Shown here one piece after another: positions 1 through 64,000 of a DNA stretch of 64,000 bases (its first letter is position 1; each line of letters begins with the position of its first letter). The position numbers were made by a program, and so were the translations under genes. The stretch is from contig OZ038527.1 of the NCBI GenBank assembly GCA_964036665.1, positions 24,575,901 to 24,639,900 on the forward strand, given 5' to 3'. Source of the stretch: Gordius sp. MW1 (Eukaryota > Nematomorpha > Gordioida > Gordea > Gordiidae). Under the pieces are notes generated by a model. It made no database searches, had not been told where the DNA came from, and saw only the letters and a program-made list of their open reading frames with translations.

Positions 1-3
1 AGA

Positions 4-165
4 GATCTACATATAGTCATTATCGACTTGGAGAAAGCTTATGCCACGGTCCCTCGTGAATTAATATGGTGGTGTTTTAAAAAAACATGCTGTACTTGAC
101 GCATATATTCGCTTCTTTGTAAGATATACGCTAAGATCTGGAGGTATATGGTTCTCCATCCTCCA
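4..165 (+). mobile_element. RTE-like LINE reverse transcriptase fragment
   Basis: Frame starting at base 4 reads DLHIVIIDLEKAYATVPREL followed by IWWCF, which matches the first palm motif of non-LTR reverse transcriptases (typically an F/I-DLEKAYDRVPR core). After an A-run around base 85 the similarity continues in another frame (DAYIRFFVRYTLRSGG), so the copy is frameshifted and the motif Asp after AY has become Ala. It begins before the window edge. This is a dead fragment; family assignment to RTE is by motif style and by the clearer RTE endonuclease relic at the other end of the window. Confidence 0.7.
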
Positions 166-661
166 TTGGTGGGGTTAGTTTAATTAGGTTTTATTCATAT
201 TGGGTTAAAAATATTTTGATATAATCACTGTGTTTATACTTATGCATCACCTCATAGGTTCTTTTGATGCCACTGCCAAGCGCGATATGAAGGCGATATA
301 TTATAACCGAATAATGATGTATACACTAGATCTTGCAATGAGATGTGTTGGTTATTACTATTCCCCAAACAATTACCGTATGTGTTTACATTATTTTCTA
401 TACACTTTTTTACATTTTTGATGTTTGCTATACTATCTTTGCGTCTTGTTATGGTAAAACGAGGCATTACCACTAACTTTCCACAATAAGCTTAAACGGT
501 AGTAATAATAAAATGTTTACAGATTCTTAGACTCTAAATTTAAATTAGATGAATTTATAAAAACTGCAGCCTTTCTTTGCCAAATAGATCAAGCATATGT
601 GATGAGGTATTGTACCATTTCGCCAAAATCTATCATTTAATAACTATTCCACGTTTAAGTC

Positions 662-3600
662 ATGCATTATTTGAAAAAGGATAAAAAAGACGAGGAATCA
701 GGTATCAATTTATTTATTATTGTATTATATTGATTGATAGGTCACGGGTATAATGCGTTTCATAATTTGGATAAAACAATGGTGCTGCAAGAGGTCTATA
801 TTTATATATTGTAGCCTAAATATTATGTTATTTTAGGCAAGGGTTTTCAATGAATCCCCTGTTAATTCAAAAAAGTGCCTGCAAGTTTTGACCAAAATTT
901 TGTACATTGTAAATCAGGTAAAGGCTAAAAACTTATATCATTCATATATTATTATAGAATGAACCTATTGGTTTAAGGGAAGCAACAGAATGCTTTTTTG
1001 CTACAACTAAGTTATTTCAGTCGAAAGATGTAAATTAATTTATTTTCTGTATTACAATAACATTTTATTAGCCAATATTAAGAAGAATGGTGTATTTAGT
1101 AATCAAAGACATGGCAAGTTTGGCTCAAGATGTTATAATTGTAACAAGCAGGTAATTAATGCCTCTACGTATTAAACTTTATATGCATATTTAGCCTTAC
1201 AAAAGATATGACTGGAAGGGTATACAATAAACTTATTTGAAAATTATCAAATATATATATTTAATATTATCATCATAATAAATTTTATATATTAACTTAT
1301 AATTAATTTGGCATGATTCAAGTTTTGTGTTATTTAATATAAACTTTTCTATGGTAAAAACATGCTCACTTTAAATTCATTTATATTAAACAGGAGGATA
1401 TGTATCGTGGTCCTGCTATAAGAACATTATGCTCTATTACAGATGTAAGCTAAACTACATTATACAATTTTTATTTAACTATATAACTTTATTTCATCGA
1501 TAATGATTTAATAAACAGTTAAATTTTAAAGATTATAACTTAGTTTTAATATGTTTTGTAGCATACAATGATACAAGCAATTGAACGTTACATGAAACAG
1601 GCCATAGTTGACAAAAATTACACAGTAGCAAGTGCAGCACTCACTTCATCTATGGTAAAAAATTATCAACTGTTTTTTTTGTGTTGAATAACTGCTTATT
1701 TGTTAATTTTTAAATTTTAATCATGATTACTATTTAAAAATGTTATTATATATATATTTGAACCATTTTTAGGGTTTATAACATTACTTTCAATAATTAT
1801 ATTTTTTTTTAAGGTTACACAAATGTTTTATGATTATTTCTTTACCAGTTACTTATATTTTTACGTAGCATTTGTGCAAGGCTCAAGGTGGTGAATTTGT
1901 AAAAAGATGGATAAATGAATTGCAAGAAGCAATAAATTCAGATAATGTTATGGTTCAGGTTAGTATTATTTAAACTTGCTTTCTCATATGTTAAATATTA
2001 AAGATTTATGAAAAAAATATAAAATAAATTTAATATATAATTATTTTATTAACATAGACAAAATAAAACTATAAATTTGCCAATGTTATATCAAATATTA
2101 TGTTTCTTTTGTCTTTCAGTACCATGCCTTGGGACTGATATACCAGGTCAAGAAAAGTGATAAATTGGCCATAAGCAAGCTATTTTCCAAATTTAGCAAG
2201 GGTTCTTTACGATCACCGTATGCATACGTCCTATTGGTAAGTCAATTTAATTTGACCTATATTTAATATTTTTTTTCGAGAAATTTTGTCCAGTTTTTAT
2301 TAATCACTGTTTTTAGTCCAATCCATTTTATGATTATTTAAAGTTTGCGTCTTTTATTTTTTGTTTTAACTTTACCTTTTAAGAGTTGTGTATTCTGATT
2401 AACGCTAAATTTTTATTTGACCACAGGATCTAACTTTTATTAAATAAATATGATAATCAAAGAAGAGTTTTTTAAGTCAGTTGATGTATGAATTTTTTTT
2501 AGATTTAAACTGATTTGGAAATAAGTGGCGTAGCGTAACTCTTAAACAAAGGAAAGATGATAGTTTATTTTGCTTGTTTTATATGTATTATGAAGTAATT
2601 TAATTTATAAACACCAATATATTTTGTAGGTATAATAAACTAAAGATTAGATTTTGAGAAATCTATTAGCCAAAGTTGCAAGTAGGGTTTATATTGCATT
2701 TGAAGTATTTTATTAAATATGCAGCAGTTAAATAAAAATTTATAAATGATTTGCAAAAATATGGCAAATAAATGTATAATCACTGTCTTTAAAACCTTCA
2801 CCCCTCAAGTTTTTCAATTGCTAAAGATTTTTAGTTTCGTATTTCAGCTTACATTTTCCCAACATTTTTTAGCTAAAGAATTGGGAGAGGGTCAATACTA
2901 TGATAGTTTTTTTTTGAAATTATTATCTTATTTTTGTTAGATGTGATTTTTTAAATTTCAGCCTTAGCTTCTCCCTATGTCACCTCAATGAATTATGGTG
3001 TTGTTAAGATGGCCGGGGTTTATTTGGTCGACATTTGGTTTTAGGCGACAAAACAAAAACAGACCTAATGATTTTTGGTCTGTTTTTGTTTTGTCGACCT
3101 CTATTCTTAGGCGAAATTTGAATTGGCCTTGGTTGAACCAATGGTCGACCAAACAAACCCAGCCGTTTTAAGACGCCAATCAAGAATATAAAAAAAAATT
3201 AATTTAAAACTTTGACAATTGTGGTATTTATTTTATTGATCTAGATTCGCATAACTTGTCAACTCATTGCCGACGACGAAGGTTCCAAGTATGGATTGAG
3301 ATTTTAATATATTTCGAATTTTATTAGGAGATTTTTCAGATGAAGTGAATTTTACGGGTTATTTTCAAAATTAAAAAGGCAACCTTAAAACTAGTAAAAG
3401 CTTTAATGAAGCATTAGGTTGAGGCTCATATTACCCCGACTAAGGCTAGGGAATTATTATCTCGGAGAATTTTATAAGCCTGCTTATTTTCCTAATTTCC
3501 CCACCACTGCTTAGGTACAATCATGCGATTCTTATCAAAGTCATAATAAAATTCAGATTTACCCTATAATAAACATTCATGTTAAATTTATTGTTGTTGT

Positions 3601-6600
3601 TGAAATCTTGAGATATTCTTTAAAACTTAATATTAAGGCTGTTTCAAACTGGGTTTTTTGGCCGAAGCTATCGAAATTAAGTTTTTCAACTATCTACGAT
3701 AAGCTCGTCTCTTAGTATTCAGATCTTGCAGCAGATTCGCATCTTTGAAGCACGACTTAGGCATCAAAATTGCGGTGCTGATAAACACTTTTCTTTTTGA
3801 CCTAGTTGTATGAGAGTTAATCCCCCCCCCCAAAAAAAAAAAATATTTTGTCCAAAATTTCCGCAACAATTCCCATTTGATATTAAGACGAGCTTTTATT
3901 AATTGATTGCTACGAAATTTATGGGCTCGCTTTTGGTTGTCCGTCCGTCCGTCTTGTCCAACTTGTAATTTTTCAATAATTCCCGTGGAAACTTATGTAC
4001 GGGTTTTTAATGGCTGTGGACTTGTGTTTTTGATGACTTTTATTTTGTTGTTTTACAAATAGACTAGCCATTTCTGGTTGTCTTACTTATGCATGCACTT
4101 TATGGGCGTCCCTTCATTCAATATCCCATTCCGTCCTCTCCTGTTGTAGGACTTTTATCTTTGACAAATAGACTAGCTATTGACCGCTAATTGTCTTTAG
4201 TTATGTGCTGGCTCATTTACATTTAATGTCCCCTCCTGTCTCGTCTTGTCCTGTCCTGTCCACTTTTTATTAATTGTGTCTATCATAGACCAGAAATGCC
4301 CGGCCCGCTGCCCGAACCTGCCCACGGGCTCGGCAACTGTCGTTATTTTTGACTTTTGGGCGGGCCCGGGCGGGTACCATAGCAAGATTTGGAATATTCA
4401 GGCTCAATGTTGTTTTTAAAATAATATATTATATTATATTGTTTTTGTGAATAATTTGTCACTTTTTTATAATGTGTGTTAATCCTAGTTTTATTCAAAA
4501 AGTATCAAAAATCAAAATAAAATTTTTAAAACAATATAATTATATTAGTGCTAAAAATCGTTAAAACACACCATTTCGGGCCGGGCAGTTCGGGCAGAGT
4601 TTATGATTCGGGTACGGCCGGGCGGACACATAGAAGGGTTCGGGCGGGCAGATGAACAAAAAAATCGGGCCTGGCGGGCAGAAAAATTCTAATAAATCTG
4701 ACCTCTGGTGTATATATATATATATTCACTGTAAAGTTACGCCAACACGGGCCCCTACTTCGATTTCGTCGAGAGTTGCCTGAGACACAAGAGCGAAATG
4801 GTGGTTTTTGAAGCCGCCTCGGCTCTGGTCAATATGCACAAGCCCGGCGGCTCTGTCAGTAGCAGCAAACAACAGCTGGCACCGGCCATTTCGGTGCTTC
4901 AATTATTTTGCAGTTCGCCAAACGCGGCCCTCCGATTTGCCGCGGTTAAAACGCTGAATAAAGTACGCAATTTTTGAGAATAAGATTGTGGATATGTGTG
5001 TGGGTTATGTGATGTAAAGTGGATTTTAGAGTGGCACGTGGGCGTAGCCAAGGGGCTGCCCCCCCCCCTCTAAATCCAAAATATTATTGAAATTTATCAA
5101 AAGTCTACTTTTATAGTAACCTTTCTCGCAAAAATGTTTAACTAATATTTTAAGCGATGAATGTAATGATAATGGGCGTAGCCAGAATTGATATTAAATT
5201 GGGGGGGGGCAATAATGGTTTAGGGAGGGGCAAAATGATAATTTTTTGAAATTATAACCAGATTTATGTGCGATTTTCCAGGAATTTGTGTATTTAAAGG
5301 GGGGCAGCCGCCCTTTTTGCCACCCCCTTACGCCCATGGGTATTTCTAAAAGACACTTAGTTCATCACATCTTAATGCCTTTTAATCATTTTGTTTATAA
5401 TAGTTTTCGTTCTCGTATCTTTTTATTAATTCCATTATATATTTAATACTTTTATATAATAGCATGTTAAATAAAAAAAAGTTAATTAGATACTACATAA
5501 ATGTATTTCGAAACTATTTCCCGCCAAAAAAATTACACGGCAGGTGGCCATGTCTCAACCGTCCGCGGTAATGTCCTGCAACGTAGACCTAGAAACCCTG
5601 ATCACGGATAGTAATCGTAGCGTAGCCACCTTAGCTATAACCACGCTCCTGAAAACGGGCAGCGAGAGCTCCATCGACAGACTCATGAAGCAAATCTCCA
5701 CTTTCATGAACGAAATCAGCGATCCCTTCAAAATCACCGTCGTGAAAGCTATACAGTAAAATTTGCAAAATTTTTCACATTTTCCCCGATTTTAGCCGCA
5801 AGTCGTTTTTTCAATGTTTTTTTTTTGGAATTTTTAGAAAATGATGTATGCTTTTGTTCAAAGATACTCCTATTTTAATCGGTAAGTTTTAAAAGCGTAT
5901 TATCCTGGTTTAATGCCGATGGGAATTTTTGATCAGCGAGAACACTCAATTGAGTAAAGTCTATGCTTGTAAAATTTGAGGATCTAATGACGTTTTTTAC
6001 TTCCTAGTATCGAAAAAATATTAATTTGACAAAATTCAGGGCTCTGGGTCATATATAGATTTATTACGAAAAAACAATGTTAGGGCGTCTTCTTCATATC
6101 CCGCGCCCATGCTATTTTTTTAACTTTTATAAAACATGATGTATCATTATAATTACTAAGAAGTTTATTACAGCCGCAACTAAATCCTATATCTTTGGGT
6201 AGACCTTTGCCATAATTCCAAGTTTTTTTAGTTGTTTTTGCTCGAAATGTCCGTCTAAAATTTGTCATTTCTTTCTTTTGTAATATCCCTAGGTCGCTAT
6301 GCCTTAAATTTCCGCGCAAACACGCGGTCATGATGAATTTCCTGAGTGGAATGCTGAGGGAAGAGGGTGGATTCGATTACAAGAGGGCCATTGTGGAGAC
6401 GATAGTTTCTATCATTCAAGATAATCCAGAAGCCAAAGAAACTGGTAAAGACATCTTTCCCCTAGTGTTGTAACGGCTCGGTTTTGTTTGGTCGACCATT
6501 GGTTTTACTAAGGCTAACGGTCCACTTTGGTCTGTTTTTCAAATTTCGACTAAGGCTAATCGTCGACAGAAAGGTCGATCGATTAAACCCAGGCGTTTTT

Positions 6601-9600
6601 ACAACAATACTTTCACCTAGATGACTTGGCAAAGGGGCAACCTAAATACTATAAAAAAAAATTTCTGTCTCAAGGTAAATAAGTTTATTATTAAATTAAA
6701 AAGAAGAATGAAATACGTAAAAAAAGTTAAATTTCCTAATATAATTTTGTTCGACACTCCTTAGATCCTGAATGTTATTTTGCTAGCACAAGCCTTTCTC
6801 GCTCTATTTCACCGTTTATCTTTATTTATTTATTGCATTTATTTATTTATTTATTGCATTTATTTTATTTATTTTTTTTAAAGGGTTAGCGCATTTGTGC
6901 GAATTTATAGAGGATTGCGAACACGCGGTGTTGGCGGTTAAGATATTGCACCTGCTCGGAGCAGAAGGGCCAAAAACGCCCCAACCCTCGAAATACATAA
7001 GATACATCTATAATCGCGTCATTTTGGAGGCACCCCCTGTTAGATCTGGTACGAACCTTAAAATCTCTGCAAAATTTTATAACGTGATATATAGATTTTT
7101 AATTTAATATACGTGTTTTAACATTTTTCTTGCTGTTAAAACAATAATATTTTTATATTGATTGGGATCTACGATTGTATTTCTTAAAATTTGGATTTTT
7201 AGCGGTTTTGATTTTAAGATGTTACACTATTTGGTTGATTTTTTTTAAATTTATATTCTTATTGCATGTACATGATGTTTTTTTTAAATCAATTTTTGCT
7301 TCTTTTTTTCGTTTTTGTTTATTACCTGTATAAAACCTGTGTATTTTGTTTACACACCACTCACATACATATATTATATGTGTATAACTTTATAATATGT
7401 TTACACATTTTGTTTGTCTTTGTTTATCTGTAGAGCTGTTAAGTATCAAGTTTTTGATATTAGTTGTTTTTCTAAAAAAGTAAGTAATTAGTTACTTTAA
7501 TAGCAGGTAATTTTAATTGTAGTTGATTAGTAACTGTTCATTAAAGTTACTGTTACTTTATATTTCTTCTTTATCAGTATTTTGTCCCACTGTCGTGGGG
7601 TTTGCTTTAATATTTCTTCCATTTTAACCGGCCATGTCTTGACTAATCTTTTTTGTTTTCATAACTTTATCGCCTCGCTGCCTTTTCCACGTGTCACGAC
7701 TCACGAGGTCGTCCTATTCCTCTCTTCCCCGGTATCTCCATGTCCACTACTTGTCGATTTGTTAATCATGTCCGACATTGGTTGAATACCCATTTTTGTT
7801 ATGAGAAAGTCATTGGTCATATGGTCGAGCTTAATACCCGAAGCGCCACCCTATCATTCTCATCTCATAAGCTTGAAAATTATTATTAATTTTGAATATT
7901 AAAGTTAGGTACCTAGTATGTGTTTTTCGCTTTTTAACTCTATTTTCTTCCTGGGATACATGTGAATATGATTTAATAATAAATTTGGATAACTCATTTA
8001 CATAGCCGCCGTCAGTGCCTTAGCCAAATTTGCCCTCTATTGCGACGACGATTTGAAAGCTAGTATCGGGGTTTTGCTGTCCCGTTGCCTGCTAGACACC
8101 GACGACGAGGTACGAGACCGGGCCACATACTACCTTACCCTGCTGGGCGGGGCCGCGGCCCGTGGGGGTCGGAACCAGGGTGCTGAGGGTCAGGGTTTGG
8201 ATACGCCCGCCGAACAGCTGATTCAAGAGGAGGAGGACGTTAAAATGCGTGAGGAGGATGGGGGCGAGGATACGAAAGAAGCACAATTCAAGATGGCCGC
8301 CGCAGCCTCTTACATCGATAACGGTGTGTGTTTAGCTCTTTTTGATGTGTCCAAACTTTTTTTAAAGATGATTTCAAATTTTTGTAAAATTTTTTTTAAA
8401 TTTCAGGCTCTAAATATGTTTACCGAATTGTTATTAATTAAGGCATTCTTTTTGAGAAAAATCAGGTTTAGGTAGTTATTTCTATGTTATTTAAGATAAT
8501 AATATCCCACAGAGTTGGAAATATAACGATTTGATAAAACTTTTTCCGTTAAGGCATAAAACTTAACATAAATTGATGCGTTAAAATCGGTATAAATATT
8601 GAACAATTTTTGCAAAATCCGAAAATTAATCTTTTATACAATTCGCCCGCCACTATGTAGAAATGCACATCTCGGTACCTTGTTTGGAGCGATCCTTGCT
8701 AAACTACTTGGCCAAGGGAGATTTTGGGCAGGCGTCATTCGACCTCAAAACGGTGCCCATAGAAGAAACTAAAGCTCAAGACTCTGCCAAAGGCGATTTC
8801 GGACCGGGCCCCGTAGGCCCGACCTCTGAGGACGGAGGTAATTTTGTAAAATTCTCTGAAAACGGCTGAGTTTTGTTTGGTCAACCTTTGGTTTTAGGCG
8901 AATAAACACGGACATACTATAGGTTTTTTGGTCTGTTTTTCTTGGTCGACTTTTAGGATTAGTCAAAATTTGAAAATCATACCAGAAGCGACCGCTTCGA
9001 CCAAACAAAACCGAGCCATTTTTACAACACTACTATGAACTTTTAAGTTTTATTTTATGCAGTAATTGAGAGAGAATGTGCGAAAGATAGAGGACTTATG
9101 GCTGGAATATGGATTTTTAAAATCCCGTTTCAAATCTGACCTCCTATCTGTTTTAAATGAGGCGTAAAAAACATTTGTTTTGATTATAAGCTATGGAAAT
9201 TTGCACATTCAGAATTTTTAATTAATGAGCAAGGTTAGTTTATTAATAATTTATTTGCAGGTTATGACAAAAACAATCAAGATCCGTTAGTGTAGGGATT
9301 TTCTAACTTTTCGCTAAAATGTTTATTACCCCTCATAATTGTGTGGATTATTGTTATTTAAGCTTTATAATCAAGACCGTTGGCTAATTCGCAAAATACG
9401 TAGTGTATAGTAAGATTATGATTTATTTTATCGTTTTATTGTGTTTTAAGCTTTTATTTTGAGTATAACAAATTGTTTTTTTTGTCCGAACTTTTTTTTT
9501 TGTTACTTTTAAATTTGTCACTCTTAGCTATGGGATTTCCCAAGAAGAAGGCCGAAATTGAAATGCACGGGCTATCGCGCGAGAGCTTGTACATGGGTAA

Positions 9601-12600
9601 GTTGACATGCGAAAATATTCCTTTTTTAACAAATTATTTCGCAGTTTTTTTACTAGCTTTTTAGCGTTGTTGGAACAACTATATACTTGGAATAAGCGTT
9701 ATTTTAATAGAAAAGTAGTTATAGGTCTTCGTTGTTTTAACGATTCTAATTTAATAACTTTTTACAAAAATACCAAAAGCAGAGATTTATAAACTTGTTT
9801 ATTGTCATAGTTATATAGTTCAACTATTGGCATAATATAATTCAACGTGAAAAATAATTTGACGTGTTATCGTTTTTAGTTAAAACCTCCTTCTACTCAT
9901 TTAAGGTAGCGGAAAATATTTATTGATTTAATTACTAAAAAAGGGTCTGTTCGAATGAAATCTTCAAATTATATTATTATTTAAAGCTTTTCCTAGCGTC
10001 ACTTCGCTATAAACACATTAAACTTTAGAAGATTTTTTAAAAGGAACTAGAATTATGTAATGCTGCTTTAAATTTTATTTTCGTGCTGGCAGAAACGTTG
10101 TCAAAAATAGCTGCATTTTCAACTCTCGGTCCCTTGTTCAAATCTTGCGCTCCCGTCAAGCTTACCGAAGATGAAACGGAATACGTGGTGCAATGCATTA
10201 AGCATATTTTCACGAATTACGTAGTCTTTCAGGTGAATATGCGATGTTTTTGCTTTTTTACTAAAAGTTCCTCAACGCCTTCGCTGGCCTCTATGGGATA
10301 GATCTTAAATTCCGGAGTGTATTTTGATTAAAGAACGGGTGACCCCTGGAGTTGAAAATTTTAGAATGCTTTTGGGTCGGGTTCGGGTTAAAAAAAGTGA
10401 ATTTTCAGTTCTCTAATTTTGGTATAGACATCTTAATGGCGATAACGTAATCTTTTTTCTGATCGAGAACTGTTGGATAGTAAAATTAAGAATTATTTTT
10501 CGAGAATTTCAATCAAAAGTTGGGTAATTTTGTCCGGATATATGGGGTTTGTATAAGGAATGTGCCCTAGCTTGTCGCGATTTACTCTAATTCGCCCGTA
10601 AATGAGTCACAAAATGTAGTATAATCGTGCGCAGTCGTTGAATAAAAGCAATTTAAAAGTCAAATCGTTGTTACAATTAAAATTTACGAAAGCATAAACT
10701 TGAGCGTGTGGTTAGTGCTCGAAGTAAATTAGTCGTTATATTAGACCTGGTTGAAGTAAATTGCTCCAATTTTTAAGTTTCTCTTTGGAATTGTAAAGGG
10801 TGGGGGGGGGGCTAGTTTTAAAATTGGTAGAGCGCTTTTTGATCCATTCTATAGATGTAAACTCACAACACAGAACGATAGATTTTCATAATTCTTTTAC
10901 GATTGAAACGCCTTCCTTTGTCACTTCTTTTAGTCATTGCAAAAAATATTTCTTGCACGTAGCTTAAAATAGGCTGGGTTTTGTTTGGTCAGCCTTTGGT
11001 TTAGTCGACCTAAGAATGTTTTTTATTTTTGTGTATTATATAAAATTTATATATTTGGGGTTCGGCGGGGGTTAGTAAGTAATGTGTAGTTTTTTATAAC
11101 TTTCTTTTTTTGTGTGTGTATATTTTCGAGCAGTATCCACATTCTAAGAGTGCAAAGAAGATGGGAGATTTTCATTAATTATCGCGATTAAGATCGAAAG
11201 GGGGCAAGTGGTACATTGGCCGCTAGTGCCAAGGTAATAAAACAATGAAAGATACGCGGTATTACTATTAATGTATATAGGGAGAGGGGGGGGGGAATCC
11301 GTATATACGACACTGTTTATGCGACTAAGAAAAACGGACGGAAAAACATTTGTCTTATTTATTTTATCTTTAGTCGACTAAAAGCAAAGGTCGACAAAAC
11401 AAAACCCAGCCGTTTTTACAGCACTACTTGCGCGCATAACAGTGTGTTATCCTAAGTTTTTATCATCATACTCTATATTAAAATTTAATAAATGATTCTT
11501 TAGATGGCTCATTTTTGTTGGGTTTTACAGAAAAAAATTTGAGCTGTAAAACTAGAAGAGACAAGGAAGAGCGAAAAACAAATAAAATTTGGGTGAATAT
11601 TTTTATCGTGTTTATTAATAAATTCAGTTTGACGTCACTAATACCCTGACCGATCAAATCCTGGAAAACGTGGTAATTAATATGGAACCGTCGGAGGAGC
11701 AGTTTCACGTGGCGAAAAGTATAGCGGCTAAAGAATGCAAACCCGTAGAACTTGAAACCGACTCGAATTCCGCAGCCTCAAACGTGGCTTACACATGCGT
11801 CCGGCTACCCGAAGAGAGCGTATTAGGTAAATCTATCAATCGATTATCAATCAATCGATCATAAGCTCTTATTGGTAAACTTTTCACGTTGTATGATTGT
11901 TACGAAATTTGGTGAATCATTTCCGAAAAGGATATGTCAACGGAAGCAAATTTTGGAGATACAGCTTTTGAAGCTTTTTGTCTAGTGGTTCTCTGGTCAA
12001 TTTGTTACTTAGCCACCTGAATTTCGAATTTCACAACCATAGACTAGTATTACGTTAGAAGGGCGATCAGATGTTAATTATTTAGTAAGGGTGGGGCCCG
12101 CCATCTTTGATAATTTAACTCACGCCATCCACTTTGTTTATTGGAGTGTTAAATGTTAAACTTTTGTGTGGGAACGATGATCAATCAATCCCTTAATGTT
12201 CTCATCAATTATTTATTTCTCCCGTGTATTTGCAATCTTAATAACTGCACAGGGCAAATCGTTCGCCAGTTTACTATATTTATAGACTAGATAGAGACTG
12301 CTCATAAACATTAAATAAATGTATCCCTTTTTCGCCATTTTGAAATGTGCACAAATAAGGGAAGGACATATAGATTAAAGGTATTTTAGTGTTTTGGAAA
12401 TGTATTAAGAAAATGTTGAACTAGTTAAACATTAAAAGCAGCATTTTCACTATATTATATCATTTACAAATTTATAAATGTGGTTATTTGAAGATAAAGC
12501 AATTTAGTGACATCTGCATTATAATGAAAAAGGTAAACTTACTTTTGCTGTTTTAACAATGGGCTGATTAACATAAAGCCATGGGAGATAGTTAAAATCA

Positions 12601-15600
12601 AAATGAGGGATTAAATGGTACACATTTTGCCATGTATGAAACATATGACTCAAGCGATCTCTGTAATAAATGATGGTTAGTGTTGTGTTGGAGCGCGTCA
12701 TTCAAGATCAGCGCTGTCAAAATGAGTTAACAGACTTAGTACCATCACTAACACCATTATTATAAGAGTCCATCGTGAGATAGGCTTCCCCAATGTAACG
12801 TGTGCTGTTTTTTATTATCGCTTACGCTTGTCCCTCTCGGAAATTAAGCTAAATCATTTCCTGAAAAATTGGTATTTATTTGAAGATGTAATATTATTAA
12901 TTTGTTTTACTCTCGTCACAACAGTTTCCTGCACTTTTACGAACGTCATGAAATTCAAGGTTCGAGATTGCGACCCTGCTACCGGAGAGATCGGAGGCGC
13001 CGCTTATGACGATCAATACACGGTGAAATATTTTTGTATTCTTATATTTTTACAAAAAAAATAATTTTGGCTGCAAAAAATAACAGGTTTGGTATATACG
13101 AAAACGATTATAAAATAAACTAGGAACATGGGCGTAGCCAAGGGGGGGGGGGCAGGGGGGCAACTGCCTCCCTCTAAATGCAAAAATTTGTTGAAATTGA
13201 TAAAAATTATGGCTAAAATTTTAAAAAATGATCATTTTGCCCCTCCCTAAATCCTTATGGCCCCCCTCTAATCCCAATGCTTTAAATAATTTCATAAAGT
13301 ATGTAGGGATTTAACCAAGAAGGTAGTTTTGGATTTTTTCCTTTGTTAAGCACTTTTATCTTGTAAAAGTAATTAATATAGATAAAAGAATGAGTAGCGC
13401 CTTAAGGTATATCCAAGATGGCGGCTTACACCCTTACTTTCTATTTCTATCACCCGTTTTTACACATTAAACGAAATTTAATCGGGTTTTGATGGTTTTT
13501 TGTCTTATAATTTAATATTCGTTTCTTATGTAAGAATTTTAATTCCTTTTGCTTTATATCAAAACAAATTGTATATTCGGCACCTAGCTAAAAAAAGTTG
13601 TGTATTTATAAACTATTTTACACTATAATGCAATATGCAAGTCGTTTAGCAAACCCCTCGCTAATATAGTTTCTTCCTTCTCTTCTAGAGCTAATCGCGA
13701 TTAATTTTAGTCTTCTTAAATTGTTTTGTAACTGTGTTGAAATGCTACATAACATTGATATATCACAATAGATTATTTTTATTATTTGACCAATTTCCTT
13801 TTTTTATTTATGCAATTTTTTTGTATTATTGTCCAATTTTTGGATTTTTAGTGAATAAACGTGTTCGAAGGAGAAAAATAATAAAATAGCTAGCTAACTT
13901 TTCGATAACTTTGTTGTTCTTTAAACCTTGCGTTTTTTTGTGATTTTTAATTTTAGATTGAAGATTTGGAGTTGGGAGTTAGCGATAGCATGAAAGCCGT
14001 TGCCAAGCATAATTTCGGGGCTGCTTGGGAAGAATTGGGCCCTGAAAATGAGCTGGAAGACAGTTTCGTCCTTTCAAACATCAAAACTCTCGAAGGTATA
14101 ATAATTTTGTAAAATATAAAAATGGCTGAAGTACTATTTTATAGTTTTATATTAATCTTATTCCTATTGCTTTTAAATGTTACATGGGTTTGAAGTGGCA
14201 TTTTGTATGAGGTTTGGGTAAACTAAAGAAAATTTGATGTAAAAAAAGACATTAAATTTTATTGTGACACTCATCCTCAATTATTGAGTATTTTTCAGTC
14301 AGGTGTGCTCCAATGGTAAAAAAAACCTCAGGTTATCCGACGAGATATGTATTAGTTGATGCGGGAAATTTTCCTTCAAACGTTTTGGATAATTTAATGT
14401 TTTAGATTAAAAATAGCTTAGAAAAACGAAAGATGTTACCAAAGCTTACAAAATGTTTAACCATTTAACGGCCGTGATTCTATAGAATTAAATTGTCACT
14501 CCACCGAATTTTTCCCCAAAAATATGCACAGCACCTTGGATTTCAAACTTTCGTCACGTATTCTTTGTGTAGAAAATGTTATAACTGTGAATTTGGTGGA
14601 CCCGTTTGAGAGTTTTTTTTAACTTATTTTAAAGAGATGTTTAATTTAAATGCAAACTTTGCCATTTTTTTTGGAAAGAACCTGCTTTTAAATAATAATA
14701 ATTCTAAACAATATTTGGAGAAGAGGTATAGTAGAATCTCTAATAAATAATTAAACAATAATTATAGCATTTGCGACTTTTGATATCGGCTAAATAACAT
14801 ACATTCTAGGGCAATGTCATAGCTTAATTTTGAGTATTTTTTAAAATATATATTATTATTATTATAATATTTTAGAAGCGGTAAATAAATTGATTCAATT
14901 TTTGGGTATGTCACCTTGCGACTCATCGGACAAAATTGGGGAAGGCAAAAATTTGCACACCCTATACCTATCTGGTGAGTATTTAATACTTTGCTGCCTT
15001 TTTTCTATCTAAAAGTTGGCTTATTTTCATAGAACTCAAACACAAAGCTCCGTTTTTTCATGTTGAACGCCCTTAGATTTTACAATTTACTTTAATTTGT
15101 CGTATTAATTGCTATGCAATTTATGGGCTCGCATTTGGTTGTCCGTCCTATCCTGTCTATTAATATAGATTATAGAGTAGGTTTTAGTTTGAGACCTTTC
15201 CATTTTACCCACGATTTTTAACAGACTAACCCAGCGTTCGTGATGACGCGCGAAGCGAAAAAAGCGAAGGGATTTTTTGTGCTAATTTATCAAGCTTTTC
15301 ATTGTTTTTCTTAATATCTTATATTCATCGTGAATTTTATCATATATCACGAAAGTAACGATTGTAAATATGAGGTGTTCATAGTGAAACCGCAGACTAT
15401 TATTTTCGCCCGCGGCAAAATGCGAACAAAAAATAAGATAAAATCATTTTGTACTTTTCGCGCAATGGTTAAAAAATTATTTTCGTTTGCTTTTTGCCGC
15501 GGGCGAAAATAATCGTCTGCGGTTTCACTATGAACACCTCATAGTTACAATCGTTATTTTCGTGATATATGATAAAGTTCACGATGAATATAAGATATTA

Positions 15601-16090
15601 AGAAAAATAATAAAAAGTTTGATAAATTAGCACAAAATTTCACTTCGCTTTTTTTCACTTCGCGCGTCATCACGAACGCGGCCTATGGTTGTTTTTAGGT
15701 TAAATTAAGGTTACGCCTGGATTGGCAAAAACAACGATTAAATGCGAGCGAGAACTTTTTGCATGTAAATTATGTAGCATTAATTAAGGATTAAAATCAA
15801 AGAATAAGTTTAGAAAGGCAATAATACACTCGTGTATTTTCAATTGTAAGAGCCAGGATTCATATTAAATTCCGTATTAAAGAAATAACTCCTACCCATT
15901 TCCATAGAAATCGGTAGAAATTATATTTTTATTTCTCCTTTCCACACTTGTAGGCATATACAGAGGTGGACACGATATTTTGGCTAGAATCAAAATCGTG
16001 GTAATTCCCGAGACGGGAGTCACCATGAATATGGTTGTCCGAAGCTCCGATCCAGCAGCCAGCGAAGTTTTAGTTACGGCAATGGGATAA
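662..16090 (+). CDS. COPG1: Coatomer subunit gamma (COPG), 24 exons
   Basis: Gamma-COP is the large adaptor-like subunit of the COPI coat that buds Golgi-to-ER vesicles; it acts in cytosol and on Golgi membranes. Coding exons: 662-701, 741-793, 837-917, 958-1029, 1072-1151, 1195-1219, 1394-1444, 1562-1654, 1869-1958, 2120-2236, 3245-3288, 4737-4962, 5544-5755, 6293-6444, 6884-7048, 8006-8323, 8661-8837, 9528-9596, 10093-10232, 11628-11826, 12925-13022, 13957-14095, 14876-14974, 15954-16090. They total 2877 nt, 958 aa plus TAA. Residues 1 to about 600 form the HEAT-repeat adaptin trunk ([45 protein letters not shown]); from about 689 the appendage follows ([31 protein letters not shown]), ending in the C-terminal gamma-COP domain ([15 protein letters not shown]). 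An in-frame TAA lies two codons before the ATG. The first five introns are 39-43 nt and the later ones reach 1448 nt. A linker in exon 16 makes it longer than the human protein of about 874 aa. Least certain joins: the exon 11 donor and exon 12 acceptor. Confidence 0.95.
2998..3178. mobile_element. Family B palindromic MITE (copy 1), COPG intron 10
   Basis: Inverted arms carry the family signature: TTTGGTCGACATTTGG on the left and its counterpart CCAATGGTCGACCAAACA on the right, with GGCCGGGG/CCCAGCCG near the ends. Ends are eroded, so borders are approximate. It lies 67 nt before COPG exon 11. Confidence 0.75.
3895..4260. repeat. Dispersed repeat with TTTATGGGCTCGC motif
   Basis: The stretch GCTACGAAATTTATGGGCTC, followed by a TTGGTTGTCCGTCC motif, recurs almost unchanged at about 15107-15165. 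It is followed here by TTGTCC/CTGTCC-rich sequence. It is a dispersed repeat with no coding content; the full boundaries are not visible to me. Confidence 0.5.
4283..4715. mobile_element. GC-rich foldback repeat (GCCCGG-type), COPG intron 11
   Basis: A GC-rich left block (GCCCGGCCCGCTGCCCGAAC) and a complementary right block (CGGGCGGGCAGATG, CGGGCCTGGCGGGCAG) flank about 150 nt of AT-rich DNA, forming an inverted repeat that is strikingly G+C-rich in an AT-rich intron. A related element occurs at 40698-41012. It ends about 20 nt before the acceptor of exon 12. No coding potential. Confidence 0.55.
5038..5110. mobile_element. Family A MITE, partial (left half)
   Basis: Begins GTGGGCGTAGCCAAGGGGCT and runs through a C-tract and CTCTAAATCCAAAAT, the typical order of one half of family A; the opposite terminus is missing. 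A second, nearly full copy follows at 5172. Confidence 0.6.
5172..5338. mobile_element. Family A MITE, COPG intron 12
   Basis: Both termini are present: ATGGGCGTAGCCAGAATTG at the left and CCCCTTACGCCCATG at the right, with internal G-tract, AATAATGGTTTAGGGAGG and GGGGGGCAGCCGCCC blocks. Non-coding hairpin-forming element. Confidence 0.8.
6464..6608. mobile_element. Family B MITE, COPG intron 14
   Basis: Starts AGTGTTGTAACGGCTCGG and ends with GTTTTTACAACAAT. Flanks TCTTTCCCCT (6454-6463) and ACTTTCACCT (6609-6618) match at 8 of 10 positions, consistent with an aged 10-bp target duplication. The left border is 19 nt downstream of the exon 14 splice donor (6445). Confidence 0.8.
8851..9031. 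mobile_element. Family B MITE, COPG intron 17
   Basis: Left arm GAAAACGGCTGAGTTTTG, then the TTTGGTCAACCTTTGG signature; right arm ends CCGAGCCATTTTTACAACACT less six central bases of the family consensus. It starts roughly 13-18 nt after the exon 17 donor at 8838. The left terminus is eroded and no clear target duplication remains. Confidence 0.75.
10348..10421. mobile_element. Solo end of CGGGTT-type hAT-like element
   Basis: GGGTCGGGTTCGGGTTAAAA and the terminus CAGTTCTCTA match the right end of the complete element at 50212-51198. Only one end is present, in COPG intron 19. Confidence 0.6.
10963..11425. mobile_element. Long family B element, COPG intron 19
   Basis: Left arm AATAGGCTGGGTTTTGTTTG and right arm ending CCCAGCCGTTTTTACAGC enclose about 460 nt, more than twice the usual size. 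Flanks CTTGCACGTA (10952-10961) and CTTGCGCGCA (11427-11436) agree at 8 of 10 bases, supporting a 10-bp target duplication. The interior has no recognisable transposase frame; it may be a longer founder or carry a later insertion. Confidence 0.7.
13127..13280. mobile_element. Family A MITE, right end truncated
   Basis: CATGGGCGTAGCCA followed by a long G-tract, CTGCCTCCCTCTAAATGC and TTTTGCCCCTCCCTAAATCC; the expected closing GGCTACGCCCATG is lost after CCCAATGC. In COPG intron 21. Confidence 0.7.
15107..15165. repeat. Dispersed repeat with TTTATGGGCTCGC motif, second copy
   Basis: AATTGCTATGCAATTTATGG followed by GCTCGCATTTGGTTGTCCGT repeats the motif at about 3895. Located in COPG intron 23 just before the palindrome at 15234. 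Confidence 0.5.
15234..15679. mobile_element. Large near-perfect palindrome (foldback MITE)
   Basis: Arms of about 200 nt are nearly perfect reverse complements: the left begins GCGTTCGTGATGACGCGCG and the right ends with its exact complement at 15679. Inner arm blocks such as GTTCATAGTGAAACCGCAG and TTTTCGCCCGCGGCAAAA also pair. The loop is only about 45 nt. It sits entirely in COPG intron 23. No coding potential and no target duplication that I can see. Confidence 0.85.
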
Positions 16091-18026
16091 AAATTTGTCG
16101 CGTTCTCAAAAATCATCCTTATTAAACTTTTTTTACTAACTTTATTGCGCTTTTTCCAAGCAGTTTACCTTTCAATGTAAATTCAAGAATTTTGTGTTAT
16201 GAGTGGGTTATAATTTTTGGGAAACTTAAACAAACATCTATTTGCTTTTCATCCCATTTTTTACCATCTTCCACCTCGCTCTTATACTAATTTATTGTTT
16301 TTGCACCATTTTATCATTGTGGTTCATCGCTACTTGATACACATTTAATATTTCACAATTCATTTCATACATGATGCATCTGTAGCGAACGTTCTCTTAT
16401 TAAAAACGTTTAAAGTATCTATTTTATTACCTAATATAATCCCTGCACAAATCGCGACAAAATGAGATTGCATCGTATTCGAAAGTAATGATCGATTCAT
16501 AAATGGTGTAGCTAACCTAAAAAGAGCGAAGGAGAGAGAAAGATGTGAAATTTTTGTAAAAAGCCAGGAACACTTTATATTTACACGCGAGGTTAGTAGA
16601 CGAATTTAGGCCCTACATAGGGTGGACATTTCGTTTGTGATTATAATGGTTTTTCTTAAGCAATCTGCGTAATATAAGTAGCGCGCGACCGTCGTGGGGA
16701 CAATTAGTGTTATAAAAACTGCTGGGTTTTGTTAGGTCGACCTTTAGTTTTAGTCGACTAAACTTAAACATATCAAAGGTTTGACGAATATGCCACTAAG
16801 AAAAACGGACCAAAAAGTCTTTAGTTTAGATTTAGTCGACTAAAACCAAATGTCGACCAAACAAACCCCAGCAGATTTTAAAACACTAGTGACCATACAT
16901 AGAGAATGGTTTGTGGTGTGGTATAATATTTTCGGGATAGGTGTTTTATTGTGCGAAGTTAAGGTATAAAATTAAATTTTTTAGGATAACTGTGGTTCCC
17001 AATATTTAAAGAGTAATGTAAAACACGGAATAATGTAATAAAAGTTACTACAAATGTAGAGGCAAGGCTTAACAATTTGAAAATGGGGTCAGCCTCGATA
17101 ATAGTATAATCGCGAATTAAATTAATTCTAAAAGGAAAAAACTCGCGATAAAAAAGAATAAAGTGATTGTAGTAAACTAAAATATTGTCGAAACCGAATT
17201 CAAAAAGGCTGGTGAGATATTATGAAATATTAGATCCATGCATTGCTTCTATGTATTCACTAGACTATTAGTTGTACCACATATTAAGACTTGTGAAACA
17301 GTATTTTCAACAAATTGACGTAAAACATTTTGACTGTATAACAAGTGTGACAGATTTTAGGCAAAACCGTATATGGAAAAGGTGGGTGCAATCAATTTAA
17401 AATACACGGGACGCGAATAGTTAAAAAAACGAGGAGCGTTATATACCATATTTCCTATTGGTGTCCCACACTTTTTTTTGGTAATAATAGGGAAGCGAAA
17501 GGTAGTATAAAACGTAATGTAAATGACACGAGGACGAGAATACAGACGCCACAAGAACGATGCACAATGACTTATGGCTAGATCTACAAAACTTTACTAA
17601 CTGGGCCAGCATAAGAATGGCAATCATAAGTACCCGGGGTTAAAAACATGCTAAAATATCTATAAATTTTTACAACGTTTGAAAGATCGACAATAGATTT
17701 TGGGCAATTCTTTACTTGCTAGACTTGTTCAACAATTTTAAATTTCCTAAAACAAAGTGTGTGTTGTTGATCTCATAATTCTCATTTGCGCTCGCATAAA
17801 CTAAGCAGTATTAAGTATTCGGCGATAATGCAAGTTTAGATGATATATGTAATTTTCACAAATAACAGTATAAAGATTGAGATTGTATGATGGCCGAAGG
17901 TGAGATTTAAGAGTATCTTCGATATTTAAAATTCCAATTTCACTGGGATTAAGAAGAGTGCAGATAAATTTTGTGCTTTCTTAAAACAACCAAAAAGAAT
18001 TTGAGGTAGGACATTTGGTGATAACA
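16091..18026. other. Convergent intergenic region COPG / SLC35F
   Basis: Sequence between the two stop codons of convergent genes. It must hold the 3' UTRs of both. AATAAA-like hexamers occur on the plus strand near 17037 and 17152. It contains one family B MITE (16706-16887). I see no further gene. Confidence 0.6.
16706..16887. mobile_element. Family B MITE, intergenic
   Basis: AGTGTTATAAAAACTGCTGG at the left and GCAGATTTTAAAACACT at the right, with internal TAGTCGACTAAA inverted motifs and a pair of AACATATC/AAAAACGGACC segments. Flanks GGGGACAATT and AGTGACCATA agree only loosely. Confidence 0.8.
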
Positions 18027-21000
18027 TTAAGCCGTAACTACAGGATGCTCTGGTACCGTTGAGGAGTGGTTCCCAGTTGCCATACCAATTTCTATTTGCG
18101 TTTCCGGTTCATCCGCCATTTTTTCGTAGGGGCCTCCCAGACTGGTCGTTGTCACGTGATCAGACCCCTCCCCAGGGACATTGGAGGGTGTAGGTGTGGT
18201 GGTCTTGGGGGGATATAAGCTATACACCACGACCCCGTTTATGATCAGGACAAATGCCAAAATGAATAGCCCGTTGAACTAAAAATAATAAAAAATATTA
18301 GTGACATTATTAGTAAGAAATAGTTATTTGCCTTGCAAAAAGGGTTGTTTTGGTTGAGAAACCATTATAAGTATAGTTTCATTAAAGTCGAGCCTAAAAT
18401 TATAAAACAAAATGAATCGAACATATAGATTCTTTTCTTGAAACAGTAATATTAGAAGCAAACGTGAATTTATTAAATATTCATCCATGAGCGTAGCCAG
18501 GGGGAAGCAGGGAGGGGCGCCTGCTCCCTCTAAACCCAGATATTAAAAAAAAATAATATATAAATGGCCTAAATTTTAAAAAATTACTTTTTTGCCCCTC
18601 CCTAAAGCACTATTGCCCCTCTCTGATTCAAATCCTGGTTACGCCCCGCTGGTTAACTTTGTAGATAGCATTTCTTTGAACAAGTTAAAAAGAATGATTT
18701 ATCACTTTTAAAATTGCATCATAATTTTCCACATATTTAATATTCTTTATTTATTGCACAAGTACATCATAAATATCCTATTACCACATGGGCGTAGCCA
18801 GAATTAAATTTAGAGGGGGTCAATATGATTTAGTGAGGGGAAAAATCCATAATAATAAAATTTTTGGATTTGAAGGGAGGCAGCCGCCCCTCTCTGCCAC
18901 CTCCTGGCTAACGCCCATGTATTAACATCTACTCTTTAGCGAATTGAAGACTAAGCCTAAGCAAGCCTTGGCCAACAAGTTTATAATAAAAGTTCAAAAT
19001 TCCCACACTTTGCAAATAGGTAATAGAGTTATATTGAATTAATTTAAAGCTTAATCAACTTATACATTCTTTCTTAATTTGGAACCTGCTTGGAACATAT
19101 AATTGTTGTGTGATAAGATCGATAAGATAGGACGGAGTTCACTTAAAACACCATTAGTTGAAAGGGAGGGCAGTTGCCCCTTTCGCCAACCCCTCCTCTA
19201 TTAACTTTTGCAATTAGAGTTATAGTTTACAACGGATTCTACAATCGAAAGTTCATTCTAGTGTTGTAAAAACGGCTGGGTTTTGTTTGGTCGAGCTTTG
19301 GTTTTAGTCGATCAAACAGACCACAAAAACTAATTTTTTTGTGGTCTGTTTTTCTTAGTCGACCTCTAAGACTGGTCGAATTTTGAAAAACAGACCAGAA
19401 TCGACCGTTAGCCTTAGTTGAGCCAAAGGTCGACCCAACAAAGCCCAGCCGTTTTTACAACACTAGCTCGTTCTCTAACTAACCTGATGCTTGAAGAGGA
19501 AAAGTCCGAAAATGAGCGCGTAAAAATCTGCCGACAGTATGGATAAATTCAGGGCTACCGCCGAAGTGGCTTTAATGACTACGGTCATGAAATAGTAGAG
19601 GCAAAACATGAGGAGTCCGAATAGAGCTACTAATGCCCAGGCGTCGCGGGAAAAATGGAAAAAGGATTGGACTTCTTCGCGCTCCAAGATCATGCTAAAG
19701 ATGGGAAAAACATAGGCCAAAAAAAATGCAATTAAAAATATATAGAAAAATTGAAAGAAATAAGCAAAAAAACTGGTCGTTTTGATTTGTTTTCTCTAAA
19801 ATCCTCTATTAAAATTCTCTCTGCCCTTATCTAATTATGGCTAAAATTTTAAAAAATTGTCCTTTTGCCCCCCCCCCTAAATTTTAATTGCCCCCCTCTA
19901 GTTCCAATCCTGGCTACGCCCCTATCTCTGTCAAATTAATGCCTCCTCACAATGCTGAGGACTGTTAAGTTTGGTGGGGAAACTTATGGTGGTTTAACAG
20001 TAAAAAAAAATTGCCAAAATCTAAATTAATCTACATATTATATTGTCGTCTAGGATAAATACCTTCTACTAGTGTTGTAAAAAAACCTGAGTTTTGTTTC
20101 GTCTAACTTAGCTTCAACCAGACTAACGATCGACTTGGTCTGTTTTTCAAACTTCGACTAAGCCTAGATGTCGATCAAGAAAAACAGACCAAAATTGTTT
20201 GGTTTGTTTATGTTTGGTCGACCAAAACAAAAGGTTGACCAAACACAACTCAAGTCTTTTTACAACCACTACTTTCTTCGACCCTTAAATTGGCTCATAT
20301 TAATAAATTATATATTGGAATAAAACAAAATTTAATATTAACTATGGGTAATTTTTTTAATTTTTTCCTGTAAAACAAACAAGGTAAAAAGGGATTTTTT
20401 AAAAACAATTGACAGCTTTTCTAGTCTCGCTGAGCTAATCTCAAAAAACAACCATGAAATCCATATAAAATGAGGAGTTCTCGTAAATCCATGAAACATG
20501 TTAATCAATTATTGAGGCTGACTAAAAAGCCACAAACTACTTTAAAATCACCAAAACAAAATACCTTCAAATCTATGGAAAACTCTAAATTTTTGTCAAA
20601 AACCTGTATAAATCATTATAATTTTCAACACGTTATATATTTAACGGGAGAGAAGAGGTAAAATTACAATTGTATGCCATTGATGATAGTTCCGAAAAAA
20701 CCGAGCATGGCTAGGAATTCAAAACGATCGAAAGTACGTACAAAATATTCTTGAGCCACATTAGAAACTCCATACAGGCAAGCGGCAACCAGGCATAGCA
20801 TGTCGCCCAAAAATTTATTACTATCTATAAACAAAAATACACACACATATACATACATTCATAAACTAGATAGACTGCTCATGCCAAAATTCCTCCATTT
20901 TGAAGAGTGCAACTTGTGTTTTTTAACTATGTAATTTTGCCCTATAACAGTCAATTTACCTTCCTCCCTAGTTTGTAAATTAAAACGAACGTCAATAAAT

Positions 21001-24000
21001 TAATATTATAAAAAATATTGATGGCGCTATATTATTAAACAAACTTTATTCGCAGTTTTTACATTTTTAATTTTTTTGTATTGTATCAATGATATTTATT
21101 TTAAAATGCTGTTTTTGATATCTACCCAATTCAATATTTTTTATTTACTTTTTTAAGATTATTTAATTTGCGAAAATTACTAATTTCTATATGATCACCA
21201 CTTTACCATGTTCACATCAAAATGGTGGAAAAAATGGTACACATTTTGTGCGTTGATGAGCTGAGCAGTCTATCTAGTCTATGCATACATTGGCGTAGGG
21301 AGGGGGTGGTTTTCGGGTTAGAACCCCTCCCAAGATTTTCAATTTATATATTTTTTATATTAAGTATATTTAATAAATATAAATATTTGTTGGAACTTTA
21401 CTTAATTAGTATTTTATTATTTTTACGCTATTATACTTTTAGGAAAAAAACATTTTTATCCAAAAAAATAGTTACAAAAAAAATTTCATCTTGAAAATTT
21501 TATAAACACCCCCCCCCCGTGAGGAAATCTAGTTACGCCTATGCATACATACATTTAGTAATATTAGATGTCGGGCGGTGCTTTGGCCTCGGGCCGGGCT
21601 TTGACCTCGGGCCGGGCTTTGGCCTTAGGCTGAGCTCGGGCCAGGGCCAAACATTGCCAAAATTTAGCCAGAATCGTAGTCTCACATTATTGATCAACAA
21701 GCTTTTAAAATGATAATTTGAGATTGACAAATGATGTAAGGCGGGCTCTAGTCGGGTTTAAAAATGAAAAGAGGTGGCCATGGGCGTAGCCAGCATTAAA
21801 ATTAGAGGGGGTCAATCATGATTTAGGGATGGGCAAAACAATCAGTCATAATTCCAATAAATTTTAACAAATTTTGTACGAGGGGGCAGCTGCCCCTCCC
21901 TGCCCCCCCTCTTGTCTACGCCCCTGGCTTTGGCCTTGGGCCGGGATCAAACAAATAAAATTCGAATAGCGGTCAGTATTTTTTATACCAAAATTGCGTC
22001 AGAATCGTAGTCTTTTATTGTAAGTCAACAAGCTTTTAAAATGATCAATTGCAATTGACAAATAAAGTTGGGCCGAGCTTTAGTTGGGCCCATAATTTAA
22101 AAAAAAATTTGGCCTCGGGCCGGAGTCAGATAAATTAATTTAAACATCGGTGATTATTTTTAGGGAAATATTTAGTCAAAATCGTATTCTTTTTATAAGT
22201 CTACAAGCTTTTAAAAGATCATATTTAAGATTGGCAAAAATTATCGGGGCGGGCTCTAGTCGGGTTTAAAAATAAAAAAGAGGCTAGCCAAGGGTCGGAG
22301 ACAAATTAATCAAACAACAATCATTATTTATTTGTAGGCAATCTTTATTTTTAGACAGTGGTCACATTTTTACATTATGTATGATAGAAATCTGCAATTC
22401 TGATAATAAACTTAATTAATTAATTTAAAAAAAATTTATGACCGCTATCCAAAACTTTTAATTTTTCTGAGCCCCGCCGAGACCCAACTTTTTCATTACT
22501 TTTAAGCCCGACTATTTAATTTTATCGTTTTATACGTGAATATTGGTATCAAGGCATTATTAGTATCTAGGCAAACAAAATAATCTTAAAGAGACAAAAA
22601 ATATTTTGAACTAAAAAATTACAGAAAGGAAGGGCTGGTATTTGAAAAGCTAAATAATGGACACTGTTAAGTTTGCTCTGGGCCGAACCCCGGTCTTTGG
22701 CCCGACCCGAGCCCGAGGCCCAAAAATTTATTTATTTTTGCCCGAGCTTTAGACTCTTGAGCCGCCCGTGGCTCTAGCTTTATCTAAAACATCCTCACTC
22801 CCTGACATAAAAATACATTAATTTAAAGTACATTTTGAACATAATTCTATAATTCTCAAAATCCTAAGAAGTGCCATCTATTCTAAGAGTCATTTTAATT
22901 ACATTTATTTTTAATTAAAATCGAACAATTCTAACTAAAGTACCGCGGTAAAAATAGCTAGTAAATTTCTTTTTCGTCTTTACAAAATGATGCATTTTTT
23001 AAAAATAATAAATGATCAGTACCTATATAAAGTAAATTTTTAGTAATTTTTACGCTGTTGAGAAAGTTCCGGGGTAGTGCCTGCTGATTGTCTTTGCTGA
23101 AGATCGGAATAGATGAGAAATCCAACGCCGGACAGGCAAATAAGAACACCGATTAAATGGGACAATCTGTAGCTGACGCGTAAAAAGAGAACGGACAGTA
23201 CCAAAACCACGGGTATTATCATGCAATCTAATAACTATATCAATGAAAAATATAAATAAAATTAGATTTTTCATAATATTAGTTACATAAAATAAACGAA
23301 AAGTTCCAAAAAAACCCGGTTTTTTATCATTTAATTTAGGATATTTATAATTAAAAAAAAATAAAATCAAAAATCTAAAAAAGATAACATTCGTATCCAG
23401 GGAATTTTGGTCAATGTTAGTTTAATGCGTTTACAGTTTATTTTGATATTATCCGGCATCCAAAAAATCTATTATTTGTATCTAAAAAATTTTAAGTTGG
23501 ATAAAAAATATAAAAATTAAAAATCCAAAAAACCTTTTTTGAATTGTTTAATTAACGAATATCCAGAATTTTAAAATATGTCAGTTCCCTAAAATAAACT
23601 TAAAGTTGCAAAAAACTGGTTTTTTATCATTTAATTTAGGATATTTATAAATTAAACAAAAATTAAAATTAAAAATCCAAAAAATTATTTGTATCCAAGA
23701 AATATATAAGTTATAAAAAAAATTTAAATAAGTTATATAAAAATTTAAATTCGAAATTTAAATAACTTATTTTTGAATCGCAAAAATTAACGAATATCCA
23801 GATTTTTTAAGTTCCCTGAAATAAATTTAAAGTTCCAAAAAACCGGTTTTTTATAATTTAATTTAGTATATTTATAATTGAAATTCCAAAAAATCTATTA
23901 TTTTTATCCAAGAAATATATAAGTTATATAAAAATTTTTATTTCAAAATCCAAAAAACTTATTTTTGAATCGTTTAACTAACATTTATGAATTTAAAATC

Positions 24001-27000
24001 AAAAATCGAATTTTGATATATAATTAAACGGAAAATTTAACCTAAATTTAGGGAAGGGAAAATGCCAGGGTTATTGAATATTCTCTTACACTTTCTATTA
24101 ATGGTTATAAAATTCATGAGCGTTATAAAATTATAATATTAATGAATTAAAATCCTCACTTTTGTCAATAATTATAAGCAAAATAAAATTAATTAATGGA
24201 AATAGTAAAATCTAATACAATCTCAATCCATGGCTCGATGCCAGCTCATTAATTTCATATATTTTAGCATATAACATACATAATCATTTGAAAATAAACT
24301 TCTATCGGAAAAAAAAAATTTAAAAATTAAATAGATAATTTCCCGTCTCAATCGATCTTACTAGAGTACTAAATAAATAAATAAAAGTTTAGTATTATAA
24401 ATATTTTGAGGACATCCCAATACTGCTCTTGAATTATATTTGCAAACAGTAATGCCCATTTTCTGTTTTATAAAAAAATATTCGCGATTATCATGGGAGA
24501 TAGCAAAAAAAAAAATTTTTTCCCCTGTTTTTAATAAAAAAATTTAAGACTTAGGGGCCAAAGGTTGTGAGAGGTTGTCGCGAGACAAAAAATTATAGAA
24601 TCGTGAAGTTCCAAGTATTTGAAAATTTTACTGCCTCGGCTTTAGAGAGAGGACTTTGTTAAGATTAGATGGGGGGGGGGCAATGTTTTAAATTTTGAAA
24701 GTTTTAACTGTTAAATTTTTTATGTCGCATCAAATTTTGAACTTATAACTAACTAACTAACTGATTGACCAAACTAATGGCAATTTAATTAAAGGTTCTA
24801 ATTTATAAACTTCATAAAAACCCTTTTAATGCGTAATTACATGGCGTAGCCAGGATTAGATTTAGAGGACAATAATGATTTAGGGAGGGGCAAAATGTTG
24901 ATTTTGCGACATTGTAGTTATAATTATATTAAACTTTGAAGAATTTTTGGATTTAGAGGTGTTTGGTCGACCTTTGCTTTTAGTCGACTAAACATAAACA
25001 GACCAAAATTTAAGGTCTACCAAACAAAACCCAGCCGTTTTTGTAACACTAAGAGGGGGGGGGGGGGGGGCAGCCACCCTTCCCTGACACCCCCTGGCTA
25101 CGCCCATGTGTAATTAAAATGTAGAAACTAGAAAAACTTTAAAGAAATAATATTAAAATTGTTCAAATTAAACTTTTATAAAATTTAAAAAATTTTACCT
25201 GTATGCTAGTGAGAGTGGTATATTGATAAGCTTTCACTATGAGATAATTCGCTTGTACATCAACTAGGGCTATAACCAAATATTTAAAACCGCGTTCTCG
25301 CAAAAGTGTCCAAAATTTCAATGGATTCTGTCGTCCGTTTTGTTGGTACTGTCGAACAACGTTAAATACTATCCCCAACAATAGATAATTCAAGAAGGAT
25401 TGCGCTGGCAAAAAAAAGTGAAAATCATCGTGTCATTTAGTGCAAAAACGGGCTAAAAACACAAAAAAAAATTAATAAATTATTACTAAAAATCCTTAAT
25501 AAATTTCCGAATTTTCTTGGAAAGTATTAGGGCAACGATTTAAAGCTTTATTTATTTTTATTTCTTACCCGCTTTTATTTGTTATATATTTCCTATTTTT
25601 ATACTTCGCCCTTATAATGTTTCTACATCAAATCGATCAAAACAAATATTAAAAAAAAATTAAATACTTACGGGTAGAATTTATCAAAAATTGGCAAAAT
25701 TTTAAAGTTTCTCCGCTTATAGTCCTCCATTTTCAACTAAAAATCACAATTTCTCATGGCTTAAAAAACATTTCCTACTAATTAATCTTATTTCCTTAAT
25801 AAATCCAATTTTAGATGAAATTTTAATAATTTCCCGTAAATTAAAGGAAGTGAATTTGAAATCATCAAAATATTAAAGTTTGGGGTTAGAATCCCGGAGT
25901 TTTTTTGACTCTTATGATTGTTCTTGTTACTATGATTGATAATAAGAATTTTTGGCCGTCCGCTGGCTGCTGACCAATGAAAAAAATGACCATTGGCCAA
26001 AATGTGAATCGAAATTATTTTTTTCGTTTTTTTTGACTATTATGATTGTTCCTGTTTCTACCATTGCTATTATGACTTTTTGGCCGTCCGCTGGCTGCTG
26101 ACCAATGTTATATAATAAACATAAATAAAAGTTGTTTACTTTTAATTGCTATGCAATTTAACTAGTTTTTGGGTTAGAATCCCGGAGTTTTTTTGACTCT
26201 TATGATTGTTCTTGTTACTATCATTGATAATAAGACTTTTTGGCCGTCCGTTGGCTGCTGACCAATGAAAAAAATGACCATTGCCCAAAATGTGAATCCG
26301 AGTTTATTTTTTCGTTTTTTTTTGACTATTGATTGTTCCTGTTACTACCATTGCTATTATGACTTTTTGGCCGTCCGCTGGCTCCTGACCGATGGAAAAA
26401 ATGACCATTGGCCAAAATGTGAATCGAAATTATTTTTTTCGTTTTTTTTTACTATTATGATTGTTCCTGTTCCTACCATTGCTATTATGACTTTTTGGCC
26501 GTCCGCTGGCTGCTGACCAATGGAATAAAAATGACCATTGGCCAAAATGTGATTCGAAAACTTTTTTTTCGTTTTTTTTGACTATTATGAATTTATATCC
26601 ACTTTTACCGTGTCCTGGCTGCTGACAAATGGAAAAAAATGACCATTGGCTAAAATGTGATTCGAAAATTTTTTTTCATTTTTTTTACTCTTATGAATTT
26701 ATATCCACTTTTACCGTGTGCTGGCTGCTGACCAATGGAAAAAAATGACCATTGGCCAAAGTAAGCATCAAAATTTTTTTTTCCGTTTTTTTGGCTATCA
26801 TTGACTTATAGAGTATCTGTTGGTACTGACCAATAGAGAAAAAGTGACCATTGACCAAATTTTTGATTTTTTTAATTAAAAATTGTTCAAATTCAACAAA
26901 AAATTTCTCCCAACAATTTTGCAAATTCTTAACATTGTGTTGTTTTATAATATAATGTTTGTTAGACCCATAATCACTACTAAAGGTCATAAAAACTAAT

Positions 27001-29356
27001 GTAATACGCAGATGCAAACACTAGATCTAACCCTAACCCTTGCCTATATTACATTTTGCCTTTATTACATTTTGCCTATAATGGAAAATTTGTATAAATA
27101 ATTAATTAATCATTAGGCATTTAATACCCCCCTATAGGCATTCTCGCCCCTTCCCACCTTTCTCGCCCATAAATTGCATAGCAAATATGATACATTTATA
27201 CGAAGTACAGATGAGTTGTCCCCCCTTCCCTTCCCCTCTTCCCTTCCCTTCTCCCCCTTCCCACGAGGGCCGAAGGCCCGAGTTTTATATCTTAGCCGAT
27301 TCACACAAAGTAACATTAAGCGATTTAAAAGTTTTGTAGAGATTTAAATTTTATTCTAAAGACAAAATTTAAAATCTTAGCCCAGGAATGTTACAAAAAA
27401 AATTATAAAGTGCCTAATTTTTGGCCCGTTATTATTAAATAGTTGAATTCTTTAATTATTTTTTGCATTTTTATAATCTTAATTTTTTATACAAACTCAA
27501 CAACATTGTATTCATAAAATGGACCTGACGATGGGCGTAGCCAAGGGGGGCAGGGAGGAGCGGCTGCCCCCCCTCTAAATCCAAAAGTTTGTTGAAATTT
27601 ATTATAATTATGGCAAACATTTCAAAAAAAGATCAGTTTGCCCCTCCCTAAATCATTATTGCCCCCCCTCTAATTCCAATGCTGGCTACGCCCATGCACC
27701 TGACCGAACCTTAAAGGTGTCAGACTTAACATTGGTAGGGATGGGATGGTTGTACCGTCTCAAACATAAAGTAAACCTTTTGCCTTTATATGAAAGATGA
27801 ATTTTTTAAAGGGGGAAAATTAAAAGCAGCAATGATTTTATTATACACTTTAATAAAAATACGATACTTTTAATCAAAAAACTAAAAGAAGCAGTAGCTT
27901 AATTTGCTATGCAATTCAGAGGTAAGGTGGGCATAATTTGACAATTTCGATGTTTGAATGTACGTTATATATGAAAAAATTATAAGAGTTAAAAAAATTC
28001 CAGAGTTTATTTAAGAAAAGGCAGAGAAATACATATTGTCATGGGCACAAAAAGAACATACAGTTTTTCCATTGCATTTTACGGATGATTCATTTTAATT
28101 AGGTGAAAATCAATTTAATATATATTGAGAAAAAGATAAGTGTCAGTATTTAAAACATTTTTTAATCAATTTCATTACTATATGATACACACATAATTAA
28201 TTTTATTTTCAGAGAAACAAAAATCCATAATTTCCAGTGAATATTTAGTATAGTTGTATTGTATATATTGGCAAAGATTAAATATGATAATACCTGTAGG
28301 AATATTGATTTTGTAATCTGTGGAAAGGATCTGACTAGTAACTCCTGTTGCACATATAAGCAGTGAAATAATTTGTCCAAGCAATACACATTCCCATAAA
28401 TGTCTTTATATATTTGAAGTGTAAATATGTTAAATTTTATAATAAACAAAACAAAATAAGCTAAATATGAAAAATTATAGGAATGATTATTTATGGCTTA
28501 ATATAATGGTTAAAAAATTTTAATTTTTTGATAAAACACACAAAATAATGCTGATTACGTACTCTTATTCAAATGGCAATTATAATAAGTAATAGCTATT
28601 TGCTTTCTAAAGTTTGTTTTTATAAGTAATGGCTAAATTGGAATAATGTGTTGAGGGAAAAAATTGAATTATTTCAGGTCATGAGCTTATTACAAAGGAA
28701 AAAATAAAATAAAGAATGACATTACACACTCAATTTAATCAAGGGACATATTGTTATGAATGGTCTGAATATAAAAATATAATTGGTTTAATAATCATAA
28801 AATATAATTTTAGATAGTAAGTTTTTAGGTTTAAGTCACTCCCTTTCATAATTTTATAGATGAGAAAGATTAATAATTAACCATACCTCTGCATTTTCCT
28901 ATTTATGGCTTTTAATGATCAGCCTGAGGTTAATAAAGGAACCCTGCCTTTTTGTTGGAAACATTTACAATATTCATTGTTTTACCACTTTAAAAAAACG
29001 AATTTTATTACAAAGAATTGAAAGGAACTAAATCAATATTTACAATATAAATGTATAAAAAACAATTGTAGTTCCATAAATATCAAAATAAAGAACACAT
29101 TTTTAAATAAAAGTCAAAATTAAGATTTTTATTGCATTTAAAATATACTATAAATGTTTATCTTTTTAACAAAAATTCTAAAAGGAAGGTTTTATGTATA
29201 AATGAAAATAATAATTAAGTAGTCCGACATATGTATATGAATGCCAAAATTAGCTTATATTTACCTTGATTTAACAGATTTAATGGCAGCATTAATAATG
29301 TTTGTTAAATTTCCTCTTTTATAATCAGATATAAAAACAGGTGGTTTAAAAGGCAT
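18027..29356 (-). CDS. SLC35F1: SLC35F1/F2-type solute carrier, 7 exons
   Basis: A multi-pass membrane protein of the SLC35F group in the drug/metabolite transporter superfamily; substrates are poorly defined (SLC35F2 imports YM155). Minus-strand exons in order: 29356-29265, 28403-28294, 25404-25199, 23234-23054, 20824-20668, 19694-19484, 18278-18027. They total 1209 nt, 402 aa plus stop, close to human SLC35F1 (about 408). Diagnostic blocks: LLGQIISLLICATGVTSQIL, QSFLNYLLL, DVQANYLIVKAYQYTTLTSI followed across a junction by QLLDC, LGDMLCLVAACLYGVSNV, FFGTIINGIQ, KATSAVALNLSILSADFYAL. About ten hydrophobic segments are visible; both tails are polar and short. The first exon encodes MPFKPPVFISDYKRG and joins in phase to exon 2 (AG|A gives Arg). 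The choice between F1 and F2 is not decidable here. Introns carry MITEs and tandem arrays. Confidence 0.93.
18486..18647. mobile_element. Family A MITE, SLC35F last intron
   Basis: CATGAGCGTAGCCAGGGGG at the left; CTCTGATTCAAATCCTGG then TTACGCCCC at the right. Both halves are present but diverged. Confidence 0.7.
18787..18919. mobile_element. Family A MITE with 8-bp target duplication
   Basis: CATGGGCGTAGCCAGAATTA to CCTGGCTAACGCCCATG. Flanks TATTACCA and TATTAACA match at 7 of 8 bases, supporting an 8-bp target duplication typical of hAT elements. Confidence 0.8.
19260..19464. mobile_element. Family B MITE, next to SLC35F exon 6 donor
   Basis: Near-consensus copy: AGTGTTGTAAAAACGGCTGG at the left and the matching complement at the right. 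Flanks AGTTCATTCT and AGCTCGTTCT agree at 8 of 10. The right border is about 19 nt from the minus-strand splice donor of the exon ending at 19484. Confidence 0.85.
19835..19923. mobile_element. Family A MITE, right half only
   Basis: AATTATGGCTAAAATTTT, TTTTGCCCCCC, TAATTGCCCCCCTCTAG and CCTGGCTACGCCCC reproduce the right half of the family; the left half is absent. Confidence 0.65.
20071..20270. mobile_element. Family B MITE, SLC35F intron 5
   Basis: AGTGTTGTAAAAAAACCTGA at the left; AGTCTTTTTACAACCACT at the right. Inner arms pair through TTTGGTCTGTTT/AAACAGACCAAA blocks. Confidence 0.8.
20861..21282. mobile_element. MITE with CTAGATAGACTGCTC termini
   Basis: Terminal inverted repeats ATARACTAGATAGACTGCTC bound about 420 nt, with CCTCCATTTTGAAG opposite AAAATGGTGGAAAA inside. 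The flanks carry CATACATT on both sides, a likely 8-bp target duplication. It lies 36 nt upstream (on the minus strand) of the SLC35F exon starting at 20824. A one-ended relative is near 12280. Confidence 0.7.
21292..21544. mobile_element. G-tract palindromic element adjoining the previous MITE
   Basis: GGCGTAGGGAGGGGGTGG at the left and CCCCCCCCCCGTGAGGAAAT then TAGTTACGCCTATG at the right form weak inverted ends reminiscent of family A. It begins 10 nt after the preceding element, and the flanking motif GCATACAT recurs on its far side. Confidence 0.5.
21560..22780. repeat. Degenerate GGGCCGGG-rich repeat block
   Basis: Several imperfect direct repeats combine a CTTTGGCCTCGGGCCGGG-type GC-rich block with an AT-rich block containing CAACAAGCTTTTAAAATGAT; the latter recurs near 21698, 22028 and 22201. 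A complementary GC-rich block (CCCGACCCGAGCCCGAGG) occurs near 22702. A family A MITE (21779-21926) is inserted in it. No coding potential. Confidence 0.55.
21779..21926. mobile_element. Family A MITE inside a GC-rich repeat
   Basis: CATGGGCGTAGCCAGCATTA to TTGTCTACGCCCCTG, with AATCATGATTTAGGGATG and GGGGGCAGCTGCCCC internally. Confidence 0.75.
23245..24000. repeat. AT-rich diverged tandem repeat
   Basis: The motif AAAGTTCCAAAAAACC followed by GGTTTTTTATCATTTAATTT recurs near 23300, 23600 and 23830 with 230-300 nt spacing, each followed by AGGATATTTATAATT-like sequence and AAAAATCCAAAAAA runs. Diverged array within SLC35F intron 3. Confidence 0.55.
24840..25109. mobile_element. Family A MITE carrying a nested family B MITE
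   Basis: Outer element: ATGGCGTAGCCAGGATTAG at the left, CCCCCTGGCTACGCCCATG at the right. Its internal TTTGGATTTAGAGG/GGGGG block is split at 24960 by family B sequence ending TTGTAACACT at 25050. The outer element is therefore older. Confidence 0.8.
24960..25050. mobile_element. Nested, left-truncated family B MITE
   Basis: Starts TGTTTGGTCGACCTTTGC without the first ~20 terminal bases, runs through TAGTCGACTAAACATAAACA, and ends CCCAGCCGTTTTTGTAACAC. It interrupts a family A copy. Confidence 0.75.
25875..26870. repeat. Tandem array, unit about 127 bp, roughly 8 copies
   Basis: The block GGCCGTCCGCTGGCTGCTGA recurs at 25953, 26082, 26242, 26369 and 26497, with degenerate copies near 26609, 26722 and 26812, each followed by CCAATG and AAAAATGACCATTGGCCAAA. 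Spacing in the best part is 127-128 bp, with two intervals disturbed by insertion. It contains paired CCAATG/CATTGG motifs that can form a small hairpin. Located in SLC35F intron 2. Confidence 0.8.
27169..27925. mobile_element. Possible element bounded by GCTATGCAATT inverted motifs
   Basis: ATAAATTGCATAGCAAATA at the left and TAATTTGCTATGCAATTCAG at the right are inverted copies of a motif also found near 15107, 26142 and 30906. The interval contains a CCCTTCCC-rich tract (about 27220-27265) and a family A MITE. Whether these motifs are true termini is uncertain. Confidence 0.3.
27531..27696. mobile_element. Family A MITE, SLC35F intron 2
   Basis: ATGGGCGTAGCCAAGGGGGG to CTGGCTACGCCCATG. 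Flanks GACCTGAC (left) and CACCTGAC (right, two bases offset) match at 7 of 8. Confidence 0.85.
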
Positions 29357-29804
29357 TTTTTAAAGGTAATTGTAATGTGTCCGATTCGTTACAATTTAAA
29401 CCTAAGTCTAATTGTGTATATCTTAATTAAAAATGGCTTCCTTACTGGTTGTAGACATATGGTAGCCAAGGGAAGATAGGCGGGGAAAGGGGGGGGGGGG
29501 GCTGCCCCCTTCTAAATCCAAAATTTTTTGAACTTTATTAAAATTATGGCTTTTCAAATAATGTTCAATTTGCCTCTCCCTTAATCATTATTGCCCCCTC
29601 TAATCCCAATGCTTGCTACGCAAATGCGTAATTTATAAAGCTTGTTATATTTTGTGATGTGACATCCATTTTTAATAAAAATCTTAGGTTAACACTTCTA
29701 GTCCAAATTCCACTGGCTAATTTTAAAATTAAAGCAGTGGGCGAAACAAAGTCTACTATTTGAATGATATTGTGTTTCAATAATTGGTGTTTGTGGTAGC
29801 TTCA
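29357..29804. other. Region 5' of SLC35F
   Basis: Upstream flank of the SLC35F start codon on the minus strand; the promoter should lie here. It holds one family A MITE (29458-29627). I see no TATA box or CpG cluster that would fix the promoter. Confidence 0.4.
29458..29627. mobile_element. Diverged family A MITE
   Basis: GGTAGCCAAGGGAAG then a G-tract and CTGCCCCCTTCTAAATCC; right half TTGCCCCCTCTAATCCCAAT then GCTTGCTACGCAAATG. The termini have lost the GGGCG match. Confidence 0.7.
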
Positions 29805-31625
29805 GGCCTAGGCTATGTATTCTCGATTCAGAGTGATAAATAACAAAACGTAAAACGCATTTCTTAAACGTTCCATTCCCGAGCGCAATCATCCCGTTCG
29901 TTAATTTGTGTGTTATTGTTTACAAATTTTTTTAAATACGCCATTTTTGCTTGTATTAATCCGTATGGTAACAACAACATTTTGTGGCAATATAAAGGTA
30001 CGATAAATAGATATATTAACTATTATCCTAGATAAATAATTTTGAATTTTTAATCTCTTTAAACAAGATTTGTTCATTTATTCAACATTTTGTGGCAATA
30101 AAAAGGTATGATAAATTGATATATTAACTATTTTCCTAGATCAGTTGCAAAAGAGGTGGTAAAAATACATCAACCATTTAAATGTTCAACATATTTGTCT
30201 CATTTACTAAAACATCAATCAATAGTTGATTCACCATTGTTTCTTATTGTTTAAAAATAATAAACTGCAGCTGACATATTTGAGTGTTGTTTTTTTAGAG
30301 ATTCAATAAATTTCCTAAAAGGTTTGCTGAATTTGGCTCAAATTTTAAATAAACTGTATTTTTTAAGATAGCATGTTATAAAAAATTAGATTTGAAAATG
30401 CTTTTAACATTTTTATACGTGCATTTTATAAAAAATGAAATAGAAGATTGTTGGTAACTATCTTGAGTAACTTTTAGATTATATTATAACATCAGGTAAA
30501 AAATATTGAAAATGCTTTTGACATTTTTATATGTGCTTTTTATAAAAAATAAAATAGAAGATTGTTGGTAACTATCTTGAGTAACTTTTAGATTATAACA
30601 TCATTTAAAAAATAAGTTTTGAAAATAGAATTAATAAATTGTTGGTAACTATATGCACAAAGCTTTTGCACTTTTAGAACATACAGGATTCTGATACTAC
30701 CAATTAACTCTTAAAATAGCACTTATATTATGTGACTCTTAATGATATATGTATAAATGTATTTAGATATTTACAAACTAATATTTAAGGATTTGTCAGA
30801 ATATGTATGCAAAATTGTAAATTTAATTGTTATACTAATGATTTCTAATGAAAATCATATTATAAATTTGATAAAATACTTAAATGGTCATTCTTATTAA
30901 TATAAATTGCATAGCAATTAATATTTGTAACTCTCCCTGACTCACAAATAGTATTTAATATGTTGAACATAACACTGCTAACAACAATAATATGAGCAAC
31001 AACACAAGGTTTATTGTATTACACGAATAACAAATAAGGTTTCCAACCTCATTAAAAAAACTAAAACTATTAGATGTATGTTGGAAATTCTTAAATACAA
31101 TGGTTAATCAACTATTTATTGATGTTTTTGTAAATGAGACAAATATGTTGAAAATTTGAATGGTTGATGTATTTGAATCAACTATTGATTGATGTTTTAG
31201 TAAATGAGACAAATATGTTGAAACTTTGAATAGTTGATGTATTTTTCCCACCTCTTTTGCAACTGATCTAAGAAAATAATTCAAAATTATTTATCTAGAA
31301 TAGTTAATATATCTATTTATCATACCTTTTTATTGCCACAAATGTTGAATTAATGAACAAATCTTGTTTGAAGAGGTTAAAAATTCAAAATTATTTATCT
31401 AGGAAAATATTTAATATATCTATTTATCATACCTTTATATTGCCACAAAATGTTGTTCTTACCATATGGATTAGAACAAGCAAAAATGGCGAATTTAAAA
31501 AAATTTGTAAACAATAACACACAAATTAACGAAGGCGATGATTGCGCTCAGGAATGGAACGTTTAAGAAATGCGTTTTACGTTTTGTTATTTATCACTTT
31601 GAATCGAGAATACATAGCCTAGGCC
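29805..31625. mobile_element. Long-TIR foldback element with perfect 10-bp TSD (MULE-like)
   Basis: The element begins GGCCTAGGCTATGTATTCTC and ends with the reverse complement. Left arm (about 29805-30240) and right arm (about 31090-31625) match along more than 400 nt with few differences, including AAACGTTCCATTCC, TTGTGTGTTATTGTTTACAA and ATTTTGTGGCAATA blocks. The arms contain short internal duplications. The centre (about 30395-30650) has tandem repeats with AGAAGATTGTTGGTAACTAT. Both sides are flanked by the identical direct repeat GGTAGCTTCA (29795-29804 and 31626-31635). Long TIRs plus a 9-10 bp duplication are typical of Mutator-like elements. No transposase frame is visible, so it is non-autonomous. 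Confidence 0.85.
30395..30650. repeat. Tandem repeats in the foldback core
   Basis: About two and a half copies of a unit of roughly 120 bp: TGCTTTTAACATTTTTATAC / AGAAGATTGTTGGTAACTAT / CTTGAGTAACTTTTAGATTA recur in order, the last copy partial. Confidence 0.7.
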
Positions 31626-31635
31626 GGTAGCTTCA

Positions 31636-32800
31636 TAGGGTTTACTATCTACTTTGAAACTTGAATGTGTATGAGTCTATGAGGAAAATTCGAACATTAT
31701 ATATTATGTGAAGAAATCTTTAATCTCTTGTTCACAGAACGTATCCCACCGATTTATGATCCATTATAGTTCAATGAGATGAATTTTATAGGTGGAGTCG
31801 TGTCCTGAGAAGCTTCTAAGAAATTGAAAATAAGTGGCAAGAGATCGTTTCCCTGTGAGTATTTTTATATGACGTTGTGTTTAATCAGCGCTTGGGTTTG
31901 TATTTTTATAGCGAGAGCACACTACCTTACAATCGTTTATATCTTTTATATTAGTTTTTATAATGCTTATATCTTTACCTAAAACTAAATAAAAAAATAC
32001 ATGTTATCATTAGGCTTTTACACTACGTTACTAAATTGTATAAAGTTATTACCAATTAAAAAAATTGACAGAGCAAATTAAAGAAATATATTTAAATTTG
32101 TAAAGCTCTGACTGCCACCACATAAAAAAACTTTGATTAATATAAGTATTTTAAAATTTGAGGCATACAAATTTTGTTTCTTCACTTATATTTAACTTAA
32201 TGCCGTATTGAGACCCTTAGTTAGCATCGACAAATATAATTAATGCCTTTAGATCACTGTTTTAAACATTTGTTCTTTAATATTATTATTTGTTTCTAAA
32301 GAATTTATTGCATTTTTATTGTTATTATATTGTCATAGAAACCACAAAGATGCGTGTCGATACCTATCATCATTATTCTTAACATAAATTATCATCTGCA
32401 AAAATTACAAAGATGTAATAAAATTAATAAAAGTAGCATTGTCCCAATTTTTAACATAAGAAATTTGAGGTAAAATAAATTGCACGTATATAATTTCATA
32501 AAAAATAATTTTACATTCAAAAAGTAAACGATTCTGTAATAGTGTAAAAATATATTATAAAATGTCCAATAATATTTACTTGTACCTTTTTAAAATAATT
32601 TCGCCAAAATATTTATTTATTAATAATGCTTAGGATCACATATATTATTGTTTAACATTTAAGGAAATTTAATTACTTAGAATCCACCTGCCAACCCTAC
32701 CATTATAATGTGAAAACAAAACAAATGCATAATGTAATTTATAGTTTGAGAATTTTAGAAATGTGCATGATGAGTTTAATCACAAATCTTGGCTGACTCA
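31636..32800. other. AT-rich intergenic sequence
   Basis: Between the foldback element and the open frame at 32801-33154 I see AT-rich DNA without a recognisable gene or repeat. Confidence 0.4.
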
Positions 32801-33154
32801 TTATTGAATCTTATATGGTCTTTTCAACGAGTAAATGATGCTCTCTAAATCACGTTTGGTAGGCACAGAAATCGATGGGGTGCTTAAAAAATCTTTAACC
32901 ATTTCAGCCAAGTTTATATAAATTCCTTTTTTAGAGTAATTATTTAAAATATCACATAACATGAGACAGGATGTAATTTTTACGAAATTTGAAAATGTTT
33001 TAGTAATATTTACTACTTCAGCATTTTTGTATGTTCCTACTACAGTATTATTGCGCAGGATAAAAATATGTAAGAAATATATTAAATAATTATCTACGGG
33101 CCCAAGCCACTCATGTTTTAGTAAACAAGCTAAATTAAAAAATTTATATTTCAC
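32801..33154 (-). CDS. Hypothetical protein or terminal exon, 117 codons
   Basis: I do not recognise this protein. The frame is open for 117 codons and ends in TAA. It has balanced composition unlike the AT-rich junk around it: HEWLGPVDNYLIYFLHIFIL, then KNAEVVNITKTFSNFVKITS, CLMLCDILNN, and a C-terminal VPTKRDLESIIYSLKRPY. An amphipathic, mostly helical fold is plausible; no signal peptide, zinc ligands or catalytic motif stand out. An acceptor-like TTTTTTAATTTAG overlaps codons 5-9, so it may be the last exon of a minus-strand gene whose real frame starts at the LACLLKHEW part. It lies 1.1 kb downstream of the channel gene on the same strand and could even fall in its 3' region. Confidence 0.4.
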   Translation of the reverse strand: MKYKFFNLACLLKHEWLGPVDNYLIYFLHIFILRNNTVVGTYKNAEVVNITKTFSNFVKITSCLMLCDILNNYSKKGIYINLAEMVKDFLSTPSISVPTKRDLESIIYSLKRPYKIQ

Positions 33155-33242
33155 CCGGATTTAGATTCAATATTAATTAAACTTGGATGTGTAAAATAGC
33201 CAATATTGAAGGAATCCATAAATGATTCTGATGGCCTATAAA

Positions 33243-33415
33243 GAAAATTTTAAGCCGAGGTCTCGAATATAAAATCTCGTCTCGTCTCGAGGTCAAAAAT
33301 CTCATCTAGATCTCAACTTAATTTTTTAAATTCTCGTCTCGTCTTATCTCGGTTTTTCGGGACGAGACGAGACCGTGATTTATCTCGGCTTTTCCGCATC
33401 ACTCGCGAAAACGAG
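33243..33415. repeat. GAGACGAGAC-type inverted repeat
   Basis: Copies of CTCGTCTCGTCTCGAGG on one side and GGGACGAGACGAGACC on the other form an imperfect inverted repeat of a decanucleotide-like unit; ends are unclear. Probably the remnant of a short transposon. Confidence 0.45.
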
Positions 33416-34248
33416 TTTAAGGTAACTTAAAATTCGTTATATCTCAATTATAACTTAAAACTGTTGATATCTCATTTATCCAATTGATGTATAGCGCAAA
33501 GGTTTTACTCAACATTTATTATATTACCGTCTCTATAGAATATTCTATTTAATCTTAATATTTTATTTTTAAATCTATTTTTGTTTAATCTGATAATGTC
33601 CTTGAATAGGACGAAATATTATTATAACAATTATAATTATTTTTTAACGCCCTCTAATGCTCCTGTAAATAAATCTCTTAAAAATATTTAAATATAGTGT
33701 CTAATTATTTTTTCATTCGCCACACTATTAAAATATGATTATTCACACAACTTATTCGGATGTTACTCACTTATTTCACATATAATTTGTTGGGGAAATA
33801 TTTTGATGCAATTGAATGGTAAATCAAAATATTTTAGACGTGATGCACCATTTTTATAGTTTTAAAGACCGATTAACTATTATAACAAAGATAATATCAA
33901 GCAATTTTTTACGTACAAGAAACAAGGTCAATTAGATTCAAATCTTAATATCTGCTGTCCTTGTATTCAATTCATTTAGGTTATATAATAAAATGATAAA
34001 AATTTCATGTAATGTATTCTTTATACATGGTACACTAACTTTATAGTAATTAGGAGAGGCAACTCAAATAATTTAGCGCCTTATCATACACATTTACCTT
34101 AAATTATACCTTGTTTTTGAGTAGATATATAGTCTAAATGTCAGAAGTGATTTATTTCATCTGTAACAATAAAGTATAAGTGAAAAATGAATATCAGTAT
34201 ATTTGTATTATCTTTAATAACATAAAGCAAACAAAATTTAAAATCCAT
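33416..34248. other. AT-rich intergenic sequence 3' of the channel gene
   Basis: No gene or recognisable repeat. It should contain the 3' UTR of the minus-strand channel gene ending at 34249. Confidence 0.4.
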
Positions 34249-37200
34249 CTAATATTCATCGATATAGGGTATAATCTGTTTCGAACTTTTTAATTTGAAT
34301 CTTTTCCATCTACGTTGTATAACCAACACTGCTTTGAGTAGGGTTCCAGTTGTGTAAATAATTTTTTTAGGAACTATGACACCAAAAAACTCGTTAAATT
34401 TTTGTTCAAACAATTGGCAAGGACCTGCTAACCATGCTAAAGTAACTGGGTCTTCGTAAAATTTTGCTTCCGCGTTTTCTCCTTCCACAAAAGGCAGCAC
34501 GCTCTGTGTCAAATGGTACCAAGATGTTGCTTTAAAGACATCTACGCTAGATACAGTATGGCCGGAGTAAACGGGTAAGTTCATGTGCGAAATTATGGTA
34601 TGATTAGGAGCTTCCAGCAGCAAGGGACCCATCATACGAGTTAAGAAATCCGAAAGCATGCTTAATTCCATATATGGACTTCCATCGGTCAAATCATCCC
34701 ACAAGAGCAGATACAAATCAACATCCTCACCGCTGATAGGTCGATCTGCTGATTGCGTATCGTCGTCTTCATCATTGGCATACACAAAATATTCCGCCAT
34801 GATGGCTTGGTACAGCATACTAGCAACTAGGTTAAAGATCATGAATGAGGTGACATAAAAAGAAACGGCATCTGGGTTCATGTTGTGATGTTTGGACATG
34901 TAAGGGGTATCACTTATGCTCCGACCAGCTGCGGATTTAAGGACCGGTGGTATCAAATTAAGCCATTCATCCTCGTTACCGGGATCGTGAAGGCTCCTTT
35001 CGATTTCGTGGACTTTGGTCTTGGTAGTCAAAAGGATAAGGACGGACAAGCTGTGCCAAAGGGTTTTAAAATTGAAATGGTGCACGTTAAACACGGCAGT
35101 TTGAGATACATCGTCATGAAAGAAAAATGTCCCTATTGATGCGTATAGTAAGATAAGGACCATATGGACCGAGATCACCATCATGAGAGATGGCAATGCC
35201 GATACTATAACCTTAATCAACTTGTAAACTTTTGGGAACATTTCGAAAATTCTTGAAGCTTCTAATAACCTGAGTACCAAAAAGAGGTGATACATATAGG
35301 CATTTATGTTTTTACCAATTCCAGCTGAACTTAGGAGCATGGCTATTATGGCACCTAAGTTGAAGAGGTTAGTGAGCTGCAGAAAATAACAGGCTCTCTG
35401 ACCAAGAACCTTGATAATAAATTCCATGCCAAAGAATGTGAAGAATATTAAGTCCGCTGCTTTGTGTAGGCTCTCACCTTGCTCAGTCAATTCGTAAGAG
35501 TCGAAGGCCATAATAATGGCGTTAAGAATTATTATAATGTGACAATACGTCTGATACTCGCTCGATAAACTTATCTTGTAAAACACGCGTAGTATATCGT
35601 CTTTGGGCTTGCGAACCATTTGCAATAGGCTCACGTCAAACATCCGTTTTACCTTATTTATCCAGATTTGGGCTTTAGACGGATTGAGTATATCATCGAT
35701 ATTCTGTTTTCGTTCGACTTCCATCCCTTTGAATGTGTCAAATATGACACCTATAAAGAGTGAAAAAAGAAAGTAGGAACCACCGATAAGGAAGAGCATG
35801 TAAAAAATGGTAACAGCCAACCTTGGTTTGCCCTTAACTCCCATCCCAATTCCTTGCGATCTGATCCCTGCCATCACAATCCCCTCCATATCTTGGTAAA
35901 TAGTCAAAAATTTAAGGGCGTCCAAGGCATAGAGTATATTATCGAAATTTGCATAACGTCTCTTCCAGGCAAACCCCCGTTTTTCGCACATAGTTTGGTT
36001 TAAGTTAACTTCGCGTTCGTTTCTAATGCACTCGTAACCCATACCTTTGAGCAATGAAACGCCGATCGAAGCGAATATCAGCCATATTACGAACGATAGC
36101 AAGAAGCTATTACACAAGGCTGTCATGGTTTTGAGTATAGTTTTGTATGTGACAACGACAGCATCGATCTGTGCGATGAGTAGGAAGAGACGACAAAAGA
36201 TGAAAACTCGCCTAAGCTTTTGCATGTAATAAACTAGCGTCAAATTTATATATGTTATCGAGATGAGAGTGCCTAGCAAGACTTTCCACATGAACATGGG
36301 GCTCAAAACGGTATTACGAGTACCTTTAATAGCCACACTAATAATTATTTCTCCTATAATGTGTATCATAACGAAAAGCTCCGAAACATTTAAAATCCAG
36401 CTTCTATATGGGGAATTTAAGGCGAATACATCATCAAATAATAATATAGTTGCAGAAGTCGAAATTGTCATTACTTCTATAACTGTCATATACCATTTTT
36501 CTAACATATTTATAACTCGCGACCTAACGCCATTGACTTCGTTGTCATCAGGGTTTAGACAAAAACAAATACCATCCACCTGGGCTAGAGCTGCCGTCAT
36601 AATACTATGCATAACATTTGTGAGAGCTTTTAAATAATTCATTATGGTGGAAGTATCGAATAAAGGCTGGTTCACTTTGATGGTCGTAGCCATGGAATGG
36701 AAGAGAATGCCTTCAAACAAAAAAATCATGACGGAAAAAATGGGTACACCTCCCAAAAAATAAATCATGCAAAACGAGGCAGGCGATTCGGTTTCGGCTA
36801 GGCATTGTTGAATGGGTTTGTATATTTGTCCACACAATATCATGATATTGATAACAAGGGCTCGGGATATTCCGTAAAAGGGATTTTCGAGTAGGTCGAC
36901 GGATCGATAATAGTGCCGGAACAGGTGATAACCTATTACAGACCACACATATATTATAATGAACAAGATGACGAAGTATACAAGAATGGTAATCAAGAAG
37001 TCACCCAATTTCATAGACATTTTTCGAATATAGGGTAATCTTAGGGCTCTCATTATCTTCAGAGATCTGAGGACAGCCATCAAGGTATGAAGTTCCACGT
37101 CCAAATGTGCGAAAGAAAAGTCCCTCAGCAAAAGAATGACTTCTAGAAAACCGGCCAAGTTCAGTAGAACTTCCCACACATCCAATAGACCTTCCAAACT

Positions 37201-39999
37201 TCCTTGATTAGCAGCGACTCTTGCGAATAATTCGATTGAAAAGATTGCGGTAAATAAGATGTCAGTATAGAGTTGTGTCATTTCCAGCCAAATGGGTTGT
37301 CCGAAATGATCGCTACATACTATAGCAACGTTGACCGCTATGCAAATATCTATGAAATTTTTGTAGTATTCGTTGGATGCAAGTCTTTTGCAAGTTGAAC
37401 TCAACCCAGATAGCGGCTGGGATGGAGGTCTTATATCTTGTTCAAGTTGATTCCAAAAATCATCATAAAGATCGAGATGAGGATCCATATTATCGAAATC
37501 AATATCGTTTTCAGCAACAGGAACCCATGCGCGAGTGAAAAAACAACTTTTTCTATCGCACTCAAACAAAGTTCCTCCAGGCTCAATGGGCTTAGATTTC
37601 GAGCGCCTAAGCTGAGTGGGATTTATAGGAATCTCTGCTTGATCAACGTTGCTATCTCTTTGATCGTTCGTTGTGTCGTTGTATCTCTTATCGAGGAAAG
37701 TTATAGTCTTGCCTAATCTTTTGCTCAAGTCACCCTTAGACCTTTTAGCTTTTTGCGAGGTACCCGTGTTGGCCCAATAGGATTTCCATATTTTTTCTTC
37801 TCCCTTACGCCTTAAACTTTCTTCTGTAAAACGGACAAACTTTAACTTTTTGCTACGAGTCTCAAAAACGAATATAAATTTGGGACTAAAGGTGTTTGAG
37901 CTTAACTTCACAACCTTAGCGTAAAGTCCAGTCCTTGCCTGTATGTCGGCCTCTATCTTAAGCTCCAAGTCATAGCTCGTGGTTATCACTACGTTTAATA
38001 GTGTACTATAGAGCACGAGACTTCCAAAAAAAATGATGGGACCGAAAAAGGTGACTACAGCTATGGCAGGTTGTACGTCAAGTAGTTTTTCGTAAACATC
38101 CTCAAAATCGTCTAATATGATGACGCGTAACACATTAAGCGCCGAGTAGAATATATTGTCGAACGTGAAGTAAAGCCTATCCCTTTCACGCTCTCTTAAA
38201 CACATATATTTGGGCGGACAGTCGGGAATGCTATGCCTACAAGGAACCGTTCGTCGCTCTAAGTTCAAGAAGTAATCTCGCCTCCCCGGGGCCAAGTGGG
38301 CTGGTAGCAAATCCATCTCCGAATTCAATCTGCAGTACTGAGAGAGGGTTCCTTTGAAGGATTTAAGGCCAATGTTAGCGTAAACAAAAATTAGACCCGC
38401 TATAGCACCCACCACAACCGTTATGTTTTGAAACGCTCTAACTAAAGTGAGTAGCACTATACGGAACCGAGAGTAGGAACATAACAGGTCCAAAATTCTA
38501 AAGAATCTTATATAAATGTACGAACTGCCCCCATAGTCATTTTCGTCATCCATTGAGCTATGATAATAGAGAGATCCCAAAGCTACAATCACGTAAGCTA
38601 AATCTAAGATATTTAGCGTCTCTCGGACGAACGTGTAGGGACCTAGAAATAGGGATGACAAAATTAATATAGATGGGATAAGGGGAATGTTATGATATTG
38701 GATGTCGATTTGTCCCTATTAAATTTTCTCCAAAAAAGTTTTCCCAAATGTTTTCTAGCTTACATCATCACGCGTCTTCTGTATAAGGATTCAAAGCAAT
38801 TCAGAATACAATATTGACGTGCCCAAAAATGGCTTATTTATTGTTAGGTCTACTAACTTCCTTCCCATTTAGACGAGTAAATTTAATTTGTTTGAGTTCT
38901 GGCTTAAGTAATTATTAAGTTACAATACGCCTAGTACCTAAGTCGACAAATTATAGGCAAAATTTGAGTTACCAAGCTATTATCCTAGAAAATTTAAAGG
39001 CTGAGCGATTAAGACGAGCAACTGAAATATAGCATCAAATTAATTAGTCCTCCGTGAATGATAGAGTATGATTACAAGATGGATGATTAAACCTTATTCC
39101 CTAAAACATCAAGACTACCTTCCAATTCTTATTACCTTAAGTTGAGTCCTACAATTTCTTGCATATAGCCATGGGATACAATTTTCTATTAAACATTGAC
39201 TTTTCTCAACTGTGTAACTTGAAATAGCACTATTAGCCTCGGTTAGTAAAAACATAGGTTTGTCATTTCTACTTACCTATAAAAAAACCTCTAGCGACAA
39301 CGACTGCACAACATTCTACCACGTATAGCCAAGTAGCTACAATTTCGATCAGCTGTCCAGTTTGAGCCGATGTATTAAAGGAGGCCACCAAATGCGCCAT
39401 AAGCACAAACAAGAGACCCGCTTCGTAATAGAGGGATGTGGTTAGATATATGCAACGACGTCTCAGCCAATTATTGGGTCGGAATATCCATAGCGCCCTA
39501 TGGGTTAAGTAACAGATGCGTAAAGTTGGCTGGGTTTTGTTTGGTCGACCATTGGTATTAGTCGATTGAACATAAACAGACCCTTGACCAAATAACCTTT
39601 CGTCTGTTCGTGCGTTGGTCTGTTTATGTTTAGTCGACTAAAACCAAGGGTCGACCAAACAAAACCCAGCCGTCTTTCCAACACTACAGATGCGTATGCA
39701 AGTTAATTTTTACAAAGCTTAAGCCATATATAAATTTCAAAATTTTTTATAACAACAAATAATGGTGTTTAACGTTTAAATTACATTATGTTTCGGTTGG
39801 AAGCTTATATAGCTATATAGTATCATTACCTATGAGCGTTGTAACGGTACACCCATGTTTTTCCCATTTTATCTCGAACGAGGCAAAAGGTAGGGTAGGA
39901 TATAGTTTTATCAATCTCTTCTAGCAGAACATCGTACATGGGAGTGTTATCGTCGGATTTTGTTGTCTCTGACGACTTTTCCCCTGCCGGGCTTTCCAT
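34249..39999 (-). CDS. Sodium-channel-family four-domain channel, divergent pore
   Basis: Exons on the minus strand: 39999-39830, 39497-39277, 38642-34249; 4785 nt, 1594 aa plus stop. An in-frame TAG lies three codons before the ATG. Four repeats of six membrane segments are visible. Sodium-channel-specific landmarks: YRYNAHRALWIFRPNNWLRR before S1, ARGFFIGPYTFVRETLNILD around S2-S3, FSLFIGVIFDTFKGMEVE after repeat III, a C-terminal EF-hand-like domain (residues about 1430-1500; ISGEDVDLYLLLWDDLTD, LSDFL, PLLLEAPNH, MNLPVYSGH) and an IQ-like motif (VLVIQRRWKRFKLK, about 1570). Pore residues by eye: repeat I Asp308 kept but its Trp is Phe; repeat II CGEW became CGQI (Gln736); repeat III FKGW became IYQD (Tyr1046 or Gln1047); repeat IV SAGW became KTKV (Thr1339). 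S4 segments have few arginines. The frame is fully intact, so it is not a pseudogene by ordinary criteria. Family membership is secure; conduction and ion selectivity are not. Confidence 0.88.
39523..39685. mobile_element. Family B MITE with perfect 11-bp duplication
   Basis: AAGTTGGCTGGGTTTTGTTT at the left, CCCAGCCGTCTTTCCAACAC at the right. The direct repeat ACAGATGCGTA is identical on both sides (39512-39522 and 39686-39696), so the insertion is recent or well preserved. It is in intron 1 of the channel gene, with its duplication only 14 nt from the minus-strand acceptor (AG at 39499-39498). Confidence 0.9.
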
Positions 40000-42900
40000 G
40001 ATTATCTATCTATTTATCATGTTGTATCGAGAATTTTAAAATTATCAAATAGGAAAATATAAATATCTTTTGTTCGGAAAATTCTCAATTCTATTTATAA
40101 CTCTCCGAGCAAATCACTTCCCACCCCCCGTTTGAAATGGTGGATAGGCTTGGCCTAATAGTATATTTAAAATGAGGATCTACAACTTTCATATCTCACG
40201 TGAATATAGACAAGGCACCTTATAACAAGGGGGCAGTCAGTGGGAGGGTAGAATGGGGTGCAGCCCCGCCCCCTGTTACTTGTAAAAATCCCTTTATATT
40301 TAATATAAAGTAATTTCAGGTTTGCCTTAAATTAAATTATAGCTAGATTTTTACTCTTATTCTTAGAAACATCGTGGCTACCCCCATTCCTTTTAATAAA
40401 GACTACAAATTTGATTTTATCGCTTTCTGGAATTTATAAGTGTCAAAGAAATGTCATAGCGTTTGCCTAAGTGTCTAATAATAATATATATTTGTTTATT
40501 TGCTATTTCTTAAATAAAATTAAAAACATACGGTTAAATTTATATGAGCGTTAATAAAATGTTTTTTTTTAATTTATATAGGTTTCATTAGTATCATCTC
40601 TATTTTCGTGAGATAATTAGGGAGGGGGGAGTTATTCCTCCCTGCCACCCCCTAGTTACTTCAATGACTATTTTTTTTTAAAAGGCAATGTAATTGTGCT
40701 AGAGATCTACACGGCCCTGCCCGCCGGGCTTGGACCGGCTTCTGGCTGTAAAAAAATCAACGGGCCAAGGCGGGCCTTCTCACCCAGCGGGCTCGGGCGA
40801 AAATTATTGATGATTTATTTTACATGATAGTTATTAATTTTTGTAATTTTACCCATATCAGTAAAAAAATTACAAGATGAAAAAAGCAAATTAATATTTT
40901 TATACGGGGCCGGGCCGGGCTCGGGTTTTTTTATTAATTAAGCTGGCGGCGGGCTTCAAAATTTTTGTAACGGGCGGGCCGATTGACCTAAACAGATCCG
41001 TTGCAGGTCTTTAACTTGTGCTTTAAAAGTTTAAAATTTTTATTCGGTTTATTTTGTACCCGTCAATTACATGATAAAATAGGGTTCGATATGAAAAGCA
41101 TTTGAACTTTAAAAATTAACTAATAAAACAGCTTGAATTTAAAAAATCAATGGATACATTTTTTATTTAAATTAGTTAGCGAAAAAAATAAATAAATATT
41201 TTTGAACAAAAAATCATACTTAACATACTTGTAATATTGGGGAATTTCAAAGTGTTTAATATTGTTTAATTTTAAATTCTAGAAAATGGCAATATATATT
41301 TTTAACCACATTTGCTTAGCCACTATATAATATTTAGAACATATTTATTTAAAATTTTTTAAAACGCTAAATAAGATAAATACATCCTACTTTACAAAAA
41401 AAACCATCCTTTCTAATTAAAAACTTGTCAAGGAAATGGGGAAGGGGGGGGGGGTGAGTTAGGGGAAAAATCCACTAATTATTTGCAAAAAATAAGATTT
41501 GGTACTTATTTTGCAACTTTAAATTTAAATGTTAAACAACTAGCCCCACCCCAAAAAATAGCTTTTAATACAACAATTTATTTCCTTAATACCAAATGAG
41601 ATGGTAGCCATAAATAATATTACGAACACATCAGCTGATTTTTGGGAGATGTGCGACCCGGTACCACGGTGATATTGGTACGGAAAACCATGAGTTGGTA
41701 TGTCTCGGCCTGTCGCGGACTCTAAAAAGGTCATAGAGTAATTAATACCCCATGATGTCGTTTTTAGACTTTTTAAAGTTTGTTAACCCGAAAAAAGCTA
41801 TGGCATTAGTGTGATTAATTAATAAAATCCGCATTTTTTTTAGATCATATACATTAATTATATAGGGGCAATATAATTTATGGAACAATCATAATTTACT
41901 TAAACATATTTTAAATTTTAAATTTTGGAGGCGGGGGGCAGTTAATCCTCTATGCCCCCCACCCCTAGCTTTGTACAAATCATTTTCATTTGGAAAATAA
42001 ATTTTTAATTTTCTATCAATTTCTATACAAAATTATTATTTTTAAAATTTAGTTAATTTTTACGCAAAATAGGTTGTAACGTAAATATTATTTAGTAAGT
42101 TCTTTGACTTTTACTCTTTGCCTTTTTATCATTATCAACCATGCCTTTACTAGATGCGTCACCTAGAGTAATGCAAGATATATATGACAAAGTACTTTAC
42201 ATAATATTCTCTTGCCCCCTAACGCCCCCTTTCCCCCTCCCCCCCCCCCTTTGACCCTCCCCATTCCCCTCATTTATTTTTGATTTTAAGTTGCATTTTT
42301 TAAAATAATTTAATGGAAAAATAATATTATAACTAATCGTCAAAATGCAAATATATGATTTAAAATTAAGAACCTTTTTTGCTAAACCATGGGGGGGGGG
42401 CAATGATGGGCAAGCACCCTCCCCCCCTTTTTAGTGTAAAAATTTTTTAAGCAATTTTCGATGAAATGTCAATCAATGTTTAGAGGTTTTGCGAGAGTTA
42501 TAATGTTAATGAACCTTTGCATGCGACATGGCTTTGAGAATGAGGAAGTCGAAAGGTAAAAACCGTTAACTCATTGCCCCCCCCTCCTGTGTTCTTCACC
42601 CTTGTACGTCATAAGGTATAATGCAAGGCGCTTCGAAATTGCCAAAATAATTTTAGAGTTATTCTTGAATTATTTTTCATTTACTATACTAGATTCTCCT
42701 TCTAGTGGAAAATTATTTTAAAATATTCTCAGTGTTTTGCTGAAAAAACGTGTTTAATTTTGTTATTTGCATCAAAATTTTTGCTACATTAAGGATTAAT
42801 TTTTCCATTAAACAGTGCTTTAGTTTGGACATGTGAAGCCAATGTTTATACTTGTTAAAATTCGAAACCGTTCAACTTCCTTGTTTTAAAAACCAAATTT

Positions 42901-43079
42901 GTTTTTAGTTTATTTCGAGGACAAAAATATGGCAAAATCATTGGATTATACAAAATAATAAATTTTGGAAAACATTTTAACGAAACAAAAAAATAAAATG
43001 ACGTGATTTTAGTAAAAAATAAGTAAAATAATTATAGCAACCCACGTATAATAAATGGTCAGTCATTTTTACCTTTCCA
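40000..43079. other. Intergenic region upstream of the channel gene
   Basis: Divergent intergenic space between the channel gene (minus) and Blimp-1 (plus). Contains G-tract/C-tract remnants resembling eroded family A halves (about 40200-40275, 40618-40665, 41928-41975, 42390-42430) and a GC-rich element at 40698-41012. No gene seen. Confidence 0.45.
40698..41012. mobile_element. GC-rich foldback element (GGGCCGGG type)
   Basis: Left end AGAGATCTACACGGCCCTGC and right end GATCCGTTGCAGGTCTTT are imperfect inverted repeats; inner GGCCGGGCCGGGCTCGGG and CCCAGCGGGCTCGGGCG blocks are GC-rich. Related to the element at 4283. Confidence 0.55.
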
Positions 43080-43570
43080 TTTTACAGGTGTTTCCCTAGA
43101 GGTTATTGATCCTCGCCTTTTACCTGTGACGTCAGGGCCCCCCCTGCTCGACAATGTAATACATTGTACAACTCTAACTACCTGCAATTTTTATCCAGGT
43201 GAAAATTCTTCCCAAAGGACATTGGCCTCCCCTCCCCCCTAACAGTTCGGTTTAGAGTTACCTGAGGAAGAAGAACTCACCTATCTTACCTGTACGCCTG
43301 CGCATACGCAAAGGTGAATCTCAGGTATTTGTTTTCAACCAGTGGCGCAAGCGCACTCGCAAAGGTGAAAATGAGGTCCCGTTGTTTGGCGCACTTTTTT
43401 CCCATCCGTTTTCGCGGATCGGGGACAAAGTCCGCGCGCTTCGTCATTCCTCAAAAGGGGCCAATATACTTACACCGTGCGAGCGAGAGTAGGCGGGGCG
43501 GGATAGGGTGGAGGTGGGAGACAAAGGAGGGTGGGGGTACTATACTCACCTTGCCCCCCCCCCCGCCCCC
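43080..43570 (+). promoter_or_regulatory. CpG-rich promoter-like island, 4.7 kb 5' of Blimp-1
   Basis: About 20 CpG dinucleotides occur in 43301-43500 by eye, far above the surrounding AT-rich DNA. A full CRE palindrome TGACGTCA lies at 43127-43134, a CCAAT at 43461-43465 and a GC box GGGGCGGG at 43495-43502. Seven ACCTG/CAGGT cores (E-box or Snail/Zeb-like half sites) fall between about 43084 and 43325. The long open frame here is a by-product of GC content. I infer a promoter, most likely for Blimp-1 through a 5' non-coding exon, because an acceptor precedes its first coding exon. Confidence 0.45.
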
Positions 43571-45850
43571 AGGAAACTAAGTGACATTTGCAAAAAAGGG
43601 AGAGATAGATGGGGTGGTTTGAAAGAAGAAGAGAGTTTTTTTGTAAAAATAGAGATATAGGAAATACCGTTCTCTGTTGTTGACCCCCCTTTGCCTCCCC
43701 CCCCCCTTGCCCCCCACCCTTCGTGATTTATGTATGAATGAATGTAAGAGAATGATCATATGATGATTGAAAGGATGCCAATGACCGTTTAACCCTCCCC
43801 GTTATTAGATAGATGTGAGATGATAATAATCATTTCATAGGTAACATTTCGATGACTCTCCCTATTTTTCTACCTTTTGTTCTCCTTCCACCTTTCTAAT
43901 TTTTCGAAGTTTTGCCCCCCTTTGCCCCCCCCCCCTCCTTTTAAAAAATAAATGGTTTTTCGTGGTACGGATAATTTTTGAAAGGGGCCGAAAAAACTAT
44001 TCCAAGGTGATATATATACCAAATGTGATAATCTTGCATTTATACCAATCGCTACGACAAAACCAAAAAATCGACTTTTTAATTTAATTTTTATTAATTA
44101 ATAATCCTTCTGTTTTTGTTTGCTGGAAATTTTTCAAAATTTTACTTGAGCCCGTCAAATATACATAAATTTGATCACCATCCGATATGATTTATATGAT
44201 GTAGAAAAATTATTAAGGTAAGTACAATATTTCTTTCATGATATACATTAATATTTTATCGATTTATAAAATGATATATAGTTAAAAATTTATATTTTTT
44301 TAAATGTTATATATATATATATGTATATTTGAAATTTTTTTTATTGATTTTGAACATTTAAATGCTAATACTGAACAAAAATTACAAAAAATTTTGAAAA
44401 AAGACATATTTTCCATATGAAACAAGTAATCTTATTATGTATATATCTTCAAGCATTTCAGTTATTTGTAAATTATAAACACAAATTTAAAAAAAAAATA
44501 TAATTAAGGAAATAATTAATTTCTATTAAAAAACAGTTTCCACAATTTTTACATGGACTCGAGGCGACCAGCAGGATATTTATTGCTTATTTTAATTAAG
44601 AAATGCAATAAAAAGTGCCCCAATTCGAAATCCAACGATCTTATCATGTAAAAATGTTCATCTTTCCATAAATTAGAATTTTTGTAAAATAATTTAAAAA
44701 ACATTAATTTAATTTTAAATTTTTAATAAATATTTTTTGAAGCGATTCTTTATAAGGAGAATGGGATTTTAAAAATATTTAGGCAGGGCATTAACTTCAC
44801 CAAAAAAACTTAATTTATCTTAGCAATTGGCCGTGTTAATTTATTGGGGCAAATTTTTGTTTAAAAATTTCGTTTTTTGTGTGTGAAAGTTTCATAACCC
44901 GAAAGAAAAGCGATCTTCTACAAAAATTTTATAAATTCTAAAGATTTTTAACCTTTTTTAAGGCAAAAGCTAAGAAGATTTAAGCCATTTTTGCCGATTA
45001 ATTCAACTTTTTAGCTGTTTTTTGAAAGAAATCTGTTGGTTTTAGGAAATAATTTGACGTTACCATAACTTTTGTTACTCCAAAAACTTAGAGCAATCAT
45101 ATACTCCTTCCCCTTCTCTTTAAAAGCTTAAAAACTGCGTAAAAATCAAACTTTTTCAACGAAAATATGCTTATACTTTTAATTTAATCGGTTAACAAAC
45201 TTCCAAAAATGTTTATCGATAAAAAATATTTAAAAATTATTCATAAATAATAATAACTCGCAATTATTTTTGCATGATCTTTTGTGTTTTTTTAATAGTT
45301 TTAAATTTTAAGAAAAATTGTAATGTTTTATTATTAAAACCTGCATTTAAATGATATTAAAATGGAATTTTTTTAAATAAAAAAAAGAATCTCCTAAAAT
45401 TCTATAAACCTATCGATTCAGAAATTGGATATCTCGGTTTAAAAATAAAATAAAAAAAATTCAAAATTTTTTAAACATTTAAGCTGTTTTTCATCGGACT
45501 ATCATAAAAAATATTGCGAAATCTTGCCCTAGATGTTTTTATCTTTTAATGTATGAAACATGGCAAATCTGGTTCCAACATCCATTATAATATTTTAATA
45601 TATAATTCATATATTATTAAAACTATTAAATTATAAAAATAAATATTGAATAATTTAAAAAAAAGATTTAAACAAAAAAATTAAGGAATTTTCAATTGTC
45701 CTACAATCTCATCGTGAAGATGATACTTAGAGTGGACACGCAGGTATATGAGAGTCAGGTCATTGACCATTGCCTCTGTATCAAATTAATCTAAGGTAGC
45801 TTCATTGAAAGGGTGACAAGTGTGCTAGAGCTCAGCAAAAACAATATGGA
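43571..45850. other. AT-rich region, no gene seen
   Basis: Contains C-tracts (43684-43712, 43915-43937) and a short TA-repeat near 44309. I find no exon, repeat family member or RNA gene. It may be the first intron of Blimp-1. Confidence 0.4.
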
Positions 45851-45854
45851 GGTT

Positions 45855-46590
45855 AATCAAGGAAAAATAAAATATTAGTAGGTTTTTATCGTAAAAGTAT
45901 ACTACATTTAATATATAAAAATAAAAATATAATTAAATTGTATGAGGTTTATTAAGTATTTTTATAAAGTTTCATTTTTTGAAAAGGAAAAATAACATAT
46001 TAGTAAGTTTTTATCGTAAAAATACTAAATTTAGTTTATAAAAATTAATAATTTTATATAAAGTGTATGAGGTTTAATGAATATTTTTATAAAGTTTCAT
46101 TTTTGAAAAAGGAAAACAACATATTAGTATGTTTTTATCGTAAAAATATACAGCATTTAATTTATAAAAATTAATAATTTGATGTAAAGTGTATGAGGTT
46201 TAATAAATATTTTTATAAAGTTTCATTTTTGAAAAAGGAAAAATATGTTTTTATCGTAAAAGTATACTACATTTAGTTTAAAAAAATTAAAAATTTTATA
46301 TAAAGTATATGAAGTTTAGTAAATATTAATATAAAGTTTCATTTTTGAAAAAAGAAAACAACATATAGTTTGTTTTTATCGTAAAAGTATACTACATTTA
46401 GTCTATAAAACTTAAAAATTTTATGTAAAGTGTATGAGGTTTAATAAATATTTTATAAAGTTTCCTTTTTGAAAAAGGCTAAATAACATATTAGTAAGTT
46501 TTTATCATAAAAGCACTAAATTTAGTTTATAAAAATTAAAATTTTATATAAAGTATATGGAGTTTATTAAATATTTAAATCAAAACAGTA
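45855..46590. repeat. Tandem array, unit about 125 bp, six copies
   Basis: Each unit contains TTTTTATCGTAAAAGTATAC, GTGTATGAGGTTTAATAAAT and ATAAAGTTTCATTTTTGAAA. Starts of the GGAAAA block lie near 45862, 45986, 46106, 46230, 46353 and 46476. AT-rich, no coding potential. Confidence 0.75.
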
Positions 46591-46901
46591 TAATTATTAT
46601 ATATTGTATAAATATATAATTGTGTATTTCTTTGTATAAAATCGGTAACCCCCCGATTTAATATATTTAGTTTGATATTTAAGGTTTATTTATTAAAATT
46701 TTAGAAAACTTTGATAAAGATAATTGGGAAATTAAATCTTTTCTATTAATAAAAATTGCTGCAATTGAAAAAATAATTGATTCTTATATTCTTCTAGGAT
46801 TATCGTTAAATACAGGCATGATAAATAAATCTTAGATTTTATATGTATAAGTCCTTAATTGCATAGAATTTTAATTTATTATTAAAATAGCAGATGATGA
46901 G

Positions 46902-47048
46902 CATGGGCGTAGTCGGGGGGGGGGCAGGGAGGGGCGTCTGCCCTTCTTTTAAATTCAATTTTTTTTTTAAATTTAATATAATTATGAATACAATTAAAAA
47001 AAATTATCATTATTGCCCCTTCTTATTCAGATCCTGGCTACGCCCATG
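46902..47048. mobile_element. Family A MITE upstream of Blimp-1
   Basis: CATGGGCGTAGTCGGGGGG to CCTGGCTACGCCCATG; flanks ATGATGAG and CTAGTGAG match at 6 of 8. Confidence 0.8.
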
Positions 47049-48224
47049 CTAGTGAGTTTTTAGCAAATTTCTTTAATTTTATCAGTTTTCTAAACGATTT
47101 TGAATTATAATTACTTGTAAAATTTTGAAAACAAAACTAAAGGAAAGATCATATTTTCATTGAATATAAATAAATTTTTCAAAACTCCTTTTGAAACTGC
47201 AATTGTCCACTGCCTTATATAATTCAAAACGAATTGACGCAAAAAACGCAACTTTATTAAAAAATATCAATATAGCCCTGAAGTGGAGGCCTGAGGCCCA
47301 CCTAATCCAACCTTAGGTCGGCCCTAATGTGCCAGCCTGATTAAGGCTCAAACTTGCCCAATACAAATCCTATTCAATAAATTATTTTTAAGTTTTTATA
47401 ACCCAATTATATTTTTTGATCATTGTAAGATTTTATTCACCATTTCTCAAAATCTACATATATGGAACTTTGAAAGAATATATAAAAAAGTAACTCAATA
47501 AAACGATTGTTTATATTGAACTATTTAATAAAAAATTTATAATTTCAGGTTTAGATTATCAAGGGTGAAAAATAAAATTTTTTAATTTTTAGCAAGACAT
47601 ATTAAATTAACTACCAAAAAGGATTTAGGGCTCGGGTGGGTTTCAGCTAGGCACGGGCCAATGAAGGGCTTTAAGTATTAATTAAATTTTCCACAGTTTA
47701 AATTGCATATAAGCAATAGGCTTGCAATTCATATTTTATAATATGCAATTTTATAGAATTTTTAAGAGAATATATTTAAGTCAACATGATTTAATATACT
47801 AAATGAAATCCTTATTTCTAAAAAAAAATTTTTTAATTTTAATTGAATTGTTTTTTATAACACATTCTAATCATGAAAAATCTTTTATATTCTTAATTTC
47901 TCTGGTATAATTTGTATGTTTAATGCATATCAGCGCCTAAGTCATAAAAACCCTTTATGTTTGAATATTAGGAAAACAACTTTTTAGGGCTCAAAGATTA
48001 TAAAAAACAATTTACCCAAAATTTTCTATTTCTTTTAAACTACTTTATATTAAAAAAAAATAATATTAAGCTATAATTTCAATATTAATAATTGAATAGG
48101 TATATTTTTAAAGTTTTAATTTACAAAAAAATATAATAAATTATACATTTATACATTTATAATGTTAGATTTACGAAAAATATAATAATATCATTAATTT
48201 ATATAGTTTTTAATATAATTTTAG
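47049..48224. other. AT-rich sequence before the first Blimp-1 coding exon
   Basis: No gene or known repeat family seen, apart from a short GGCC/CCGGGC-like patch around 47280-47345. It ends in an AT-rich tract and the acceptor TTTTAG at 48219-48224, implying that an upstream exon is spliced to the Blimp-1 coding exon. Confidence 0.4.
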
Positions 48225-48245
48225 AATAAATTCAGGGTGAAAATA

Positions 48246-51200
48246 ATGGAAAATGGGTTTGAACATGAAGCCAATGCATTATCTGAAGAAATGTATGAAA
48301 AGTTTTGCGTTTACCGAGTCAGTGATAAAATTGTGGACCTTTCAGATGATTTTACCACAAAATCTCGTTCTTCTATTCCAAGGATTTTGGAACTAAAAGA
48401 ATCTTCTTCTTTTATAAATGTAATATTTCTTTAAAACAAATTTTTGCAATTAAAAAAATATTATTATGTTTGTAAAATTTATGTTTTACTTTTTTTATAT
48501 GTTTTTCCGAGCTTTTTTTCTAAATTTTTAAGAAAATTATTAGTAAAGTTATTTTATCATTGGAAAAATAAGGCGCAAAAAGTTTAATATATCTCTATTT
48601 TTCTGGCAAAATATGTAAGCAAGTCCGGGGTTCATTTACGTGAGGGGTTATTTGTATCACTGAAATCTTTAAAATATTAAGAATCATAGGCGTAGCCAGC
48701 ATTGGAATTTGAGGGGGGGGGGCAATAACAATTTAGAGAAGGGCAAAATGATAATTTTTTGAAATTTTAACCAAAGTTTTAAAAAATTTTTAAGCATTTT
48801 TGGTTTTAAAGGGGGGGGGGCAGCCGCCCCTCCCTGCCTCCCCTGGCTATGCCCATGCTAAGAATATTAAATAGATTTTAATATTTGTGGAGCCAGGGTT
48901 CGGCATTTTAACACATTTAAACTGCAAATTATTTTTATAGTTTATAATCATTTTTCATAATTAGTTTTTTTTATTTAATTTGCCGACAGATCAAAATACA
49001 ATGAAAACATAGAGTATCATTTTTAGCAACATCTTTAACTAGCCCTTCGCATTTTTAAAAATTTTGAAAATTTTTGTTGTTTTTGTTGTATTAATTTTAT
49101 ATAAAAATATCGATTGGAGTCGTTTTGTCTTTAATAAAAAAATTTACATAATAATATAACTTTATCTGTAACAACACAAAAAAATCAAAAAAATCTATAT
49201 TGATTAAAAACAAATATTAACATCATAATCATTATTTTGGCACCAAGAGTCAGCCAAAGCCTTTAAGTTGTATAGAAATATGATAATTCTATAAGCAAAT
49301 GGAATATTATAATATGGGAATACATGAAAATTTAAAAAATATAATGAAGAAGGTATCCGCGATCAAATAAAAATAACTCTAATTTATATGCCATCTAGGA
49401 CAATCTTTTAATTATAAACTAATTTGACTAAATTTATTCACATCATTAGTTAATTTTTTAGTCAAATATACCAATCAATATATATATAAGGCCAAATTAG
49501 ATTGAGTTCACTTTTATGGTGCTTAAGAATGAATCCCCATAATTGTGATTTAAAGAATTATTCATGTAAAACATGTCTATAACAAATTGTTTTTTAAATT
49601 TTTATGTTTGCCTTGGTCTACATTATATTTAGGAAATAAAGCGGTTTAAGCATTACTAGCAAAAATTTTAAAATTATTAGATTTGAAATGGTTTATTTAT
49701 AAAAATGTCAATTGCATCGTATAAACATTTTCATTATTTGCTTTAAGTTTCATTATTCAAAATTTATACAATTCTTGCATTAACGAAAAAATTCTATTTA
49801 TCTTATATAAGCTCTACATAGATACTTAGATTTTTTTATATAAAATCGTCTTAATTTTTATTTAAAAACGAATAATAATTTTATTTTAAATGACCATTGC
49901 AGTTTAAAAAAGTTCTTTTGTTATTCAAACTAAATAGAGATCAAAACTTATTTGTGAGTATCAAATAATATGTTACATCATGGGCGTAGCCATCATTCGG
50001 ATTAGAGGGGGGCAATACTGAATGAGGGAGAGGAAAAATGATCATATTTTGAAATTTTAGCCATAATTTTCTTAATTTTAACTAATTTTTGGATTTAAAA
50101 GAAGGTAGCCGTTCCTCCCTGCCCACACCCCCCCCCCTGGCTACGCTCATGTGTTATATAGTCTTAATCATTCGAGCTAGAGCTGTAAAGTTGCAAGACC
50201 TTAACACACACTAGAGAACTGCACGGGTGATTCTATACCCGACACGGACCCGACCCCCGATATCGAGTCGGGTGAGGTTCGGGTTAAAAATTTTTAAATG
50301 CTTTCGGGTCGGGTCGGGTTCGGGTTGAAAATTTTAACATGCTTTCGGGTCGGGTCTGGTTAAAGTGTCGGTTCAAGGGTTATGAATCTTACATTGCAGA
50401 ATACACGGGACATATCTTTATAAATAATGCTATTATGTATAATATTTTTTAATTTGTATCGAAATTTATAATTGAAGATCATTTACTACGTTAATTTAAA
50501 TTTCTTTTGTTTTTTTTATCAGATTGTTTTAATTTGGACGCAAATTTAAATTTGACTCGTGAAAGGTAAAATATATTAACAATATTTTTAAAATGTATTT
50601 AAATGGTGTGAAGTGGTAGTTCATTATTAATTTAAACTACATAAATATATATTCATAAAACAAATAAGATTATGTTTAAATTTAATAGATGATTCATTTG
50701 CAAAACTCTATATTTCAATTTGAATGTGACCTAATACTGTATGCTATCATATATATGTATATATCTATAATAAATCATGAAAATAAATTTAGTAATCAAA
50801 ATCTGTGGAATTAATTAGTTTTATAAATCGCACTTTAATTTGTTGATTAAATTTTAAACACCCTCATGGGAGTAGCCAGGGCAACAGTGATTAAGGGAGG
50901 GGCAAAATGTCCATTTTTTAATTTTAGCCATAATTTGATAAAATATCTACGATTTTTTAAATTTAGAGGGGTGCAGCCGCCCCTCTCTGCCACCCCCTGG
51001 CTACGCCCATGCACACCGCAATTTTTCTTACTCTCGCGTTAACACGTTTGGAAGGGATTCGGTTAAAATTTCTTTTATACTTTCGGGTCGGGACCGGGTC
51101 GGGTTCGGGTTAAAAATTTTAAAATGCTTTCGGGTTGGGTCGAAAAAAATTTCGGCGGGTCGGGTTCGGGTTGAAAAAAACGACTTTGCAGTTCTCTAAC

Positions 51201-54200
51201 ACACACCATGCTCACGTCTGTCTCACATTATCATCTTACATTAAATTCTTTACTTTACCCATTTGGGCTAATCAAATTTAATAAAATACATTATTTAATA
51301 TAGCTTGATTCATTAACTGATCCTTAATCTAAATTTGAAGTTAGATTTTATTCTTGTTTATGATAGGAAATTGGTGTTTGGAGTAAAGATTATATTCCTA
51401 AAGGTACTAGATTTGGTCCCCTGCAGGGCGAAAATTTTGACAAAGATAGCGTGCCACGAGGAATAACTAGAAAATTTTTTTGGAGGGTAATACAATATAA
51501 ATTGCATTAAAAATCATCTAAATTATTTATTTAGTAAGCTGCCTCACAAATAACTCATTTCCTTAATAATATGTATTAAAAAACCAAATTTTAGATTATT
51601 TAAATGTAAGAATTTAATATAACAGATGTTGATATAATGTAATTATTACATTTATTGATTGGTATATTAGAATAAACTAATGTCCTTAAATTGTCAAAAA
51701 AAACTACTGTAAAAAAAATTTAATATCATTTATAGATGAACTTCGTGCTTAAAAATAAAGTGTATTTAAATAAATACAATATTTCATAAATTAATTTAAA
51801 TGAAAATAATATAATCAAGCGGGACTAAATGCATTAAAAACAGCAATAGGTTTTTGCACGAATACAACTTACTAAATTATAACTTTGAAATGTTCCTAAA
51901 AAAAAATTAAGTGATTAATATAGACGCACGTTAAATGACAGATTATACATACATTATTTGCGATGCAATTTCAAATTTAAAGCCTTTTTCTAATTTTTAA
52001 ATCCCCGCTTAATCATATTTTTTTACTTATTTTTTTAGGCTCTATATTTAATCTATTTTAAAAGTTTCAAATAACGATGGTCATATTTTAAGATGGCAGA
52101 CTTAGTACAACGATTGATAATGTGCTAGCAGATTTTGCCCGTAATTAAATCTTAGCGACATTTGGTATTATTGATAAAAAGCACAAAAACCCAATTTGAC
52201 ATTATTACATTAAATAATAAGACAGGTCTAGATAATAAATCTTGTAATCTGACAATTAATTATGATTGAGAAGATTACGTTGATCAATAATATGTATATC
52301 TAGTATATCACGAAGCGTCCAGATTTCACATCAACGTTGTTTAACGTGTTAAAAATGACGTTTTTAGCTTTTTTAGACGCTAAATTACCACTCTATTTTG
52401 AACTTATTTGTATTAATAGTTGTATAATTGCATAAAAAATTGATTAATATACAAGGCTATAAATTATGTTTTTTGTTTAACTTTTATATTTAAATTTATT
52501 CGTGGTAACCCTAACCACCTCCCCTCATCAAAATCCCATAGAGTCTGGGAACACGTATACATTAAAGTACATAGAACTTAAGCTTTGTTTACTAACATTT
52601 CACTCGCTTTTTCCACTTACTATATCCTCTCTTACTCCATTCCCTCTCTCCTTCTCTTCCACTCCGACCCCATATCAAGTTAGGCAAATGGGATAGGGCT
52701 GGAGCGGAGGAGCAGGAGATAGAGTAAGTGGACCGAGTGAGTGAAATGTTAGTAAACACCGCATAAATACTATGTAACCCGTTTTCCTAGACATAGTGAA
52801 AAAATTTAATGAGATGAAGAGGTTCAAGTAACATGTATACATTGAAATTTAAAGGTGAAAAAAAGAAACATTTTATAGCTTTGTAGATTAATTAATGTTT
52901 ACAGGATTTCATAATAATTGAAAAAATTAATTAAGAATCGACTGGGAATTTCGCCTTAAAACCTAAAAATACCATTTTTTACAAATTTAACCTCATTCAT
53001 CTAATATTCTGGTTGGAAAAAATCTAAAAACATTATTATTGTTTGGCGGAATCTCTGTCATAATTAGATTACAGGATAGTCACAACGTCTATATTTGTAG
53101 ACCTGGTTAATTAGACAAATCAAAATTTAATAACTATCATTGCTAAGTTTTTAACTTATCTTTTGGATTGTTTCAGGTTTATGATGCCGATACAAGAGAA
53201 CTAAGCCATTACATAGATGCTCACGACGAAGCAAAGAGTAATTGGATGCGTTTTGTAAATCCGGCCAAATCTTCTAAAGATCAAAATTTAATAGCTTGCC
53301 AGACCGGGGCTCATATATACTTTTACACCTTAACACCAATCTTTCCAGCTACCGAGTTGCTGGTATGGTATAGTCCCGATTTTGAGAATCGCCTCAAAAA
53401 ATGCTTGTCTACAGAATGTCGTTCCTTGCAGAATGGAATTACTAGTAGTCTTGTCGCTTCTACACTTTTCTCCGTTAATGGCATCGTAGATTCCAAGGGT
53501 CGTTTTAATCCGCCAACTTATCATTATTCTAGTGGTCAGCGCTCTACTCCTATAACAGTCCCCGAGGCCTGGACAAATAGCAGGGAAGAACTCAGGGCCA
53601 GTAAGTTGTTTAACTTTGGAGTGGACCAATTTGTAATTCTTATATTGTTGATACAGGTTGAAGTCATATATATTTCAATTACTCTCCAAGTGATTAGAGT
53701 TCTCGTTTCAAATAGTACCATCTATAATATAGAGTTACTAATCTTTTTCGAATGATATGATAAAATTTTTAAGTAAAAGTAAAGTTTAAGCCATTCATGA
53801 AACCGGCTAAGATAGCTTTTACATGTAACTAGTTTTTAGATTATCTAATTAATTATTGATTAACATTACTTTTAGGAAAGATACAATATAATTTTTAAAT
53901 AAAAGTAAAGTTTAAGCCATTCTTGAAACCACTTAAGATAACTTGTAAATGTTAATACTTGAGTTATACAGAATTTTGGATAGATTTTAAAACATCTACA
54001 AGTTTTTAATGTCTTAACATTTTTAATTACCTTATTAAACGAAGAGCGATGAATGGAAATCGATTTAATATATATCAGTACTACAATTTAGAACCATCGT
54101 GCTATGTTTTTACTCTTAATATGATTTGTCTTAATGATTTATTAAAATCCATACTTGAATATAAAAAGGAAAAATTTTTCTTTAATATTGACAATCAAAT

Positions 54201-57200
54201 TAAAATTTAATAAAAGCTAACTTATTCAAGGTGTCTTAGCCACTCACATAACAAGATACAGGTCCAAAACAAAAATTGTAAATTTCAAAAAAACTTTAAA
54301 ATAGAAAGCAATCGTAATCTCAGTTTTTGATATTCCAACATAAAATATTTAGTTCATTAGATGCAGGTAGATAAAATTAATAAAGGTAACAATTAAATGA
54401 GTAATCATATAGTTTGGGGATTTATTAAATAACTATATAATAACTACCTATTAATCGAGACATTTAGAAACGTTGCCTTAATAATATATTAGTTAATTAA
54501 AAGCGTTACAATTTTATATGTTAAAAAATACCGATAGTTATAAATCTTAATAGTTTAATTACATAGATCAACGTTCTTTGTAGCGATAATTTAATTGATT
54601 AGCCATTAGATAAAATGTAAAGAGCATCATTGAAAACAAAGCCAATATATCTAAGATTAAATTTTAAATATATCTAATTATTATGGACCCATATATATAT
54701 GACTCATAATTGTTACAAAATTAACCCTATTCCCCCATAAGTTGCTTATGTTGTCACTTTTCACATTTATAAATAACATTTTGTTAAGAGTAATAATAAT
54801 AATATTATGATTCTAATTTGATACTTTAAAGATAGGGCATACGGTTTTCATAAAACTAAATACAAAAATATTTATAGAAAAAAGTCGTCTTGTTTTTATT
54901 TTGATACTCTACAAACACATATATAACAAGTCTTTCTAAGTAAAATTATAAGGAAATGATATAGATACTCTAGGAATGCATTTGTTAAACAAACTAGGTA
55001 AAAATCACCAAAATGGCGAAAAATGCACTTTTATAAAATAATTATGATGAGCAAGCTATTAGCTCTAGTAATATTTTTACATTAATCTACTCTTTTACTT
55101 TGCTACATATAGGTCCCCCGTCAGCAGATGAAGTACGGAAAGAAAATATTACAACTAAGGCGACAAATGGGGAGATGATAAATCTTTCATTTGTTCGATA
55201 TGGAAGGGAAGCATTAAATTTTTATCCATACCAAAGATTCAATAATGATACTGCAGTATTAAGGGACGCAGAAATGTCTCAAAGCCAAGCCGCTTTTAAA
55301 TTGGCCACATCATTGATGTACCCCAAATATCACCAATATTTTTTAAACCAAATTTCTTCCAAAAATGATGCTGGGATTGACTACTCTCATCATAACGATG
55401 ATGAACAAGGTTTAAAAGATTGGAATAGTTTGATAGCAAACTACACTTACCCTAGCCCCGAAATGTCAAGCCCCAAAGATGTAAATGATAACCTCATTTC
55501 CCGTTCCTCCAAAGATTCACCAAATTGCAGCGGCGATGATGTCCCTGAAGAAACAGTCCTAAATTTAAAAGTTCAGATCAAGCCTGCACAGAACAAAGCT
55601 GAGAATTTGCAAAAAATTTACTTGAGTAGTTTGCCTCTGAAGAAAAAATACTTGGCAAGATCCAGTCCTTCGCTCTTGGCTACTAATGATGACCACGTCG
55701 TACATACATCATCTTTTAACAACAAAACAACCTTGTCCGCTTTATTATCTAACGATCCATTTCATGCTAAAACGGACTTACGTGCAGAGGTGAATGGAGA
55801 ATGTTGCGCTATTGATTATAGTCTTAGGGGCACCAAAAAACAAAGTCATCTCAGTTCTTTAAACTCGGATCAAAATCACCTAGATGCGCCTAAGCTCTCC
55901 ACGGCATCGAAATTTAAACAAATGTTATCTCCACTAACACCAGTATCACCTCTGTCACCATTACCCGTACATTCTGAGAATGTTAAAACGAGTGTTTCTA
56001 CCATTACAGATATGTTCAATAAAAATAAAAATATGCCGCCAGATCAATTAAGTGCTCCCAATTCAATGCTTAGACGACCAGGCGTCAATTCGGAACCTTA
56101 TCCTGGGCTTTGGTGTGCCTCAAACATGGATAAATCATTGAGCTCGGAAGCTGTCAATCTTTTAAAGCACAAAACAAGATCTGCTTTTGATCCATTATCT
56201 TATTATTCTTGGGTGAACGATCAAAACGTCATGTCTATGATGTACAAAAATTTTATGCCAAAGAAAAACGTTCAAGAAAATGTGCCTCAATCTGATAGCT
56301 TAGATCATAGTGTTAGAGGTGTGGATGATACATATTCGGGCATTTATTCGAATATATTTACAATGCCTACATCTCATTCTGAAAATGACGCTATTTTAAA
56401 AGAGAAATTACATGCATCTAAAAATTTGGGAAATTATTTAACGACTAATTACCCGACCATAGCAATTTTAAATGGTAGAGGCAGGGGACGCCCCGAAAAC
56501 AACCCATTACAACTTAACTTTAGAGAAACGTCATCAACTAATGCTCGTCACAAACTTGAGAATAAAAATGACGAAACAGATATTATAGAAAATGGAATAA
56601 AGGTTTTGAACGAAGTAACTTGCCAAGTTAAACAACAAAATTATGATGTCAATGGAGACGACGTGTCTAGAGCACATACCATACCTAGAGCTTTGAATCG
56701 ATCGATTGATGAGTATTTAGATACATCTTTTGGTTCTGTAAAAGAGACGTTGCCGTCTTCGACGAATTTGAACTATCCACAAACATCCGAACGAACAATG
56801 TATAAGTCGAATGGCTTTAAAACTGATTATACTTTAAAAGATACGAATACTTGTGGACAAGAATTTTTGGAATTGCAGCTTGATAGATCTACAACAACCA
56901 AGAAAGTTGTCTCACCTTACCCTCTCAAGAAAAAAGAAGGGAAAATGTCTTACGAATGCAACGTTTGCAACAAATCGTTCGGTCAATTGTCCAATTTAAA
57001 AGTCCATTTAAGAACGCATTCTGGCGAACGACCCTTTAAATGTGCAGAATGTGGAAAAGGTTTTACCCAACTGGCTCATTTACAAAAACACAACTTGGTG
57101 CACACTGGCGAAAAACCGCACGAATGTCAACTATGCAATAAACGTTTTTCAAGCACCAGCAATCTTAAAACACATCTCAGGTTACACAGCGGGCAAAAAC

Positions 57201-59005
57201 CTTATCAGTGCAACGCCTGTCCGGCTAAATTTACTCAGTTTGTTCATCTTAAGCTGCATCGTCGTTTACATACTAACGAAAGGCCTTACACTTGTTCAAC
57301 GTGCGGGAAGCGGTACATTAGTTCTAGTGGTCTCAAGACTCATTATAAGAGCGGCGGATTAACTTGTTCTTGTCACAGAGCTCTGAGTGATGAATCGAAT
57401 GGGAACGAAGCTGAGAGTCATTCGAACGTGGAGGGAAATGTACATGAGGATGAAACAAACGCGTATCAGATTGACGCTAAGCCCGACCAAATAATAAGTG
57501 AAGGAGATGGACCTCAGGAAAAATGCCTCTGTGTTAGTAGCAAATCTTCCTCACAACTTATTAAGAGTATTAATAATTATCAAAATGGATATGTGGAGTC
57601 GGCAATATTAAAGAAAGATATTTTGACTCCCATAACACAGTCTCTAAAACAACACCTAAATCGTAAAAGGCAAAAAATGCAATGGGTGAATTATTGTAAA
57701 GCCTCAAATTTGACACAAAATGGATTTGGACATGCAAAGAATTTTCAGATTTCGGGGCACAAAACACATAATGATGTGTTAAGAAATGGTTGTACAGAGA
57801 ATCAATCACCGCTTAGTAATGTTGATTCACCAAAAACAATCAATCGGGCTAACTTTAATAATAACAATTGTGATACTTTAAACCAAAACAAATTTAATTT
57901 TTATCCCTTTTCCCCCTTAACAGCTGTTGCAATATCTTCTGATATTGAAGCTATTATAAAGGAAAAGTTGTTTGCATCAGATATATCTGGTCAGGTAAAG
58001 AACAACAAATTATTAACATCCGAAGCTGAAGAAATGCATAAAGACTTGTTTCGAGACAATAATTTTAACTCGAATAACATAATGAGAATACTTGACGAAA
58101 ACACTAAATATAGGGAAGAAATGTTAAAGAGACAAACAAAATATAGAGGTCTACCATACGACTCGTTAACATATTCTTCTAAAAACTATACAACAACCCA
58201 GGAAACGAATTTTATCACACCAACATATGACGGTAAAAACATTTCCACATGCCCTATCGACTATTTAAATACAAAATATCCGAATTTTTCTAAAGGCTAT
58301 GAATTCAAATCATTTGATGCTTTAGCAGCTGGACAAAATATATCCAAAATGGCGTCAGTCTATAATTCGTTAAAATCTATATCGCAATCCACGGAACAAT
58401 CAATTTTGCAACAAACCCCGTTAAGAACCTTGCTAAGTGATGGTACATATGTCAAAACAGAATTTATTAGCCCTGGAAAAATTACAAGTTATTCAGATAC
58501 ATCCCCAATAAATTTAGTCACGAATGGCATTAAATTTGCTAAAAATAGTTATAATGCTAATTCAATGATTAGTAGCTCGAATGGATTAATTGCCTCACAC
58601 ACAAATTTGACCCCTAAGGGCAATTTTGTATCATATAATAAGTCTAAAATTGAGGCAGCAGACAAAGGTGGGAGAACGATATTAGAACCCGAGCCAACGC
58701 TCCTACAAAGCAAGAACGAGGAAACATTAAAAGAAACGCCTAGGAATGTAAAACTTTTAAATAATGATACTGGCGATTATATGCCACGTGGCGATGGAAC
58801 CTCGAATAATAGTGATAGGCGCATAGATTCATTAAATGGAACCTATTCCTCTAGCATTCGCAAACACGAACTTACAAACGATTCTTCAAACGCAAAACAT
58901 CAGGCACCGATGGCTCATGATAAACGTAATCAGCCAGACGACAAAGCCAATTCGAATAATTATAGCAACGAAAATAAGGCCATATTTAGACTCGCAGTAC
59001 ACTAA
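48246..59005 (+). CDS. PRDM1: Blimp-1 / PRDM1 transcriptional repressor, 4 coding exons
   Basis: A nuclear, sequence-specific repressor controlling cell fate in animals. Coding exons: 48246-48419, 51367-51486, 53177-53600, 55113-59005; 4611 nt, 1536 aa plus stop. PR/SET-like domain spans about residues 55-180: [65 protein letters not shown]. Five zinc fingers at about 852-995 match Blimp-1 almost residue for residue ([62 protein letters not shown]); the fifth is degenerate C2HC as in PRDM1. The [16 protein letters not shown] lead-in matches the vertebrate PLKKQNGKIKYECNVC. The long Asn/Ser-rich middle and the tail of some 540 aa are unrecognised and make it about twice the vertebrate length. 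All fingers are in one exon. The ATG at 48246 was chosen because an acceptor and an in-frame TAG lie just upstream; an extra N-terminal exon remains possible. Confidence 0.94.
48685..48857. mobile_element. Family A MITE, Blimp-1 intron 1
   Basis: CATAGGCGTAGCCAGCATTG to CCCTGGCTATGCCCATG; flanks TAAGAAT(C) and TAAGAAT(A) support an 8-bp target duplication (7 of 8). Confidence 0.85.
49979..50151. mobile_element. Family A MITE, Blimp-1 intron 1
   Basis: CATGGGCGTAGCCATCATTC to CCTGGCTACGCTCATG; flanks TGTTACA and TGTTATA are similar. Confidence 0.8.
50212..51198. mobile_element. hAT-like CGGGTT element with perfect 8-bp TSD and a nested MITE
   Basis: Termini TAGAGAACTGCA and TGCAGTTCTCTA are perfect inverted repeats. 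The flanking direct repeat ACACACAC is identical (50204-50211 and 51199-51206), although it is low-complexity. Interior blocks repeat TTCGGGTCGGGTCGGGTTCG with AAAATTTTAAAATGC linkers. A family A MITE is inserted at 50865-51011. No transposase seen. Confidence 0.8.
50865..51011. mobile_element. Family A MITE nested in the CGGGTT element
   Basis: CATGGGAGTAGCCAGGGCAA to CCCCCTGGCTACGCCCATG. Flanks AACACCCT and CACACCGC agree at 6 of 8. It lacks the left G-tract. Confidence 0.8.
52586..52758. mobile_element. Short palindromic MITE, Blimp-1 intron 2
   Basis: TGTTTACTAACATTTCACTC at the left and GAGTGAAATGTTAGTAAACA at the right are perfect inverted ends of a 173-bp element; CCACTTACT/AGTAAGTGG continue the pairing. 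The loop is pyrimidine-rich then purine-rich. Confidence 0.85.
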
Positions 59006-60380
59006 AAAAACGTTTAACTTTGTACAGCCGGATGACATTAGAAAAGGTAAGATGATTCAATGCAATTGGTTAACATAGACATTTTGTTTATTTTGATTAT
59101 ATGTACTTCCTTTTCAAAATTCAACTTTTACACCTTATTTTATCTATCGCAACTTTAATCGATTCACAAACAAACACAAATCAACAATTACATTATGACA
59201 ATCACACGATAGGTTTATACGTCGATGAACACACATAATATTCACATATTTTTTCTAAAACTATTTATTTTAATGTTTTTATACTATTGTATATTTATTT
59301 AAACCTATTTATTATAGTATTGAGGGAACACATACTTATGCTTTTTAATAAAAATAGTTGAATTGCTTATAAAATTAGGAATTGGTTTTAAAATCTCTTC
59401 GAACTGTCACTTGTGAAAATATTTAGAAGGGCTAGATATCGGATCGATAAGTTTGATCAACTTAGCCTTCACAAAGTATTAAGCTATTTGGACTAACCCT
59501 CTCACAAAAAAAAACTGTTTTTATGTAGCTTGTAATAATTTGGTAGCTTACTAAAATTGTAGGACATTAATTGTTTACATTCACAGTAAATACTTAGCTC
59601 TATAAACCTATTATGCCCACCAGGTCCTAGATATGTTTATAATGCAATTGCAATTTAATATTTGTATAAGTTTGTACTTTAGGAAAAAACGGAATATAAA
59701 AGTTTACAATCCTGATTTTCTAAAGATACTAGTTAAAACATGGACAATCATGATGAAATTTTGGTGATCACAAAGTACCTGACTATTTTAAAATGTTGTA
59801 AAATTTTTAAACAATAACAATTTCACTTATAGTTTTTAAAGTTGCTGGATTATTAATTACCGCGAATCGACCTTACTACGTTATTATAAAAAAAAACTTT
59901 TTTCAAGCTAAAATTTTTAACAGTATTAATGGAAACACTTTAATAATTATATTTGAAATTTTGTTAGATAATATTAACCCAATTTAGGAGTGCCGCAATT
60001 ATCTTAAAAGTATACTATAATCAGCGCCATCTCATCTATATGCAATTTTAATTAGAGACTAATTTGACTACATATATCCTTATCTTTTTAAGCAGAACAT
60101 ATAATGTTTTCGCTCTTATTAGAGCTTATCCGTATGCCATAGACATAATAGGAGCATTATACTAAAGTAAATTCTAACATGATAAGGTATTTGAATCCAT
60201 ATTGGTTAAAATAATAGAAATATTAATAACGCTATTTAATTAAAAAAATATAAGATAAAATGCCCGTTGCTAATCGGCAATAATTTGCAACTTCATCTAA
60301 CTCCTAAGATTAACAAAATTATTATGTATGTTAGTTGCTAGAGTCTGTATGTAAATATAACCCTTTGTAAGCGTGTAACT
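59006..60380. other. 3' flank of Blimp-1
   Basis: AT-rich, no gene seen. An AATAAA at 59347-59352 is a candidate polyadenylation signal for Blimp-1. Confidence 0.4.
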
Positions 60381-60382
60381 TA

Positions 60383-60629
60383 TGGTTACCCAGGCAAAAT
60401 ATTAACGTAACCTTTATTATTTGAATATATAAAATCGATCATTGGTTACCTACTCTACAACATAACCTTTATTATTCGAGCATTCACAAACCTCACTATT
60501 CATATCTCTTAACCTTATTATTTTACTACTCACCTCGTAGCATGTGTATATAAACACGATGTTTTCACTTAAATCACTCTTATTTTGGGTTATAATAAAT
60601 AATAAAATGTAGAAATTTAAACTTCTACA
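60383..60629 (+). repeat. 5' LTR
   Basis: Promoter-type features inside the repeat: GTGTATATAAACACGATG provides a TATA-like box and ATAATAAATAATAAAATG a polyadenylation-like stretch. Bounded by TGGTTACC and TCTACA. Confidence 0.8.
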
Positions 60630-61348
60630 AATTGGTGACCCCGCATTTTCGGGGAGCCGAATTTTTTTTTCTCCCTCCCCCTTAAAAATTTACAACCCAG
60701 GTCCACATTGACCCGACTTTCGGGAAAGACATAATTTTTTGGATAACAGTCCCTAGAGTATTGGCGTTTGGTTTTTCTTAGTTAAATTTAAACAAATCAG
60801 ATATAGGGCAATATCTTTTCAATCCAGCATACAATCAAGCTGCAACAAACAATTTCGACCTTAATGCTAAATTCAAAACATGTGGCTGCTGTGAAAGATA
60901 CAAATTACCTACTTATCTGATTGTTAATACGAAGAAAACCATTTTACCATATTACACCTCTACACAAGCAGCAACATCCACTACCGAACGTAAAAATGTT
61001 CCACTGCCCTGCCAATGGCCCAACTGCAAAACATATCTCAAAATAATCAACATCACATGGCCTCTTGCAAAGTACAAAGAGGGCGTTCGGCAAAGCAATA
61101 TCAATTACTACTACCACTACCAACGTTCTAACCACTAATGACCGATTTAACTGAGGGAAGAATGCGATTCCGAAATAGATATGTCTGCTCCGACAAATCT
61201 ACTATTATATTGGATCACACATCAACTCCCAATCATCACTTACACCTCGGCACCACACCAGCAAACACTAGTGCACACCAAAACATTAGCCAACTAAGTA
61301 TTTTAACTTTCATTTTTAGCACTCCTTGCAAATAGGAGGGGATTTTTA

Positions 61349-61606
61349 TGGTTACCTAGGCAAAAAAACGTAACCTTTATTATTTGAATATATAAACTCG
61401 ATCATTGGTTACCTATTCATACAACTTAACCTTTATTATTCGAGCATTCACAAACCTCACTATTCATATCTCTTAACCTTATTATTTTACCACTCACCTC
61501 GTAGCATGTGTATATAAACACGATGTATGTACTAAATATTATTCACTGAATCACTCTTATTTTGGGTTATAATAAATAATAAAATGTAGAAATTTAATCT
61601 TCTACA
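61349..61606 (+). repeat. 3' LTR
   Basis: Repeats the 5' LTR in direct orientation with small insertions (for example extra ATGTACTAAATATTA after CACGATGT). Preceded by the polypurine tract. Confidence 0.8.
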
Positions 61607-62759
61607 AACTCAAAATAACGAGACAATTATAATTTATAATGGTTCCCTTTGAAGGCTTTAAAATGGGGTTAACAAAAGTTTATGTTTAATGTTAGGACGT
61701 GATGTGCAAAATGTATAAAATTTTACCAACTCAAATCCTTTGATATTAATTTATATTATAAATTGTAACTTTAAAGATAATCCTTGCAAATTTGGTCCTA
61801 GTCCTGCTTAGACAATTTAGTAAAAAAGAACGAGTTGGATAATAATAAGTTGTGCGAATGCGATTTGTTAAGGCCATTGATCGATCTGACATTCCATTTC
61901 CTTAAACCAAAAAATAACGAAGTGCCAATTTGCGTTTTTCGCAGTCGAAAAACTTTGTTCGCAACAATAAATAAACATTTAAGGCTTAATTATATGATCA
62001 CGTTATCGTATTGTGATTTCTGACTCGTAAGAGCAGGCATATTAAAATTAAATACGTACTTTCGGGACTATTGTATGTGATAGAAACCATAATACAACAA
62101 AATCATAGTTTACTTATTTAAAACATAATATCAAGTAGTTTATTTTATTTTATATAGGTGAAAATCATGTATTAATTACTGAATTCAAGTTTGTTATTTG
62201 ATCTTATTGACAAAATATAACATTGATTTAGTTCTTAATAATGTACTAATGCCACCAAAACTTAGTCGTGGATATGGCCAAAACTTTAAAGCAAGTTTTA
62301 ATAAGGCCAATTAAAAATATATCAAACTTGATATGGTCAAAGGTCCTAATGGCACTAAGAAATTAACTATGCAGTAAACAGTGTATGGGGGGGGGTTGTT
62401 AGAATCACATTTATAAATGGTAAATATTATAATTTAATTTTGACATGATTATGTTTTAATAGATATAGAAAACATGGCAAAAACTTTCATATTATCTACG
62501 TCACAAGTCCGTGCGCAAAAAGTGGATGGGTGGCGCCAGGTCAAAAATAGCTTTAAGACCAGCTCCAAAATCATGATAGTTTCGAACAAAACTTTACAAC
62601 AGAAGCTTGAACGTTTTCAACAAACGACTTGCATGGAATAGCCCGTGCAATGTGAAAAATACACTAGGGTTAGTGCCTAACTCACAACGAATACGGTTAA
62701 GTAATTAGTTGTGAATGCGAATAACGGAACACGGGAAAGAGCATCGAAGTCGCACCAAT
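61607..62759. other. Intergenic sequence with no gene seen
   Basis: AT-rich sequence with a short G-tract near 62387. The composition becomes less AT-rich after about 62480, which may already belong to the LINE relic. Confidence 0.4.
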
Positions 62760-63955
62760 GATTAAAAGATGAAAGGTACACATCGCCTGCTTACAAGAGG
62801 CCAGGTGAAACGGATCCAAAGATCGAGAGTTTGGGAAGGATACAAGCTATACTACAGTGGGTCATCAAATCGAACAGGGTCGGTATCGTTCTAAGCGAAA
62901 AGTTTAAGGACAATGTAGTGGAAGTCAAGCATTGTTAAGACAATGTTAGTGTGGAAATTGTAGATCAAAAGGGCCTCTTTGATGATCCCCAAATGGGTGG
63001 TATGGAATCAGAAAAAGACGAATTTTTCGATACATTGTAAAAGGAAATACAAGGAATAGCACAAAATGACAAGCCAATGATTGGGGCCGGTTGCTAAGCT
63101 TACGGAGGAAAATAATACCTCAGAGTATGAACGAAATCGTAAGGCTATGGGCATGGTCTGATGAACTAAGAAAGGGGAATACTTTTTCAAACATCGCATG
63201 CATACGACATGGCGATAGTTAACACTTATTTTCAAAAACGCAAAAATCACATTGGGAACTATAAAAGTGAGTCATTTTAGTCAAACTAACTATCTGCTTA
63301 TACGGCGAAAGAACCAATGGAGTATGAAGGATTGCAAAGTAATACCGGGAGAAGAAATCGCCAATCGTCCACATATGATGGATATTGAAAGATAAGTATT
63401 TCGTGAAAGAAGAAGGGTTTATGAATTTTGAATCGATACGAAACGCCAAAATATACGTCGGCTAACGAAAAATACCATCAAAAAGCCTCCTCACTTTTGG
63501 GTGCAAGGAAGTTGCAAAGGGACGTAGACGCTACTATAGACATATAGGAAACAAAGGTTCGGGTTCTAGGATAGACCTAAGGAGGAAAAGCTATTAATAG
63601 GAAACTATGGTGGTTGGGTTAATCAATTAAGGATTTTATCGAATGAAAGAATAACCGATATAGACGGTGGCATAAATCAAAGATGTGGGAGGATTATCAA
63701 GAGTATAAGGAGGCCAAGAGAGCCGAAAGGCCGTTGCAATAGCGCAGAATGGCGCGTGCACCGAGATAGCAAACAAACTAGACCATAAAGGGGTGACGGG
63801 CTTATGTACAAATTAGCCAAGAAAGTTACGATGTCGGAGTCCTTAAAATAGTCAAAAACAAGAAGGATCAAACCTTATTCAAGCCGAAGGAAGTTATCGA
63901 AAGGTGGAAAGGATATTTCAAGGATCATATGAATATTGCAAATGACAATGTGTAA
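62760..63955 (+). mobile_element. Decayed RTE-like LINE: endonuclease and inter-domain region
   Basis: Fragments of an apurinic endonuclease-type ORF appear in order but in shifting frames with stops: RSRVWEGYKLYYSG (about 62825), VGIVLSEKFKDNVVEVK (62880), ESEKDEFFDTL (63006), MAIVNTYFQKRKNHIGNYKS (63212), CKVIPGEEIANRP (63335), then VIERWKGYFKDHMN (63893). These match the RTE order of endonuclease motifs followed by the segment before the reverse transcriptase. At least one stop and several frameshifts break it, so it is inactive. The reverse transcriptase part is not in this stretch. Confidence 0.75.
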
Positions 63956-64000
63956 TGAAATTAACATGTGTCATATATCCCGATTATTTAGAATCTACAT

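What the first reader, a model, noticed from the sequence alone, without database searches (positions are those of the whole stretch)
34249..39999. Sodium-channel-family protein whose selectivity filter is rewritten in three of four repeats
The protein keeps family-specific landmarks of Nav channels (EF-hand-like and IQ regions, the ARGFF..YTFVRE..LNILD block), but the filter DEKA/DEEA is read here as D-Q-(Y or Q)-T, and the pore tryptophan is lost in all four repeats (WENLY to FEDVY, CGEW to CGQI, FKGW to IYQD, SAGW to KTKV). The frame is open over 1594 codons, so it is under constraint or very young. It may be a non-conducting channel paralogue, or a channel with a new permeability.
Basis: partly seen in the sequence, partly recalled or inferred. 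Interest (0 to 1): 0.8.

Follow-up and report, generated by a model that had tools for sequence, protein, structure and literature searches.

The report
Hairworm's lone, dismantled sodium-channel gene
What looks like a hairworm genome holds one detectable sodium-channel-family gene, intact as a gene but without most of the parts that make a sodium channel work, which may show how an animal lineage gave up its classic nerve sodium channel.

Summary
A three-exon gene (34249-39999, minus strand, 1594 codons, no internal stop) encodes a four-repeat Nav-family protein: solved Nav channels score best (E 1e-52; best Cav 5e-25) and its tail matches Nav C-termini. In aligned register the DEKA ring reads D-Q-Y-T and all four pore tryptophans are gone. 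Also lost: IFM gate (ILN), regular S4 charges in DI, DIII and DIV, and the S3 aspartate outside DI. Kept: 9 of 11 loop cysteines, the EF-hand-like domain, an IQ-like motif.

'Paralogue' is not supported. Two recalled Drosophila Para queries find nothing closer in the 212-Mb assembly than this gene (23-24% identity), though three Cav genes and NALCN are there by eye. The mitochondrial contig has the inverted repeats typical of Nematomorpha, sister (recalled) to nematodes, which lack Nav genes. Neutral drift to 30% identity would bring about 74 stops; there are none. I favour a protein kept by selection as a voltage-insensitive pseudo-channel, non-conducting or weakly leaky. No orthologue, expression or current could be tested.

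The parts
39830..39999 (-). exon 1 (ATG to splice inside a codon), N-terminus
   Evidence: gene model...RYNAHR/ALW aligns to Nav RFSATRALW
39498..39829 (-). intron 1, 332 nt, holds a 61-nt inverted repeat (39522-39677)
39277..39497 (-). exon 2, DI S1-S2, ends in ARGFFI-G
38643..39276 (-). intron 2, 634 nt
34249..38642 (-). exon 3, 4394 nt: rest of DI, DII, DIII, DIV and C-terminus
38452..38523 (-). DI S4, IRFFRILDLLCSYSRFR: two leading arginines, then D and C
   Evidence: alignment to Nav1.8; place
38083..38160 (-). DI pore loop; filter D308 kept, W to F310
37018..37092 (-). DII S4, LRSLKIMRALR: four spaced charges kept
36802..36876 (-). DII pore loop; CGEW reads CGQI (Q736)
   Evidence: 2.4 bits; Cav3, same register
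36154..36228 (-). DIII S4, KLRRVFIFCRLFLL: charges reduced and out of the every-third pattern
35866..35946 (-). DIII pore loop; TFKGW reads TIYQD (Y1046)
35638..35697 (-). DIII-DIV linker; DIFMTEEQKKYYNAMKK reads DILNPSKAQIWINKVKR
   Evidence: alignment (also Nav1.3 row); place
35218..35295 (-). DIV S4, LVLRLLEASRIFEMF: two glutamates inside the sensor
34990..35070 (-). DIV pore loop; TTSAGW reads TTKTKV (T1339)
34642..34737 (-). EF-hand-like C-terminal domain of Nav type
   Evidence: Nav1.5 C-terminal domain 2kbi E 1.9e-8
34288..34329 (-). IQ-like motif VLVIQRRWKRFKLK
   Evidence: Pfam IQ E 0.12, 12.7 bits, below its 20.3-bit cut-off

Best explanation
It is the only Nav-family gene I could find in what appears to be a hairworm (Nematomorpha). 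Shown: an intact gene, Nav-type architecture, lost filter, gate and most sensor residues, and no canonical Nav found in the assembly. Inferred: once the animal ran excitability on other channels (Cav, Cav3, NALCN), the gene was released from carrying sodium current but was kept as a folded membrane protein. It most likely works as a voltage-insensitive pseudo-channel: the pore is closed or at most weakly leaky, and the useful parts are the four-repeat shell with disulphide-braced outer loops and the cytoplasmic EF/IQ-like tail, which could bind calmodulin and partner proteins.
For: Frame intact over 1594 codons against about 74 stops expected by drift to 30% identity. Filter D-Q-Y-T, 0 of 4 tryptophans, IFM to ILN, S3 aspartate in 1 of 4 repeats, by reading the alignments. 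Loop cysteines kept 9 of 11 (4 of 4 DI, 3 of 3 DII, 2 of 2 DIII, 0 of 2 DIV) against 1 of 8 filter and tryptophan columns, Fisher two-sided p 0.0055 (columns chosen by hand). The tail still matches Nav C-termini. GC3 0.438 against 0.33-0.35 GC in its introns and GC3 0.31-0.37 in three other long frames of the genome. Para queries find this gene first and no canonical Nav.
Against: No orthologue, so no dN/dS. No expression data. The IQ motif is below Pfam's cut-off. Nothing computed here shows that the pore is shut. The single-sequence AlphaFold model was useless (pLDDT 36). Codon use correlates only 0.67 with three other frames. DII matches Cav3 better than Nav. Both DIV loop cysteines are gone.
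Confidence: 0.5

Rival explanations
1. A conducting, non-selective, voltage-insensitive leak or partner-gated cation channel, like vertebrate NaX or NALCN.
For: [quoted passage not shown] D308 and E311 still offer carboxylates.
Against: More is changed than in NaX's filter: three of four ring residues, all four tryptophans, and lysines on both sides of the DIV position (K1338, K1340). NALCN is present as a separate gene, read by eye.
Confidence: 0.28
2. A neutrally evolving pseudogene that died recently after long accelerated evolution.
For: Key functional residues are gone; no expression evidence.
Against: No stop or frameshift, normal GT-AG introns, GC3 above intron GC. A recent death would have to follow a long phase in which the protein was kept.
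Confidence: 0.12
3. A channel rebuilt for a new permeability, with DIV lysines and polar DII and DIII residues forming a new filter.
For: The pore segments of DI and DII are still hydrophobic; charged residues sit at the mouth.
Against: The tryptophans at all four filter sites are gone; I know of no channel with this ring (recalled, not searched).
Confidence: 0.06
4. A canonical Nav exists but is missing from, or escaped search in, this assembly, so this is an ordinary divergent paralogue. (Not exclusive of the readings above.)
For: Six-frame search without introns; the two queries were letters recalled from memory; only the best candidates are scored.
Against: The same queries picked up single Cav exons at 24-49% identity, the best at E 9.5e-10, so a canonical Nav should ring; the assembly holds Cav, Cav3 and NALCN genes by eye.
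Confidence: 0.1

Closest known systems
Nav1 (DEKA) and Nav2 (DEEA) four-domain sodium channels
   Same: Four repeats, N-terminal ALW and ARGF blocks, loop cysteines in DI-DIII, Nav-type C-terminal domain
   Different: Filter D-Q-Y-T, no pore tryptophan, ILN for IFM, sensors broken in DI, DIII and DIV, about 1464 codons in one exon
NaX / SCN7A (DENA, few S4 charges, closed S6 gate in the structure)
   Same: Nav-derived, depleted sensors, divergent III-IV linker, changed filter
   Different: NaX keeps D, E and A and exists beside nine Nav1 genes in vertebrates (PMC6259924, abstract passage); here three ring residues changed and no canonical Nav was found
Aphid heterodimeric Nav (DENS)
   Same: Only identifiable Nav of its genome, atypical filter (start of abstract in listing, PMC4332693)
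   Different: Split into two subunits; keeps D and E; here a single gene with deeper loss
NALCN
   Same: Four repeats, voltage-independent leak (family knowledge)
   Different: A separate NALCN gene is present at C3:12.48M by eye; the Nav-type tail is not a NALCN feature (recalled)

Membership tests
Nav sodium channel family (by descent) | Four Ion_trans repeats in one chain | tested here: met
   Pfam Ion_trans, 4 stretches
Nav sodium channel family (by descent) | Closest to Nav rather than Cav | tested here: met
   Nav 182 bits, best Cav 90 bits; DI, DIII and DIV match Nav DI, DIII and DIV best in the top-ranked chains (for EeNav and NavPaS chimeras the DIV fragment fits DII best); DII alone matches Cav3 better; no tree built
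Nav sodium channel family (by descent) | Nav-type EF-hand C-terminal domain | tested here: met
   2kbi, 4ovn, 4dck, 4jq0, E 2e-8 to 5e-8
Nav sodium channel family (by descent) | IQ motif | tested here: inconclusive
   E 0.12, below cut-off; VIQRRWKRFKLK near the C-terminus
functional Nav1/Nav2 channel | DEKA or DEEA filter | tested here: not met
   D-Q-Y-T
functional Nav1/Nav2 channel | IFM-type inactivation gate | tested here: not met
   ILN
functional Nav1/Nav2 channel | Arginine-rich S4 in all repeats | tested here: not met
   Regular pattern kept only in DII
functional Nav1/Nav2 channel | Voltage-gated Na+ current | not testable with these tools
   needs electrophysiology

The most novel reading that the evidence does not exclude
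Hairworms, sister to nematodes, lost sodium-channel function but kept the gene: a pseudo-channel whose shell and EF/IQ-like tail were kept by selection while filter, gate and sensors were dismantled. It would be an in-between stage of the Nav loss that is complete in nematodes.
Probability: 0.4. Interest if true: 0.8.

Novelty: new variant of a known kind. Interest (0 to 1): 0.6.

Why it matters
Nematodes lack Nav1 and Nav2 (PMC6259924, section 23), and how they came to is open. If their sister phylum holds one dismantled Nav gene and no canonical one, the loss becomes datable (before or after the two phyla split), and there is a protein with which to ask what a Nav scaffold is good for without its current. 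It would also be among the most altered Nav-family proteins with an intact gene that I know of (recalled, not surveyed).

Tried and rejected
Paralogue beside a working Nav: rejected for this assembly. Chance open frame: rejected. Alternative filter register: within four residues of the filter column there is no acidic residue in DII and no lysine in DIII, so a small shift cannot restore E or K. AlphaFold on DIV plus tail (single sequence): pLDDT 36, discarded, no fold search run. Pfam IQ_SCN5A_C over the genome: no match, but that search's controls rang nowhere and it also missed the window gene, so it is uninformative. Degenerate YYNAMK pattern: two hits, both in stop-ridden sequence, chance. 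tblastn of the window protein against the loci held then: nothing but itself below E 0.02. I thought of pterobranch hemichordates from one mitochondrial AGG codon; conserved methionines at ATA codons in COX1 (motifs recalled, my reading) spoke against that, and inverted repeats pointed to Nematomorpha. Not done: dN/dS, expression, 18S (search did not complete), sequences of other hairworms, and reading the weak Ion_trans rows at C2:17.36M, C2:24.79M and C1:5.99M.
Full report
WHAT IS THERE. The window is part of contig C1 (28 Mb) of a 212-Mb, 12-contig genome. On the minus strand a three-exon gene runs from 39999 to 34249: exons of 170, 221 and 4394 nt, GT-AG introns of 332 and 634 nt, 1594 codons, no internal stop. 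The joins fall where Nav homology continues: NAHR-ALWIF against Nav SATRALWLF, and ARGFFI-G-PYTFVRE against Nav ARGFCLNEFTYLRD. One exon carries about 1464 codons, whereas the Cav genes of the same genome appear, by eye, to be cut into many short exons. Two introns at the 5' end and none in the rest is the pattern expected if a partial reverse transcript replaced the 3' part of the gene (inference, not tested).

FAMILY. Pfam finds Ion_trans four times. Of 80 PDB sequences matched, 60 are shown; the best 31 of these are sodium channels, E 9.6e-53 to 4.4e-26, and the best calcium channel follows at 5.1e-25. In the top-ranked chains DI, DIII and DIV match the corresponding Nav repeat best, though in EeNav and the NavPaS chimeras the DIV fragment fits DII best. 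DII is the exception: it matches Cav3 best (4e-15), and of Nav chains only NavPaS (4e-9), in its fourth repeat. The tail matches Nav1.5 C-terminal domains (E 2e-8). No tree was built.

WHAT IS LOST AND KEPT. Reading HMMER's alignments (positions): TQDSWE to ILDDFE, CGEW to CGQI, TFKGW to TIYQD, TTSAGW to TTKTKV. The ring is D308, Q736, Y1046, T1339; 1 of 4 ring residues and 0 of 4 tryptophans remain. The DII register rests on a 2.4-bit Nav alignment and a Cav3 alignment that gives the same register. The gate DIFMTEEQ reads DILNPSKA. S4 is regular only in DII; DI has a D and DIV two E inside it. The S3 aspartate is kept in DI (LNILD) and replaced in DII, DIII and DIV, by my reading; the DII alignment has a gap there. 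Outer-loop cysteines of the printed Nav rows are kept in 9 of 11 places: DI 234, 265, 272, 278; DII 734, 744, 755; DIII 1002, 1016; both DIV ones are missing. Extra DII turret cysteines of some Nav channels (recalled; not in the Nav1.8 row used) are absent here and were not counted. Against 1 of 8 filter and tryptophan columns this gives Fisher two-sided p 0.0055; the columns were picked by hand, so take it as descriptive. A hydropathy scan gives 26 hydrophobic stretches, roughly what 24 membrane segments plus some pore helices would give.

IS IT CONSTRAINED? Random mutation of this coding sequence until 30% identity gave a mean of 74 stops, fewest 50, in 40 runs; at 95% identity the mean was already 5.6 and the fewest 2. 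The gene has none, though its DIII and DIV are only 24% and 23% identical to recalled Para. So for most of its divergence it was held as a protein. This does not exclude a very recent death. GC3 is 0.438, above the GC of its introns (0.352, 0.326) and above GC3 of three other long frames (0.307, 0.372, 0.315). Its codon use correlates 0.67 with those frames and 0.57 with the expectation from intron composition, whereas the frames correlate 0.91 with that expectation: it is the odd one out in codon use, which I cannot explain.

IS THERE A WORKING NAV? Ion_trans over the genome gave 50 matches from 86 scored candidates; four rows are this gene. By eye, others are Cav (C4:11.17M and C5:20.16M), Cav3 (C1:23.51M), NALCN (C3:12.48M), Kv, CNG, EAG/ERG-like, IP3-receptor and CatSper-like genes; three weak places were not read. 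Recalled Para DIV plus tail: 17 matches of 20 candidates, best the window gene (E 6.7e-9); recalled Para DIII: 20 of 23, best the window gene (E 8.5e-13). Single Cav exons rang at 24-49% identity, best E 9.5e-10, so a canonical Nav should have rung strongly. The window protein itself finds only itself at E 0.001.

WHOSE GENOME? Contig C12 (14.8 kb) is mitochondrial: COX1 E 4e-121, with ND1 and COX2 by eye. It carries long inverted repeats, up to 108 nt per arm: 8 pairs in 4.3 kb and 16 in 6.1 kb, 20 of the 24 perfect. At least three pairs (I1, I4, I7) lie inside the ND1 frame; I did not place all of them. Long perfect inverted repeats inside mitochondrial genes are described for Nematomorpha, at an 'exceptional scale' there, though not wholly unique (PMC6649704, abstract and passages). 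I conclude a hairworm, inferred from this one marker; the species is not determined. Nematodes lack Nav1 and Nav2 (PMC6259924, section 23 read; passages). That hairworms are their sister phylum is recalled.

LITERATURE. A search for 'Nematomorpha' with 'sodium channel' found 2 papers, each with a single mention of each term, on barcoding and on insect sampling by title (listing only); the 15 and 12 rows listed show nothing on hairworm channels. The held library lacks most subscription papers, so this shows only that I found no report there. NaX is the closest precedent for mechanism (PMC8931054, passages).

VERDICT. Mechanism is inferred; the leak-channel rival is alive.

Noticed in passing
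G000:C12 (L037, L039): Mitochondrial contig with long inverted repeats; the one COX1 AGG codon sits at the usually invariant lysine of HKDIG (motif recalled), which may hint at AGG read as Lys.
   Followed up: partly
G000:C8:2829490, C5:673008, C8:432389, C1:25.29M, C3:93245, C4:0.36-1.49M: Many nuclear copies of mitochondrial COX1, one scoring nearly as well as the mitochondrial one; four C4 copies share one score.
   Followed up: no
L023 (G000:C2:21.27M) and L040 (G000:C7:20.35M): CatSper-like single-repeat channels; L023 matches CatSper4 at E 2e-36, though T-type Cav chains score higher; L040 by eye only. Notable if hairworm sperm lack flagella (recalled).
   Followed up: partly
window 39522-39677: 61-nt inverted repeat, 90% complementary, inside intron 1, like a small mobile element; similar words seen by eye in C4 loci.
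   Followed up: partly
window 26188-26798: 127/106-nt tandem repeat; a similar pseudo-translation (HFGQWSFFSIGQQP) appears in C3 and C1 loci: a dispersed minisatellite.
   Followed up: no
window 53147-59005, +: PR/SET-domain frame followed by a 1322-aa C2H2 zinc-finger frame, PRDM1/Blimp-1-like by eye.
   Followed up: partly
window 34249-39999: Introns only at the 5' end of the gene, and codon use unlike three other long frames; intron loss by a partial reverse transcript would fit the first.
   Followed up: no
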